A DNA stretch of 64,000 nt from positions 124,001 to 188,000 of the forward strand of contig JAYMGJ010000029.1 of the NCBI GenBank assembly GCA_037178675.1. Direction: 5' to 3'. Below, piece after piece: positions 1 through 64,000 of the stretch. Below the pieces are notes generated by a model. The model saw only the letters and a list, made by a program, of their open reading frames with translations, did no database searches and was not told where the DNA came from. The position numbers and the translations under genes were made by a program. Numbering within the stretch: position 1 is the first letter of the stretch; every line of letters begins with the position of its first letter. This DNA is from Scleroderma bovista. Taxonomy: Eukaryota > Basidiomycota > Agaricomycetes > Boletales > Sclerodermataceae.

Positions 1-193
1 GCGGGTGACGAACACAACACTCCCTCTGCTGGGGATAGCTCGATAGGGGCTCCGCATTCATTCCCTGATCGAGTAGTAATACACCCAGTCAGGATCGCAG
101 GAAATCACGCACTTGTTCGTCACCGATCCAGACATCTCATCATAAACTGTCTTTGATCATAGTGCATCGACTTGACAGGTTCATAGAACCAAC

Positions 194-1576
194 ATGCTCC
201 GTGGCACCATCCTTACTTCAGCAGGGCCACGTCCCAGTACATGGGACATCCTCGATTATATGGGTGAATTACCGTTTTCTCCCATGAACAAATCTGTCTT
301 CGAGGTGTCGTCCGTCAAAAACTCAAATGCATCGATACTTCTTAGGCATGGGTGGGCTGGAGATGTCATCAATACTTGTGCTCCGTGGTATGTTCCCGGC
401 ATTTGCTTCGTAGTCGCGCTAACGCTGTGCAGGATCTTTTTATCTTGCGACATGGCTCTTCGTGACAACGCCACGAATGCATACAGTTGCGCATATGCGC
501 ACCATGTTCGTGGTATCGTTGACTTCAATCTTGACGAACTAAGACCATGGGTGAAGAGCGAATTCAAAGGTGCTATTATTGCTGCTTTGAGTGCGAAAAC
601 ACGAGAGGATGTACAAAGGGGCTTGCAGCGAGTATTTAATCGCTCGGGGCACATATTCCAGACTTGCATCTGGCTGGGTTCAGCCTTCCAGTGCTCTAGC
701 TCCATAAATGTGAGACAAACGTTATCAGTGGATAGTTGACATTACCACTGTGGAAGCCCTACAGGTTGAGTATGATTCCGAGAAGCAGGCCAAACTTTCG
801 AATTTTCTTTTGAGCCGGGTCAGAGAATTGAAAGGACCCATGTCTAATGCTGTGGTCGATGCGATTGACAGGAATAATGCAATACTTGTCAGTTTCGAAG
901 CACACGTGAGCTGTACAATATTTGTTTCCTTCCTTTCTCCAGGCTGACATGAAAATTTCGTAGGGTGGACAGTTGTCTCTTCTTCCAGACCCGTCTTCTT
1001 GGTTGAAATCCACCGACTGCTTCGAAGGCTGGGTAATTACCAAGGTTCAAAAGGCAGTACCTATTATGGAGCTTCTAGAACCGCAATTATGCCAGCAAGT
1101 TATCAGTGCATTTGCCCCTCTGATCGGGAAGTAAGTATTGAATAGTAGGCAACAATTGAATTATTCACACAACTGATTTCAGATGGATATCCCCCATGGA
1201 GGGTGACAAAGTGGGTGGTATACCAGACATGACCGCACATCCGGGGTGGTACTGGCTTTCTCAGGCGGTGTCCAAGTCAAGAAAATGCTTGATAGTTCAA
1301 GACAGAACCGGGCATTACCTGATGCCTGCTCCCCCACCAGTTGTTGTCGCACAAAACCATGAGGATATGGTTTACAAATCTGAAGTTGACTCTGAGCTCC
1401 CCTTCAATGTTATTAGTTCATTCTTATGGAATGTGTCGGAAACACCTGATTTCAGACAGCTCGGCGCGGTTAAAAGTGACCTCCTACTCCGTGGGGCAGT
1501 GTCTGCGGCAGTTGAGATCATAGATAAAACCCACGTGGTGGTGGTGGATTTGGTGCGTTTAAATTATGTTCGGTAA
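194..1576 (+). CDS. Unrecognised four-exon protein, 402 aa
   Basis: I do not recognise the family. The model uses exons 194-709, 765-905, 973-1130 and 1183-1576. All junctions are GT-AG and keep one frame, and the lengths sum to exactly 403 codons. The second intron could be read to end at 942, but that puts a TAG at 961. Ending it at 972 removes the stop and leaves a CTGAC branch-like site about 25 nt before the acceptor. The protein is soluble-looking and acidic in places. Residues about 72-82 are hydrophobic, but I see no signal peptide or catalytic motif. Several Trp residues cluster after the last intron. Next comes about 900 bp of non-coding DNA and then a retroelement relic. It may be a lineage-specific basidiomycete protein. 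Confidence 0.6.
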
Positions 1577-2486
1577 ATGTCAAGGGATGGCTCCCAATTT
1601 AACACGATACTAGCTTGGAACTACTTTCGCGTGCGGCGATCCGATCCATGCTATTGAGACGAGTCATATCGCTTTGATAAAGCAACCTATCAATCACTAT
1701 CATGAGCGTTCAATGATTCCTCAGCCCCTTTTGTTGAGCAAATATGCTGTTGATATTCAAGGCGCATAAATGGACACATTGTAAATTCATAACAAAACTA
1801 GTGAGCGTTTAGAGCAGGCTTACCTATCACTTGGTTTACCCATTGCAAGAAAATATACAACAAGCTACACACTAAATGCCCTTGGATATCAGTTGGGAAA
1901 AATATACTACTATATACACCATGTGTAGGTCTTGAAACGGGTTTTTCCTGGTCAGATAAATCCAGTCCACCTTGAACCTGTATAGAATCTCATTCATTCA
2001 AGTCCCACTCGTTTCGCTCCCACTAGTCTTGCTGGGTACATGGAATGTACAGACTTACCATCATAATAATGTTTTAGAAGAGCCTTGAGTGTTTGCATAT
2101 GCATGTGACTAGAACAGAATTCAAGTGGAAGGCAAGAATAATCTGCACCTGCTGGTAAATCGGCATGTGGCGTCACCTCCCATCACCTCCCCTCCAATGC
2201 ACACAGCGCACCACATCATTCCAAACTATTAGGGGACGCGCGGGGCGAGTACTCGACCTTTCAAAATATCACGTCCAACTTGTGCATCCGTCAGGTTACG
2301 TCCTCCGAGTGTAGTACCGGGTCATCATTAGGCTCGCACCGACACCACCGAAGCCTAGAACCAAGAGACCACCGCACGACTTATACGTGTCGAAGGGATA
2401 TAAAGACCGTCAGCTGAGTATGAACCGCCACTTTCAGACACACCCACACTACCCAACTGTTCCGTCACGCGGCACTCGGGGCGTTC
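1577..2486. other. Intergenic, no gene seen
   Basis: About 900 bp between the first gene and the gag relic. Frames are short and show no splice pattern or family resemblance. The last 250 bp become GC-rich and may be an untranslated leader of the decayed retroelement, but I see no long terminal repeat. Confidence 0.5.
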
Positions 2487-3176
2487 TTGCCCTCGAATCG
2501 AGTCACGTTCCCACCGATCTCACCACAACCTGGCAGCACCACAATCGCCACCCCCTGCCAACGTCATCCAACCACCAACCGTACGGCGGATGGCGGAGGT
2601 TTTACCATTGTTCTATGGAACCGGATGACGGCGGAGAACGCCAGCGACTTCTTGAAGGCGTTCAATAGGAGCATCCTGCCCCTCATCCCGCAGGCCACGG
2701 ACGCCCAGAAAATAGACATACTGTGGAACTACCTAGGAACAGACTCCCCAGCTGAGAAATGGTACAAAAACCTCACGGGAGCGCAACTCACATCCTGGGA
2801 TGATTTTACGCGAGCATTCAAACCCAGGTGGGCGCCGCTCCGCAGCGCAGCGCAAACGTCCGGAGAATATCAAGCGGAACTACTAGCACTCACGATGCCG
2901 AAAAGCGAGGTCGGAATGATTAAGTCGGTGGGGGGACAGAAGGTTTGGGCACATGTGAAACGGGCGGTGGATGCGCTAGAGTTGGCAATGCTGGCGGAGA
3001 TAGAGAGGGAGTCAGTGTTGATCTGGCTGGTCAAGAGGTAGTTACCAAAGGCAGTAAGGAAACTACTGGACGATGAATATGCTGACTGGAAGACATTTAC
3101 CGATGCGGTAAAAGGGTTAAGCACAACGAAACTGAGGAAGGAAAGAGAGGAGATAGAGGAACGCACGAAGGTGTGA
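2487..3176 (+). mobile_element. Ty3/gypsy-type gag relic
   Basis: One frame encodes a gag-like segment. It includes a stretch reading WNYLGTDSPAEKWYKNL, then SWDDFTRAFKPRW, as in the retrotransposon gag domain of basidiomycete Ty3-type elements. A TAG at 3039-3041 interrupts the frame, and gag-like sequence (DDEYADWKTFTDAVKGL) continues in the same frame to a TGA at 3174-3176. No protease, reverse transcriptase, integrase or LTR follows. The next recognisable sequence is the HET relic on the other strand. This is therefore an isolated, inactive fragment. The TAG is consistent with a CAG-to-TAG change. Confidence 0.75.
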
Positions 3177-3359
3177 GGAGGAAAGAGAGCAAAAGGCGGA
3201 AGCCACGAAACGGGCAATGACGACGGACCTCTATTTTCAGTGATCACGCTGTCATCGACTTCAGATGTGACATTGCAATTTGGCGTGCCTTGATACCCGA
3301 GAAAGACTTGACGGAGCTGTTGAGTTCCTCTATAGTAGGAACCTTAGTATACATCAGGC

Positions 3360-4050
3360 AATACTATAGTAATTGGATTTCCAGGGCCCATTCGATGACC
3401 ATAGGTGGACAGACGCGACGGGTGGATGCGGTATGGCACTGCCAGCTGAAGGTGTCCTCTCCATAGCATTGGCATATTCACATCCAGCAGACCCGACAGG
3501 GAATAAGCTATCCTCGACTCGAGTCGCCATCTGGTCAGCAGCCCATGATATGATTTGAGCGAAGCAGGGACGGTGTGAAGTAAGTCCATATGCCCTGAGA
3601 CTCGAGTGATGTTTTCCAAGGTAGGTGTAAGCGTCCTCTTATTGCCTATGTACTGCCAATTGCTGAAAAATACACATTCCTCGATGTTATGATCTCCTGT
3701 AGGGCCCACCCACACAAGAACCACTCGGGCTCGCTGTTGGAATTGGGATGCCTGCAGTGCAAAAGGATGGATCAGCAAAGGTACACATAGCATAGCCTTA
3801 AATTTTGGTACCACCGATACATAGAATTGATTGCCTCAGATAGCTCCGCACTGCTTTGCTTGTCCATGCGGCAACCGTCAACCCACAGCCGCACGTATAC
3901 GTATCCGTCCCTCCTAGCCTGCCCAGAGTTATCTAGGATCTTCTTATAGCCCAGGGGCCTGTGAATTTCATTTTGTCCATCTTTGCGAGGTCGACCATCT
4001 CCTCGTAATCGACCTCAGTGGAGAGTGGAGTTGATCCAGCGGTGGGTAAA
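3360..4050 (-). pseudogene. HET-domain protein relic (copy 1)
   Basis: Read on the minus strand from about 4050, fragments follow the order of a basidiomycete HET (heterokaryon incompatibility-like) protein: VDYEEMVDLAKMD, then a segment like RRDGYVYV, then ELSEAINSMYRWY, then NWQYIGNKRTLTPTLENITRV, then SLSGLLDVNMPM. They lie in different frames with stops between them, so the gene is broken by several frameshifts and deletions. A related, differently damaged copy lies on the plus strand at 37276-38840. HET domains take part in fungal non-self recognition and programmed cell death, but this copy cannot make a full protein. Confidence 0.7.
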
Positions 4051-4508
4051 GATCGCGTAGGAAAAGTGCTCGAACGAAATGTGACACGTACAGTTGTAAC
4101 AATACGGTTGTGTCAGTTGAACATCTTGCATATGGGAAAGCACTCACAGGAAGGTTCGTCTGCTTAAGCCCTCAGCCCCGACGACTGATGGTAACGGTAA
4201 GAATACAAGGATGAAGCGCGCTGAAAGGCTTCATGCAGCAACTTCCGGCACAATTAGTGGATAGTAAGCTCGAGACGAGATGACTTCATCGTGACAACGA
4301 CTGGCAGAGACAATAGGACGCCGCAACAGTAGATTGTCCCATCGAACTTATTTTTCGTGAATTCTGAAGTCCTGGACAGGATGTGCTACCTTCTGGAGCG
4401 CAGCCTCGGCGATTCGAGCAGCCACAGGATGGAATGGAACACACTTCAAGCTGCACTTGGCAGGCGAGGCCAGACAGGTCAAGATGGCTCTCGAGGGGTC
4501 GTTCAATG
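4051..4508. other. Intergenic, no gene seen
   Basis: Lies between the HET relic and the tRNA gene. Short frames only. Part of it is presumably the former promoter of the HET relic. Confidence 0.4.
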
Positions 4509-4580
4509 TCTCTGGTAGTATATCGGATAGTACACCCGCCTGTCACGCGGGAGAGCGGGGTTCGACTCCCCGCCAGAGAG
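4509..4580 (+). tRNA. tRNA-Asp (anticodon GTC)
   Basis: A 72-nt cloverleaf. The acceptor strands TCTCTGG and CCAGAGA pair fully, with G as discriminator base. The D stem is GTAT/GTAC. The anticodon stem CCCGC/GCGGG encloses loop CTGTCAC, giving anticodon GTC. The T arm is GCGGGGTTCGACTCCCCGC. A T run follows within about 10 nt, as expected for RNA polymerase III termination. There is no intron. It lies 85 bp upstream of the lipase start codon on the same strand. Confidence 0.95.
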
Positions 4581-4665
4581 ACTCTTTTTGTAATGCTGCC
4601 ATAATCAGTATTACGTAATGAGGTATTGAGGTTGGTGTGGTCCTCATATGTGAGAGATCATTGAC

Positions 4666-6717
4666 ATGAACAACGTTTCGTTTCCAATCCATCTCGTTAC
4701 TCTCATTCGCAGACTTTTCAACGTCATATCAACAATCTCATTGACAAACCAATATCTTTTGTCAAGAATACAGGCTGATAACCACGTTTCTGAAGACCGG
4801 GCTGGACAGCCTGGGTCATACTCTCGACTCATCCACCGCTCTTGTCAACCAGCACACAGTAGATGGAAGTGGCCAACACCAGGATACACCTATGCTTTGA
4901 CCAGCAACATTCGGTTTGTTTGTTCCGACGATCGTTGCTCGAACTTTCGACCAGGAATTTCCAGTGATCATACATCAAGTTCGTGCTACTTCGGTACCTT
5001 GGTCTAACGAATCCAATCTTTGTTGTGCGCAGGGCCACCGAGTGATTTCCACTCCAACTGCACGTCGGGCACATCACCTCGACTCGATACATCGGCTTTA
5101 CATGTGCGAACTACTGACACTACTTCAAGTCCCAAGGGCGATTTCGCAAAGCAAGATATCATTAACCGCTTAATGAGCCACCCCACTCTCTTTGACCCTA
5201 TAAGATCACCTCGCTATCCCATTGTGCTCTGCCACGGTACGTGTTCTCCTGCCATTGACTTGTACCTCACCTTAGCGCACCTACAGGTCTATATGGATTC
5301 GACGTCAGAGGCCCTTCTGCGTTTCCAATCCTTCGATATCACTACTGGTCTAATGTACTGGAGATTTTAAAGAAGAGAATTGGTGCAGACGTCATCGTCA
5401 CAGCTGTTCCAGGGTAAGCAAGCCAAAAACGATCGCCTGGCGGTGCACTTTGGCTGACACAGGAACACGACACGCAGAACTGGATCGATAGCATCAAGGG
5501 CAGAGACTCTGGACCGTCTCTTACAGCAAAGAGCGCGTGGTCGAGGCGTAAACCTTATGGCACACTCCATGGGAGGCCTGGACTGTCGCCATCTGATTAC
5601 ACATATACAGCCTACCGAATACGCCCCGCTTTCACTTACGTCCATCAGCACCCCTCACCGGGGCAGCCCCTTTATGGACTGGTGCGCTGTAAGTCAATGT
5701 CCGCCTGATCTTGGAATTTAGATGATCCGAAGACCGTTGTTCCAGCAATACCTTGGTTTGGGAAGACACACGGATCCCCAAATACCAAGGCCTACTAACG
5801 AAACAATAGCCAACGTTGATCATAAGAAAAAATCAGATAAGCCGGCTGAACTTCCACTCTCACTCTCCTCCCTCCCTTCTTCTTTCACTACTCTCCTTTT
5901 ATCGTACCTCGACTCCCCGGCGTATGCGAACCTGACGACATCGTACCTCAACGATGTATTCAATCCAAGAACACCAGACGACCCACGTGTCAAATACTTT
6001 AGCGTCGTCTCGCGGATCGACGAAGTCAACATATGGCATCCTCTCTGGCTCCCCAAAATGGTCCTCGACGACGCGGAACGCACTGCCAGAGAGTCCCTCA
6101 AGGCGAGTCTGGGGGACAACCCCCAGGACACGTCGGGCGTACCGCTCTGGGAGCAGGACGACCAGTGGGGAAACGACGGACTGGTTACCGTACAGAGTGC
6201 TCGATGGGGCGAGTTTTTGGGCATCCTGGAGGGCTGTGACCATTGGGATGTCAGAGGCTGGCGGGGATCTTTCATGGAGCTCAATGTTGACTTGCCCTCC
6301 CTATCGATCCCGCTAGGCGAGGTCGCACACCGTGTGGGCGGGGAGGGGTGGTCCTTGGGGGACTGGACGCGGTTCATCAACGTGTGGAGAAAACAAGAGA
6401 AGAGCGCAGAGGGAGAGCTGGAAATGAGTACAGCAATATCCCAGGTCACGAATGCAATCACTATCTCTCCGCGGGATACGACGCGGGGTGACAGGAGACA
6501 TAGAGACCAGGACGATCCCGTGGTCAAGGCTTCGACAGACCATGTCTCTGCAGTTTTTGACTGGATCGTCGAACAAGCCCCTTCACATGGTGGGCCGTCG
6601 TCATCTGGAAGCAAAGTGGAGTCCAAGAGAGCTCCAAAGAAGGATCTAGCCACCAAAATGGATTTGGAGAAGTTCTACGTGTCCCTTACTCGCAGGTTGT
6701 ATGATGAGGGTCTATAA
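4666..6717 (+). CDS. Tgl2-like triacylglycerol lipase (alpha/beta hydrolase)
   Basis: Predicted lipase of the yeast Tgl2 / bacterial-type lipase family, hydrolysing acylglycerols. Exons 4666-4993, 5033-5236, 5287-5413, 5478-5688 and 5746-6717 give 613 aa. The oxyanion region reads VLCHGLYGFDVRGPSAF. The nucleophile motif is AHSMGGLDCRHLI, followed by STPHRGSPFMDW. The acid and base are in NDGLVTVQSARWGEFLG and CDHWDVRGW, so the Ser-Asp-His triad looks complete. The N-terminus is basic and hydrophobic (LVTLIRRLFNVI), compatible with membrane or mitochondrial targeting as known for Tgl2, but that is inference. The start codon is the least certain part. The first intron (39 nt) has a CTAAC branch site. 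Relative to Tgl2 there is a poorly conserved insertion after the nucleophile. Confidence 0.85.
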
Positions 6718-6990
6718 CGGACACTCTAGTAACGAAGTGGGGGGCACAGTGTATAATACTTATGTAACATCGAAACTGTGCAAGACAATGTCGGTCGACA
6801 ATTACTGCGGGGAAGATTTTATACAATAGTCATCATAAGTCCAGCTGGAGTTCAAATATTACAACAGTCATCATGCTGTTTCGTGAGCAAGATCCCGAGC
6901 AAAGTGGAAAAAGTCTACGTTCGAACCATTCACGCCATACTTGTAGATCTGTACAAAAAGATCAGCCAGCGACCACAAAGAAATCATGGG
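6718..6990. other. Convergent 3' ends of lipase and GDH2
   Basis: A 273-bp spacer between two stop codons facing each other. It should hold both 3' untranslated regions. No other feature seen. Confidence 0.5.
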
Positions 6991-9900
6991 TCAACCCACA
7001 AAGTGAGATGCAGTCCAGCTCGAGAACAGGGCACGCTGGTACGCTTCAGGCAGCCTCTCTAGCAGTGTATCCAGCCCAACCTGCTCTACCAGCGTCTTGG
7101 GAATCGCCTTCCGCATGACACCCCTTCTGCTGGGGACGTCATCGAACAAATCAGAAGCCTCAAGATCGGCCTGAAGGTCATTCAGCGTGCTCGAGAGCTC
7201 GTCTGAGATCTGCGTGCGCGCCTTGGCGCCTTGCAGGCGTGCGTGCTCGCGCCAGATACACTGGAATTCAGCCGCCGCATTTTCAGTGATCTTGGCCTGG
7301 ATATCCTTGACGTAACTCTGGTAGAAATCGGAGGGCTTTCCATCCTTGAAAATCATGAGGTCGACGTATTCTTGGGTGGAGAGTGCAAGACCAGCAAGGA
7401 CCTCCAGCGAGGAGCTCGTTACACCACCTTTGTTGGCGCTGGAATCCTTGAAGAGGACGACCCGACGCTTTTCGAGGGACATGCGTGCTTGCTGTGTGAA
7501 GAAGAGGTTGGCGCCTTCGACGATATACTTGAAGTGAGGTTTGCCCTCAGAGTCGACCAAACCAGCGACATTCGAAATGTTCACTGCTTCAGGACTAAGG
7601 AAATGGATATCATATATGAGCACAGCAACAGGCCTCCGGAGAACCGTCCACCTACCGTCCACCACACGGCACGAAGAGGTCCGCCTTGAAACGGAAGTGT
7701 GCACTGTTCCTAAAGTCGGTACCATCGACCACAATCTCTCCAGCTGGCATTTTTCCAGGTCAGTGAATTGCGTTCAAAAATGGGTGGCGCAAACATACAT
7801 GGTAGCTTGACATCCTGGTCCTGAACTCTGACCAGGTACCCGTCCTTGCTTAGTTTAGACTTGTCAAAGTTGGACACGGGCACACGGAGCTTGGCGAGAC
7901 GGACGAGTTCCTCGCGGTTAAGTCCATGAGGGTCGGCGACGACACCGCTTCCATCAATGACGGCGACGGTCTTGTCAGAGCTCAGTAAAATCTCGTCTGT
8001 TCACGTCCTTAGCATTCATTCTAATCATAGGGTTGTCACCAAAATTACTCACTCGAGCCAAGGTCACCATCTAAATTATGGTCAGCACAATCGACTAAAA
8101 CGAAGTAATAGATATGCGTACCAGGGCCACCCGTCTGTACCTTGGTGACATCCTTCTCCCTGAGGCCAAGTTGCTTATATATTCCAACGACGTATTGCCG
8201 GACGGACAGCGACGTCATTCCATAGGTATCATGTGGGACACCACCGAGATGCTCAGCGCTCTTGCCAGTAGTGAAGGACTTCCACCATTTCTCGGCGCCG
8301 CGTTCACGTGCATGATCTTCGGCATTCATGAGCACAGGTGTGTATATATAGAACAAAACAGTACATACTGGCTGCCCAGTCCATCATGTCAGCAGTGCCC
8401 TCTGCGGGGGTGGCGTCAGGGGTGTATACGATTTGAAATAACAGGTACCCTCACCATCGGGTCCGAAGAAGAGAAGCTCGGGTTTGCCATAGAGATCTAC
8501 CAAGCGTTCTTTGATCCCGGGGCTCTGGCCAGGAATCAAGAGGTCTAAAACGGCCTGTAAACAGCGTCAAATGGGTGGCGCTAAATGCATGCCCATAACC
8601 CCTTACATCTACGTATTTCTCGAAGCAGCGTCTTGGGTTCGCTCCCAACCTAAGAGGGACCAATCGGCTTCTCCCCAAACAAACAAGAACTACTGTGAAC
8701 GTACGATGGTAAAATGATACCCTTGGCTCCACCCTCGGGTATATCCTTGTTTTTCAACGACTGCGTCGCGGCCAGCGCGTAGTTCTCGTCGAACAACATC
8801 CTCTGGTTAATCGAGTAGTTCCTGATACCCAATCAGTCAGAGTACAAGTCTTGGAGCTATTCACTCACTCTTTGTTCCTCGACATGACGATACGGATACC
8901 ACCACGAGCCACGTCCCTGAAACGGATGTGGAACCCACGGAACTCGTTCCCGATGACGAAGGTCATGCCAAAGGGTTTCTTGGGGTATTCGATCTCTGCC
9001 AAAAAGTCGGGTGCAAGACGGAATGACAGTGCAACCTTGGTGGGCTGGTAGAAGTTGGTCCTGAGAACATTTCTGAATGGCGGGTTAACCTGGGCTCGTA
9101 CGAAGTATACATGGGGCTTACTTGTTGAAGATGAGGAAGGCTTCTAGGACTTGGAGATCCTGCTTGTTAAGGACAGTACGCCTAATCTTGTCATATAACT
9201 CCTCGTCCGTGAGGGGTTGGGCAGTTTGCAAGCGCTGGTAAGACAGCGTAGGCCTGTTCGGCTTGTTAGATTTTCAAAGCTGGACCACAGAGGTGCTCAC
9301 ATAAGGGAGGCGTCGTCGGCGGCTGGGTAGTGGACCATCGCAAAGTTGACATAGAGCAGACGGATCTAGCTTCATGTGAGAAGACGGCATTCGACATGAT
9401 ATAGAAGCCTACGAGCTCAGAGTGGGCGTGAATGACTTGTGCAATGCTTTCACGAGTGAAAGTCTCTTCCCTGAATCGCCTCTTGATGTCGTTGAGGATC
9501 TCGGCATGTGCAGGGTTCGACTCATCGAGGGCATTCTTGAGGTGGAGGTACGCGGGCCCAAGGCGGTTGCAGAAGTGCTGTGCAAATACCCAGCCACAGT
9601 CTTGGGAATGGTGGTCAATGACGTCGAGTGAATGGTGGCAAGGGAGCATACATACAGGCATAGGTAGCTTCCTGAACGGCATGGTTTGAATTGAGGTGAT
9701 TCAAGAAGAAGGGGTTGTCTGGGAGACAGTAAAGCAGGGAAGCCTCCTTCATGACTTGTACTATGGAGTGTTCGATCGGGGGCGCGGAGGAACCGGGCAT
9801 GGGATTGAGGTAGAGGGAAATGATGGTGATGCCATTGGAGAACTGTTCCACATACTTGCGTGCCGAGTACAGCTGATAGTAGTGGTACAAGTTGGAGAGT

Positions 9901-10888
9901 GCGCTGCGCAAGATGTTATTATTTGTTGGGGATGCGAAAATGATCGCACCTAAAGAATCGGGAAGTGCCTCCCATCTTGTATCCGATGACGATGCGCCTC
10001 TCGCGGCTGCCTTCGACCTCGAAGAGCTCCATGACTGGGCCGTAGCGGCTCTCTACCTGCCACATGATCCTTTGGTATATTTCGAGGGTGTTCTCGGTTG
10101 CCTTCTCGAGGAAGGAGCGATCTGAGACGGTGCGGATATCGGTTTTTCCATCGGAGCGCGTTGAGGGAGGGGGCGGGGAGGGGAAGTCACACTTTGTGAT
10201 GAAGTAGCAACGGAGTTGTTGAGACGCGGTTGCAGAGATGGATCCGGCGGATCGGAATGTCTCGAGACGGTAGCACTTTGCGGGTGTGGAGTTGTCCAAG
10301 AACAAGGAATCGATTCTGTGGGGGATGGACGGATGAGCGAACGACGACCTGGGAGGACAAGGACCGACCTGGATTCACAGGTTGCACCTGGACCTTCAGT
10401 GGATGTGCGGCCTGGGGGACTTGTGTGAATAAACGTAGCGCCATTTCCTTTCTGGTCTATTTTTTCGAGATCTATGACGAGTTTGTTGGGGTCGTGTTTG
10501 GTGAAGGAGAGGACCTTGGCGCCAAAGAGGGCGAGCACATGATCTGAGATGACGGAGACGGATTCGTTCTGGAAATATGTGTCGTCGATGCCGAGGTGGG
10601 AGTAGAACCAGTTGACCTCGTTGGCCACGAGCTCTCTTGGGACGAAGCCCTAGCGAGGGGCCTGAGCGTCAATCAACGGTCACGGTGACAATTGGGACGT
10701 ACTTTAGCAGCGACGGCGGCCTGGACTCTGGCGCGCTGTTCCTCCTTTCCCTTGAAGACGGGGGTGGTGTAGCCGGGGAGGTTCTGGACACGCTGGAGCA
10801 AGGCCTCGCTGGCGGTCTTGGAGGACCCATTGGGGAGACTGGGACCACGGCTGGGCCCCGGGGACTGATGGCGTGGCTCGGGTGGCAT
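6991..10888 (-). CDS. GDH2: NAD-specific glutamate dehydrogenase
   Basis: Large NAD-dependent glutamate dehydrogenase of the roughly 1,000-residue fungal class. It deaminates glutamate to 2-oxoglutarate and ammonium for carbon and nitrogen catabolism. It starts with a Pro/Ser-rich leader, then GFVPRELVANEVNWFYSHLG after the first intron. Further family blocks appear in order: EGSRERRIVIGYKMG, RKYVEQFSNGITIISLYLNP, APPIEHSIVQVMKEASLLYC, NYSINQRMLFDENYALAAT, GANPRRCFEKYVD, TYGMTSLSVRQY, then VEGANLFFTQQARMSLEKRR and FKDSSANKGGVTSSSLEVLA near the C-terminus. The protein ends SSWTASHFVG. There are more than ten short introns, and those I checked (for example those ending at the GFVP and GANP blocks) keep frame. 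It looks intact. Confidence 0.93.
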
Positions 10889-11792
10889 TTAGCACAGAGA
10901 GTGGGGGGAGGAGGAGGAGTTGGGAGGGAGATGAGAGAAGCGTGTGGGGTAAATGGCACGGATATTTATACGTCCTCGAGCGTGCAGGGAGAAGCAAGAT
11001 CCGTATATGCAGTGTTGCCGTGTAACCGACGAAGAACGCGCTCTGATTTCGAAACTAGAACACTAACGAAGAGACGGAAGTAAGCCACCCCCGCGTTATT
11101 GAAGCCTCGGTCCCAAACGGATTGGCCGGTGCTACTCTAACAGTTCTGGCGTGCCAGACTGCCATTCGCAGGCCAGAGAGGGCGTCGGGGAGCGGTGGTA
11201 GCCAAGGACACCAGATGGATAAGATCCGGGCAGTTCCGTTATGTCGTGTCACGAGCTCCCATCGCCAGCCATCCTCGCGAAGTGGGTTTCAAAATGCGAA
11301 ATCTATTTCCCTCGCTCTACCCAGGGACAACTGGAGCACCTCACAGGAGGCGCAGCACATACGATCGCTTATTGCCGGTTGTTCAAAATGACGACTTCTT
11401 CCCTAACAGCATTTACATAAATTTTCGACAAACAGAGAAATCACGCCCGTGACAGCCGGGGGTGACCATGCGTTACTTTCTGTGACATCTTGTGACGGCC
11501 AACTGGTGGGGAGTGCGCCGAGGATCTCCCGATGGGAACAAGGTTGTTGGCGACCAAACGCGGCTTATTTTGTACACTTTTGCTCGCCTACGTTTACACC
11601 AAGCAACAAGCTCCCGACGATCTGGAAAAACGGAGCCATCACTGATATAATCTGGCTTGTGGCATAATAGAATCCGGCGTCGCAGCTCATGATCTGTATG
11701 TACAATCATGACGTCAAAGGACATACTCCAAGTTCGTTATGTATCTCATTTAAATCGCACGTTCAACCACGCCTTTCCACGTTCTCTGCGCA
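10889..11792. promoter_or_regulatory. GDH2 upstream region
   Basis: About 900 bp between the GDH2 start and the 3' end of the SDR gene on the same strand. No convincing gene in either strand. It must hold the GDH2 promoter and the SDR 3' end. I cannot point to individual factor sites with confidence. Confidence 0.4.
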
Positions 11793-13381
11793 TCATTCGC
11801 TACCAGCCTGCCCATCCCGAATGTACTCCTCGTACAACGGCTTCCAGTCCTTGTGCCACCGACTCAGCGCCGGCCGCCTCTCCACAAGATCCGACGCCCC
11901 CCACATAATCCGCAGGTCGTCCATTTCCCGTGTCGTCTCATTGTCCGGACAGATGATGTAGAACTCCCCGGATCGAATTCGATCGAGCATGTACTGCACC
12001 GTTTCCTCAGCAGTCCAGGCACCAGCCGGCTTCTCACCCCCCTGTGGGCCACTCAAACCAGTGTACGTCCATCCAGGGCTGTCAACAGCCATCGCCAAAG
12101 TTAGTTCCCCGGGTGCATCACATGCGTGCAAACCACACTCACATGACAAGGTGGGCGGTGACATTACAAGATGGGTTTTCACGTAGTTCATGTGCAAGGC
12201 CCTCCGTAAGGCTCTTAACCGCTGCCTTGGATGCGTTGTACGCCGGGTTCCCACTGATACCACGTGCCATCCCAACGTTCGTCAGTTATGTACTCGAGAT
12301 AGAGTTAAACCCGCTACGCACGGCGGATTCGTGATGCCCTGCTTAGAGCCTGTATTGATCACCATCGCCTGGTTTTCCTGATGCAGCATTGACTAACACC
12401 GGTCCGCATCAGTCACCCATTACCTCTGCGGCTAAATCAGCTCATACCGGTACGAACGTCTGCTGCACATTCACAACCCTAAAATAAAAAAAAATTCAAT
12501 GAATACGAATCGCTCCGTTTATCCGACCACCGCCGCGCAGTACGAACCACCTACCCAAACAAATTGACTTCGAACGCATTCCGCCAGCTGGCCAGCTTCT
12601 CCCAGGACTTTGTTGGCGGAGCTACTGCTGCATTGTTCATTAATACTGCAACCTATCTCGGCGTCAGTTCTGTCTCCCTAAGGCCGACAACCATGCGTGT
12701 ATATATATGACGGGGATAAATTTGGCCGAACAGCATAAAACACTCACCTCCCCCCATGCTTCGTAGACCTTATCGCGCAATCGTACGACTTCATCAATAT
12801 TGGACACATCAGTGGGGATGACGAGGATATTGCCGTCGCCAGCGATGGCCCCAACCTCTTTGCCAACCAAGGTCAATGCATCCTCCTTGACATCCGCAAG
12901 TGCGATCTTCAACCCAACCCTGCAGCAGTCACACGACGGAGCAACAAAGGGCAATCACCGAAGGGGTGACAGCAGTTTTTTGGAACGGCAAGAACCGATG
13001 TGTGAATACGTCAGGCGTGGGCGTTCATGTCAAACGAGGTTATAAAAAATAAAAAATAAAAATAATGGGCCAAGTCAAAAAAAAAGGGACGGTAGACGGA
13101 TCATGATTCATGAGTGCACCAGTGGGACAACGACGACGACGCTCAAAGTAAGCATCCTGCACGGTCAAACAGCAAAGAGCGACGGTGCCTACGCACTTTG
13201 CCAGCTCAACAGCGGCAGCCCTGCCAATACCACTGGCAGCACCGGTGATGACGGCGACTCTTCCGCTATGAATCACCGGATGTACATCGGTGTCAATCGG
13301 GGACAGAACCTCGACCCGTCTGTAGGTCGATGCGCCATGAAGGACGGGTCGGAGAGGGGATGGTCCACGGTCAAGAGGCAT
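11793..13381 (-). CDS. Short-chain dehydrogenase/reductase
   Basis: Classical NAD(P)-dependent SDR, substrate unknown. The cofactor motif VAVITGAASGIGRAAAVELAK is at about residues 40-60. It is followed, after an unusually long intron of about 260 nt, by VGLKIALADVKEDAL and the Asp-containing IPTDVSNIDEVVRL. Later exons give LMNNAAV, then VINTGSKQGITNPP, and the catalytic YNASKAAVKSLTEGLAHELR (Tyr-x-x-x-Lys). The C-terminus runs DSPGWTYTGL through a charged tail ending IRDGQAGSE. The gene has several short introns and no frame break that I found. The N-terminal 35 residues precede the Rossmann fold without a clear targeting signal. A second, unrelated-looking SDR gene lies at 20673-22006. Confidence 0.87.
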
Positions 13382-13772
13382 GGTCGTGTGTGTGTTGTGA
13401 GAGGGTGGTTGCCTCTAAAGTATCTGTTATATAGCGTTTGGTGTCAGTATATGGCATTAGATGGCGCCAATAGCCTGTCGGGGCCGGGCGACAGAGGCGC
13501 TGGCACTCACAAGGACTCTATTGAAAGGAGCTAGGTATAAGAGAGGTGAGGAGGGTGAGGAGGGAAGACCGAAGATTCCGCCCGCGGTGCACTTATATAT
13601 CCGCTTTGGAGACTATCACACGACATATCAATTAGCAACTACGAACATGTACATTGCATTGCAAACACCTAAGAGTGCATGTGTAACTAAAGAACATGAA
13701 TGAACACAGTAGATCAACCATACGAAACACACATTGTCACAGCAGGGTACCAGTGTGGAGTAAAGATCGTCC
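13382..13772. other. Intergenic, no gene seen
   Basis: Holds the SDR promoter and the 3' untranslated region of VTS1, both on the minus strand. No further feature seen. Confidence 0.4.
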
Positions 13773-15824
13773 TCACCATGTTTCCTTTCCACCCTCAGTC
13801 GCACCTCCATCATTGTAGCCCGCAGGCGTTTCGATACCCATCTTTTTCCTCACCACCTCAAACGTCTTCAACATCTTGCGCCTAGCACCAAGTGCAGCGA
13901 CACCCTTGCCCTCCAGCCCTCCATCGTCCAGGACGACAATGTCCTGCCATTTCATCTTCTCAAAGTTGGGCGTGTACTTGTGCAGCCTCAGGCTCCTGAG
14001 CCAAGCCGGGATATCAGTCAGCAACGCCGGATCAAAATCTTCGTCGTCCTTCTTGGAACTAGCTCCCCCTCCGCCAGCGCTGTTCCCACCTGAAGAGCCC
14101 GTCTTCGGCAGACCGGGAGACCTACCGCCTCCCCGGCCCCTGTTGTTTGCGTTATTGTTGTTGTTGCCGCCATTGCCTTGCATGGCAGCCTGCTGCAGCC
14201 CTAGCCAGCTCTGTGGCGTGAATCCAGCAGCCATTTGGGCCGCGAGCATCTGTGCCTCCGGGGTCATCCCCATGGCACTCATCTGCGCCTGCAGGTTCAA
14301 CATATTCATTTGCAACGGGTTCATCCCCGCCAGTATACCAGCGCTCGGTATTCCCATTCCAAGTCCAGGGCTACCCAATCCGGTCATGTCGAAGCCCCTC
14401 ATGCCCAAATCCCCATCGAACCTGTTCGGCGCCGGTCCAGGACTCCGAGATCCGTTCCACTGCCCTTGCTGCGCGCCCGGGAATGGCACGTTGTTGTTGG
14501 GCCCACCTTGTGCGACATTCTTCCGCTGTACGGGTTGCTGAGAGTGAACGAGACCACCATCATTCTCGTACGTATTACTGGTCTGGCTCCCCACGTCTGA
14601 GCCTGGAGCACTTTGGTTGGTGTTGCCCTTGGAAGGGCGCCGGAACGACTTGGGGTCGGCCATGAGCGGAACGCGCGGCTGAGTGGCATTCCAGTCATTG
14701 AGTTGCTGTGCAGCAGCGTCGAGGTTCTGGGTAGCACCGTGCGCGTCCTTGTTGAACATCGGGATCAAAGGCGTGTTAACGTTGCTTGCCCAGCTGTCTC
14801 CAACCATAGGGGAGAGCGGGTCCACACCTGTATGTGGTGTTCCGAGCGAACCGCTGAACTCGGTACTCTTGGGCCGGGAAGCGCTGTTGGGATTCATCAC
14901 GATATCATGCACAGGAGAATTGGGGTTTTGCTCGGCGACCTGGCTGAGAGCAGAGCCCCACGTAGTACGAGCGTCTCCACCGCCCGATGCGAGAATAGGC
15001 GCCGATATACGGTGAGCAGGGTTGCTCGCTCTGAGTTTGGCACGTTGCTGTGCGAGGGTAGCAGCCGCATCGTTGTTCAATGCCAGTGCAGCGGAGTCGG
15101 GAGAGAGGAAGCCGGATGACGAGGTGGTATCGAGGGCAAGAGATTGCCTATTTTGGCTGCCACTGAAGACACGAGGGGATGCAGGCATGGGTGACTTGAG
15201 CGAGGGGGATTTCAAAGTCATCTGGGCAAGCTTGGCTTCCATCTGACTCTGCATCGAGCCTGCATGGTGATTAGTGATGGTAAGAGAATGATCAAGGAGC
15301 CTGCACACCTCCCACGGCAGGGCTGAGTAATGCCGTCATTGGGTCAGAGCGAGCCATTTGTTGTAAAACGGTAATGAAAAATCTGATTTGTACTTGAGTA
15401 GATTGTTGGAGTAGACTGTACAGCGCGGCAGTGCGCTCTGCCTCAGAAAGAACCTTGAACCCTACAATCGATGATGAGAATGACGTGACCACGTGGAATG
15501 GAGATGGGACGAACATTGCTCGATGGCACTCAGTTCTTCCTTGAAATTGACGTCCAGCGAAGCGGCGGCCATGTCTTCAAGAGTTTCTTCGTAATTCTGG
15601 AGATTCTCGAACCATTGATCGATTGCTTCAGACTCTGGCGTCTGGAACATGGTGGCACTGCCCAGCAACTCGCTGGTGGGACGAGCACCGCTTCCACCAC
15701 CAGGAGGACGAGGGGAAAGTGTCTGACGAGGACCCATGGACGCACGAGCGGTGGCTGAGGAGCGCCCGTTTTCTGTGCTGAGAGGCGAAGGAGAAGGACT
15801 GGAAGGAGGACGAAGAGTTGCCAT
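13773..15824 (-). CDS. VTS1: Vts1/Smaug-type SAM-domain RNA-binding protein
   Basis: Post-transcriptional regulator. Yeast Vts1 binds Smaug recognition hairpins through its SAM domain and recruits deadenylation. Three exons: the first ends at 15515, where the intron 15462-15514 splits a Trp codon ([20 protein letters not shown]), and the second ends in AVGG, joined to [18 protein letters not shown]. The N-terminal block [13 protein letters not shown], then [19 protein letters not shown], is the conserved Vts1 N-terminal region. A long Asn/Gln/Ser/Pro/Gly-rich low-complexity middle follows. The C-terminal SAM domain reads [19 protein letters not shown], then [19 protein letters not shown]. The start at 15824 begins [15 protein letters not shown]. 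Upstream in-frame codons have no family support. Confidence 0.93.
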
Positions 15825-16226
15825 GAGTTGTATGGAAATGAAATATGAAGATCCGCTAGCGGTGCACGAATACAAGAAACGAACTAAGTAGCGAGATGTG
15901 TTGATGCCTGATTCTTGGATGGAAATGCGGCAAGGGTATGTCAAGGCTGATGAAATGGATATGGGTTCAGTATAGGACTTGCAAAGAGAGTCCCGACGTC
16001 GAGTCCGGTAAGAGCACAGCAGGGCTGGCGGCGTCGATGTGCTTCGTTGGGTCTAGACGAGACCAGCGGAGCCTGCCGGTCTAGCGAAGGGCAAGAGAAA
16101 GACGACGACGACGACGGCGAGGACGGTGATAGCGACTGCGACAACAGCGACAGTCGAGAACAATAAGCGTGTTGGTGGCAATGCTTGCCCAGCGGAGTTT
16201 TATTTCCAGCCCATCTGTCCACAACC
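15825..16226. promoter_or_regulatory. Divergent promoter, VTS1 / 2OG oxygenase
   Basis: About 400 bp between two start codons pointing away from each other. It includes a GAC/GAG-rich stretch near 16095-16135. No coding sequence seen. Confidence 0.45.
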
Positions 16227-17665
16227 ATGTTTGAGGAAATCCCAGTCATGCAAGTGAAATACGCTCCCATCTGTACCGTGTAGTCTTATGGGAACATCAG
16301 AGACTTGGCCAGCGCAGCCAGCAGAGACCCTGCCGTGCGTCGTGCCCTTGCTGCTGAAATCCGCAGTGCTTGTGTCGACGTCGGTTTTTTCTACGGTAAG
16401 GGCACTGCCATTGCACTACCACCATCTTATGGTCGGCAGTCACAAATCACGGTATACCCGACGACGTGATCAACAAGGCTGTCCGTGCCGCAGAGAGCTT
16501 CTTCGCTTTGCCCATCGACGCAAAGACAAAGGTTGCGACTTGGGTTCGGGCTACAGTATCCCTCGTTGACAATTACCCAGTTGGACATCCATGCCACTCC
16601 AAACTTCAAGGGGTACACAGCACTCCTCGGTGAAAAGACCAATCCAGCAAGTAAGGGTGACTTACATGAGGCCTTTGACATTGGTTGGGAACCAGAAATG
16701 GCTGTTTGCGACAGCGAGATACCCGCAGATGATCCTATGTATGGCACAAATGTTTGGCCTGAAAATCTCCCTGGATTCCGGGAAGACGTCCTTGCATACT
16801 AGTAAGTTCTCCCGAGTTCTCTCTTTGATGATGTATCACCCACCATGTATTCAGTCGCGCCGCGGTACGGCTGGGACTGTTACTATTCCCATTGTTTGCC
16901 TTGGCATTGAATCTCCCGGAAGATTTCTTCGTGGACAAGGTGTGTCTTATCGAACCCTCAGATTATACCGTTGATGTGTGTCGTCGCTAGGTCACTAAAC
17001 CGGCAGCGATAATGAGGTTACTTCATTATCCCCCTCAGCCTCCGCAGCCACTGGAAGGAATAGAGGGGATAGGGGCCCATACTGAGTAAGCCTGGATGAC
17101 CCACATCGGTAATTGCTCGGGTTAATCCCCGCTGATACGCTAGCTATGAGTGCTTCACCATGCTTTGGCAGCAAGACAACATTTCTGCTTTGCAGGTCAT
17201 GAATGCTAACGGAAAATATATCGACGCCGTTCCCATTCCAGGCACACTTGTTCTGAAGTACGTCCATATAATGATCCTTTTCAGTGTCATTTGACACGAT
17301 CGCGATCAGCCTGGGAGATCAGTTTGCCCGTTGGACCAGTGCGTCTCTAAGCACAAGTAGCAAGTGACTCTTCGATAACCCTCAAGTATGCTAGACGATG
17401 TCTTCAAGTCCACAGTCCACCGCGTGATCAACGCTACAGGCAAAAAGCGATACTCGATACCCCTCTTCTTCGGCACCAACTATGATGTGAAACTCGAGGT
17501 GCGACGATATACATTCGCAGTTCACTGATGAGAAGTTCTCATTTCCCATTTTAGCCCATCCCAGGCTGTGTCACCCCCGATAATCCAGTAAGATATGAGG
17601 TCGTCACTGCTGGAGAATATGTAAAGTCGCGTTTGGAAGCCACGTACGCACATTCTGCGATGTAA
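16227..17665 (+). CDS. 2-oxoglutarate/Fe(II) oxygenase, isopenicillin N synthase-like
   Basis: Predicted non-haem Fe(II), 2-oxoglutarate-dependent dioxygenase, substrate unknown. The N-terminal domain reads IRDLASAASRDPAVRRALAA, VGFFYVTNHGIPDDVI, FALPIDAKTK, then LDIHATPNFKGYTALLGEK. The catalytic core has the metal ligands HTD (GIGAHTDYECF) and the distal His in STVHRVIN, plus the co-substrate Arg-x-Ser in RYSIPLFFG. At least eight introns rejoin in frame. One donor within RWTN and its acceptor ending CTAG before DVFK are well supported by the family. The 5' end is uncertain: MFEEIPVMQ at 16227 is separated from the next block by a 30-nt GT-AG segment (16254-16283) containing an in-frame TAG. 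Confidence 0.8.
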
Positions 17666-18714
17666 TTCTTCCACGGCGTACACGTCATGTAATTACTGTA
17701 ATCGTACTTACAAGCATTCATCCCTGCTTCGCTGCTTCATCTCAAGATCGCTTCTGGCGTCATACGCAGTACTTGTATTTGTCCAAGATGCTTCTAAGAA
17801 CCCGGAATCACTTACGGGTGTGGGTTTTGTGTTGTAAACATAGACCAGCTTCTTGTGGAGCTAAAATCTCCTGTATTTCATAGCACATGTTATCGCTTTC
17901 CAACATATGGTTGGACCAGTTTTGCAAAAAAATTTAATGTTCATTGAATAACTCGACAACACGACAATTGTAGGTCCTTGGATTTCCGTGGATGATGCCA
18001 ATTAGTCCTATCTATGACAGTAGAGACTAGTGGTGGGTGGCGTTCTTGATTCCGCTCAGGTCACGTAGTTGTGCCCCCACCTCCGACAGACCACAGCAAC
18101 ATCAACGATACAACTACACTTGTGGTCAGCCCTCCATGTGATAATGCAATCAAAGCCCCCTGTGGTGATAATAATACGTAGCGTGTGGCGCGGCCCACTT
18201 GGTATGCTTGGACTCGCTCGATAGTGATCTGTCCACGAACTATATTGTGCTCTGGCTTGAATATCACTTACAATATTCAACCCCTGAAATTTTTGTGGTC
18301 CAGATACATCTAATGCCAACACGGACAATCAAGTAAGTCGATGGTTTCATACCCTCTAATAATGCTTCATGCGTGACGGAATGCCCTACTTACGTTTCCG
18401 ATATAATAAGGTTGAGGTGCGTAAGTTGACCCTTTTTGTGGTTTATTTCCCTTACTTGGTGACTCAAGGATACAGTCGAGACACCTTCGATTGTAAGCAT
18501 TATCGTTATCACCCCTGTGTATGTCTAGTATCAGTGCGTTTATTTAGGCTTGCTCGGTGTACGCCGAGGAACGCATCGATGCGCCTTACTGTCCTCAGAA
18601 GATTAAAAAGGCTGACCACATAGTACCACTGGATCGAACTGCATAAAAACTCGACCTTGGCAACCTATCTCTTGCTATCTGAGTTTTCGGTGTCTTGCAT
18701 TACACACTGGCCTC
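17666..18714. other. Intergenic, no gene seen
   Basis: About 1 kb with only short, unrelated frames between the oxygenase and the protease relic. AT-rich. Nothing recognisable on either strand. Confidence 0.45.
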
Positions 18715-19935
18715 ATGTTCTTCTCCAAGGCTTTATGTACCTTCATCCCTACTGGCACTGTCGGTTGCCGGTGCATTTCTCAATGCCCCAAACAGCAGAA
18801 CAATGACCTCCCTCAGTAAATGCAAATGCAACTAATGGTGTTGAGGCCACCGAGCGCGCGCAATTGCTATGCGCGAAGGCACGTTTAGCAGGCGTGGTGC
18901 CTCTATTAGCGTCGCCAATGCTACAGTCATATACACTGCTCAAGTCGGAGTTGAAAGCCTTGCAACCGAGTGTGAGTTCATTCACCACTAGCAGCTTCCT
19001 AGAATTGGGGCTTTTCAGACACTCTCCTTGTTGACACTGGTGTGTCGATGCCAGTAACAAGGCCTACGTTCGCAGAAGTATGAGCCACAACACAGGCAAC
19101 TCTGTTGCAAGTCTCATTATTTGCATCCAAAATATTGAGTTCATTCTCCTTCCATTTTGTTTTATACAGTGCTGGGAACTTCAAGGGAAAAGAATATATT
19201 GATACGATTTCCCTTGGTAACAGGTTGACTATCTCTGCGCAATCAATTGGTATTGCCAGCTCATCTTAGCATTTCAAGCAGTTGCATGTTGATGGTATTC
19301 TTGGCGACTGACTTGACCAACGGGATTGTTGCCAACACAAACATGGTCCCAACTGTTGTCGATGATTTCTACAGTCGGTGAGTCATCGGGAATGCTGTTC
19401 TAGGGGTCTATTACATTTCCGCCTCGGATTCAACCTCTGGATTATATTTGGTGGCGATGATAGTTCTGTTATTACTGGTCCTGTCAACTACGTACCCATT
19501 ACAAACGCCTCACCCGCAAGCAGATATTGGGGGCATCGACCAGTCCGTCTCGTAAGGGGACAAAATTATCCTTCCATCCAGATCTTCGTTGACACAGGTA
19601 CAACTTTCATTCTGATTACGAGCGGTAGTGAAGTTCACTTCACTTCTGGAACACCCATATATCCCACCCTTTCTTCACAGATGCGTTCTCAGCGTATCAT
19701 TCTGCCACGGGTGCCACTCAGAGCGGGCCTCACTATTTCCCAGTCTCAGTACAACAAGCTCCAGGTTCTGACTTTCCACATCGGCTGCCAGCTTTATGAT
19801 CTCAGCCCAAATACTAAATTTTGCCCCGCTCTCGATGTACCTTGTAGTCGCCAATATTGGGAGTAAATTTGGCTCGGGCTTTGACTTCATCAACGGATAT
19901 ACCTTCCTGTACGTTTTCGCACATACTTTTTGAGG
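18715..19935 (+). pseudogene. Aspartic protease (polyporopepsin-like) relic
   Basis: Fragments follow the order of a secreted pepsin-family (A1) protease of wood- and litter-decay basidiomycetes. There is a signal-peptide-like start (MFFSKALC, then SSLLALSVAGAFLNA after a frame change), then NATVIYTAQVGV, then the first active-site motif LLVDTG in an altered context. Later come a GVYYISASDSTSG block, a VITGPVNYVPIT block, the second active-site motif FVDTGTTFILI, a SQSQYNKLQVLTFHIG block and GSGFDFINGYTFL. They lie in at least three frames with stops between them, so no single splice pattern restores an intact enzyme. Intact relatives would be about 400 residues. Confidence 0.75.
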
Positions 19936-20672
19936 TATGGCTTTAACTTCCCTGCATTGAGCGCTTCAACTAGCGTGTTATTTATTAAGGCTTGGCTAGC
20001 CGATACCACTGGACCCGGTTGTTGCTTTTTTTTTCTGAGACGGCAACTGACAAAATCTCCCCCGGCACAGCACGTGGTAGTGGGGATTTCACCCAAGGGG
20101 AGGAAAGAAAGTGTTAAGTCTACCCAGGGGAAATGCGTTTACGCACACTCGCATGCGGCAGAGTAGTCTTAATACTTCGTCGGGCATCTCCCGCGCCCTG
20201 GGGGCCGACGAGGGGTAATACTACCCGTTGTTGCTTTTGTTATTGGACTTGGCTTTGATAGAGGGAACACACTTCTGGTGGTTTCCCCTGGAAAGGTATT
20301 TTTCGGCAGTAGTCGTACTGTTCGGATACTGTTGGCAGGTTGATGCTGCTCAAGTGCTGAACGTCTTAACCTACCAACCCTCACTATTAGAGGAGAAACC
20401 ATTCATACTTTCACATCTGAGGGTGAAGCGCGGACCCATGGCCTCACTGGTGATATCGACCTCGCCTATTATAATGTGTCGAGTCTGGAACCAATTTGGC
20501 ACAAGGCGATCCTGATCATTGTTCCGAGTTCTTGGCGTCACTACCACGTGTTTTGAATAGAAGAAATCTGCCGCGTCCCTGTCTAGGTCATTATGAGTCT
20601 ATCATGATGCACACTATGCGCCGTTTCGAAAGGCTGGATCGCTTAAGCTGAATAATATGTCAACGTCGATCA
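19936..20672. other. Intergenic with an unassigned short frame
   Basis: About 740 bp. At 20360-20540 a plus-strand frame reads LPTLTIRGETIHTFTSEG, followed by GDIDLAYYNVSSLEPIWHKA. It has protein-like composition, but I cannot name a family or join it to a start. It may be another relic. The rest shows nothing. Confidence 0.3.
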
Positions 20673-22006
20673 TCACGGTCCATACGTGCTGGCAACGGCA
20701 TTAACCCGTCCGCCATCCACTAGCCAGACTGCGCCGTTCACATATGCACCAGCACGTCCTGCGAGAAATAGTATGCAGCCTGCCATGTCAGACAATGTAC
20801 CGACGCGTCCGAGAGGGACGGTCCGAGCGAGGATGGCAGGCGTGAATAAATCTGTGTTGGTCATTTCTTGACTTCCCGGTCAGACATTCCAATGAATCCA
20901 AGTGTCCCCAAAACTCACCGCTTGGCCAGACCCCGGGCTACGGCGTGGCCAATGCATCAGGTTGTATCACTCGCAGAGATACGTGTACTTACGCATAAAA
21001 CGTTGCTCCTGATATTCCAATCCGCCAGAATATTCGCCATCAGTCTCCCTAAATGAGTGCACGCCTGTTTCGCCAACGTGTAGGAGATTGTTAGCACTCG
21101 TGCATCTACTCGAAATGACCCTGAAGATGATATCGTGATGACCTGGGACGTAACCTGAGGCAATCCAAGCACTGCACTTGACGTTGATGAGGCTGCACAG
21201 ACTGTAGTATCTTAGGGGAAACAATTAAGCATGCAACGGCGAATGCAGGAAACACACAGCGCTGACCAGGTGAATCATCACTCTCCGCTCCAGCAGAAAT
21301 CCCTTGTGTCTCTGGCTCGTGGGTTGATGTTTGTCTTGCAGCAAAGAGGGGAGGAAGGGCACCCCGCCGCAGGTTGCCGAGATGTAATAACTCGAGAAAT
21401 GCGATTGTAGTGTAATATTGTGCAGTGACGTTGGTCCCAAATGTCTCCGCAAAGTCCGAAGGGTCTCCGGTATTCCAAAGGACGTCTTGGAGAGCTTTGA
21501 TGGATGGTGGTCCTCCAGTGGTGTCGTCCAGTGGAGAAGGAAGGCGGGAAGGAAGTAGATTTCTTGCTATTCCCGCATTGTTGACGAGAAGGTCAATATA
21601 GCCGTGGCGGGCCTTTATTGTCTCAACGATGGCGGTTAATGATTCCCGAGAGGTGATATCCCCTTGAAGTGGAATAATATTGCCATGTTTCTTGGCACGG
21701 AAGCAAACAGTTAGGGGGGGCTACCGAAGACGGGATCATCCGACAAGGCTTACATTGTGCTCTGATGCAGCCTTCTCCAAGACATAGAGGCGTCTACCGA
21801 TTATATAGACAGTTGCGCCGTTGTGCTCTAGCGCTTTCGCGATGAGGAGCCCTATGCCTAGTAGTATCGCAGCACCCCAATATCAGTAAACACGACCCCG
21901 GCGAGAAATGGTCGTGAGAGGACAGACCTGTTCCACCCCCGGTGACCACCGCCACTTGTCCTTCTACGCGGAAGAGGACTTTCGGGTCGGTCGCACTGTT
22001 ATCCAT
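20673..22006 (-). CDS. Short-chain dehydrogenase/reductase (second SDR)
   Basis: Classical SDR of unknown substrate. Exon 1 (from 22006) carries VEGQVAVVTGGGTG and the next exon GIGLLIAKALEHNGATVYIIG, together forming the Gly-rich cofactor motif across an intron. Then follow GDITSRESLTAIVETIKA, IDLLVNNAGIARN and TNVTAQYYTTIAFLELLHL. The catalytic region is QVITISSSGSF, then SYTLAKQACTHLGRLMAN (Tyr-x-x-x-Lys). A short exon gives PGVWPS, joined by a split Glu codon to EMTNTDLFTPAILARTVPLG. The C-terminus VNGAVWLVDGGRVNAV matches the usual final strand of the fold. All junctions I checked keep frame, so it appears functional, next to the degraded protease. Confidence 0.85.
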
Positions 22007-23766
22007 AGCGAGATCTGGGACAAAGGTGGGAAGCTTGACAAGGTGCTCTCCTTTATAAATAGCAAGATGGGTCCTCGGCTCAGAACATCACAGCACGCCA
22101 CGAGCAATTTTTCCTGACAAATCCCATCAGTTCTTGACTATGTACGGGAACCCGGCACTGCTTCTACCAAGGAAATGACTGTGAGTGAACATACGATCCA
22201 CCCTGACGTCGCAAAGAGCAACAGATACGAAAGTTATGCGACGCTGTCCCCGCCCGTGGTGCTCAGGCTGTTCTTGCATTCCTCCTTGAGCATGGATCCC
22301 GACGATATCCATCTTATTGTTCCAGTGATCAGATGTCAGTTACAATTCATTCTGTCAACTTGCATGGTCGACGATTTCCCCACAAAAGCTACACCCAAGA
22401 TAAGGCATCCGCCATTTTTGACGAAGTTTCGATGGATCAACTATGCTTGTCCTGTCTGGGAACGAAGATATGATTTAAATGGAGAGCCAAAAATCCATAA
22501 GACGAGTGAAGTTTCTCAGGACTTCGGAGGCGTGCGGTAAAGGTGCACAATGCTAGTCGACATGGTGGTCTTCCTGAATCGTACTCTTGCGGTGGAGAGA
22601 CGGTGGAGAGAACTCCAGTCCACCAGTAGGTTCTAAATGAACGGATTCATTGAACTTGTTTGTGCGTGCTTCGATCTTTGAAGTCATTCAACTGATTACC
22701 TAGAAAGCTGCAAGCTGATCCGATCCTAGGCTTCCCTTGATTAATGTACAGCAAGGAGCTAATTGGACATTTTTAAGTCGTTGATCAGTGTCGCTCGATG
22801 ACCGTCACACTTGGCGGAAAGGAAATAATCGAGTCTCTGACGATGGGCCGAGGAACAAGAAGAAACAACATGCCAAATTACATAGACCTTACTTGACAAC
22901 GCGCCATTCTTCCTCAAAATTTCCTGACGATTATGTTGGATGCCGCGGCTCTTGCTCGTGTCTTCCGCTAGTAACCCCTCGGACCTCTGAATTCATGACG
23001 GAAGACGTAGACGTCCAAAGGATCGGGATTACGGCGGTGCCGAACACAGGTTGATCAATGGCATAATGACCTGTATATAATATAGGTATCTCACGAACAG
23101 ACCAAGTAAACACTTCAAGCCTTGTATTTTCGTAGGAACGACTCGCACCATGGTAACCTAGCAAGCACTACCTTCGTTGTCTCGAGGTTGGTAGCAGTGC
23201 ATACCACGTTATTCATGCTTGCCGACTTCACGATAGAGGATCGCCGCGGACAGAACCAATGGTTCCAGTTCTATAGTGTAGAATGGGGTAATGGAGTCCC
23301 CCCCACCCTTGTAGTATGGATACGACGGCTCATGGTAAGGAACAGCATCCAGCATTGTCACAACGCTATGGAATGCGACAGCAAGTCAATCAAATAAAAC
23401 CTTTTGAATCACTACGCACAACTGGAGATCTACTTCAGAATTGGCAATAGGTCCTCTCCACGTTAATCACAGGAGAGGTAAGAAAGTTCACGATAACAAA
23501 GGAAAAAAAACTCACAGTAATCAAGCAAACCGCGACAGGAGAAGTGACGTGATCGATAATCGCATTTCCAGCAGTCGTGACTAACGAGGTCGTCATGGTG
23601 CGCAGTAACATCTATCACACATACACACACCGAGCATAACTTACGCATACTAGAGAATAGAAAGAAGGGCAAAAGTGATCTGTAGTATCCCGACCCAGGA
23701 TGGATTATGATCGAAAACAATGAAAAGATGAAGAACAACTAACCTAGTATAGGGAAAACAATCAAC
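22007..23766. other. Long intergenic stretch, no supported gene
   Basis: About 1.75 kb. A 121-codon frame at 22175-22540 (+) and an 88-codon frame at 22788-23054 (+) have no recognisable motifs or splice partners. The end near 23500-23766 may include an untranslated 3' exon of the mitofusin gene. Confidence 0.4.
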
Positions 23767-26395
23767 TCACGCACCAACCAAGCCTGCATCTTCACGGACC
23801 ACACCCGTCCTCTTCTCAACATCATGGAAAAATTGAAGAGCCTTGCGCGCCTTCTGGTCAAGTTCTTCCGCATCCCTCACTTCCTTGCCTCTTTCCTCCA
23901 TTGCCACTCGGAAACGTTCCCGGAGGTCCCACGATGCTAACCGCAACACCTTGCGCGTCTCACGGCTGACACGTCCGGCATGTGCATTCACAAAAGTCTC
24001 TTGCTCTGTGGCATTCCCCTCCACCCTGACCAGCGAAGCACGTATGCGACGACCGACGGTTCGTGGTATCGAGTTCGGCAGCTCGAGGATAAAGTATGCA
24101 GTGGCTCCAATGACAACGGCTCCAGCGATGGGTGCCACCCATTTCCTCGCTGATTCATCGGCAAAGAGCTCAGACAGACGCACAATGCCATCAAGGAGAC
24201 CCCGAGCACCGATGGCCTTACCGCCTACCATGGTCAAAGCACCCATGCCAACAGACAGGACACTGAGCGCTGTGGGATAAGTCTCGCTATCCTCATCTTC
24301 CGTCTTCCCACTTCCGAAATGAACAACCAGATGGTGGTTGAAGTCGAAGATATCGCTGAATGTAGTCTCGAGCATGTCAGAGCGCTGCACAAGACCAATT
24401 CCGAGGTTGTAAACACCACCTGCAACGACAGCACTGGCTGTCGCCGAGCGGCAGCGATGGAGGCCACCCTTCTTGCCTGGACGGACGCTGAACATGGCCT
24501 CAGGAACAAATACCCGACGTGAACGCTCGACTCCCTGCGGGAGGTACTCATTCCCTAGGTCGCCTACTTTCACAACTCTGGTTGTGGTCGCGGCACGGGC
24601 CTCCGTCTCTGCCAGTTTGACCGCTGCATCCAAGCTCGCGAGAAGCGCCTGGCGCACATCCCGTGCGTAATCCCAGATCCCAAATATGCCATGGTACGCT
24701 GGGAAACTAATGAAGTGGTCAACACCGGGCTGGCCCAGCGCCACTCGCTCTAACGCAGCAGTAAGGACAGCCTTTGTCCTCTCGCCAGTTTCTAAGGCAC
24801 CCTCTTCTTCTACAACTTCCAAGGCATCCTCCAGGGCATCGCGGCTGTTCTTCATCTTTTCCCAGACTGGCTTTGATCGCAAGAGGTCATCCTTGGCCCG
24901 ATCAATGTCCGACTGAGCCACAATCGCGTTTGCTCCAACCAAAAGATCAATATCCGTCAACAGGTTGGAGAGATACGTCGAAGCAGGCTGGAGTTTGGAT
25001 TTTGATCGCTTGACCAGAACGAAGGAGCGAAGGGACGACTCCAAGTCGTCAAATGCAGGGTTGGCTGTATAGGGACGAAGAGCGGCGGCGGAGTCAACGA
25101 AGTGGACGAGATCTGCTGCATCTTCGTATGTACGAGGGCTGAATTCTTTGATTTGTTCCATTACGAGCTTCCTGCACTTCTCCTTATTCCTGATCTGCTC
25201 GAATTTGTTGACGACGATGAAGACATATGCTTTCTCGTTGCTCGCGCTCCAAAGAAAGTCCTTCGCAGAAAGCGTGAAGTGATTCTCGGCCGATACGACG
25301 AATACCACGACGTCAATCTCTTCCTGGCGAGCGAAGACGGCAGTTGTCTGCCAGCTATCGCGGTTGAGACCAGGGGCGTCGATGAGTGAGATATCGACGA
25401 CTCCATTATTTAATAAGGACTCTGATGGAACCCTGCTGTCCGCCAGGTATACCTTGAACACCGGCTGAGTACCCTCATTGTCTGTGACAGTAGACTCCAA
25501 GTCTGCCAAAGAGGCGCGACTAAACGTTGACTCGTCGGAGATAGAGTAGGATACGCCATCTTTGAGAATATGAACCTCTTCAACGCCATTGTTTTCCGAT
25601 GCGTCATGCACTTCGCAGAATGCGGTTGTGCAAGGTTGCTGATCAACAGGCATGACCTCCCGTCTCAACAGGGCATTAACAAAGGTTGATTTTCCCGAAT
25701 TCAAGTCGCCTGTGACCAGGACTTTGGAAGAGGTGTCCAGAACACGGAGGCAGAGCTTATCCATGTGTTGGATGGCAGAAGCAATCCGCTCATCCAATAG
25801 GTTGGCGATGGAGCCCCTTTCGAGGTGCGAGACGAGAGCTGCGGGAGAAGTTGAAGCGCCATGGGGACCGAGCTTGAGATCAAGGCGAAGAATGTTGAAG
25901 TCCCCGCACTTTGATGGCGATAGCTCTTCGTCGTCGCTTGCGACCTTGTCATTCTCCACAACGGTCAACTCCGACGCTGGTTCTCCCAATTGCTCTTGAG
26001 CATCCGAAATTGAAGCCAGCGTGACTGAGCAAGTCAAACCCTTCCGATTTGGGGTATAGAGAACATCGGTTTGGTTGTCGGGATCGTCTGCGAAGGAGAG
26101 AGAGCGGCGGATGGAGCGGCGAGGCTTTTTTGGTGAGACATCGTCTCCGGAACGCGCCTGAAGTGTAGGATATCTGACGACCCACTGGTTCTTGTTGAAG
26201 TCGCGGAGGCTCCCAAGGATGTGTTTGGACGCATCTAGAGCAACGAGGAGGCTGAGAAATGAGATGAGCGAGTGAGTCTGAGGAGAATAGAATTTCATAC
26301 CGATCCTTCTGCTCGATATATGCCTCTTGGACGTCCTCGACCTTGAGGTGTCTCTCGCCGCCATGGGGCAGGGGAGATTCTTTTCCGAGACCCAT
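23767..26395 (-). CDS. FZO1: Mitofusin, mitochondrial outer-membrane fusion GTPase
   Basis: Dynamin-family GTPase that fuses mitochondrial outer membranes. Exon 1 (26301-26395) starts MGLGKESPLPHGGERHLK. Intron 26234-26300 is removed, and exon 2 begins within DASKHILGSLRDFNKNQWV. The sum is exactly 854 codons (853 aa). GTPase motifs: G1 VLVTGDLNSGKSTFVNALLR, G2 region QQPCTTAFCE, G3 SLIDAPGLNRDSW, G4 FIVVNKFEQIRNKEKC. A C-terminal hydrophobic segment, VAPIAGAVVIGATAYFILEL, is the expected membrane anchor, followed by a heptad-repeat-like basic region. The stop follows GLVGA, where GTGAGT and a later CTAG could instead define another intron, so the last few residues are uncertain. The APS kinase gene starts upstream on the same strand and ends 170 bp away. 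Confidence 0.93.
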
Positions 26396-26564
26396 CGATG
26401 CTGGAGCTCGAGATTGACTACAATGTCGCTCTAGGCGGACGGTGGTGACAAGCGAATGTTTCGGTAGTAAAACTCGGAAACCAACGTGAGACCCATCATT
26501 AGTCAGCGGGACAAGTCTTCCGAATTTATTCGTACAAGGTGATAGTAACAAGCTACATGTATCC

Positions 26565-27387
26565 CTACAGGTAATCGTTGGCTAGGAGGTATTCGGTGAT
26601 GGTCTTGACCGCCTGGGTCACATCACATTCGTCTGTTCTAATATGGACTTCCGGATTTTCAGGAGGCTCGTAAGGAGCGGATATCCCAGTAAATTCTGGC
26701 AGCCAGCTTGAGGCACTTCGCAATTCATTCGGAGGCAATGTCGCTCACCTGTGATTTCCCCAGCACGAGCCTTTTTGTACAAGCCTTTGGGATCGCGCTG
26801 CTCTACCACGCTCAAGGGTGCATCGACGAAGACTTCGACGAAGGCCAGCTTAGCTGCTTCATGGAGATCACGAGCCGTTTGTCGATCCACACGATATGGT
26901 GATATGAATGCAGTGATAGTGATGCAGCTCGCATCTGTGAAAAGCTTGGCTACCTGGGTAGATCAAAAGGGACGATCAAAATGTGTAGGTCGAATGCTAT
27001 CCTTGCATGACACTTGCCTCTCCGATCCGCCTGATGTTCTCCACTCGCGACTGTTCATCAAAGCCGAGATCTTTATTAAGACCAAACCGGACGTTGTCGC
27101 CATCCAGGCGGTACGCAAACTTGCCCTGGTGCAACAAAGTTTGTTCCAGGGCACAGGCGATGGTGGACTAATGAAAAGATCTATCAAATGAAACGGCCAT
27201 CGGAAGAGGGCATATAGGTCACCTTTCCGCTAGCGCTCAGACCCGTCAACCAGATCGTTACTCCTTTCTGCTTCAATGATTCCGATCTTTCTCCAGGACT
27301 AATAGAACCTGAGGAAAGTGAGATGTTGGTGATAATCACCGATGGATTTGTGCACACACCTGGATGGAAGGTGATGTTGGTCGCCAT
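26565..27387 (-). CDS. MET14: Adenylylsulfate (APS) kinase, copy 1
   Basis: Phosphorylates adenosine 5'-phosphosulfate to PAPS in sulfate assimilation. Exon 1 gives [10 protein letters not shown]. Exon 2 carries [20 protein letters not shown] with the P-loop GLSASGK. Exon 3 starts [16 protein letters not shown], with [18 protein letters not shown]. The next exon carries [20 protein letters not shown] (the conserved Ser of the family is present), then [20 protein letters not shown]. The last exon gives [20 protein letters not shown] and a C-terminus ending EYLLANDYL. Total length is about 200 residues, normal for fungi, and intact. A second complete copy lies 2.7 kb upstream in the same orientation with matching intron positions. 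Confidence 0.93.
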
Positions 27388-30053
27388 TGGTGGACTACGG
27401 TACACGGTTGGTTCCTCCGGGTATTGTAGAGACCAAGGAAGACACCTTTCCGATGACGTCCGAGTCTAAACAGGCGTTGAGATACATGAGATCGTTGGTA
27501 CGATCCCACAGGATAATCTCGCAACTGCCAGCTAACACGCTGATAACGAATCATGTGTGTATGGCGTGCTTTCGGTGAATTCCGCTCGCTATCGACACCA
27601 GAACAATAGCGCCGTCATAGAATGCATACGAAAACACCACTGTCGGGCTCCATAAACCCGCTCAAGGTAAGCCCTTTTGATCTTTGCCATTCAACTGACG
27701 TCTGCAGTTGCGAATTTAAGTGACCTTATAGTAGCATATTCAAGGCTTTACAGGTGGTCTGGAGATACTGCGATTACTGGTAGTACCGTTGCTCGTGCTG
27801 AGTATCTGCAGCTAGCCGCACTCCTTCGAGTCACGTTGAGTTCACGTCGCCGCCGCTCGTCGTGCTGCCCTTGCTATCCCGAACGTGCGACTCGCGGTGC
27901 CCAGGACCTCGATGTCGTACTTCCGTGGTTGGACGACGAACCCTCGGGCAGCTCGATTTCATTTGTTGCAGGTGAGTTTTCCGTCCTGAGCTCTACTTAA
28001 CGCGATCTGACATTCTTGTCATCGTTTCCAGTCCTCTTCGTAACGTTTTTGATACTTGGCACGTCCGTGCAGCGTACGCTCGAGCAGTTCGAGCAGTTTC
28101 CTACGGCATTTCACTCCGTCTTGCAGCGCTACTAGGTAAGTTTGGCGATTTCGAGTTTGTTTGGTGCATTCTGACGACTAGCCTTGTGTTTTTAGTCATT
28201 GTAGTGACCTGCGCGTACTCAATGCCTTTGCATAGCTCCTAGTAGGGCTATCCAACCTGCCCATACACACCCTCGTGCCCCCAACGTGTGCGTCCACACC
28301 AAATTGTCGCGTTCGATGTTGCTCTCAGCACCTTGCACTGCCACTGCCACACAATACCAGCTCTTCCTCGAGTGGCACGCTGTGCACTTCAGGTACGTCT
28401 CTCCTTCTGTTTTCCATTGTACCGATCGTCTTTACAGTAAAATTTCGCTTGCTTGAACCATGGCGTATGCTGTCGTGTTGCTGTCGTTGACCTCACAGGG
28501 CCTCGTTTCTGGATCACCTTCCAGCACAGCCACCCTGTCGATGTCTACCACCTTCATCACCTCATTCGTGCCCTCTGCCATTATGATGATGTTCCCTGAT
28601 CCCCAGTCACGCTTTTCTAGTGCAGCCCTTCTGGGACGTTCTTCAGGATATATTGGATGAATTCGCGGTGACCCGTCAGCTCCATTCTATTAAAATATGC
28701 GAATAAGCTTGGGTCATCTGGAAGGGCACTGCCGGGCTGCTAAATTTCCATGTTGTGATTCCATGCGAGATGTGCAGATGACCTCTAGCTGAGGACAATA
28801 AAATCCTTCTTCCTCTCTCCATACAGCATTGGCAAATTCATGTCCAGAAGACCCATCAGCGCTCAGCTGAGTACTGCATCATAGACATCAGATCGTTTCC
28901 CACCTTTCAACACATATGTTGCCCTATCACAAAGCTGTGGGAAAGGCACCATCCATCTTAGAGACTTCATTGACAAATTGTTCACGCAACATCCCATAAC
29001 TACACAATGAAAACCATTGTCTTGTGAACGTGGACCAAAAAACAACTTGACTACATTGGGAATCGTTAAAAGTATCTGCAGGTTCTGGGGACAGACAGAC
29101 TTCATCTTAATTTATAGCATCACTTCTTCACAATAGGTACCACTCACACCTCTTAGTATGACATTTTCATGTGGACAATTCTTACACGCTATTGTTGAAA
29201 GCTATCTTACATTAGAGAACAGCTGAGCTTATTTCACGCTGTAAACAAGGTGATTCAAATTAACGATGGCACCCATAACGCTCTGCTCATCTGCGCTGTG
29301 TTCATCTGACCCGCCCTCCAAATCTCCTTCGTCTCCCTCGACGGTGTCACCCTCGCTCTCGAGAGGTCGCACGTCCGCAGGGAGGAACATATTCTTTTGC
29401 ACGATCGACTCACTGAGGTTCTGTCAGTCAAGTGGCCATATACCATACGTCTGAAAGAGGCTTGACTAGCTCCATGAGTGGTATGTGCTCCGAGGGCATT
29501 GGTAGTGCCTCTACAAATTCATCACCAGAAAGATGCAAGAACTGTCCAGCACTATTTCTTATATGGTTACTTACTCTTTTGAAAGTAGGATGATTTATCT
29601 TTGGGCTCCACCTGGGCGGTGGGTCTGGGACGTTTTTCTTTTGTAGGTCCAAGCAATTGCACCTGCCTAGGAAGCACTGGCATATATGTGACAGGTATTT
29701 GGGAAACTCGCAAGAACTGACGAAAAACGAATCATATTCGTTGTCTCTACATCGCTCCTCGAGGATAAGCGACCACAGTCCATTGATATTAATCCGCCTG
29801 CCTGGTAGTGTGTGATGTTACAACTAAGAACGTACCATTCTATGGCTAATGGGATCATTCCCGAGCCTGTCATTTCAGAGGTTGGCAGGCACACCACCCC
29901 GGTATTCTTCCTCTGCACTTTTTCACAGCAAATAAAGAGAAGCGCCGTGACTGTTTGAAGGACAAGAAAAGTTCATTAGTGGAGATACAACATTGTCATG
30001 GTCGCACAAGAAACCTTTCACATTAATAAACCAGTCGTTGGTCGTAGTGTCAT
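27388..30053. other. Spacer between the APS kinase paralogues
   Basis: About 2.7 kb with no recognisable gene. Two weak signals deserve note. At 27677-28135 (+), a frame ending SGSSISFVA can be joined across a good GT-AG intron to VLFVTFLILGTSVQRTLEQF and a stop, giving a possible small protein with one membrane segment. At about 29235-29652 (-), short open segments include HLSGDEFVEALPMPSEHIP and an acidic C-terminal piece, but joining them needs introns of only 28-33 nt. I treat both as unproven. Confidence 0.35.
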
Positions 30054-30862
30054 TTAAAGATAATTGTGGGTCGTAAGGTATTCGAAGATGCTCTTGACGG
30101 ACTCTGTCACATCGCATTCGGCTGTTCTCAGATGAATCTCCGGGTTCTCAGGGGCTTCATAAGGTAGAGATATCCCGGGGAAATCTAATGGTCAAAATAA
30201 GATGCATTGCGATCATCATGGACAACGACATCGCTTACCTTGGATTTCTCCATCATGAACCTTCTTGTACAATCCTTTCGGGTCACGCTGCTCTACAACA
30301 CTCAGCGGCGCATCCACAAAGACCTCGATAAAGCCCAAACCGGCCGCTTCGTGAAGCCTGCGGACTGCTTCCCTGCCGACACGAAATGGTGATATGAAAG
30401 CAACCATAGTGATACAGCATGCATCAGTGAATAGTTTCGCCACCTAATGGACCCCCATCAATACTCGCCTTGACTGCCATCTACACACAACGTACCTCCC
30501 CAATGCGTCTGACGTTTTCTGTCTGTGATATCGCGTCAAAGGCAAGATCTTTGTTGAGGCCAAGTCGGATATTGTCACCATCTAGACGGTAGGTAAACTT
30601 TCCTTGGTGCAACAGTATTTTTTCGAGAGCGCAAGCGACAGTGGACTAGTAAGAAATTATGAGCATCTACCTTACATATGAATCGTCCAGAAGGAGATAA
30701 CCTTGCCACTAGCACTGAGACCAGTGAACCAAATAGTGACTCCCTTCTGCTTCAGTAATGTCGTTCGCTCGCTTGCACTGACAGAACCTGGGAATTGTCA
30801 AACGGAATCGACAGTCGTTAATAGCCCTACAGACCTGGATGGAAGGTGAGGTTACTGGCCAT
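30054..30862 (-). CDS. MET14: Adenylylsulfate (APS) kinase, copy 2
   Basis: Second complete APS kinase. Exon 1 is [10 protein letters not shown]. Exon 2 holds [20 protein letters not shown] with the same GLSASGK P-loop split from [16 protein letters not shown] by an intron. Then come [39 protein letters not shown] and [20 protein letters not shown]. The last exon reads [20 protein letters not shown] and ends [10 protein letters not shown]. All catalytic motifs are kept and no frame break is seen. Introns fall at the same places as in copy 1, so this is a gene duplication rather than a processed copy. Protein divergence is clear (for example [15 protein letters not shown] against [15 protein letters not shown]), so the duplication is not recent. 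Confidence 0.92.
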
Positions 30863-31388
30863 GGGTATACACTGATTAGGAGTCAAAAGAGGCCTTTCAC
30901 TGCAGAAGCGACGAACAAAGGTATCGCTCAGATCGACCAAGTGGCTCGGCGTTCTATGACTCGAATTCCGCATCAACCGCCCATTTGCGAATCGTGGTGA
31001 AATAATTGATAACCGGACCTTGCAACTCCCTTATTCTAATGGTGGCTTAAGCTGAGTCGATGCGTGTATGTTAGCAAAGGATCACAAGTAGTGTTGCTGC
31101 CGAGGTGAACTGAGGCGAATCGAAGTGACCACTGCAATTCTCACTTCGAAACTTTTGAACCGAGTCACTTCACCTCGGCACTAAGTCGGTATAAGCTCGA
31201 ACGGAGGGCTTCAGCTACCATGCGAGTGAACAGGTCTGCAAGTCGCATCTATGAGAGTGAGAGATACCGCTTAGTAATCATAAGCCTGACTAATGCTTCG
31301 ACGCTGCGTTAGCATCGATTCTCGCAGCGTATACTACTTATAATCGATTCTACCCATTGCCATCTCGAATAACACGCACTACCAAAGG
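30863..31388. promoter_or_regulatory. Divergent promoter, APS kinase 2 / quinone oxidoreductase
   Basis: About 525 bp between divergent start codons. It contains a run of short direct and inverted motifs around 31090-31190 (variants of GAGGTGAA and TTCACCTCGG), possibly regulatory. No coding frame. Confidence 0.4.
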
Positions 31389-32858
31389 ATGGCAACAATG
31401 CGAGCCGTACTGGTGAAGGATGACAAAGGTCCCATCGAAAATCTATATGTCGGACAAGTTGAAAAACCAGTACCAAAGGACGGCCAGGTAGTGGTCAGGG
31501 TCAGCACGATCGAGCGAGAGCCGCATCGGCAGTTGAACTTATCTTCTCTCCAGATAGTTGCGTTTGGATTGAACCGTATGGATTTGCTGCAGCGGGAGGG
31601 ACCCTACCCACTCCCTCCTGGTGCATCCACCATTCTAGGGGTCGAATTCGCGGGATATGTCGAACAGCTGGGACCGGGCGTTACGAAGTGGGCCATAGAA
31701 GACGAAGTGTTCGGCTTGACTGGCGGTGTAAGCATTGTCATGCGACATGCAACGTGTCCTTTTCAGCCGTCTGTTTCCAGGGTGCATATGCCGAGTACAT
31801 TGCATCCAGCCAAGATTTGTTGATTAGGAAACCAACTCACCTATCGTGGGTCGAAGCAGCAAGTGTTCCAGAAAACTTTATCACAGGTGCGGTGTAGTAT
31901 GGTTGACGAGTATCAGATACATTGAAGCGCCTGTATCGTACTCACACAGCTTTCCAAGCCTTAGTGAAGTGCGGTGAACTAAAGCAGAATGACGACGTGC
32001 TCATCCATGCTGGTGCTTCGGGTGTGGGTGTCGCAGCGATACAGATAGCACGCGTCTTTGGCGCGTGGGTCTTCCTGCATCTTGTAGTATATGTGTTCTG
32101 ATTCTTCATTCGCAATTCTCAGGAGGTCAGTCACAGTGACGGCATCCACCAAAGAAAAGCTGGACTGGCTCCTCTCTATCCCAAATGGTGCCACCCATGT
32201 CGCTAACTACAAGACAGAGGATTTCTTCCAAATAGTTAAGCAAGCTACCAATGGGAAAGGTGTCGATATAGTCATTGACGTTGTTGGACCCACACACTGG
32301 GAGGGGAACATCAACTCCCTTGCTGTTGATGGACGGATGATAGTACTAGGCCTCTTGAGCGGTGAGATCGTTCATTGATGCGTAGGAAATCAGCTTTAAC
32401 GATGTTCACAAAGGGAGGGTGGTTCCCTCAGTTAGTCTGGCCCCAATCCTCTATAAGCGTCTGAAAATCCAGGGCTCCACTTTGCGATCCCGAAGTCTGG
32501 AGTACCAGAGCGAGCTCATTGAAAGGTGTGCTTTGTGCTTCCTCATAGAATTGCCTGGAGTAGACTCTGTTATCGCGTGCAGTGCAGCTTTTCAGGACAT
32601 AATTGCCAATATAACAGGAAGTGAAGGAGACGGGCTGATTCGAACTTACATCCACAAGGTCAGGACAAAGCGAGTGTTTTATTTACCAAGGCATTCAACT
32701 ATCGACCCCATGGATGTGGCCAGGTATATCCTTGGACTGAGATTCAAGACGCTCACCGGGAAATGACAGAGAACAAGAACAGGTAAGCGAGCTCCTTTGA
32801 CAACATTGCCGTCATTTAGAATTATTGTAGCGGAAAAATCATATGCTCAGTTCTGTAA
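31389..32858 (+). CDS. PIG3-type NADPH quinone oxidoreductase
   Basis: Zinc-independent medium-chain reductase of the quinone oxidoreductase / TP53I3 (PIG3) group. Exons in order give [20 protein letters not shown], then [20 protein letters not shown] and [19 protein letters not shown], then [20 protein letters not shown], then the nucleotide site [20 protein letters not shown], then [27 protein letters not shown] and [19 protein letters not shown]. The C-terminal exons give [20 protein letters not shown], then [15 protein letters not shown] joined to [20 protein letters not shown] and GKIICSVL. The last two exons are short, and without splicing the frame would seem to end at 32766. Intact, about 340 residues. 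No zinc ligands seen, as expected for the group. Confidence 0.88.
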
Positions 32859-34084
32859 GTGATACTGAGTATAAGGATTTTTTACCGATAATCTATCGCC
32901 CTTGGAGCTATAAGAGCCATGCTCTGGACAACAGGCAGCTGTCAGATCGAGGTCTATTGACATCATACATGCACACTGTTGTAGGGGATGATATGTTGAT
33001 TAATGCCAGTCTCAACCTTACACTTGTAATGGTGAAGACGATCGCGAGTTATAATATTGCAGTCTTGAAGGGGTATCACAGTTCCCAGCTGTCTCGTGTA
33101 CGCCTTTGCGTTTCAGAACCTGTCACATTGGATTCGAGAAGGCTGACTGGTAAGTTCAGTTTGTGGCGAACAACGGTTTATATGTGTACTGATAAGTGCA
33201 TCTTGAAATCACCTTCAATGCTTGGTCCGTTTTTGGTCAGGATGTTAACGGCCCTCCAACGCTTTGTTGGATGCAATTTAGCAGCTGGAACGAGGTGTAT
33301 GCTCAAACTGGTGAATTTACATCGGCATCATCTAATGGGATGGTTGAGTTGATATTGAACTGATACCCATTTTTGTTTCTGTGCGGTTCTGTCCTTCGGG
33401 TATGTTCCATACTAGTTCAAACCCCCATTGCAGATCATGAAATGGCCGTGGGGGATTCAAAATATGACATCTTATTCATCATCCCAGTATTCAATCCAGG
33501 GAGGTCTTTGAGGCGAGTTTCATTCTCGGTGTTTCATAGCACTCCCCATGTAAGGGGACTTGCGTTGGGGATGCTTGCAGGGTCAGGATTTCGTGAAAAA
33601 TTGGAGGAGGCAGCCGTCATGTGACACATTTATTGTTTCAGTCGAGCATTGATGGTGCTGCTAATAATCATCCTGTCGTTTCGTGGGGTCTACTTTGCAG
33701 CAAAGCTCGCATCATGAGGCCGGAGTTCGTGCCTTCATAATCGAGGAGGTCTGTATGGAACCTGGAACGACGCCCACAAGAAATAGTAGAGAACAAGAAG
33801 GGGTACGTGTGCTACCAGGGCCCCCCAGCTTACTGGGAATATGATAGAATAATGCAACTGAAGCCCATGACCCTCAGTGCACTTTAACGGACTCAAAAAC
33901 AGTGTACGTGAACTGGTGGTAATGTTAAGCTTCGCGACAGGACAATTCATTTGCATTTTCGTGCTGATTACTCCTGATTGAGTTCATCCACATTTTAAGT
34001 AGGGACATCGTGTACATGGAACGTGTAGTGCCATAATCCATGGAACTAATCAATGCTAGCTATATTCACTGGCGAACCTTGGTG
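32859..34084. other. Intergenic, no supported gene
   Basis: About 1.2 kb. Frames at 32843-33352 and 33373-33624 (+) show no family resemblance or convincing splice structure. Confidence 0.4.
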
Positions 34085-35317
34085 TTATAGCCTTCCACGA
34101 ACTCCAGTCCCTAGTAGGCCAGTCACCAGCGCCCCTGAGCGATAAGCTTGCAACCACTCCAAAATGATATCCACAACATCGTCCTGACGCTAAAGAGCCG
34201 TCACGAGTTATCGAGATGTGGCCTGCCTCGGGACAAGTCCACTTACGTTAGTGAAATTGTGGTCGGCACCCTCCATGAGATGGAGTACATGTGTCCCCGG
34301 TGTTCTTGCCCCGAATGCCCGTGCGTAGATGACGGCGTCATACCTGAGTTCAACTTTTGTGAGACATCAATGTTGCACGATAAGATACTCATACTTACAC
34401 TGGGACAACCTCATCCTCCAGCCCATGCACCGTGAGGACATGTATCGCTTGTGGAAACTTCTCCCAGACAATGCCAGTATCCCAACTTGCGAATTCTTCT
34501 ACTTCTCGGGGATATACTCGGTGTACAACCGGTTTACGGGCGACTGTCACTTTCCATTCATAATATCCCTGGGTATCGAATTGCTCTTTGTAAATGGACA
34601 TTCGATCTTGACGACATCGAGAACGAATTAGATCTGCCTGATGAGAGCCGACCGGGAAGCCTACCGAAGATTCGCTGACCAGGTTTTGTGAGTACTCGTC
34701 CAATTCCAGAATCGAAAGGCTCTCACATGCATTCGGTAACGACCCGATACATTGACCATGGCATTGACGTGCTTCCCCTCCTCTGATGTGCATAGCCAGT
34801 GCATACCCACAACGGACCCACGGGAGTGCCCCACGATCATGTCGATCTCGTACCTGTATGTATTGCGAAGGAACGCCACGACGGTGACAAGATCCTGCAC
34901 ATCATCGGCCATCCCCGCATACTTACACCGACCACTGCTCTCGTGGTTCCCCCTGCGAAGCATATCAAGTCAGTTCCGACGACGACAGATCTCCCTACCC
35001 ACCGGAAATCAAACCGGAAGGAATCGAGTGGCAAACGCAGAGCAACGCGTTTCTGGAAGAGGTAATCTTTATGACTGTCCAAACGTCAACGTCACGTCTT
35101 GAGATGAGGAAAACGTTTATTTTTCACCCCATCGTTCCGTGCAGAATCTATGGAGTCTGAATGTCGCGTCACACGGGGACGCTCAACAAGCACCTACCAG
35201 CACAATCTTCCTGCCATGTGTGGGTTTATTGGGCTCTAGCTGTTCTAAGACACCAACGAGTACACAAGCTTCGGCAGGCTGGGGGATATAAAGCTTGGTT
35301 GAGGTCCTTTCTGCCAT
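34085..35317 (-). CDS. Alpha/beta hydrolase (esterase-like) with a 20-nt microexon
   Basis: Predicted serine hydrolase similar to fungal proteins often annotated as ectomycorrhiza-regulated esterases; the substrate is unknown. Exon 1 starts MAERTSTKLYIPQPAEACVL and ends THGRKIVL. A 20-nt exon at 35128-35147 supplies ILHGTMG, the oxyanion loop. The next exon gives HKDYLFQKRVALRLPLDSFR, then GNHESSGRCKYAGMADDVQD and the nucleophile motif VGHSRGSVVGMHWL. Later exons carry YYEWKVTVARKPVVHRVYPR and VHGLEDEVVP (acid), then LHLMEGADHNFTN (His), joined to RQDDVVDIILEWLQAY. The triad Ser-Asp-His is present. All junctions agree in phase. Without the microexon the frame would lack the HG oxyanion motif. 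Confidence 0.85.
35128..35147 (-). other. Microexon of the esterase gene
   Basis: Twenty bases flanked by CCATAG on the 5' side and GTGAAA on the 3' side (minus strand). It encodes ILHGTMG with the last codon split. It restores the conserved HG oxyanion motif and the correct phase into HKDYLF. Confidence 0.75.
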
Positions 35318-35475
35318 GGTGGGGACGAAGCCATGCGCTGAGGCTGGCCGGATCACAAATGCCTTGTGAAATCCTGAAACGGAACTTTCAATTGTCTCAG
35401 ACGTACGATGACGCTGTTCTTGTCCAACAACTTCACAACAATGTTTCCATCACATCTGACTAGTACTAGACAATC

Positions 35476-36744
35476 CTATGACTTGCCCACTTTCTTGCCC
35501 AGTAACGTGCCCTTTGGAGTTCCGCCCGCCCTTCTTTTCACCACCTTCACCTTTTTCTTCTCCCCAACGTCTGCACTCCGCTTGACCTTTACCTCCTTGT
35601 GACTAATCGTGGCTTGGTGGGGGGCTGTTGTCCGGTCTTCGGCACTTTTGGTGGTCTTAACTTTCTTTTGGGGTGGTTGCTCAGCTACAGAAAGCGTGGC
35701 GCTCGAGGATGAAGGCAGCTTGCGTGATGCCTTCTTAGGAGGGGGTCCGGGAGTGGGTGAACGGGACGGTGCCTCTACCGTAGACATCTCGTCCTCATCT
35801 CCCTCCTTTTTTTCAAGGGTCAAACCAGCCCATCGTCCTTCAACGTCCGCCGAGAGGTCGCAGGTCCAAATCGGGAGGCTGATACTAGAGCTTGTTTTGA
35901 TATACAAACACTGGATGTTCTCCCATCCGTTTTTTATGTGGGACACGACCGCGGGTAGGGCCGTTTGAATGTTGGCCAATATCTGCTTTGGAGTTTGTGA
36001 TAGTATCCCAACTTTTACGGACCTGTGATGCCAATAATCATTCAGCGGCCGAGTAGATTAACATAATGGTGTCGACGTACGTGCATGTGCCTTTGTTCTG
36101 GTGCATGTAAGTGGATTCTATGGCGCGTTCCAGCTCGGCCTTGAGATCTTTGCGTTTCAAGTTTACAGATATCGGCTGTCTTTTTCGTCGTCCGTGAAGC
36201 TGGAAGACACAAAACGGAAATAAAAGCTTACTTTTTAGCATCAAACCATTTTGTGCCCAGAAGGCGGGGCAAAAGTGGAATGATACGATCGTCTGCAAGG
36301 AACAGGCCGTTTTCCTTGAGGAGAAGCCGCCGTGCCTCATATGCTTTAAATTTGCCCTTCAGCTTTTCGAGTCCGACAACGCGAGATATGAACTTGATGT
36401 TGTGCTGCTCAAGGAGATCCTTGTATTCTCGTTGTGGGTCTTTGGTGATCAAGCACACACCGGATATCCGGGGGTCAACGAGGGTGTGTTTCAGGGGACT
36501 GAGTAAGGGGGGTAAGATCTTGCAGCATTCAAAGTAAACAGCGCACGGACATCCTGATAGGCTTTAGTTTTTGTTCTGACTGCATCCTCTTTACGGTGAC
36601 TTGTAGCCATATGTGCTCCTCTTTGCCCGGTAAAAGCTCGTTTTCTGCACGTTCCTTTTCCTTCTTCGTGGCATATGCATAAAGTGCTTCCACTGCAAGC
36701 TTGCACTGCTTGAGCGAGACATGGGAATCGATGAGTCCTGCCAT
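35476..36744 (-). CDS. Ribosomal L1-fold nucleolar protein (Utp30/Cic1/RSL1D1-like)
   Basis: Ribosome-biogenesis factor of the L1-domain family (yeast Utp30 and Cic1, human RSL1D1). Exon 1 reads MAGLIDSHVSLKQCKLAVEA, then LLPGKEEHIWLQVTVKRM. A split Ile codon leads into PLKHTLVDPRISGVCLITKD. The core follows as FISRVVGLEKLKGKFKAYEA, ENGLFLADDRIIPLLPRLLG and TKWFDAKK. An intron whose acceptor lies at an AAAAAG joins QPISVNLKRKDLKAELERA, then QNKGTCTSVKVG, then KNGWENIQCLYIKTSSSISL. The C-terminal 90 residues are rich in Lys, Ser and Pro (for example GEKKKVKVVKRRAGG), typical of nucleolar tails. Four exons, intact. Confidence 0.87.
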
Positions 36745-37275
36745 CGCGTTCGATGAAGTCAGACACAGGCCTTTTCAAGGCCCCCAGTCTTGCAAATCGC
36801 ACTTGCAATTCATCATTTTGGCTTGTTTGTGTTACCCTAGTTGACCATCTTCGCTCTGCCAAGATCATTTGTTCATGATAACTTGGAGTCTTGGACTCGC
36901 CGTCGAATCACACTTTAACTCTCTAGATCTCATGAACATTTTATTACATGATTGTAGGGGTCATATTTCAAGTTGCACAGGATGCCAAAGCTTTTCCGTT
37001 AGAAAACAACACGTACTATTCCTTACCACCACCGTATCAGTCAACTTGACGACGTTGAGTTCAAACGATTTCCTGTGAGTGTCGTTCACAAGTCTTTTAC
37101 CTCTACCTGCTTTCTTACCACGTGCCCAGCCAAGGAGAACGCAGGCTATACAGAACCCTACACATACACCATTTCTGTCGAGTACTCGTATCTGATTTAT
37201 AGCGGTCGATTCGTTTCGAGGAGGTATGAAACCCATTCTATAATTGTCGACTGTCTCACATGGACTCCGGGCAGC
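36745..37275. other. Intergenic, no gene seen
   Basis: About 530 bp between divergent features: the L1-fold gene promoter and the 5' side of the HET relic. No gene. Confidence 0.4.
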
Positions 37276-38840
37276 ATGCGTCTCATAAACATCAAAGCGC
37301 TTCTTGAGAGAGAGCAGGTGATGAGCAAGGGGGGGCGAGTCGATCGTCGAACGAAAGTCCTTGAGTTCCGCAGCGACGAAGCCACAGAATATGCGATCTT
37401 GTCCCATCGGTGAATCGACTCTACAGAAGTTGACTATGAGGAGATAGTTGACCTCGCAAAGATGGATGTGGAGGACAGAGATGAAATTCGCAGGCGCCTT
37501 GGCTACAAGAAGATCCCTGATAGCTGTGAGCAGGCAAAGAAGGACGGGTACGAGTATTTGTGGGTCGACACTTGCTGCATCGACAACAAAGCAGCGCAGC
37601 GCTATCGGAGGCGATCAATTCCATGTACCGGTGGTATGAAAACTCGATGGTGTGCTATGCGTACCTTCAGCCAGAGTGGTTCTCGCGTGGGCGGACCCTG
37701 CAGGAGATGATTGCACCGAGAGTTGTCCATTTTTTCAACAAGGATTGGCAGCTTATAGGTGAAAAGAGAACACTTGCACACACCTTATCATGCATTACGT
37801 GAGTTCCGGAGCACGTTTTGCGATATGGACTTTCCTGCGACCGTCCTTGTGTTGCTCAAATCATGTCTTGGGCCGCCAATCGGACGACAACTCGAGTCGA
37901 GGATAGAGCCTATTCTCTCATGGGTCTGCTGGATGTGAATATGCCATTGGCCGGGATTGGATACATGTCTGTGCGGCGAGCTTGCACCGTGAAAACGATG
38001 CTGTTATAACATATCTCGACATGCTGGACGGTGTTCACGAGTACGCCCAATCTATGGCCAGGGCGTATTCTCGAAGTGGACGTTATGATCGTGTCTGGGT
38101 TAAGCGCACCTGTCTCCCTGGATCAACCCGGACTGTGCGGACTTCTTGTGTCCTATGGGAGAACTCGCGATCCCGTGGAGTTAGGATTGAGGTGTTTCGG
38201 GACCCCTCTCTTTGTAACGGACCAGATGAATGGACGGGCGTCGATATTGCAGTGGGTGGATTGTTCTTCGTGCACACACATTATATCATCGTATTGGTAT
38301 CACTGTTTATAGAGAATCAATGATTCCAACCATGACATGCGGCGCCTCATGATACATGATAGTCGGAAAGGGGCTGAGTATAACCTAGTCATCGATGGGA
38401 TTCCCATGAATTTTTCGCGAGCACACATACTTTTCATTCATTCTGAGTCTTACGGGATCAGCTGGGGGACTATGGCCACTTACCGACTCCAAGGGCTTCC
38501 ACTGCGAAGGAACCATCTTCACTGACCTCAAATCCGTTGCTTCAGAGACGGACATCACCCCAAGGCAGCACAACATATCTGCAAATAGTGATACCGTGGA
38601 TCTCATATCCGAGCACGAAAATCGGCTCACTTTGCACAAACCACTTGTCTTGTCGCTTCCAAGCAATACCAATTTCAACTCACGGTTGGCTTCCCTCTCT
38701 GCTGGATTCACCAACAAATACCTCGTCACAAGCGTCATACAATGCGATCATTTCATTGAAAAGCGCTGCCATGGGTCCCAAAGCTCAGATCGACGTGAGT
38801 GCATGTGCACCCAACTATTTCATGCGTTGTGGTCAATAGT
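37276..38840 (+). pseudogene. HET-domain protein relic (copy 2)
   Basis: Starts with the family's opening MRLINIKALLERE, then EFRSDEATEYAILSHR. A TGA at 37411-37413 stands where the family has Trp (HRW). The frame goes on with VDYEEIVDLAKMDVEDRDEI and YEYLWVDTCCIDNKAAQ, shifts by one base near 37590 into ALSEAINSMYRWYENSMVCY, and has a deletion before EWFSRGRTLQEMIAPRVVHF. A second TGA (37800-37802) stands where Arg precedes VPEHVLRYGL. A later block has ANRTTTRVEDRAYSLMGLL and DVNMP, after which the sequence loses alignment. It cannot encode a working HET protein. It is better preserved than copy 1 and on the opposite strand. Confidence 0.8.
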
Positions 38841-40272
38841 TTGATTTAGTATACAGATCGGACACTAATAGCCCCACCATTCCTTTGTGCATCATTGAAA
38901 AGCCATTTATTTGGCATGGAGATTATGGGACTGCTTCTGCGTCCGTGGCAACTTGAGTTCAAAACTGAGACGAAAGATGGGGGGGATGGGGGATGGGGGA
39001 TGAAGGTTAAGTTTGTAGTCTGTAGATGAAGTCATGATGTAGTGAGATTGTCGAACCTTCTGATAGTTGTATGTATGTATCTTTCATACGTTTGTACGTC
39101 TAAGCAGTAAGTGGTGTAAGATGGAACAACCCGGCTAATCGTAATGCTTGTCAAGGACTGTCCATTCCCGTCCATCCATGCCGCTACCCAGAGCATTCAG
39201 CCATCCTCTTCACACCTACATACGCATCTGCATGACTCAATCGGCCCAGGAACATTCGAAAACAGTACCCGGCCCTAGAGGTGGCTGGGTCTCTATTATG
39301 ACTGCTCACCATTCCATTGAGCTCACCCAGGCTTACCCCGTAGGAGACTGATATATGGTGTTTCAATCTGCACTCGAGTCAGAGAGTCCTTTCTACTGAG
39401 AACTCATCTGTTGCTGTAGTTCACCCCTATGCTGGGCCTGAGGTGGCCCGTTATTGCCCTCGGAACAGTGCAGCTATGAGTACTTCTAACCGCTTAGAAT
39501 CCAGTGACTTATTCTCCACATTCAAGTACAGGTAGTAAATGATTCGCTCAAGAGCATTAGACCACAACAGCAGATAGAATTGAACTCGCGACGAACATTG
39601 CAGATCCAGGGAGCAGCCAGTTCATAGCCGGGAAAGTTATACCATCGTCCGGAAGAGAGCCCACGGCCCAGTACTGGAACACTATGCAACCATGACCAAA
39701 AGAGATAATCGACATGCCTTTCACGTTTCTGGCTGACGAGTAACGTTCTTGACTGACGAAGTTCCTCTCGACGTCAGTGAGAAATGTATGTAGGGATTGA
39801 TGCTCTATATACCAACTATATATATATACTGCGAATGTGTATAACTCCTTTCACGATACCCTGCAACAGAATGTGTGAAGTTATGCATTGTGCCCATCGA
39901 TGAAACTACTGCAGTGGTAAGAATACGAAGGAAACATAGGAATCCATAGTACAAAGTAATACTAGCGAGCGACTCGGGTGCGCGGATGGGTCGCGGACTG
40001 TGAGGCCTTGAGGAACGGGGTATTTATACGAAGAACATGTGTGGACTCAAAGCCGTCCACTCCGAAATGCATGGTACGTGATTCAACGAGAGGAGAATTA
40101 TGCAAGAGAACCATAAACCTGTTAAAATGCAGCAACGCAAAAGTCGATCCTCGATAATCATCATCGACGAAACAAAGATAGCGACTATGAAAGTGACACC
40201 AGCCACCACCATAGAACAAGACGTGTCCGAGTCAAGATCATACCCCGATGGTAGCCCACGCAACGAACAAAA
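38841..40272. other. Intergenic, no supported gene
   Basis: About 1.4 kb. It contains a G-run cluster at about 38978-39002 (three runs of five to seven G, each separated by AT) and an AT dinucleotide run near 39818-39830. Open frames are short and unconvincing. Confidence 0.4.
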
Positions 40273-42469
40273 TCACATGATGACGCATTTGCAACAGCCA
40301 GCCCCGTGGACATCTTCGTTCTCTGGTGGCTTTTGTTCGGTCTCGCTGGAGGGCCGCGTAACGTTGATAATTGGCACTTGCGTACGCAGATACTGTGAGA
40401 AGGGCGCCGGTGACTCAGACCGTGAGGAGGGTAGCGGGAGCACCGGCTCCTGAACGAATGGCGAGGGTTCTGGCAGTAGATCATCTTTCGGGGGCTGCTG
40501 CTCCTCCACAATGGGTTGTGGCTGTTCTCGGACCTGCCCGAATTCGTCCATAGGTATATCTTCGTCTCCACGCGGCCACTTGTACTTCGAGTAGTCGAAG
40601 CCAAAAGTACCAGGAGCCTGGTGGGACACGGGTTACTGATCAATACCCAACATTATGCGACAGTTGTAAAGAATGGTACGTACTGGCTTGATTGGCGTCG
40701 ACTCGGGGGGTTTTGCGCGTGGACTACCATCTGCCTGTTCGTACTGTCCGTCCAGACCCTTCTTTCGAGCTACAACGGGAAGCACGACCTAATACAACTT
40801 CAGTCGACGCAAATAGGACGTAAAAATATCATCCTTACATCGTCCCAATTCCCCGATTTCTGAATGGGCTGTGTCCACGTCGGTATGGCATCAACCACGT
40901 CGCCCTCTGGTGTTGGATACATGGCCACCGAATGCCGTGGGTCTTCCTTCTGCCGCGACACTGGCGGGGGTGTTTTTGCCTTAGACTTTGTCTTCTTCGG
41001 CGTGGAGGCAGGCGAAGGAGCTGCCGGGCTCTTGGCGCGATGCTTCGTTTGCGATCGATCTGACGATTGGGACACGGGTGAGGTAGTTCGAGACCGTGAG
41101 CCCGAGGTAGGCTGGGAAGCCATAGCACTCTCTGCACTAGACCTGGCAGGACCTGAGGGTGTGTCGGATCTTAATGGTTCCGACACAGTCCGGATGACAG
41201 GGATGCGAGCCGGAGGAGTGTCTTCTGGGGCAGGAGAATACAATGCGGTTGGTGTCCCGCTTCGTACGTCAGCCGAAGTAGAAAGTGGCACTTTCGGCGT
41301 GGAGGCGCTGAAACCGGATGGCACCGATTCGTCCATGCCAATGTAAGCGTCATAAAAGGCCTCGGTGTCCGTATCTGCATCAGCTTCAATGTCTGTCAGT
41401 GGGCTCTCGTCGAGAACCATGTCGACATCCCGCGCTCGTTCGTCATCGAGCAACAGACTGTCCCGGGTACCAGTGCCGATGCTCTCGGCTCTCTTCCGTC
41501 TTCGGCCAAAGTCCGAAGGACCTGAAACATCTCGTGTCTGTGAGCGCATAGGCCGTCGTATGCTGTGGCCAAAGTTGGCGATCTGCAACATTTCCATCTG
41601 TTTAGCTACACGCAATTCGCCCACACCCCCGTTCCGATGTACATCTCCTCTGTACCAGTGCTCGAATGGACGCTCCTCTGAATCAGTTGACACTCTTAGC
41701 TCTTGAATGGTTGAATCAGAAACTTTGGGGCGGAGAGAGGTGGTGGAAGGACTCGGAAATGGGGGAGGCTCGTTCATGAGGTTAAAGTTGGGAAGTTGAT
41801 GTCGAGTGGATAAGTCGGGAGATGTTTCGGGATTTGGAGGTGGCTGATAGGGGAGGGGAAGAAGGCCATTGCGGCTGTCTGCTCTGGCTATGCTTTGTGC
41901 ATGGCTGGATGTGCTAGTTGTCCTGTTACGCAAAGCGATAGGGATACGCGTTGGACGAACGTCGGATGCACGAGGAGACATTGGACGAGTGTCTGGAGGT
42001 AGAGCGGAGCCATTCTGGAGCCCATTTGGCTGGAGTGGGTCGAATACTTGAGGTTGCGAGTAAGTTCGGGAACGCTTAGGGAAAACATGGGGGGACGACG
42101 CGCCATTGGAGCGCGAGTAGTTGGCTGGTGGGTCGTCATGACCTTGATGGTGGATACTTGGTCGAGGAATGGCACTGCTTTTCCTTGGATCCGGGGTGTG
42201 AGCGGGAGTAGCACGCTGATCTCGTGAAATATAGGACGATTTGGAAGGAGTGTTGGACCTTGGGGGCTCTTCGGCGGAGGTGATGGATGCAACCGACATA
42301 CGTTTAGCCAGGATGCGGCTTTCACTCTCAAGTCCTAGAAAGAGGAGTGAGGTCAAGCAAAGGGAAATGGAATTGAATTGCGACCCTACGTACTTTTACG
42401 CAGTGCCGGCACAATGGTATCGTCCCATGCTGGCAGGGTCGGTGCCCGTGCCGAGGCAGTCAAAGCCAT
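40273..42469 (-). CDS. Ser/Pro-rich protein with C-terminal CaaX box (CVIM)
   Basis: I do not recognise the family. Exon 1 (from 42469) begins MALTASARAPTLPAWDDTIV, then PALRK. A 5' intron leads to LESESRILAKRMSVASITSA. The middle 400 residues are low-complexity, rich in Ser, Pro and Thr, with many SP/TP sites that could be phosphorylated. Conserved-looking islands near the C-terminus are IPTWTQPIQKSGNWDDV, then VLPVVARKKGLDGQYEQADG, then APGTFGFDYSKYKWPRGDED and IPMDEFGQV. The last residues are GAGCCKCVIM. CVIM is a good CaaX motif for farnesylation, and the neighbouring Cys residues could be palmitoylated, so a membrane location is likely (inference). It shares a 120-bp divergent promoter with the uL5m gene. 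Confidence 0.78.
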
Positions 42470-42589
42470 TCACTCGTTGAAACAAGGATATAAGACACGA
42501 ATTGAAGAGGGAGCAGAAGAAAGTTGAGTGCTGAAAATTAATCTTACCGCGAGTAAGTCGTCGCCCTTTACCATTGTGGACATCCCAAG
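42470..42589. promoter_or_regulatory. Compact divergent promoter
   Basis: Only 120 bp separate the start codons of the CaaX-protein gene (minus) and the mitochondrial uL5m gene (plus), so both must start transcription from this spacer or within each other's leaders. Confidence 0.55.
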
Positions 42590-43495
42590 TTGAACCATTC
42601 ATCCAGGATGAGTGCAGCAGCCGCAGCCGCCCACGTCGCACCCGCCGCCCGCATATTCCGCAAACCACCCAGAATACGCAAGCCACTCAAGTATGACAGA
42701 CATGGTCTGCCCATTCCCCATGTCGACATTGCTATCCGTGACATGGCTTCATGTCGTCTCCGAGACCACTACTACACCACCCTCCAAGACGACCTCATGT
42801 ACATGACCTACGTCCACGAGTCTGGTCCTCGTCCCCCTCCTCGACAGATCCGTCTCAGGTTCGACCCAGACGACCCGTACTCAAAAAACCGTCGCAATCT
42901 ACCAGTCGGTGGGGACCAGCTGGGTAGAAAACCTGCACCCGTCTCAACTGCGCAAAACGTCGTGCAGCTGGACAGAATAGTCCTGCATACCATGCAAAAG
43001 GACGCGATTAACAACAGGAGTGCCTTGGTTGGTGCCATTGCGGCATTCCGTGCCCTTTCTGGGGAGACAGAGAACGGCGGAGGCAGGTCATCACGCAGCG
43101 GTGTGGAAATCGTCAAGGGAAAGAAGTCAGTCAGCGGTTGGGTCCGACCAGGCATTCCCCTGGGCTGCAAAGTCACCCTCAACGGCCCCAAGATGTACGA
43201 CTTCATCGCAACCTTGACAGAATTTGTTCTCCCCAGGTTGCGTGAGTTCAACGGCATCGTACTTCCCCCCGCTTCCTCGAACTTGAAAACCCCAAGCGGT
43301 GTCTCAGGCGTGGTGGGCTTCGGCTTGCCACCCGAAGCTATGAGTCTCTTCCCCCAAATAGAGGTCAATCCGGATGCCTATCCAAAGCCAATCGGTTTCC
43401 ATATCCATTTCATCACCGACGCAGAAGGTGCAGGGGCACAAAATCGCGCAAGGGCTTTACTTTCTGGTTTCCAGATCCCATTTGCTCGCAAATAG
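42590..43495 (+). CDS. MRPL7: Mitochondrial ribosomal protein uL5m
   Basis: Large-subunit mitochondrial ribosomal protein of the L5 family. Single exon, 301 codons. The N-terminus is Ala/Arg-rich and free of acidic residues (MSAAAAAAHVAPAARIFRKP from the second Met at 42608), a typical mitochondrial presequence. The translation start may be that second Met. The L5 fold is shown by AQNVVQLDRIVLHTMQKDAI, by SGWVRPGIPLGCKVTLNGPK and MYDFIATLTEFVLPRLREFN, and by SLFPQIEVNPDAYPKPIGFH, followed by IHFITDAEGAGAQNRARALL. Length fits fungal Mrpl7 proteins. No intron or frame break. Confidence 0.9.
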   Translation: MNHSSRMSAAAAAAHVAPAARIFRKPPRIRKPLKYDRHGLPIPHVDIAIRDMASCRLRDHYYTTLQDDLMYMTYVHESGPRPPPRQIRLRFDPDDPYSKNRRNLPVGGDQLGRKPAPVSTAQNVVQLDRIVLHTMQKDAINNRSALVGAIAAFRALSGETENGGGRSSRSGVEIVKGKKSVSGWVRPGIPLGCKVTLNGPKMYDFIATLTEFVLPRLREFNGIVLPPASSNLKTPSGVSGVVGFGLPPEAMSLFPQIEVNPDAYPKPIGFHIHFITDAEGAGAQNRARALLSGFQIPFARK

Positions 43496-43950
43496 ATCGC
43501 CTACATCCCATCTTGTGCGTAGGTTGTTTCTACCAAGTGACCGCGGTTTTTAGCCCCACTCTAAACTACCCTCATGCCAGTAGTACCCCAAATGGATCCA
43601 CAACCTTGACGCACTCCAGACTATGCTGTGAATCATAATGAACTAATTTCGAGTGCACTGACAATGCCCTTGAAATACATCTCCCAAGCGTCGAATCAAT
43701 CTCCAGTTCCTTGGAAGCCCCACCATATGTTGAGAGCAGGTTATACATGTAGCTCAGACCGATAGCAATCGTCTCTGTTCCGTCCTTGAATGATAAATAT
43801 CAAATTATTACTCTAAGTTCTGTAGGATTGTGCTGTGCGTCAATGAGGGTACGGTGTATGGGTAAAAAAGCAGCAAAAACAGAAGAGAACGAAACAAAAG
43901 ATGCAGAAAAGAGATCTCGCATGCCAATAGCGTGTCCCAACTTCAACAGT
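43496..43950. other. Convergent spacer, no gene seen
   Basis: About 450 bp between the stop codons of uL5m (plus) and the SepH-type kinase (minus). AT-rich. Presumably 3' untranslated regions. Confidence 0.45.
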
Positions 43951-46900
43951 TCACCGACGTCCTCCGGTTCCACCCTGCTGCCACTGGATATCTCCTAGTC
44001 GGTGCCTCGACGACGAATGCGAACGCTCGATGCCAAGTCTCGACGAAGGCGGAGCCCCCGATCCAAGCGGTGTTGGACTGGAAGTGTTCAGAATAGCCGA
44101 CGTCTCGGAGGCCGTTCGACGCGCTTTCCTGGGAGCGATGATCGAACTACTCTTCGGCGTATCATAACCCTTGATGCCAGATTTGCTAAGCGCAGGTTTC
44201 AGTGCCGGAGCGAGTGCAGGGAGAATCTCCCTTGCTAGCTCGCGAACAAGGACGGCGCCGTCATCCTTGCTAAGCTTAAGCACAATCTCATGGAGACCAT
44301 ACCGCTCTACCAGAATCGCCCGGTTAGGGTGGACATCGCATACCGTGCGTAGGATTCGCAGGAGATTGAGCCGGACGACAGCACGACTGTGACCAAGCCT
44401 GTCAATGATACGTTTGAAGAAAGTCGCTTTAGCGAGGCCGATGGTGATCGGCGTGGAGACGCGGCATATCTTGAGGAGAGGATCAAGAAGGTTCTCGAAG
44501 GAGTAGGCTTTCGCGGATACAAAGCATTTGAGGAGTGCATCAAGTGACTCTGGCTTAACTAGCACATCTTCTATCTTGGCGGTTTCGTCTTGCAACCTGC
44601 AAGGGTCATTCGCCATTGTTCTTGGGTTGCAGAAGACAGAAAATACCATGATAGTATCGCCTCCAGGGCGCTGACTTGAAAGTAGGGGTCTTCCAGAAGC
44701 TTGAGGTACATCCCCAAACCGTTATGTTGCCAAAGGAGGTTCCGACAACTCTTGCCAGCACTCGCCAGATCACAAAGAATCGGAAGTGCAAACTGCTTCA
44801 GTGGGGAACTGGTTTCGATAACACGTTTCAAGCAAGGGATAATGCCAGCTTGAGCAGCTTCTTCCTGCCGCGATTTGTTCAGCCGACAGAGGTTATAACA
44901 CGTCTGGAAAATGTGATTGGACATTTCCTGGTGGTTGTCAAGCTCGCGTGAGCATTGACACGAATAAATTTTAGTAGTGGATGTACCGTGCTGTGGAAGC
45001 CGGCCTTCGCCTTGTCAAGTAGCTTAATGAGAATCTCGATGGCATTGGCGTTCTGGAGGACCTCAAGAAGGTTTGCATTCATAGAAAGGTGTTTCACCGC
45101 CTTGAGCATTTGCACCAGGTGCTCTGGCTCCATCAATTCACACGCTTGCAACAGACCTAGTGATGTATTAGCAAGGCGTTCACTACGAGAACCAGTTAAA
45201 GGAACTCACGCCTCACGATCTTACGCGTGCCTATCGCGTTGCGGACATGAATGTCGCTCTGCGTCACCTGCGAAAACACGAGTAAGATCTGTATAATCTT
45301 ATGTTTCATTTCCGTCGCAGTCGGGCTCGTGTTTCCAATAACATTGAGAAGCGCGGACGAAAGCGGATCGAGGAGACCTTCCTTGATGAACATGCGACAA
45401 AAGTCGTTCTTGGTGGTTGGACTTTGTAACTCAAACACGCTCCCAATACCATTCAAAGCATCTACGATTAGTTCACTTTGCTCCGTGTAGTCTTCGTCAA
45501 GGAGGTCCACGAGCACTTTGAGACCACGACAAGCGATGAACATTTGAAGAGTCAGTACGGATGTGTGGCAAAGAAGCCGGATAAAATTTGACGCCTCTGC
45601 CCTGCATTCTGAGGGGTACTTCTTAGAGGTGAAACCTAAATACCGGTCAGCGAGAAGGAAAAACAGTGTTGCATCTTGTACATACCCATCATTACTGGGA
45701 TGCCACCAATAAGACAGAAGCTCTCCAAGAAGCCAAGATCACTGGTAACAAGCTACATCGTGGGTCAACTGCATGCTCGACGGCATTCTGAATGGGCCTC
45801 ACCAAATTAATGATGTGAAGCAATTTCATCAAGACGTCCCGCGAACATTTTCCCTCCAGTACCTCCAAGATTGCCAGCATGCCATGCGATGACACCAACT
45901 GAACCAGCATTTCCGGGCTCTCGATTATAATATTGATCTAAGAACGATTGTCAGTGTTAATGTCCCACTATGAGAAGACGTGCTCACAAGCTGATCACAA
46001 GCGTCTCGTAGCTGAAAATCTGGTGCGGATGGCGTGAGTTCGTCGATCAGCTGCGTCACCATGCTACATAGCCGGGCATGCTTGTCGCGTTGTAGATTAG
46101 CTTCCAGATCATCCTCCGCAAAGCCTTCGTCGATCTACGACACGTGAGGAACGACCAGCAGGACGTGCAAAACTCCTCACCTCAGCAAATGGATCGTCTT
46201 CGTCGTCCTCGTCGCCAAGCTATTCAAAGGTCACTAGAGGCCATGCTAACCATAGTAATGACTTACCCAACTCTTGTTGGAAAGCCGAGTATGAAGTTGG
46301 AGGGTTTGCACTGGCTGCTCGAGGCCTAATACGACCATCAATCCCCAAGAGCTTACACTGACAGGATGCTACACACTATTTCCCCCGACCTTTCCAAATA
46401 TATCGTCATAGTCCTCGTTGTCTTCTTCCGTATACTTATCAAACTCATGCGAGTTCGCTGCCCGTCTTGCCTCTGAACGCCCAAAGGATCCAGATCCATT
46501 GGACCCAACAAATGAAGACGACCGAGAATGGGAGCTTGTGTGGCCAGATGGTTGTCCATTTTGACCCACAGGGCTTATTGAGGACCTTGAAGCCTTGCGC
46601 GCAAGGCCTGGTAAGGGGGCAGACTTGGGACCGGGTGAACCAGGTGAAATACCAAGGACTTTGATATCATCTGGATGGAAGAGGCCACGATGGACAGAGT
46701 TCCTCATCTATAGGAATGAGATAAACATTATAACAAAACACACGAGAGTAGTACATACCTTGAAATCAGCCACCTTCTCTTGGAGAGCAAAGTCGTCTTC
46801 GTCCACTGCCAGGTCTGAATAGTCCTCAACGATGGGTACTATATCCGCTGCTGGGGCTCTTGCCAGTGGAATTGTGCCAGGGCCTGCAGGACTTCTGTTA

Positions 46901-48734
46901 GGCCGAATAGTCTGAGCGTAGTCTTCGACTTCGACTTTGTCGTCCTCTCCAGCGGTCTTCTCGAGGCCTAAATACAATTAGGAAATGCAGTATGAAGGAA
47001 TACTTGCTATAAGATGTACCTTGCAACTTGGTAAATGATGGTCCATCTTCAAAATCATCGTCCCAGTTGTCCGTCTGCTCTTCAGGAGGTTGGAGAACGA
47101 ATGGAGCCGTTTCACGAATTTTATCGACAAGGCCGACGGCTGCCATTGGTAGGGCAGCTACACTAACCTGGGGTTTGAGTGCCAGGGGAACAGACGTAGA
47201 CTGTTGGAGGCCCAGGACTGAGTGTTGCAGAAGCGGGACACCAGGCTTGTCACGAGTTACCCGGGTCGGCGAAGCAGGGGGACCGTCCATCAGAGGACGA
47301 TTCCCATGCTTTGAAGGACGGGTTGGAGCTGCAGCCATTAGAACATCCAAAGAAAAGTAATAGGGACTGTATTCACATTTCAAAGCCTCATTCCATTCTT
47401 GTACCTTCAGGACAGCTTCATCGAAGTTATAGTTAGTGGGAGGTTTCTTCGGTATTCCAGACGACGTTTTCGAGCTTCCGTCAAATGTATGGCCCTCCTT
47501 CCCAGCCTTCCCAGCAGACGAATTCAGCTGTTTCTTTGCAGAAACCATCCAAGGATGCTTCAGAAGCTTCTTGGCCGAAATGCGAAGGTTACAATCTTTT
47601 TGGAAACAATGAAGCAAGAAATCTTTGACGATCGGGGATGCACCATCGGGTATAGGTGGACAGTCATCCTGGACAATTCGGAAGAGCGCAGGCATAGGAT
47701 CTAGGAAATGGTACGGGGGTTTACCCTCCAAGAGTTCAATTACAACGCAGCCCACACTCCTATGGGAAATAGTTCATAAGAAACGGCGTTCTTCTGCCAG
47801 GTAGATGTCGCATACCATATGTCCGATGCTGTTGTTGCACCCGACTGCTCGATGACTTCGGGTGCCACTAGGATGAAAGTGTATCAACAGTGATCTCAGC
47901 AGTTTAAGGAACAGCCTTACTCCAATATGGGCTCCCAACAACAGCATCGTCACTAACGGCTCCTGTCGTAGTAGAACTAGCAACCCCAAAATCTGCCAGT
48001 TTCACACAACCGTCCTTGTTGGTCAGGATATTTGCGCCCTTGATATCGCGGTGTATAACACCCTGATCATGAAGATATACAAGGCCCTCTAGGACTTGAC
48101 AAATATACACAGCAACAAGATTCTCGGGGAACTTTCCGAAACGCTTGCATATGTTGTGCAAAGATCCATTCTCGCAGAACCTATTCTAGATCAATGACAG
48201 GTGTCCATCCAGACAAAGCGTACACACTCCAGAATGATGTACAGATATTCCGGGGTTTTGACGAAGCCTTTGTACTTGACGATGTTTGGATGCTAGTTCG
48301 ATGAGACGCTGCGACCGAGAGGTCAAACAGAAACGCTCACGATGAGATTCTTGAGCAAATCAATCTCTGACTGTGAAATTACATTATTCATAAGATAGGA
48401 ATGAACTTCGGGATAGATGTACCATGATCTGAGCGAGTTCTCCTTTGGGAATGTTGCTCAGCTGTATTTCCTTGACAGCGACGGTTTCACCAGTGGCCCA
48501 GTTAAGTGCCCCTGCAGAAAACGATGGTCAGAATACACGCTAGAAATGTTTCATGGATGAAACTAACGGTATACCTGTCCGAACGCACCCTTCCCGAGAG
48601 AATCACCAAGTTGCTAAGGAAAAATCAGCACTACATAAAGCCGTTGGATGGTGAGAATGGCGAACATAGTCATTGAGAAGCTTAGAGCTGCTTGCACGCT
48701 TTCTGGGACTTATGGATGAAGAGGAGGCCACCAT
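43951..48734 (-). CDS. SepH/Cdc7 septation-network protein kinase
   Basis: STE-type kinase of the septation initiation network (S. pombe Cdc7, Aspergillus SepH, budding yeast Cdc15). Exon 1 starts [20 protein letters not shown] and ends NDY. The next begins [14 protein letters not shown] (Gly loop). Kinase motifs: [20 protein letters not shown] (Lys), [12 protein letters not shown] (catalytic Asp), [36 protein letters not shown] and [15 protein letters not shown] long disordered Ser/Pro linker follows, with [12 protein letters not shown] acidic segments. The C-terminal half is helical, armadillo/HEAT-like, for example [40 protein letters not shown] and [20 protein letters not shown]. The tail is basic and Ser-rich, ending [11 protein letters not shown]. 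More than a dozen short introns. Over 1,200 residues, as in the family. Confidence 0.87.
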
Positions 48735-50081
48735 GGTTTACAACCAAGGTGCTGGGCAAGAATGTGACGGGGTAGCGAGAGTGCACCCTCCGAGGCCGAG
48801 CTCACGATATTTAAAGGGTATCGGATGCAAATTGATCCAGACAAAAGAAAGACAGGGGAACAATGGCCCTCGAGTCTCCGTCGGGGTCGCGTCCTGCGCT
48901 GACGAGTAGTAGCAAAGTAGGTAGTGTTGGGCAGACGTGCTGTGGCAAAGGACTAACTTGTTCCGATTTGGAAACATCGGTCGTTACACTAGCTCACGTG
49001 ACAAACCCCTGAGACAGAAATATTCATCTGTGCTTCACAAAGCATTTGCACTTTATCCACCAAAGTTTACCACATGAAGCCTTGCACTCAAGTTTGTGCG
49101 CATTGAAATGGGTTGACAGGGTTGCGGAGTGCTGCAGCCACAAATACATATGTAACAGGTTGTGCAAATGTGAATATTTGAATTCTGCCATGCTTCAATC
49201 CCCTCCACCAACTTGTCGCCGATCACGAAGTATGCATGCTTGACCTAACATTTTTTGCGTACAAAGAGTGACGGGCGACGCAGCACTAGTTTTCAAGTCG
49301 AAGCTTTCCCCTCAACAATAGAGAACCAGCCGAATTCAACCATTCTTCGCTCCGACTCGATTATTGGAGGATGCATACTTGCATGCGGAATGATGGGTCA
49401 CTTAGCAATGCTATGCACCTCCCAACCCTACCCAATGCAATACACTCGACTCCAGGTAGGATTGATGGAAGCTGCCCAGAAGCTGCCTCACTGATATCGC
49501 AACCAGTACATTCGGTGGCTATGACGCTTTGCAGGCTCACATGGTGCGATCTAAATCCTAGTGCATGATGTGCTTTTCTTGATGATTGAATTTTGATCTA
49601 TTCCAACAACAAGTTTAATGGTTAGGACTACCGCTGGCGAAACAATTATTTATGCCAGGATGCCCTTCGTCGACGGGGCTTTTGCATTTTCTAAACTTTG
49701 GCACCGACTCCGTGAGATGATGTAAGTAGGCTGTGATCCAAAACGGTGATATGATCCAACTGGCTGTGCTTCATGATCAGTCGGATCAGTGGAAAGTTGA
49801 TGATGACGGGTAAGTACAGTGCCATCCACTGAGGGATTTAAAGGTTGGGTTCATCATCGTATTTCTCCAGCCTTGTTCCATTTCATTCGGCTCACAGGTA
49901 CTCTCGTAAGTTCTCCCTTCCTAGCTTCAAGGTCTAGCGTCAGGGATAATCAGACCCCATTAGCATTTTTCTGTGTTCGTTCATTATTATCAGCGGCTCC
50001 TTGACGGACTGTTCCAACGTTCGAGTCACTCCTTGGTCATACTCAAGTTAACCTGAACTATTCACGTATTTTTCTCACACA
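48735..50081. promoter_or_regulatory. Intergenic region between SepH kinase and peptide precursor
   Basis: About 1.35 kb between divergent start codons. No gene recognised. The last 250 bp, with pyrimidine-rich tracts and an intron-like GTACTCTCGTAAGT, may be the 5' leader of the precursor gene. Confidence 0.4.
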
Positions 50082-51130
50082 ATGCGTTCCACGACTACCG
50101 TTTCTGCTCTTTTCGTGGTGGCTGCTATTGTCCCAGTCTTTGCCGCCCCTGCCGCCATTCTGTAAGTATTCCGTATCAATACTCTCTCGTTTGGACAGCA
50201 CCGCTGACCCCCTTTTCAGTGACAAGAAATCGCCGAGGGTTAAAGCAACCTCAGTTCCTCTAGCACCCGCCATGGCTGCGAAGAGGTGGACCCCTCCTCC
50301 GATCCCATCGTGTTGGTGGACCCGCAGCTGCAAGAGGCAGGTCATGCAATCAGAAATGAGGGAGGTCATGGGCGGCGGTCTTGAACAAGAGCTCATTACC
50401 CCGGAGGAGGAATCCACTCTTGGCCAGCTCCCTCAGTAAGTTTGCGCTCTACTAGGGCCATGTTCCTATGTTGATGTTGTACGAGTCCTTTGCAGAGGGA
50501 TGTCACCTCGGATCAGCGGGCGGGTGAACAAGAGGGCGTGATCACTGGAAACATCAAGAGGGATGTCGAGTCTGATGCCTTAAGCCTTGTCAATGCCGCT
50601 CTCAGCAGGGGTATCATTACTCAAGCTGAAGCTTCTGCGTTGACGGATATGATCAAGTAAGTAGATAAGTATCATTTGAGCACTCCCCCCTAATTTTGGC
50701 CACTTTTTTTTTAGCTCCAACACCGACCCATCACAGTTGCAGAATTTGCTCAGCACGCAGACCTCGCAACTGAGCGACCTTGGAGCGACTCCGACGACGA
50801 AGCGGGATACAACCGACGTGACGGTAACCACAGTGGAAGGCTTGATCAACCAGGCAGTACAGGCTGGTTCCATTACTCAGGATGAAGGCACTGCTCTGAT
50901 TGCACTCCTCCCGTGAGTAATTGCCGATTCCATGCTCGCCGGTCGCCCTTAGCTGATGCTGGCATAGGACATACACGCCACCTGAACTGCAGTAACTTGC
51001 TATCACCATCCAGAGTGTGCTTAGCACGGTGAACTCCAAGAGGTGGGCTCCCCCTCCCCTCCCCTCTCCTCCTCCGATCCCATCTTGTTGGTGGACACGC
51101 AGCTGCAAGCGGTTGGTTGACCTCGACTAA
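50082..51130 (+). CDS. Secreted repeat precursor with Kex2-type Lys-Arg sites
   Basis: Not a family I can name. Exons 50082-50161, 50220-50435, 50498-50656, 50715-50912 and 51016-51130 give 255 aa. The first 22 residues are a signal peptide (MRSTTTVSALFVVAAIVPVF, then AA). Six Lys-Arg pairs follow, the cleavage signal of the Golgi protease Kex2. Two Trp/Pro-rich segments are flanked on both sides by Lys-Arg: WTPPPIPSCWWTRSC, and a longer version (WAPPPLPSPPP then IPSCWWTRSC). Helical spacers repeat: LITPEEESTLGQL, GIITQAEASALTDMI, SITQDEGTALIALL, and each is followed at once by an intron. The last exon is uncertain. An earlier acceptor (after 50967) reaches a TAA at 50993-50995 and gives a 226-residue form without the second peptide. 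Likely a peptide signal, effector or cyclic-peptide precursor. Confidence 0.75.
50287..50331 (+). other. Predicted released peptide 1
   Basis: Encodes WTPPPIPSCWWTRSC (15 residues) between Lys-Arg codon pairs at 50281-50286 and 50332-50337. Two Cys residues five apart could form a disulfide ring. Release by Kex2 is inferred from the flanking sites. Confidence 0.6.
51044..51106 (+). other. Predicted released peptide 2
   Basis: Encodes 21 residues, WAPPPLPSPPP then IPSCWWTRSC, between Lys-Arg pairs at 51038-51043 and 51107-51112. The last ten residues are identical to peptide 1, and the proline tract is expanded. It is translated only if the acceptor at 51015 is used or the upstream TAA is bypassed. 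Confidence 0.5.
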
Positions 51131-51703
51131 TAGGGCGTATGAGTAGCCTAGTTTCAAGATATAATTTTTATGAACAAACACAGATGTAATGGAACCCATA
51201 TTTCAGAGGCTCACTTCACTCCCATGTGCTACTTGGTCTAATGTCTGCAACCGTGGCCTAGGCCCTGTTCTAATGATGCTGGGTTTGGATTGTCCACAAG
51301 TGATATGAGTCCACTCAGAATTTCTCGTGAAGGAGCCTGGTCAAACTCCAGGCAAAGATTTGCCATGTTCAAGAAGTCCTTAATCAGACTAGACTCATCT
51401 GGTAAGTGTGACAGTTGGGCAAGATCATTGCACCTACTCGATGTCTCAGCACCGCTGCGAAGGTTCGACAGACACAAGCTCAAGCAACGCGTCATAGAGA
51501 CATAGTAGTAATTAAATGAAATGAACTGATATTACGGCCGACTACGACAATTGAGCTCAGGTCAACAAGACCTTGCCAACCCCTGAAATGTTTCTTAGAT
51601 CACGTGATACAAACGCGTAGACAAAATCCAACCGCGACTTGCGTGCAACAAGTCGCCGTGGCTCACTCTCTGTTGCACTACAACGCGTACTGCATCTACT
51701 GAC
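51131..51703. other. Intergenic, no gene seen
   Basis: About 570 bp between the precursor and the Aurora kinase gene, both on the plus strand. No gene. It includes the Aurora promoter. Confidence 0.45.
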
Positions 51704-53049
51704 ATGGCTTCGATCGCATCTGTTACCAAGCAAATCGCGGCTCTGGACATTTCGTCAAAAAAACCAACAAATCATCGGTCTGGTCACACAAAACAATCAA
51801 GTCAGACAAACGTCGCCAAGCTTCTTACCAAGTATGCTGCACCGAATCCCCCGCCGAAACCACCACCACCATCTACCCTCCGAAACCAGACTACCGCAGA
51901 CAAGCCAGAAACATTACCACCAAAAGCTGCTCGAAAGCTCCCTGTTGACATTGGGAAATATGATGGCGGGTTCGAGATTGATAATGAAAAACGTGGTGAA
52001 AAGGTGTACGGCGAGGCCGCTGAGGATCTTGCACTGGATTCAAGTACGTTGAGGTGAGTAGCTATTATGTACCCCGATCGTCTCCCTCTGACGCATTTGC
52101 AGAACACGCCCTACCCGTGAATGGAAGCTCAATGACTTTGACATCGGTCGTCCCCTCGGCAAGGGAAAGTTCGGTCGTGTTTACATGGTCCGCACCAAAT
52201 GCGAGCCACACTATATCGTCGCGCTCAAGTGCTTATACAAATCCGAGATTGTGCAATCACATGTGGAAAAGCAGATCCGAAGAGAAATAGAAATTCAACA
52301 AAATCTCCGTCACCCTAACGTCCTCCGGTTATATGGCTACTTCCACGATGAAAAGCGGATATTCCTCATGCTCGAGTTTGCTGGCCAGGGTGAACTGTAT
52401 AAGCAGCTGAGCAAGAGGGGGAGGTTCACCGAAAGACGCAGTTCACGGTACATTGACCAAATGGCGGACGCACTCCAGTACTTGCACTTGAAGCATGTTA
52501 TCCACAGGGACATCAAGCCAGAAAACTTGCTTCTTGGTATCAATGGCGAGTTGAAGATTGGAGATTTTGGTTGGAGTGTTCATGCTCCTGGCAACAGACG
52601 GATGACACTTTGCGGGACGCTTGATTATCTCCCTCCGGAGATGGTGGAAGGGAAAGAGCATAATGAGAAAGTTGATTACTGGGCTCTCGGAGTGCTCACA
52701 TACGAGTTCCTTGTCGGACATCCACCATTCGAGGATAAGAGTAGCGTACATGGTTAGTGTCCATTGCATCGATCAGTCCACCGTGCGGTTAACTGCTAAC
52801 CAACATTGCAGCGACCTATCGACGCATCGCCAGAGTGGATCTCAAGATACCTCCGGAAGTTTCACCAGACGCGAGGGACCTCATATCAAAGGCAAGTCTA
52901 TTTTCCGAATAAGCAGGATGGTTGGTCATCTTCTGCAGCTCCTGAAACACAATCCGGAAGAGCGACTTCCATTGAGCGAGGTATCCCGGCACCCGTGGAT
53001 TGTCAAGTACCGGACAAAGGGAACTTCGAAGGGTGGCGGTGAGGCGTAG
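51704..53049 (+). CDS. IPL1: Aurora kinase (Ipl1/Ark1)
   Basis: Mitotic Ser/Thr kinase of the chromosomal passenger complex. The N-terminal 115 residues are disordered, Pro-rich and start [20 protein letters not shown]. After the first intron the kinase domain begins [20 protein letters not shown]. Motifs: [11 protein letters not shown] (Lys), [26 protein letters not shown] (the Aurora-specific WSVHAP), activation loop [16 protein letters not shown] with the phosphorylatable Thr, and [20 protein letters not shown]. Later exons give [20 protein letters not shown], and [20 protein letters not shown] near the end. Domain length and order are normal. At least three introns after exon 1. No damage seen. 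Confidence 0.93.
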
Positions 53050-53362
53050 AGGTGTCATCGGAGCTTCCTGGAGGTGCTTGGTTCTCATCACCGTCGTGCA
53101 CGGATCACTCCTTTCGAAGTTGTTGTATGTACTATTCTCACTAGTCAAAATCCTGGCTTTCCTCGCTCCCGGTTTGTCCCATGAATAGGGAACCGAACGA
53201 GACTGCGAACGTAAGTTGGGCAGATTTTCGTCGATCAAAGGTTATGTGGTTGCCACGTGCTGGCCCACAGTGAAAAAACGACTGTCTTTCTGAACTGCAG
53301 TCCTTTTGCCAGCCATTATCAACTACTCGCGTCCAGTTTCTCAGTTCTTGTCGCTGTACGAT
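53050..53362. promoter_or_regulatory. Spacer between Aurora and Ypk1-like kinase genes
   Basis: About 310 bp on the same strand. Holds the Aurora 3' end and the promoter of the next kinase. Nothing else seen. Confidence 0.4.
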
Positions 53363-55521
<2,159 letters not shown>

Positions 55522-55699
55522 AATATACCCCAGCTATAAATCGGGCATTTATTCGAAAGACTGACTGTTTGGCTTTTCTTCATTTTGACCTCGATGCATG
55601 GCTGCTTTTTAGCTTTGGATGTGTGGCTTGTCTTGTCTGCCTTGGATCAGAATTACTTGTACATAGAACGACAATAATCTCAAATATAAGTTGTGAAGG

Positions 55700-56902
55700 A
55701 TGACTAATCATACCTCGATGGCCACTGTCACTCATATCATCCGCTCTGAGTACGACTCAGCAGACCGTGAAAGACTCGAGCGCGAAACAGGGCAGCTCGA
55801 CGAAGACGCTGACCCATGGCAGACGGAATCATCCTTTTCTGCTCAACGCCGACTTCGTGTCGTACCCACTTTTGTCCCGGCCACGATACAGTATGATGAA
55901 TGGGGAGAACCATCACCATCGACCCTATTGTCTACTGCTAGACGGTCTGAGACGGACAGCGCATCTACAGAAACTGCGCAGTGGTACAAATCTCTCGCCA
56001 GGACTCATGCGCCGAATCCAATCCGCAATGATGCCCTGCAATCCCCCGCGCAGCGTTCGTCCAGTGCGCCGGCTTCAGAGGACCCACCAAAGCACACGAA
56101 ATCGCAGCATAATAGAGAAGCCATCAACAAAAATAATTGGTTCATCCGCAGAGCATTGCGCTCGGAGCCTAGTACGCCCCCATCTTCCTCAGCAGCATTT
56201 TTAGCAGACATCCTCGCCCGGGATCCTCCTCCGCTTCCCTCTGAGCAGCGATACAAGCCGCCAGTGTGGCTCCATATTGGACCGTCGAACAAAGGGTTTG
56301 CCATGTTACAACGAAGTGGCTGGAACGAGGGCGAAGGACTCGGTGCACATACAGCCAGATTCTCCGATGCACACTCCACTGGGGCAGTGTTAGAGACTGA
56401 GACACAGATGGAGGTTGGAGAAGCGTCATCTCGGTTAACTACCCGGCACGGGACGTCCTCTGCTAAAGGGAAAGAACGGGAAGGGGCTATGCTGTACCAA
56501 CGTGTAACTGCGGTAGCAGCAGACGTCATTGACCTCACAACTCAGTCAGATTCCGAACTGGATGAAGAGGTGGCTGCTCCGTCTCATCCAGATATGCCTA
56601 CCCAATTGCCTCACGACACATCTACATCTTCTCACGAGCAGAAGTCGTTGCTCACCCCAATTCCAACGGTTCTCAAGGCAGACCGACTTGGCATTGGCTT
56701 AAAGGCGAAAACTGAGGGACCTTATAGACAATCCAAGAAGCGCGTGACGCATAATGCGTCGGCGTTGACGAGACACATTCGGGCTTCAGAAGAGATGCGG
56801 AAGAAGAAGGCGGAAATGGGCAGGGGGAGAAGGGGTTTTGCAAAATCGCACAAACGAGAAGAGGAGAAACGGAAATGGATGCTAGCATATTTCAATGAGT
56901 AA
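55700..56902 (+). CDS. G-patch domain protein
   Basis: Single-exon frame of 400 codons, which may start at the second Met (MATVTHIIRSEY). The G-patch, an RNA-helicase cofactor motif, is at about residues 199-218: NKGFAMLQRSGWNEGEGLGA. A second Gly-rich piece, LKADRLGIGLKAKTEGPY, near residue 330 completes the domain in this split arrangement, as in GPANK1-like proteins. Between them AADVIDLTTQSDSELDEE fits a SUMO-interacting motif (VIDLT followed by acidic residues). The C-terminus is highly charged (EEMRKKKAEMGRGRRGFAKS, then HKREEEKRKW). Probable nuclear RNA-processing role by family; the specific partner is unknown. Confidence 0.82.
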   Translation: MTNHTSMATVTHIIRSEYDSADRERLERETGQLDEDADPWQTESSFSAQRRLRVVPTFVPATIQYDEWGEPSPSTLLSTARRSETDSASTETAQWYKSLARTHAPNPIRNDALQSPAQRSSSAPASEDPPKHTKSQHNREAINKNNWFIRRALRSEPSTPPSSSAAFLADILARDPPPLPSEQRYKPPVWLHIGPSNKGFAMLQRSGWNEGEGLGAHTARFSDAHSTGAVLETETQMEVGEASSRLTTRHGTSSAKGKEREGAMLYQRVTAVAADVIDLTTQSDSELDEEVAAPSHPDMPTQLPHDTSTSSHEQKSLLTPIPTVLKADRLGIGLKAKTEGPYRQSKKRVTHNASALTRHIRASEEMRKKKAEMGRGRRGFAKSHKREEEKRKWMLAYFNE

Positions 56903-57166
56903 GATCACGCTACATCGTTCTTCCGCGAAAGGACTGTCATGATGATATTGGATATTCCATTCTTTGATCCATTGTGGTTTGTGTGCTATGCTATGAATAT
57001 GTACTTGTCGAGCAGCAAAAAAGCCGTGAAACCAAATTGTTGATAAATACATACCAGGCGCTGTGCTCGGTGCTCGTGTCGTCAATTATAAATATATGCT
57101 ACAAAAATGGTGGGTGATGAGGGGCAACGAAGAGAGTAAATGACAATGAGTGTCAGCCATGCCAGA

Positions 57167-59060
57167 TCAGGACAGCACAGGCTCTCCCCACATCCCTTTG
57201 ACTGACTCGCAACGAACGTCACGAACGTACATTCGAAGCCATTGGACCATCTCCCTGCTGATCTGGTGACAGCGTGTTACATCGATCGAAGATAACCGAC
57301 GCGGGCCGGGTACGGGACTGCTACATCGTGCTGACGTCAGAGAATGGATATAAGCAGACGCAGACGCAGACGAGACAGGCCGAGAGACAGCGGTCGCCGA
57401 AACGGATGTCAGCTGCGATGGTTTCCCGGAAAGACGAGACTCCACAAGTGTCCGCAAAGAATACCATTCCAGAGTGGTGCATCCGTCAAAGTTCAATCGA
57501 TCAAGTTTTGGACAGACCCATGGATGAGAGGCAGGTGGCGTAGAAAGGTTCTATGACAGATCGATGAACAATACTAGTCATGATAGAATCCGAATTCGTT
57601 ACCTTGAGAAGAAAGTATGAGATATCTTCGACATCCACCAGCTCAAGGGTCGTGAGGGACATCAGCCGCTTGAGTAAGTTGACGAACTTGTGCTCGTTAA
57701 AGAAACTTGACTCGATGCGCAGATGTCGCAGAGGGAGGGACGTCAGAGATTGCTGTCGCAAATGCTCTATGATGGGCGTCATGTTGTCCAGATAACTAAG
57801 TTCGAGGGACTCTAAAGCGGGGAAAGAGATCTGACTAAGGAGTAATCTTGTGCGTATGTTACCAGCGTAATAGAAAGAGGCTTTGGTCAGTCGTGGAAGC
57901 TTGACAATTTTGACTGTCGAAAACTCCTGGTCGAGAGCGGTGATAGGGGAGTCGACATCCGATATGTTACGGAGGGTAAGCTCTTGGAGGTCGGGGCAAG
58001 CACGAAGAATGTCGAGGAGGGTATCGACAGACGGCGAAAAGCCATTCCAATACCCAACCAAGTGAAGGACATTTAGTCCAGACACGATGCGCCGGTCCCA
58101 GCCAAAGTTGAAGGAGGTGAAGGAGCACGACTTGAGCCGCGGTGTGTAGCCATTGAACAGGGGAAGGCAGGGACTGGAGTAGTGGTCATCCTGCATGGAG
58201 TGGTAGACACATATTGAGAGCGTCTCCAAGAAGGGAGCGTCCTCCTGGCACCGTAGCAAAGCGGCGTGGACTTGGGGTCTGTTGGGTACGCTAAGGCGGA
58301 ACGACCTGGTGCGCCAAAGGGCAGGGCGAAGAAGATCCATGGCACGAACGATGTGCTCGGTGACAGTTGAGGGATCATCGACGCGAGGATTGAAGTTAAT
58401 GCTAACATCGAGACGAACTGACTTGGACCGAGCCAACCTGCGACGGGCCTTTTCGAGAGAACCATGAGGGCTGATACAAATTGTCGACCAGAGCTCTGGT
58501 GTATTGACGGCGACATCTCTCCAGTAGCGGCATACGAGCATGAGACTGGACACAAGCAGCGGGTCTTCATCTTCTGCATCACAAACTCCAGTGACGAAGA
58601 TCAACGACAAGAGCTCTTCCGGGAGACGGAAGATGGGAGACTGGGAGCGGACAGCCTGGTCCAGGTGCGACTCGAGCTCCTGACGTTGACTAAGCAAGGA
58701 AGCCATCTGGGTGTCTAATGAATCAAGGGCTTCCCTTAGATGTGAGATCATGACACCTGGGTTGTGTTTCCATTCTGGTCTCTCCCGGTAGGTGGTCACA
58801 GGGAAGTCAAAGTCGGAAGAGTAAGAGGTGGTGTTGTGGGCACCAAGATTCAGTGATGAGACGGGCTTAGAGACCACATGGATGTCCTCGTACGGTGGAG
58901 GGGGTGAAGACGGCGATGGCGATGACGAAGTAGACGTCGAGGAAGATGTGCTGGGTGGACGGGAGAAGTACATGGGTTTTGCGTGTGCTAAGTTGGATCT
59001 GTCTCTCGTGGAAGCAAAGACACGCTGGGTGTCAATGGAGCTGGGGGCTGACCACTGCAT
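57167..59060 (-). CDS. F-box protein with leucine-rich repeats
   Basis: Member of the large agaricomycete F-box family, presumably an SCF ubiquitin-ligase adaptor. The N-terminus has a Ser/Pro-rich stretch, then a coiled segment (SLDTQMASLLSQRQELESHL), then the F-box: FRLPEELLSLIFVTGVCDAE with VCRYWRDVAVNTPELWSTI. Irregular Leu-rich repeats follow, for example PDLQELTLRNISDVDSP and FPALESLELSYLDNMTPIIE. An intron after DVEDISYFLLK is spliced in phase 0 to NLSTPPASHPWVCPKLDRLN, adding about 120 residues to the stop at 57167. Without splicing the frame would stop at 57501, giving a shorter product. No signal peptide. Substrate unknown. Confidence 0.85.
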
Positions 59061-59519
59061 GGTGACAGGGGAATAAGAGATGATCGATTGGGCGTTTATC
59101 GATTCCTTGGGCTACGTCGTCTGGCCTGCGTTGTACTTCGCGAAGGTCGTCGGATTTCCTTAGTGCGTGCTAGGATTAGCTATTAGTGCCTGTTCAGCGA
59201 CCTCCGAAGCACACACCTCTCCGTGCACATCATCCCCGCGAGAGGGTAGTCTGGAGGGCGTGGGTGGAGAGGAGTGCGTCTTATAAGTGAAACCGAGGCT
59301 GAGAAATATCAGAGCTGGAGTGCATCGAGGTGCACGAGGCCGGGAGCATGTCGCTGTGTCTGACTGCAGGAGGACATTCCGGGCTGATGAAGAGCTGCAA
59401 CGTGGGGCGGTAAAATAGCATGCTGACACGAGGAGACACAACGAGGACGGAAACGTGCACACGCCGTGGGCTCGACCTTCCATACAGAACCGCGTGGCAA
59501 CCGACGGAACCGGCCACAT
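59061..59519. other. Intergenic, no gene seen
   Basis: About 460 bp between the F-box gene start and the 3' end of the PQ-loop gene, both minus strand. No supported gene. Confidence 0.4.
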
Positions 59520-60672
59520 TTAATGCCAACGCCGTTCATCCTCGCCCCGCTGCCGAGACACGTAACAGCAATAGTAGAAGAACTGGCAAAGTACCTGACG
59601 GTTTATGAATGACACAGAGATAACGCCTCATTAATACGTGATACTACTCACGACAATATCAAACAGTATGGTTATTGTGCTCCCTATCAGGATCAAAAGT
59701 CAGCCATTACCATGTGACCCCATACTCCAATCACTCGCAATCCGCGTACCAGCAAGCCAGCTTGCATTCCTGATCAGGTACTCACGATCCATGGACGCCA
59801 CGCATATCGAAAGCGCGTAAGTGATGTTTCCAAGGATTCCAAAGAAGAACAGTCCAGGAGCAAGACCCTCGCATCTCGTCTTCAGATTTTTGACTGCAAA
59901 AAATCAATACCGACTCCATCTCTCCGACCGAACTCACGAATTTGTGGTACTCTTGCAACAACTTGGCAAATGTTCTCAGCGACTCGCACTATTGACGCCA
60001 CGTTGATGGAACTCACTGTAGCAGATGGCACTTGTCCACCCAAGCATCTGGATTTCCATTTCTAATGAAGTATCGAGAGACCCTGTTAATAGGGAACCTC
60101 CACCATGAATCCGCTTGCTTATAAAGTAAGCCGCCACTCCGGTAAAGACGACGAAGATAACAGCAGCCGTGTACTGTAGAAACACCCGCAGCACTGCAGA
60201 TGGTTGTCGCTCTCGCGCACTCACCCCCTCCTCGACCAAGCACGTTTGCTCGGTCGGGATGCTATCCAAGACGCGAGTGGGCGATATCCGCCCGGTCTCG
60301 CGCTTCCATCTGTAGTAGTATACCTGGATCAGTAGCGCCGAGTCGCACAGCATATACTTTGGCAATGCGTCAGAAATCAGCCGTCTCGGTCATGGGACCA
60401 CCACCCACATATACACCAAGAATTATCACCGTAGGGAGCAACCGTGCGATCAATGCACCTATTACATTGCATAGATCGCCAAGCAACCATATGTAAATAA
60501 ACAAGAGGGACAAGCCCTCCCCACTTTGGAGCTGATGATTTTCGATTATCTGTGGCGAATATACAATGATCCTAAAACAGCATCAGTATCACAAATCTCG
60601 CTCGTGATACACGCACCAGCATGCAATAGATATCCATCCGAGCTTCATCGAGGAAAGGACGTCAGCAAACAT
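59520..60672 (-). CDS. PQ-loop membrane protein, vacuolar/lysosomal amino-acid transporter type
   Basis: Seven-helix PQ-loop protein similar to yeast Ypq1 and human PQLC2, which export basic amino acids from the vacuole or lysosome. Exons give MFADVLSSMKLGWISIACW, then the first PQ loop IIVYSPQIIENHQLQSGEGL and SLLFIYIWLLGDLCNVIGAL, then IARLLPTVIILGVY, YMLCDSALLIQVYYYRWKRE and a helix YTAAVIFVVFTGVAAYF. The second PQ loop is ARVPQILKNLKTRCEGLAPG, followed by LFFFGILGNITYALSICVAS and ASWLAGSTITILFDIV. The last exon is VLCQFFYYCCYVSRQRGEDE, ending RRWH. I built it from several short exons that rejoin in phase, so a simple frame search misses most of it. Confidence 0.85.
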
Positions 60673-60892
60673 GAAAGGCAAAGAGATCAGACAATGCGCA
60701 CGACGTTGCTGGCTACATCATGATCTAAAAGCATAACTCAGGAGTCCCTACCGTTAACAGGCTGAGGGTGCTGAGACTAGCACATTCCTGTTAAGTCATT
60801 TTTTATCGTCGTGGTCACGTGCCGTCTGCCGAACCGGCAGATCGAGAGCGTCAGCTTCAGACAACATCCATACTCCAGTCTAGTTTCCCGGG
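60673..60892. promoter_or_regulatory. Divergent promoter, PQ-loop gene / PHB2
   Basis: 220 bp between divergent start codons. Must contain both core promoters. No individual sites assigned. Confidence 0.45.
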
Positions 60893-62221
60893 ATGAGCGG
60901 TCAGGAGGCCTTCAGGAGGTTTGCACAACAGCTACAAAGGGCCAGCGGCCCGGGAGGAGGAGGGCTTCCAGGTGGTTCCGGACGCTTCTTCGCTGGGTCA
61001 GGCTTACTACTCGCACTCGTTGGTGGAAGTATCCTCCTTAACGCGAGTTTATTCAACGGTGAGAACATCTGTTTTCAACGTACTTGCGAGAGCTGACCAC
61101 TTGTATCCAGTTGATGGTGGTCATCGGGCTATCAAATACACTCGGTTCGTTGTACTCTGCGTGACGCACGATATTCGACTGATACCCTACTGTTCAGTCT
61201 ACACGGTGTGAAGGATGAAGTTTACAATGAGGGAACTCATATTATGGTCAGTAACCCACCGTATAGGCATGCACTGCGTTTTTGAGTTGCCTCAGATCCC
61301 TTGGTTCGAGACTCCCGTCGTTTTCGATATCCGTGCAAAGCCTCGCAGCGTTGCTAGTTTGACTGGAACGAAAGGTCAAACCCACGTTTTTCAGTATACA
61401 CTGTTCGCTGATGCTTGATGCAGATTTACAAATGGTCAACATTACTTGCAGAGTGCTATCCAGGCCGTCTATCCAAACACTTCCGAAAATCTTCCGTGAA
61501 CTTGGAAAGGACTACGACGAGCGCGTACTCCCGTCCATCGTAAACGAAGTCCTCAAAAGCGTGGTTGCACAATTCAACGCCAGCCAACTGATCACGCAGC
61601 GTGAAATGGTAAACGCGCCAGCGAAGTTGGATCAAGGTTATTCACTCGTTCGTTGTAGGTCTCCCGGTTGATACGTGAGAACCTCACACAACGAGCGTTG
61701 CGATTTGATATTGTCCTGGATGACGTGTCCATCACCCATGTTGCTTTCTCGCCTGAGTTTACGCATGCTGTTGAAGCCAAGCAGGTGAGCTGTCTCAATG
61801 CCCCCCATTTTCTTTGATTCTGATCCATGCAAAAGGTTGCACAACAAACGGCACTTCGTGCAGCTTTCCTAGTGGACCAAGCCATACAAGAAAAGCAGGT
61901 TAGTATGACACTCTGGATATCACATGGCGCTGAGATCGCCAATCAAGTCCATTATTGTGCGCGCTCAAGGTGAAGCACGAAGCGCGGAGCTGATCGGTGA
62001 GGCAATGCGGAACAATAAGGGATTTCTTGACCTCCGGAGACTCGAGGCTGCACGCGAGATTGCAAATGTTCTGGCGGGCTCAGGAAACCGCGTCATGTTG
62101 GACGCCCAGGGCTTACTCTTGAATGGTGGGTTGAATGACGTTTCTCCTGGGGCATTCTCTGAATGTGAACGATGCAGTGACCGGTGAGGACGCTAAGGAG
62201 CTGCTGAAGGTCAAGAAGTAA
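60893..62221 (+). CDS. PHB2: Prohibitin-2
   Basis: Subunit of the inner mitochondrial membrane prohibitin ring, which supports membrane organisation and m-AAA protease control. Exon 1 starts [20 protein letters not shown], followed by a Gly-rich segment and the membrane helix [20 protein letters not shown]. Then [108 protein letters not shown] and [20 protein letters not shown], and finally [20 protein letters not shown] and [13 protein letters not shown], ending KELLKVKK. About seven introns. All family blocks are in order and intact. Confidence 0.94.
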
Positions 62222-62330
62222 AATAGCATACTTGCCTGTTTGCACTCATGGTAGTATTGGTCACGTGATTATTTAATGTGGTTAATACCGCGGCGTGATC
62301 AAGTCAAGTTCCATCCAAACCCCTAGAAGG
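62222..62330. promoter_or_regulatory. Short spacer between PHB2 and MSH5
   Basis: Only 109 bp separate the PHB2 stop and the likely MSH5 start on the same strand, so the MSH5 promoter is very compact or overlaps the PHB2 3' end. Confidence 0.4.
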
Positions 62331-64000
62331 ATGGCAAAGTCTGGACTAAAGAGACAGAAGTCGAAGACGCGCACTTCAGAAGACGGGCTTCGTGCAAACC
62401 GTGGACAGGATAGCCCAAACCCGTCTAAGCGTGTGAGGTGGGATGTTACATCCGATACTTTGGACCATCCTCCGAGCCCTCAAAAGGAACAAGTAGATTT
62501 GGACATTTCACTTTCAGACAAGGTATGCGTATCTTTGTTCCATTTCCCCTCTCATTTCCCGTCCAGGTTATGGCGGTATTCTGTCAACAGTACGTGACTG
62601 CCATTTCCTGACTTGCTTCATGTAGTGACTGTGCATTAGTGGACGCTTAGGTTGCGCATATTACGACCCACTCAAGTGTGTAGTCTACGTTCTAGAGGAT
62701 TCCCGGGAAGATACTCACTATGACCTGACAAAAATGCGTGAGTACAACTTAGTTTAGAGCATTCATTATTGCTCACTGTCCCTGCAGTCGTCGAACACAA
62801 TACCCCGGACATCATCCTTACTAGCTCAAAGTCTGACGATATTTTTATTGCCATTCTGCAAGATTACGGTACGTAGGAATCCGATTGGAGCGCATATATT
62901 GACATCGTTCCAGCCGAGGCATCTGGTTGCATCATGCAGATAAGGCCACACAAGGAATTTTTTGCTGCAAGAGGGCGCGATCGCTTACTGTCTCTCAAAC
63001 TACTGGCTGAATTGGGTGGAGGACCCGATAATGCCTCAGACGTTTCATCTGCTATGTCCTCTGGAATCGGCTTAAGGAATGCGTACGATTTTATGCAGAA
63101 GCGGGCGCCGAAGACAGGAGATCCGAATGTGAACCGATGGAATGCTGCGATTCGTTTGGCAAATTTTGCATCAGTAGAATCCGCACCACTCTGCGTGAGA
63201 TGTATCTCCATTGCGTGTGAAGAGAGTAACATTCATTGTCAGCTTTCGTCCGTTGGTGCTTTGATCGACTTCCTCACTCGAGAGAGGGCTGCTGGAGAAG
63301 ACCACGATGGCCCAGAAGGACCTGAAATTCAAAGCATCGAAGTTTTGCCTCTGTTTGTTACTTGCCCGAACCTGGAAACCGTTTAGACTAAAAATAATAT
63401 CTTATAGGCATGAAGTAATGCACATCAATGTCGATGCACTCTAGTAAGTCAAAAGGCCATGCTCCAACTGACATTGGGACACCTGGCAAGTTCGTTGCAG
63501 ATTTTTGAGAACGAGAACCATGCCTCAATGCATTCCGACAAAACCAAAGAGGGGCTTTCGCTTTTCGGTACGTCCCCATCAACCATTGGGTCTTTATGAT
63601 ACTGATAGTAACTGGCAGGTATTCTTAATACCACACGGACGGCACTGGGCCGCTCTCTTCTCCGCACGTGGCTACTGCGCCCATCCATGTCCTTGGAAGT
63701 AATACAAGCACGTCATGATGCAGTGGACTGCTTCTTACTCCCAGAGAATACTGCTGCAGTTGGTTCCTTGCAAACTCATTTAAAGGGAATTACGAATGTT
63801 CCCAGAACGCTAGGAGCGTTGAAATCAGGAAAAGGAACGACGAACGATTGGCAAGCACTTGTCAAGGTTTTTGTTTTTCCCTCCATTTGGGAATTCCTTC
63901 TCTTACAGCTGGCAGTTTACATATCATTCTTCGATGTTAAGTGACGCATTGTCAGAGTTGTACAGACGCAGGAATGTCGAAGTTGTAGAGAAGGTAGGTA
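62331..64000 (+). CDS. MSH5: MutS homologue 5 (meiotic), 5' part
   Basis: MutS-family protein acting with Msh4 in meiotic crossover control. It starts MAKSGLKRQKSKTRTSEDGL with a basic, disordered leader. Then VMAVFCQQ, GRLGCAYYDPLKCVVYVLED, HYDLTKM, VEHNTPDIILTSSKSDDIFI, GCIMQIRPHKEFFAARGRDR and LLSLKLLAELGG, then NRWNAAIRLANFASVESAPL. The MutS core domain begins SLQIFENENHASMHSDKTKE, GLSLFGILNTTRTALGRSLL, RTWLLRPSMSLEVIQARHDA and NVPRTLGALKSGKGTTNDWQ. At least seven introns. The window ends before the ATPase domain, so the gene is truncated by the window, not by mutation. Upstream ATG at 62295 is in frame but less likely. Confidence 0.88.

Follow-up and report, generated by a model that had tools for sequence, protein, structure and literature searches.

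The Kex2-processed repeat proteins (KEPs) of fungi, as described in PMC9769878, PMC6339444 and PMC7329392, are proteins of unknown function that carry a predicted secretion signal and more than one copy of a core bounded by Lys-Arg (KR); the precursor analysed here likewise has repeated KR-bounded cores, behind a putative secretion signal. KEP cores stand in tandem, whereas in the present gene two cores lie far apart between long diverged spacers; it also differs in that its core has two Cys and each spacer is split by an intron. PMC6339444 and PMC9769878 require at least three fragments that resemble one another and lie between Kex2 sites, and PMC9769878 asks 70% identity of longer fragments. 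Ascomycete alpha-pheromone precursors are likewise similar in their leader, their KR sites and their short Trp-containing peptide, and a two-repeat alpha-factor precursor exists, namely MF(ALPHA)2 of S. cerevisiae, according to PMC6339444. They differ in their repeated Ste13 XA/XP dipeptides, which are absent here: core 1 starts with WT, and core 2 with WA followed by PPP. The mating pheromones of basidiomycetes are described as a-type in the literature. Dikaritins of the ustiloxin type resemble the present case as ribosomal core peptides released by Kex2, and Tyr is the usual ring site in their cores. The Tyr content is discussed in PMC7329392, where a DUF3328 gene is given as lying nearby in 103 of 1680 basidiomycete KEPs, most being without one. 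Rep1 of Ustilago maydis is also a Kex2-processed repeat precursor of a basidiomycete; it is set apart by its products, described as peptides of 37 residues that assemble into amyloid-like fibrils and influence the properties of the hyphal wall.

In this study, a candidate secreted peptide precursor of Scleroderma bovista was analysed in a 64,000-nucleotide stretch of DNA (the window), whose numbering is used below unless a contig is named. Translation of the plus strand gave a coding span of 252 aa in five exons at 50082-51130 (exons 50082-50161, 50220-50435, 50498-50656, 50715-50912 and 51025-51130; stop codon 51128-51130), which bore out the ATG at 50082 and the end at 51130 proposed in the initial annotation. 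The five exons proposed there do exist as one model with GT-AG at all introns, whose protein ends soon after the second core, but they hold for this splice model only. The predicted secretion signal (50082-50144, plus strand; MRSTTTVSALFVVAAIVPVFAAPAAIL from the ATG) was read from the sequence and by hydropathy. The hydrophobic leader was confirmed with a best 11-residue Kyte-Doolittle mean of 2.97, and small residues stand at -3 and -1, by eye, of a probable cleavage site after Ala21. Six Lys-Arg sites had been reported and are all present in the 252-aa model, but shorter models of 226 and 113 residues hold only 4 and 3. Residues 20-252 of the long model contain six KR pairs, whereas 20,000 shuffles of these residues averaged 0.48 and never gave more than 4. 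Cutting at these sites divides the long protein into a pro-stretch, core 1, three spacers, core 2 and a five-residue tail. Searching Pfam with the 252-aa protein at E up to 1 returned five families, all below the cut-off, including a weak match to the antimicrobial family PF11630 that covers spacer M3 and lies outside the core. Among solved structures, no match to the precursor was found, and no PDB sequence matched core 2.

Translation confirmed two Lys-Arg-bounded segments with the common residues PPPIPSCWWTRSC, and the peptide lengths of 15 and 21 given earlier are correct. By pattern, translation and alignment, core 1 (WTPPPIPSCWWTRSC, 50287-50331) occupies 50281-50337 with its KR pairs and core 2 (WAPPPLPSPPPIPSCWWTRSC, 51044-51106) occupies 51038-51112, both on the plus strand; KR stands on both sides of both cores, which is a membership feature of KEPs. 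The proline-rich head of core 2 is six residues longer than that of core 1. The core DNA pattern, allowing up to 3 mismatches, matched twice in the window against 0.00 expected from 100 shuffles, and with up to 2 mismatches it matched twice in the 51.8-Mb genome, the control giving 0. The copies, 775 nt apart, align without gaps over 45 nt with 3 differences (90% identity over 50 nt), and no similarity was found by alignment far past the KR-to-KR cassette. All three differences (TCG/TCT, ACC/ACA and AGG/CGG) are silent over the 15 shared codons (PPPIPSCWWTRSCKR); silent sites number 10 of the 45, and a simple count puts the chance of three silent changes at 0.011. In the five other frames, 0, 0, 2, 0 and 1 of the 3 differences are silent, the other two plus-strand frames showing replacements throughout (0/3 silent). 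Because the differences are all silent in the core's frame only, selection would be acting on the peptide and not merely on the DNA. The simplest reading, though it rests on just three changes, is that the core peptide appears to be kept by selection.

Most of the protein consists of the spacers that separate the cores, which have an I-T-x-x-E motif in common among themselves. By translation and alignment, M1 (50338-50561), M2 (50562-50805) and M3 (50806-51043) follow one another on the plus strand and end in NIKR (in the 252-aa model), TTKR and NSKR. Each contains an intron placed after a codon's second base, namely intron 2 (50436-50495 or 50436-50497) in M1, intron 3 (50657-50714) in M2 and intron 4 in M3. 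Identity to M2 was 37% for M3 and 23% for M1, and M2 and M3 are alike in DNA over 34 nt at 74%. Judged from these alignments, M2 and M3 are clearly related and M1 is weakly alike. The score of the M1 tail against the M3 tail was reached by 102 of 2000 shuffles and that against the M2 tail by 1492 of 2000, so homology of the M1 tail to either is unconvincing. The gene may have grown by duplicating an intron-bearing unit. At the M1/M2 junction, a 20-nt repeat (50494-50513 and 50557-50576; 80% identity, 63 nt apart) spans the intron 2 acceptor and the NIKR site and has the appearance of a short tandem duplication that preserves the frame.

The rest of the genome was searched for related loci and processing enzymes. 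Neither the full protein, core 2 nor M2 plus M3 revealed a second locus in the 51.8-Mb genome, among the best candidates that the search scores, and the precursor is apparently single-locus. With up to 2 mismatches allowed, the degenerate pattern CWWxRxCKR occurred at 40 places and its reversed control at 26, the only exact matches being the two known sites; of its three one-mismatch sites, two contain an in-frame stop and one reads without the first Cys. Pattern searches gave 29 matching stretches in viral contigs and 198 matches in prokaryote genomes, none of them confirmed, and little is expected there of a fungal gene. A Kex2-type P-domain was found at one place, on contig C98 (197052-197364), a lower bound from an exon-level search; three kex2 genes are reported for C. 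cinerea and other agaricomycetes in PMC9769878. A DPPIV (Ste13-class) domain lies on contig C169. The STE3 profile gave 15 exon-level matches, 12 on contig C472 (70180-82018) and 3 on contig C206 (175190-176199), as in the pheromone-receptor mating locus of mushroom-forming fungi. The STE2 profile gave 0 matches in the genome, and no control genome matched either, so its absence is not established. The overall picture fits a basidiomycete.

UstYa (PF11807, DUF3328) matched the genome once, as a lower bound of the exon-by-exon search, at C346:253465-253722, a possible separate peptide-cyclisation locus; the same search gave no match on the precursor's own contig, C29 (229,043 bases). A dikaritin cluster was rejected, as neither core contains Tyr and the sole UstYa match of the exon-by-exon search is on C346 and not on C29; the link to cyclic ribosomal peptides drawn in the initial annotation is thus unsupported as regards a dikaritin-type place. 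In the window, 198 open stretches reach 90 residues or more, and 19 of these, in addition to the precursor, were scanned with Pfam. No peptide-modifying enzyme appeared among these 19; a short or unscanned one, other than UstYa, may lie nearby. The matches above the cut-off were kinase, G-patch, F-box, L5 and MutS; armadillo-type matches fell below it, and for eight stretches the chosen thresholds yielded nothing. Upstream, on the minus strand, lie kinase stretches and the armadillo-like matches below cut-off. Downstream, on the plus strand, follow kinase stretches at 52092-52754 and 54663-55296, which are probably two genes and which we take to be Aurora-type and AGC-type kinases, as well as a G-patch protein. 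Next comes an F-box protein, encoded on the minus strand; the L5 and MutS matches are farther away. Kinase stretches thus flank the precursor at 46901-48185 (minus) and 52092-55296 (plus) and could serve as landmarks when the orthologous region is sought in other fungi.

Splicing may determine whether the second core is read. Three splice outcomes were examined; core 1 is contained in all of them and core 2 in one, the 252-aa model, which requires less favoured acceptors at two of its four introns (2 and 4). The intron 2 acceptor reads tttgcagag: its second AG keeps the frame, and its first AG leads to a product of 113 residues ending in NKRA. By translation, intron 4 (50913-51024, plus strand) may take 55 nt, ending at 50967 and running the frame into a stop, or 112 nt, ending at 51024 and placing core 2 in frame. 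With the 55-nt form, an in-frame TAA stands ahead of core 2 (50993-50995, plus strand, by translation) and the product has 226 residues; the 112-nt form ends at gcttag, skips nearer AGs and avoids the TAA. CTRAY-type motifs were read before the AG of introns 1 and 3 and of the 55-nt form of intron 4, where a CTGAT motif has its A 11 nt upstream of the final intron base. Splice scans gave 9 donors in the window, 20 in 264 kb of the genome and then 5 and 9 under two settings, which is too few and too noisy for the splice rules of this genome, and the results included implausible acceptors. For this gene's first two introns, one scan scored other acceptors best (76 and 125 nt), the 125-nt alternative for intron 2 dropping the NIKR site.

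Codon usage was scored after training on ten open stretches from the window. The score favoured the frame of the model over exon 3, starting at 50502, and over parts of exons 1, 2 and 4. Over core 1, the scores were -2.2 and -4.2 against 2.8 and 3.5 in another frame; over core 2, -1.8 against 4.1 in another frame and then -8.0 against -1.1; and over 50742-50801, -1.1 against 4.6 in another frame. The scores over both cores and over 50742-50801 count against the 252-aa model.

We consider that the gene probably encodes a Kex2-processed secreted basidiomycete prepropeptide whose mature peptide would carry a Cys-Trp-Trp-Thr-Arg-Ser-Cys ring. This is the best reading because of the leader, the Lys-Arg cassettes, the frame-specific silent differences and the Kex2-type and DPPIV domains in the genome. 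On these points the earlier proposal of a secreted, Kex2-processed precursor stood, but its two copies may not both be translated in this strain. By analogy with known Kex2-processed precursors, the protein would enter the secretory pathway, Kex2 would cut after each Lys-Arg and Kex1 would remove the Lys-Arg from the peptide ends. The two cysteines of the core would then pair into a disulfide, giving a 15-residue peptide with a proline-rich head and a seven-residue ring that closes at the second Cys (computed oxidised monoisotopic mass 1813.807). A 21-residue peptide (2372.123) would be added where the downstream copy is read, and the spacers would be discarded or would aid folding. Core 1 would be made in all three splice outcomes, and core 2 only with the 112-nt intron 4 or by passage of the TAA. 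The ring peptide most likely works outside the cell, where it would signal to conspecifics or be directed at neighbouring organisms. In C. cinerea, knocking out six KEPs left the phenotype apparently unchanged, and PMC9769878 leans towards roles in the biotic environment. Given these knockouts, self-signalling would be no more likely than an outward-facing signal or defence role.

In this genome a stop may precede the second copy, and a decaying precursor is a serious possibility. Here core 1 would still be made, in a product of 113 or 226 residues, and the core 2 part would have lost its frame, gained a stop or been affected by an assembly error; as to core 1, this is compatible with the Kex2-processed precursor preferred above. 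It would explain why translation ends ahead of core 2 when the closer acceptor of either intron 2 or intron 4 is used, and why the frame after the TAA stays open and is the frame of core 2. The stretch that the 112-nt intron would remove points the same way: in a comparison of 50968-51046 it resembles the M2 tail, with a local score that 19 of 2000 shuffles attained; this likeness suggests that it was formerly coding and that the 112-nt intron looks like a bypass and not the original form. The only AGAG-kind acceptor among the 20 of the 264-kb scan was also this gene's own intron 2. Against decay, core 2 differs from core 1 by silent changes only over 15 codons and both of its Lys-Arg pairs are kept, the 252-aa model is GT-AG throughout and ends soon after core 2, and splice statistics from 9, 20, 5 and 9 donors are unreliable for this genome. 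A more elaborate proposal is that the peptide is a disulfide-ring signal outside the known a-type mating system and that its precursor is switched between a one-copy and a two-copy form, the copies differing in their proline-rich heads, by the choice of the 55- or 112-nt intron 4 or by reading past the TAA; we regard this as quite unlikely.

Other readings concern what the peptide does. Ascomycete alpha-pheromones such as WCTWRGQPCW have Trp, Thr and Arg between two Cys, which recalls the ring here, and an alpha-pheromone-type signal sensed by a seven-helix receptor would agree with KR-flanked peptides of 15-21 residues with two Cys. Core 2 starts with WA, fitting the XA dipeptides removed by Ste13, and the genome has a DPPIV domain; PMC6339444 also describes Ste13 signatures in basidiomycete KEPs, and one such protein with two Cys. 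This reading is nevertheless unlikely: core 1 starts with WT, which is neither XA nor XP, the Pfam matches up to E 1 include no pheromone family, and the 0 matches to STE2, whose absence is not established as no control matched, stand against 15 to STE3. Bowman-Birk-type loops make contact through Thr-Lys/Arg-Ser, and the Thr-Arg-Ser within the Cys pair, with Pro residues near, would on sequence grounds allow a secreted protease inhibitor or defence peptide. However, Bowman-Birk-type inhibitors have a larger ring and other residues where the core has Cys after Ser. Pfam up to E 1 gave no inhibitor family, Bowman-Birk included, core 2 had no counterpart in PDB, and we hold this function to be very unlikely. 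A structural or wall protein of helical spacers with incidental Lys-Arg pairs would account for the spacers forming the bulk of the protein and for their common motif, but it is highly improbable, as KR pairs occur far above the shuffle expectation and the cores, not the spacers, are best kept (M3 37% and M1 23% to M2).

Returning to the Kex2-processed precursor, its relation to described families can be stated more closely. The initial annotation had seen the hallmark of Kex2-processed repeat proteins, but the gene falls short of the rule published in PMC6339444 and PMC9769878: the cores occur twice and not three times, and the spacers, at 37% and 23%, remain below 70%. The precursor would therefore work like a KEP and yet not be filed as one under the survey rules. 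The strings CWWTRSC, SCWWTR, IPSCWW, CWWTR, PSCWW and CWWTRSCKR were absent from the 5.39 million papers searched, the survey supplements lying outside that search; the earlier description of the peptide as undescribed agrees with this absence, but the peptide may be listed in those supplements. It is plausibly a new representative of a known class of secreted-peptide precursors, for now an orphan.

With their floor of three fragments, the two surveys would overlook two-copy precursors like this one, and counts of fungal secreted peptides may be too low. A Cys-ring peptide of a mushroom-group fungus could be searched for directly by the mass signature given above. The main interest lies in the two-Cys, Trp-rich ring and in the possible control of its second copy by splicing.
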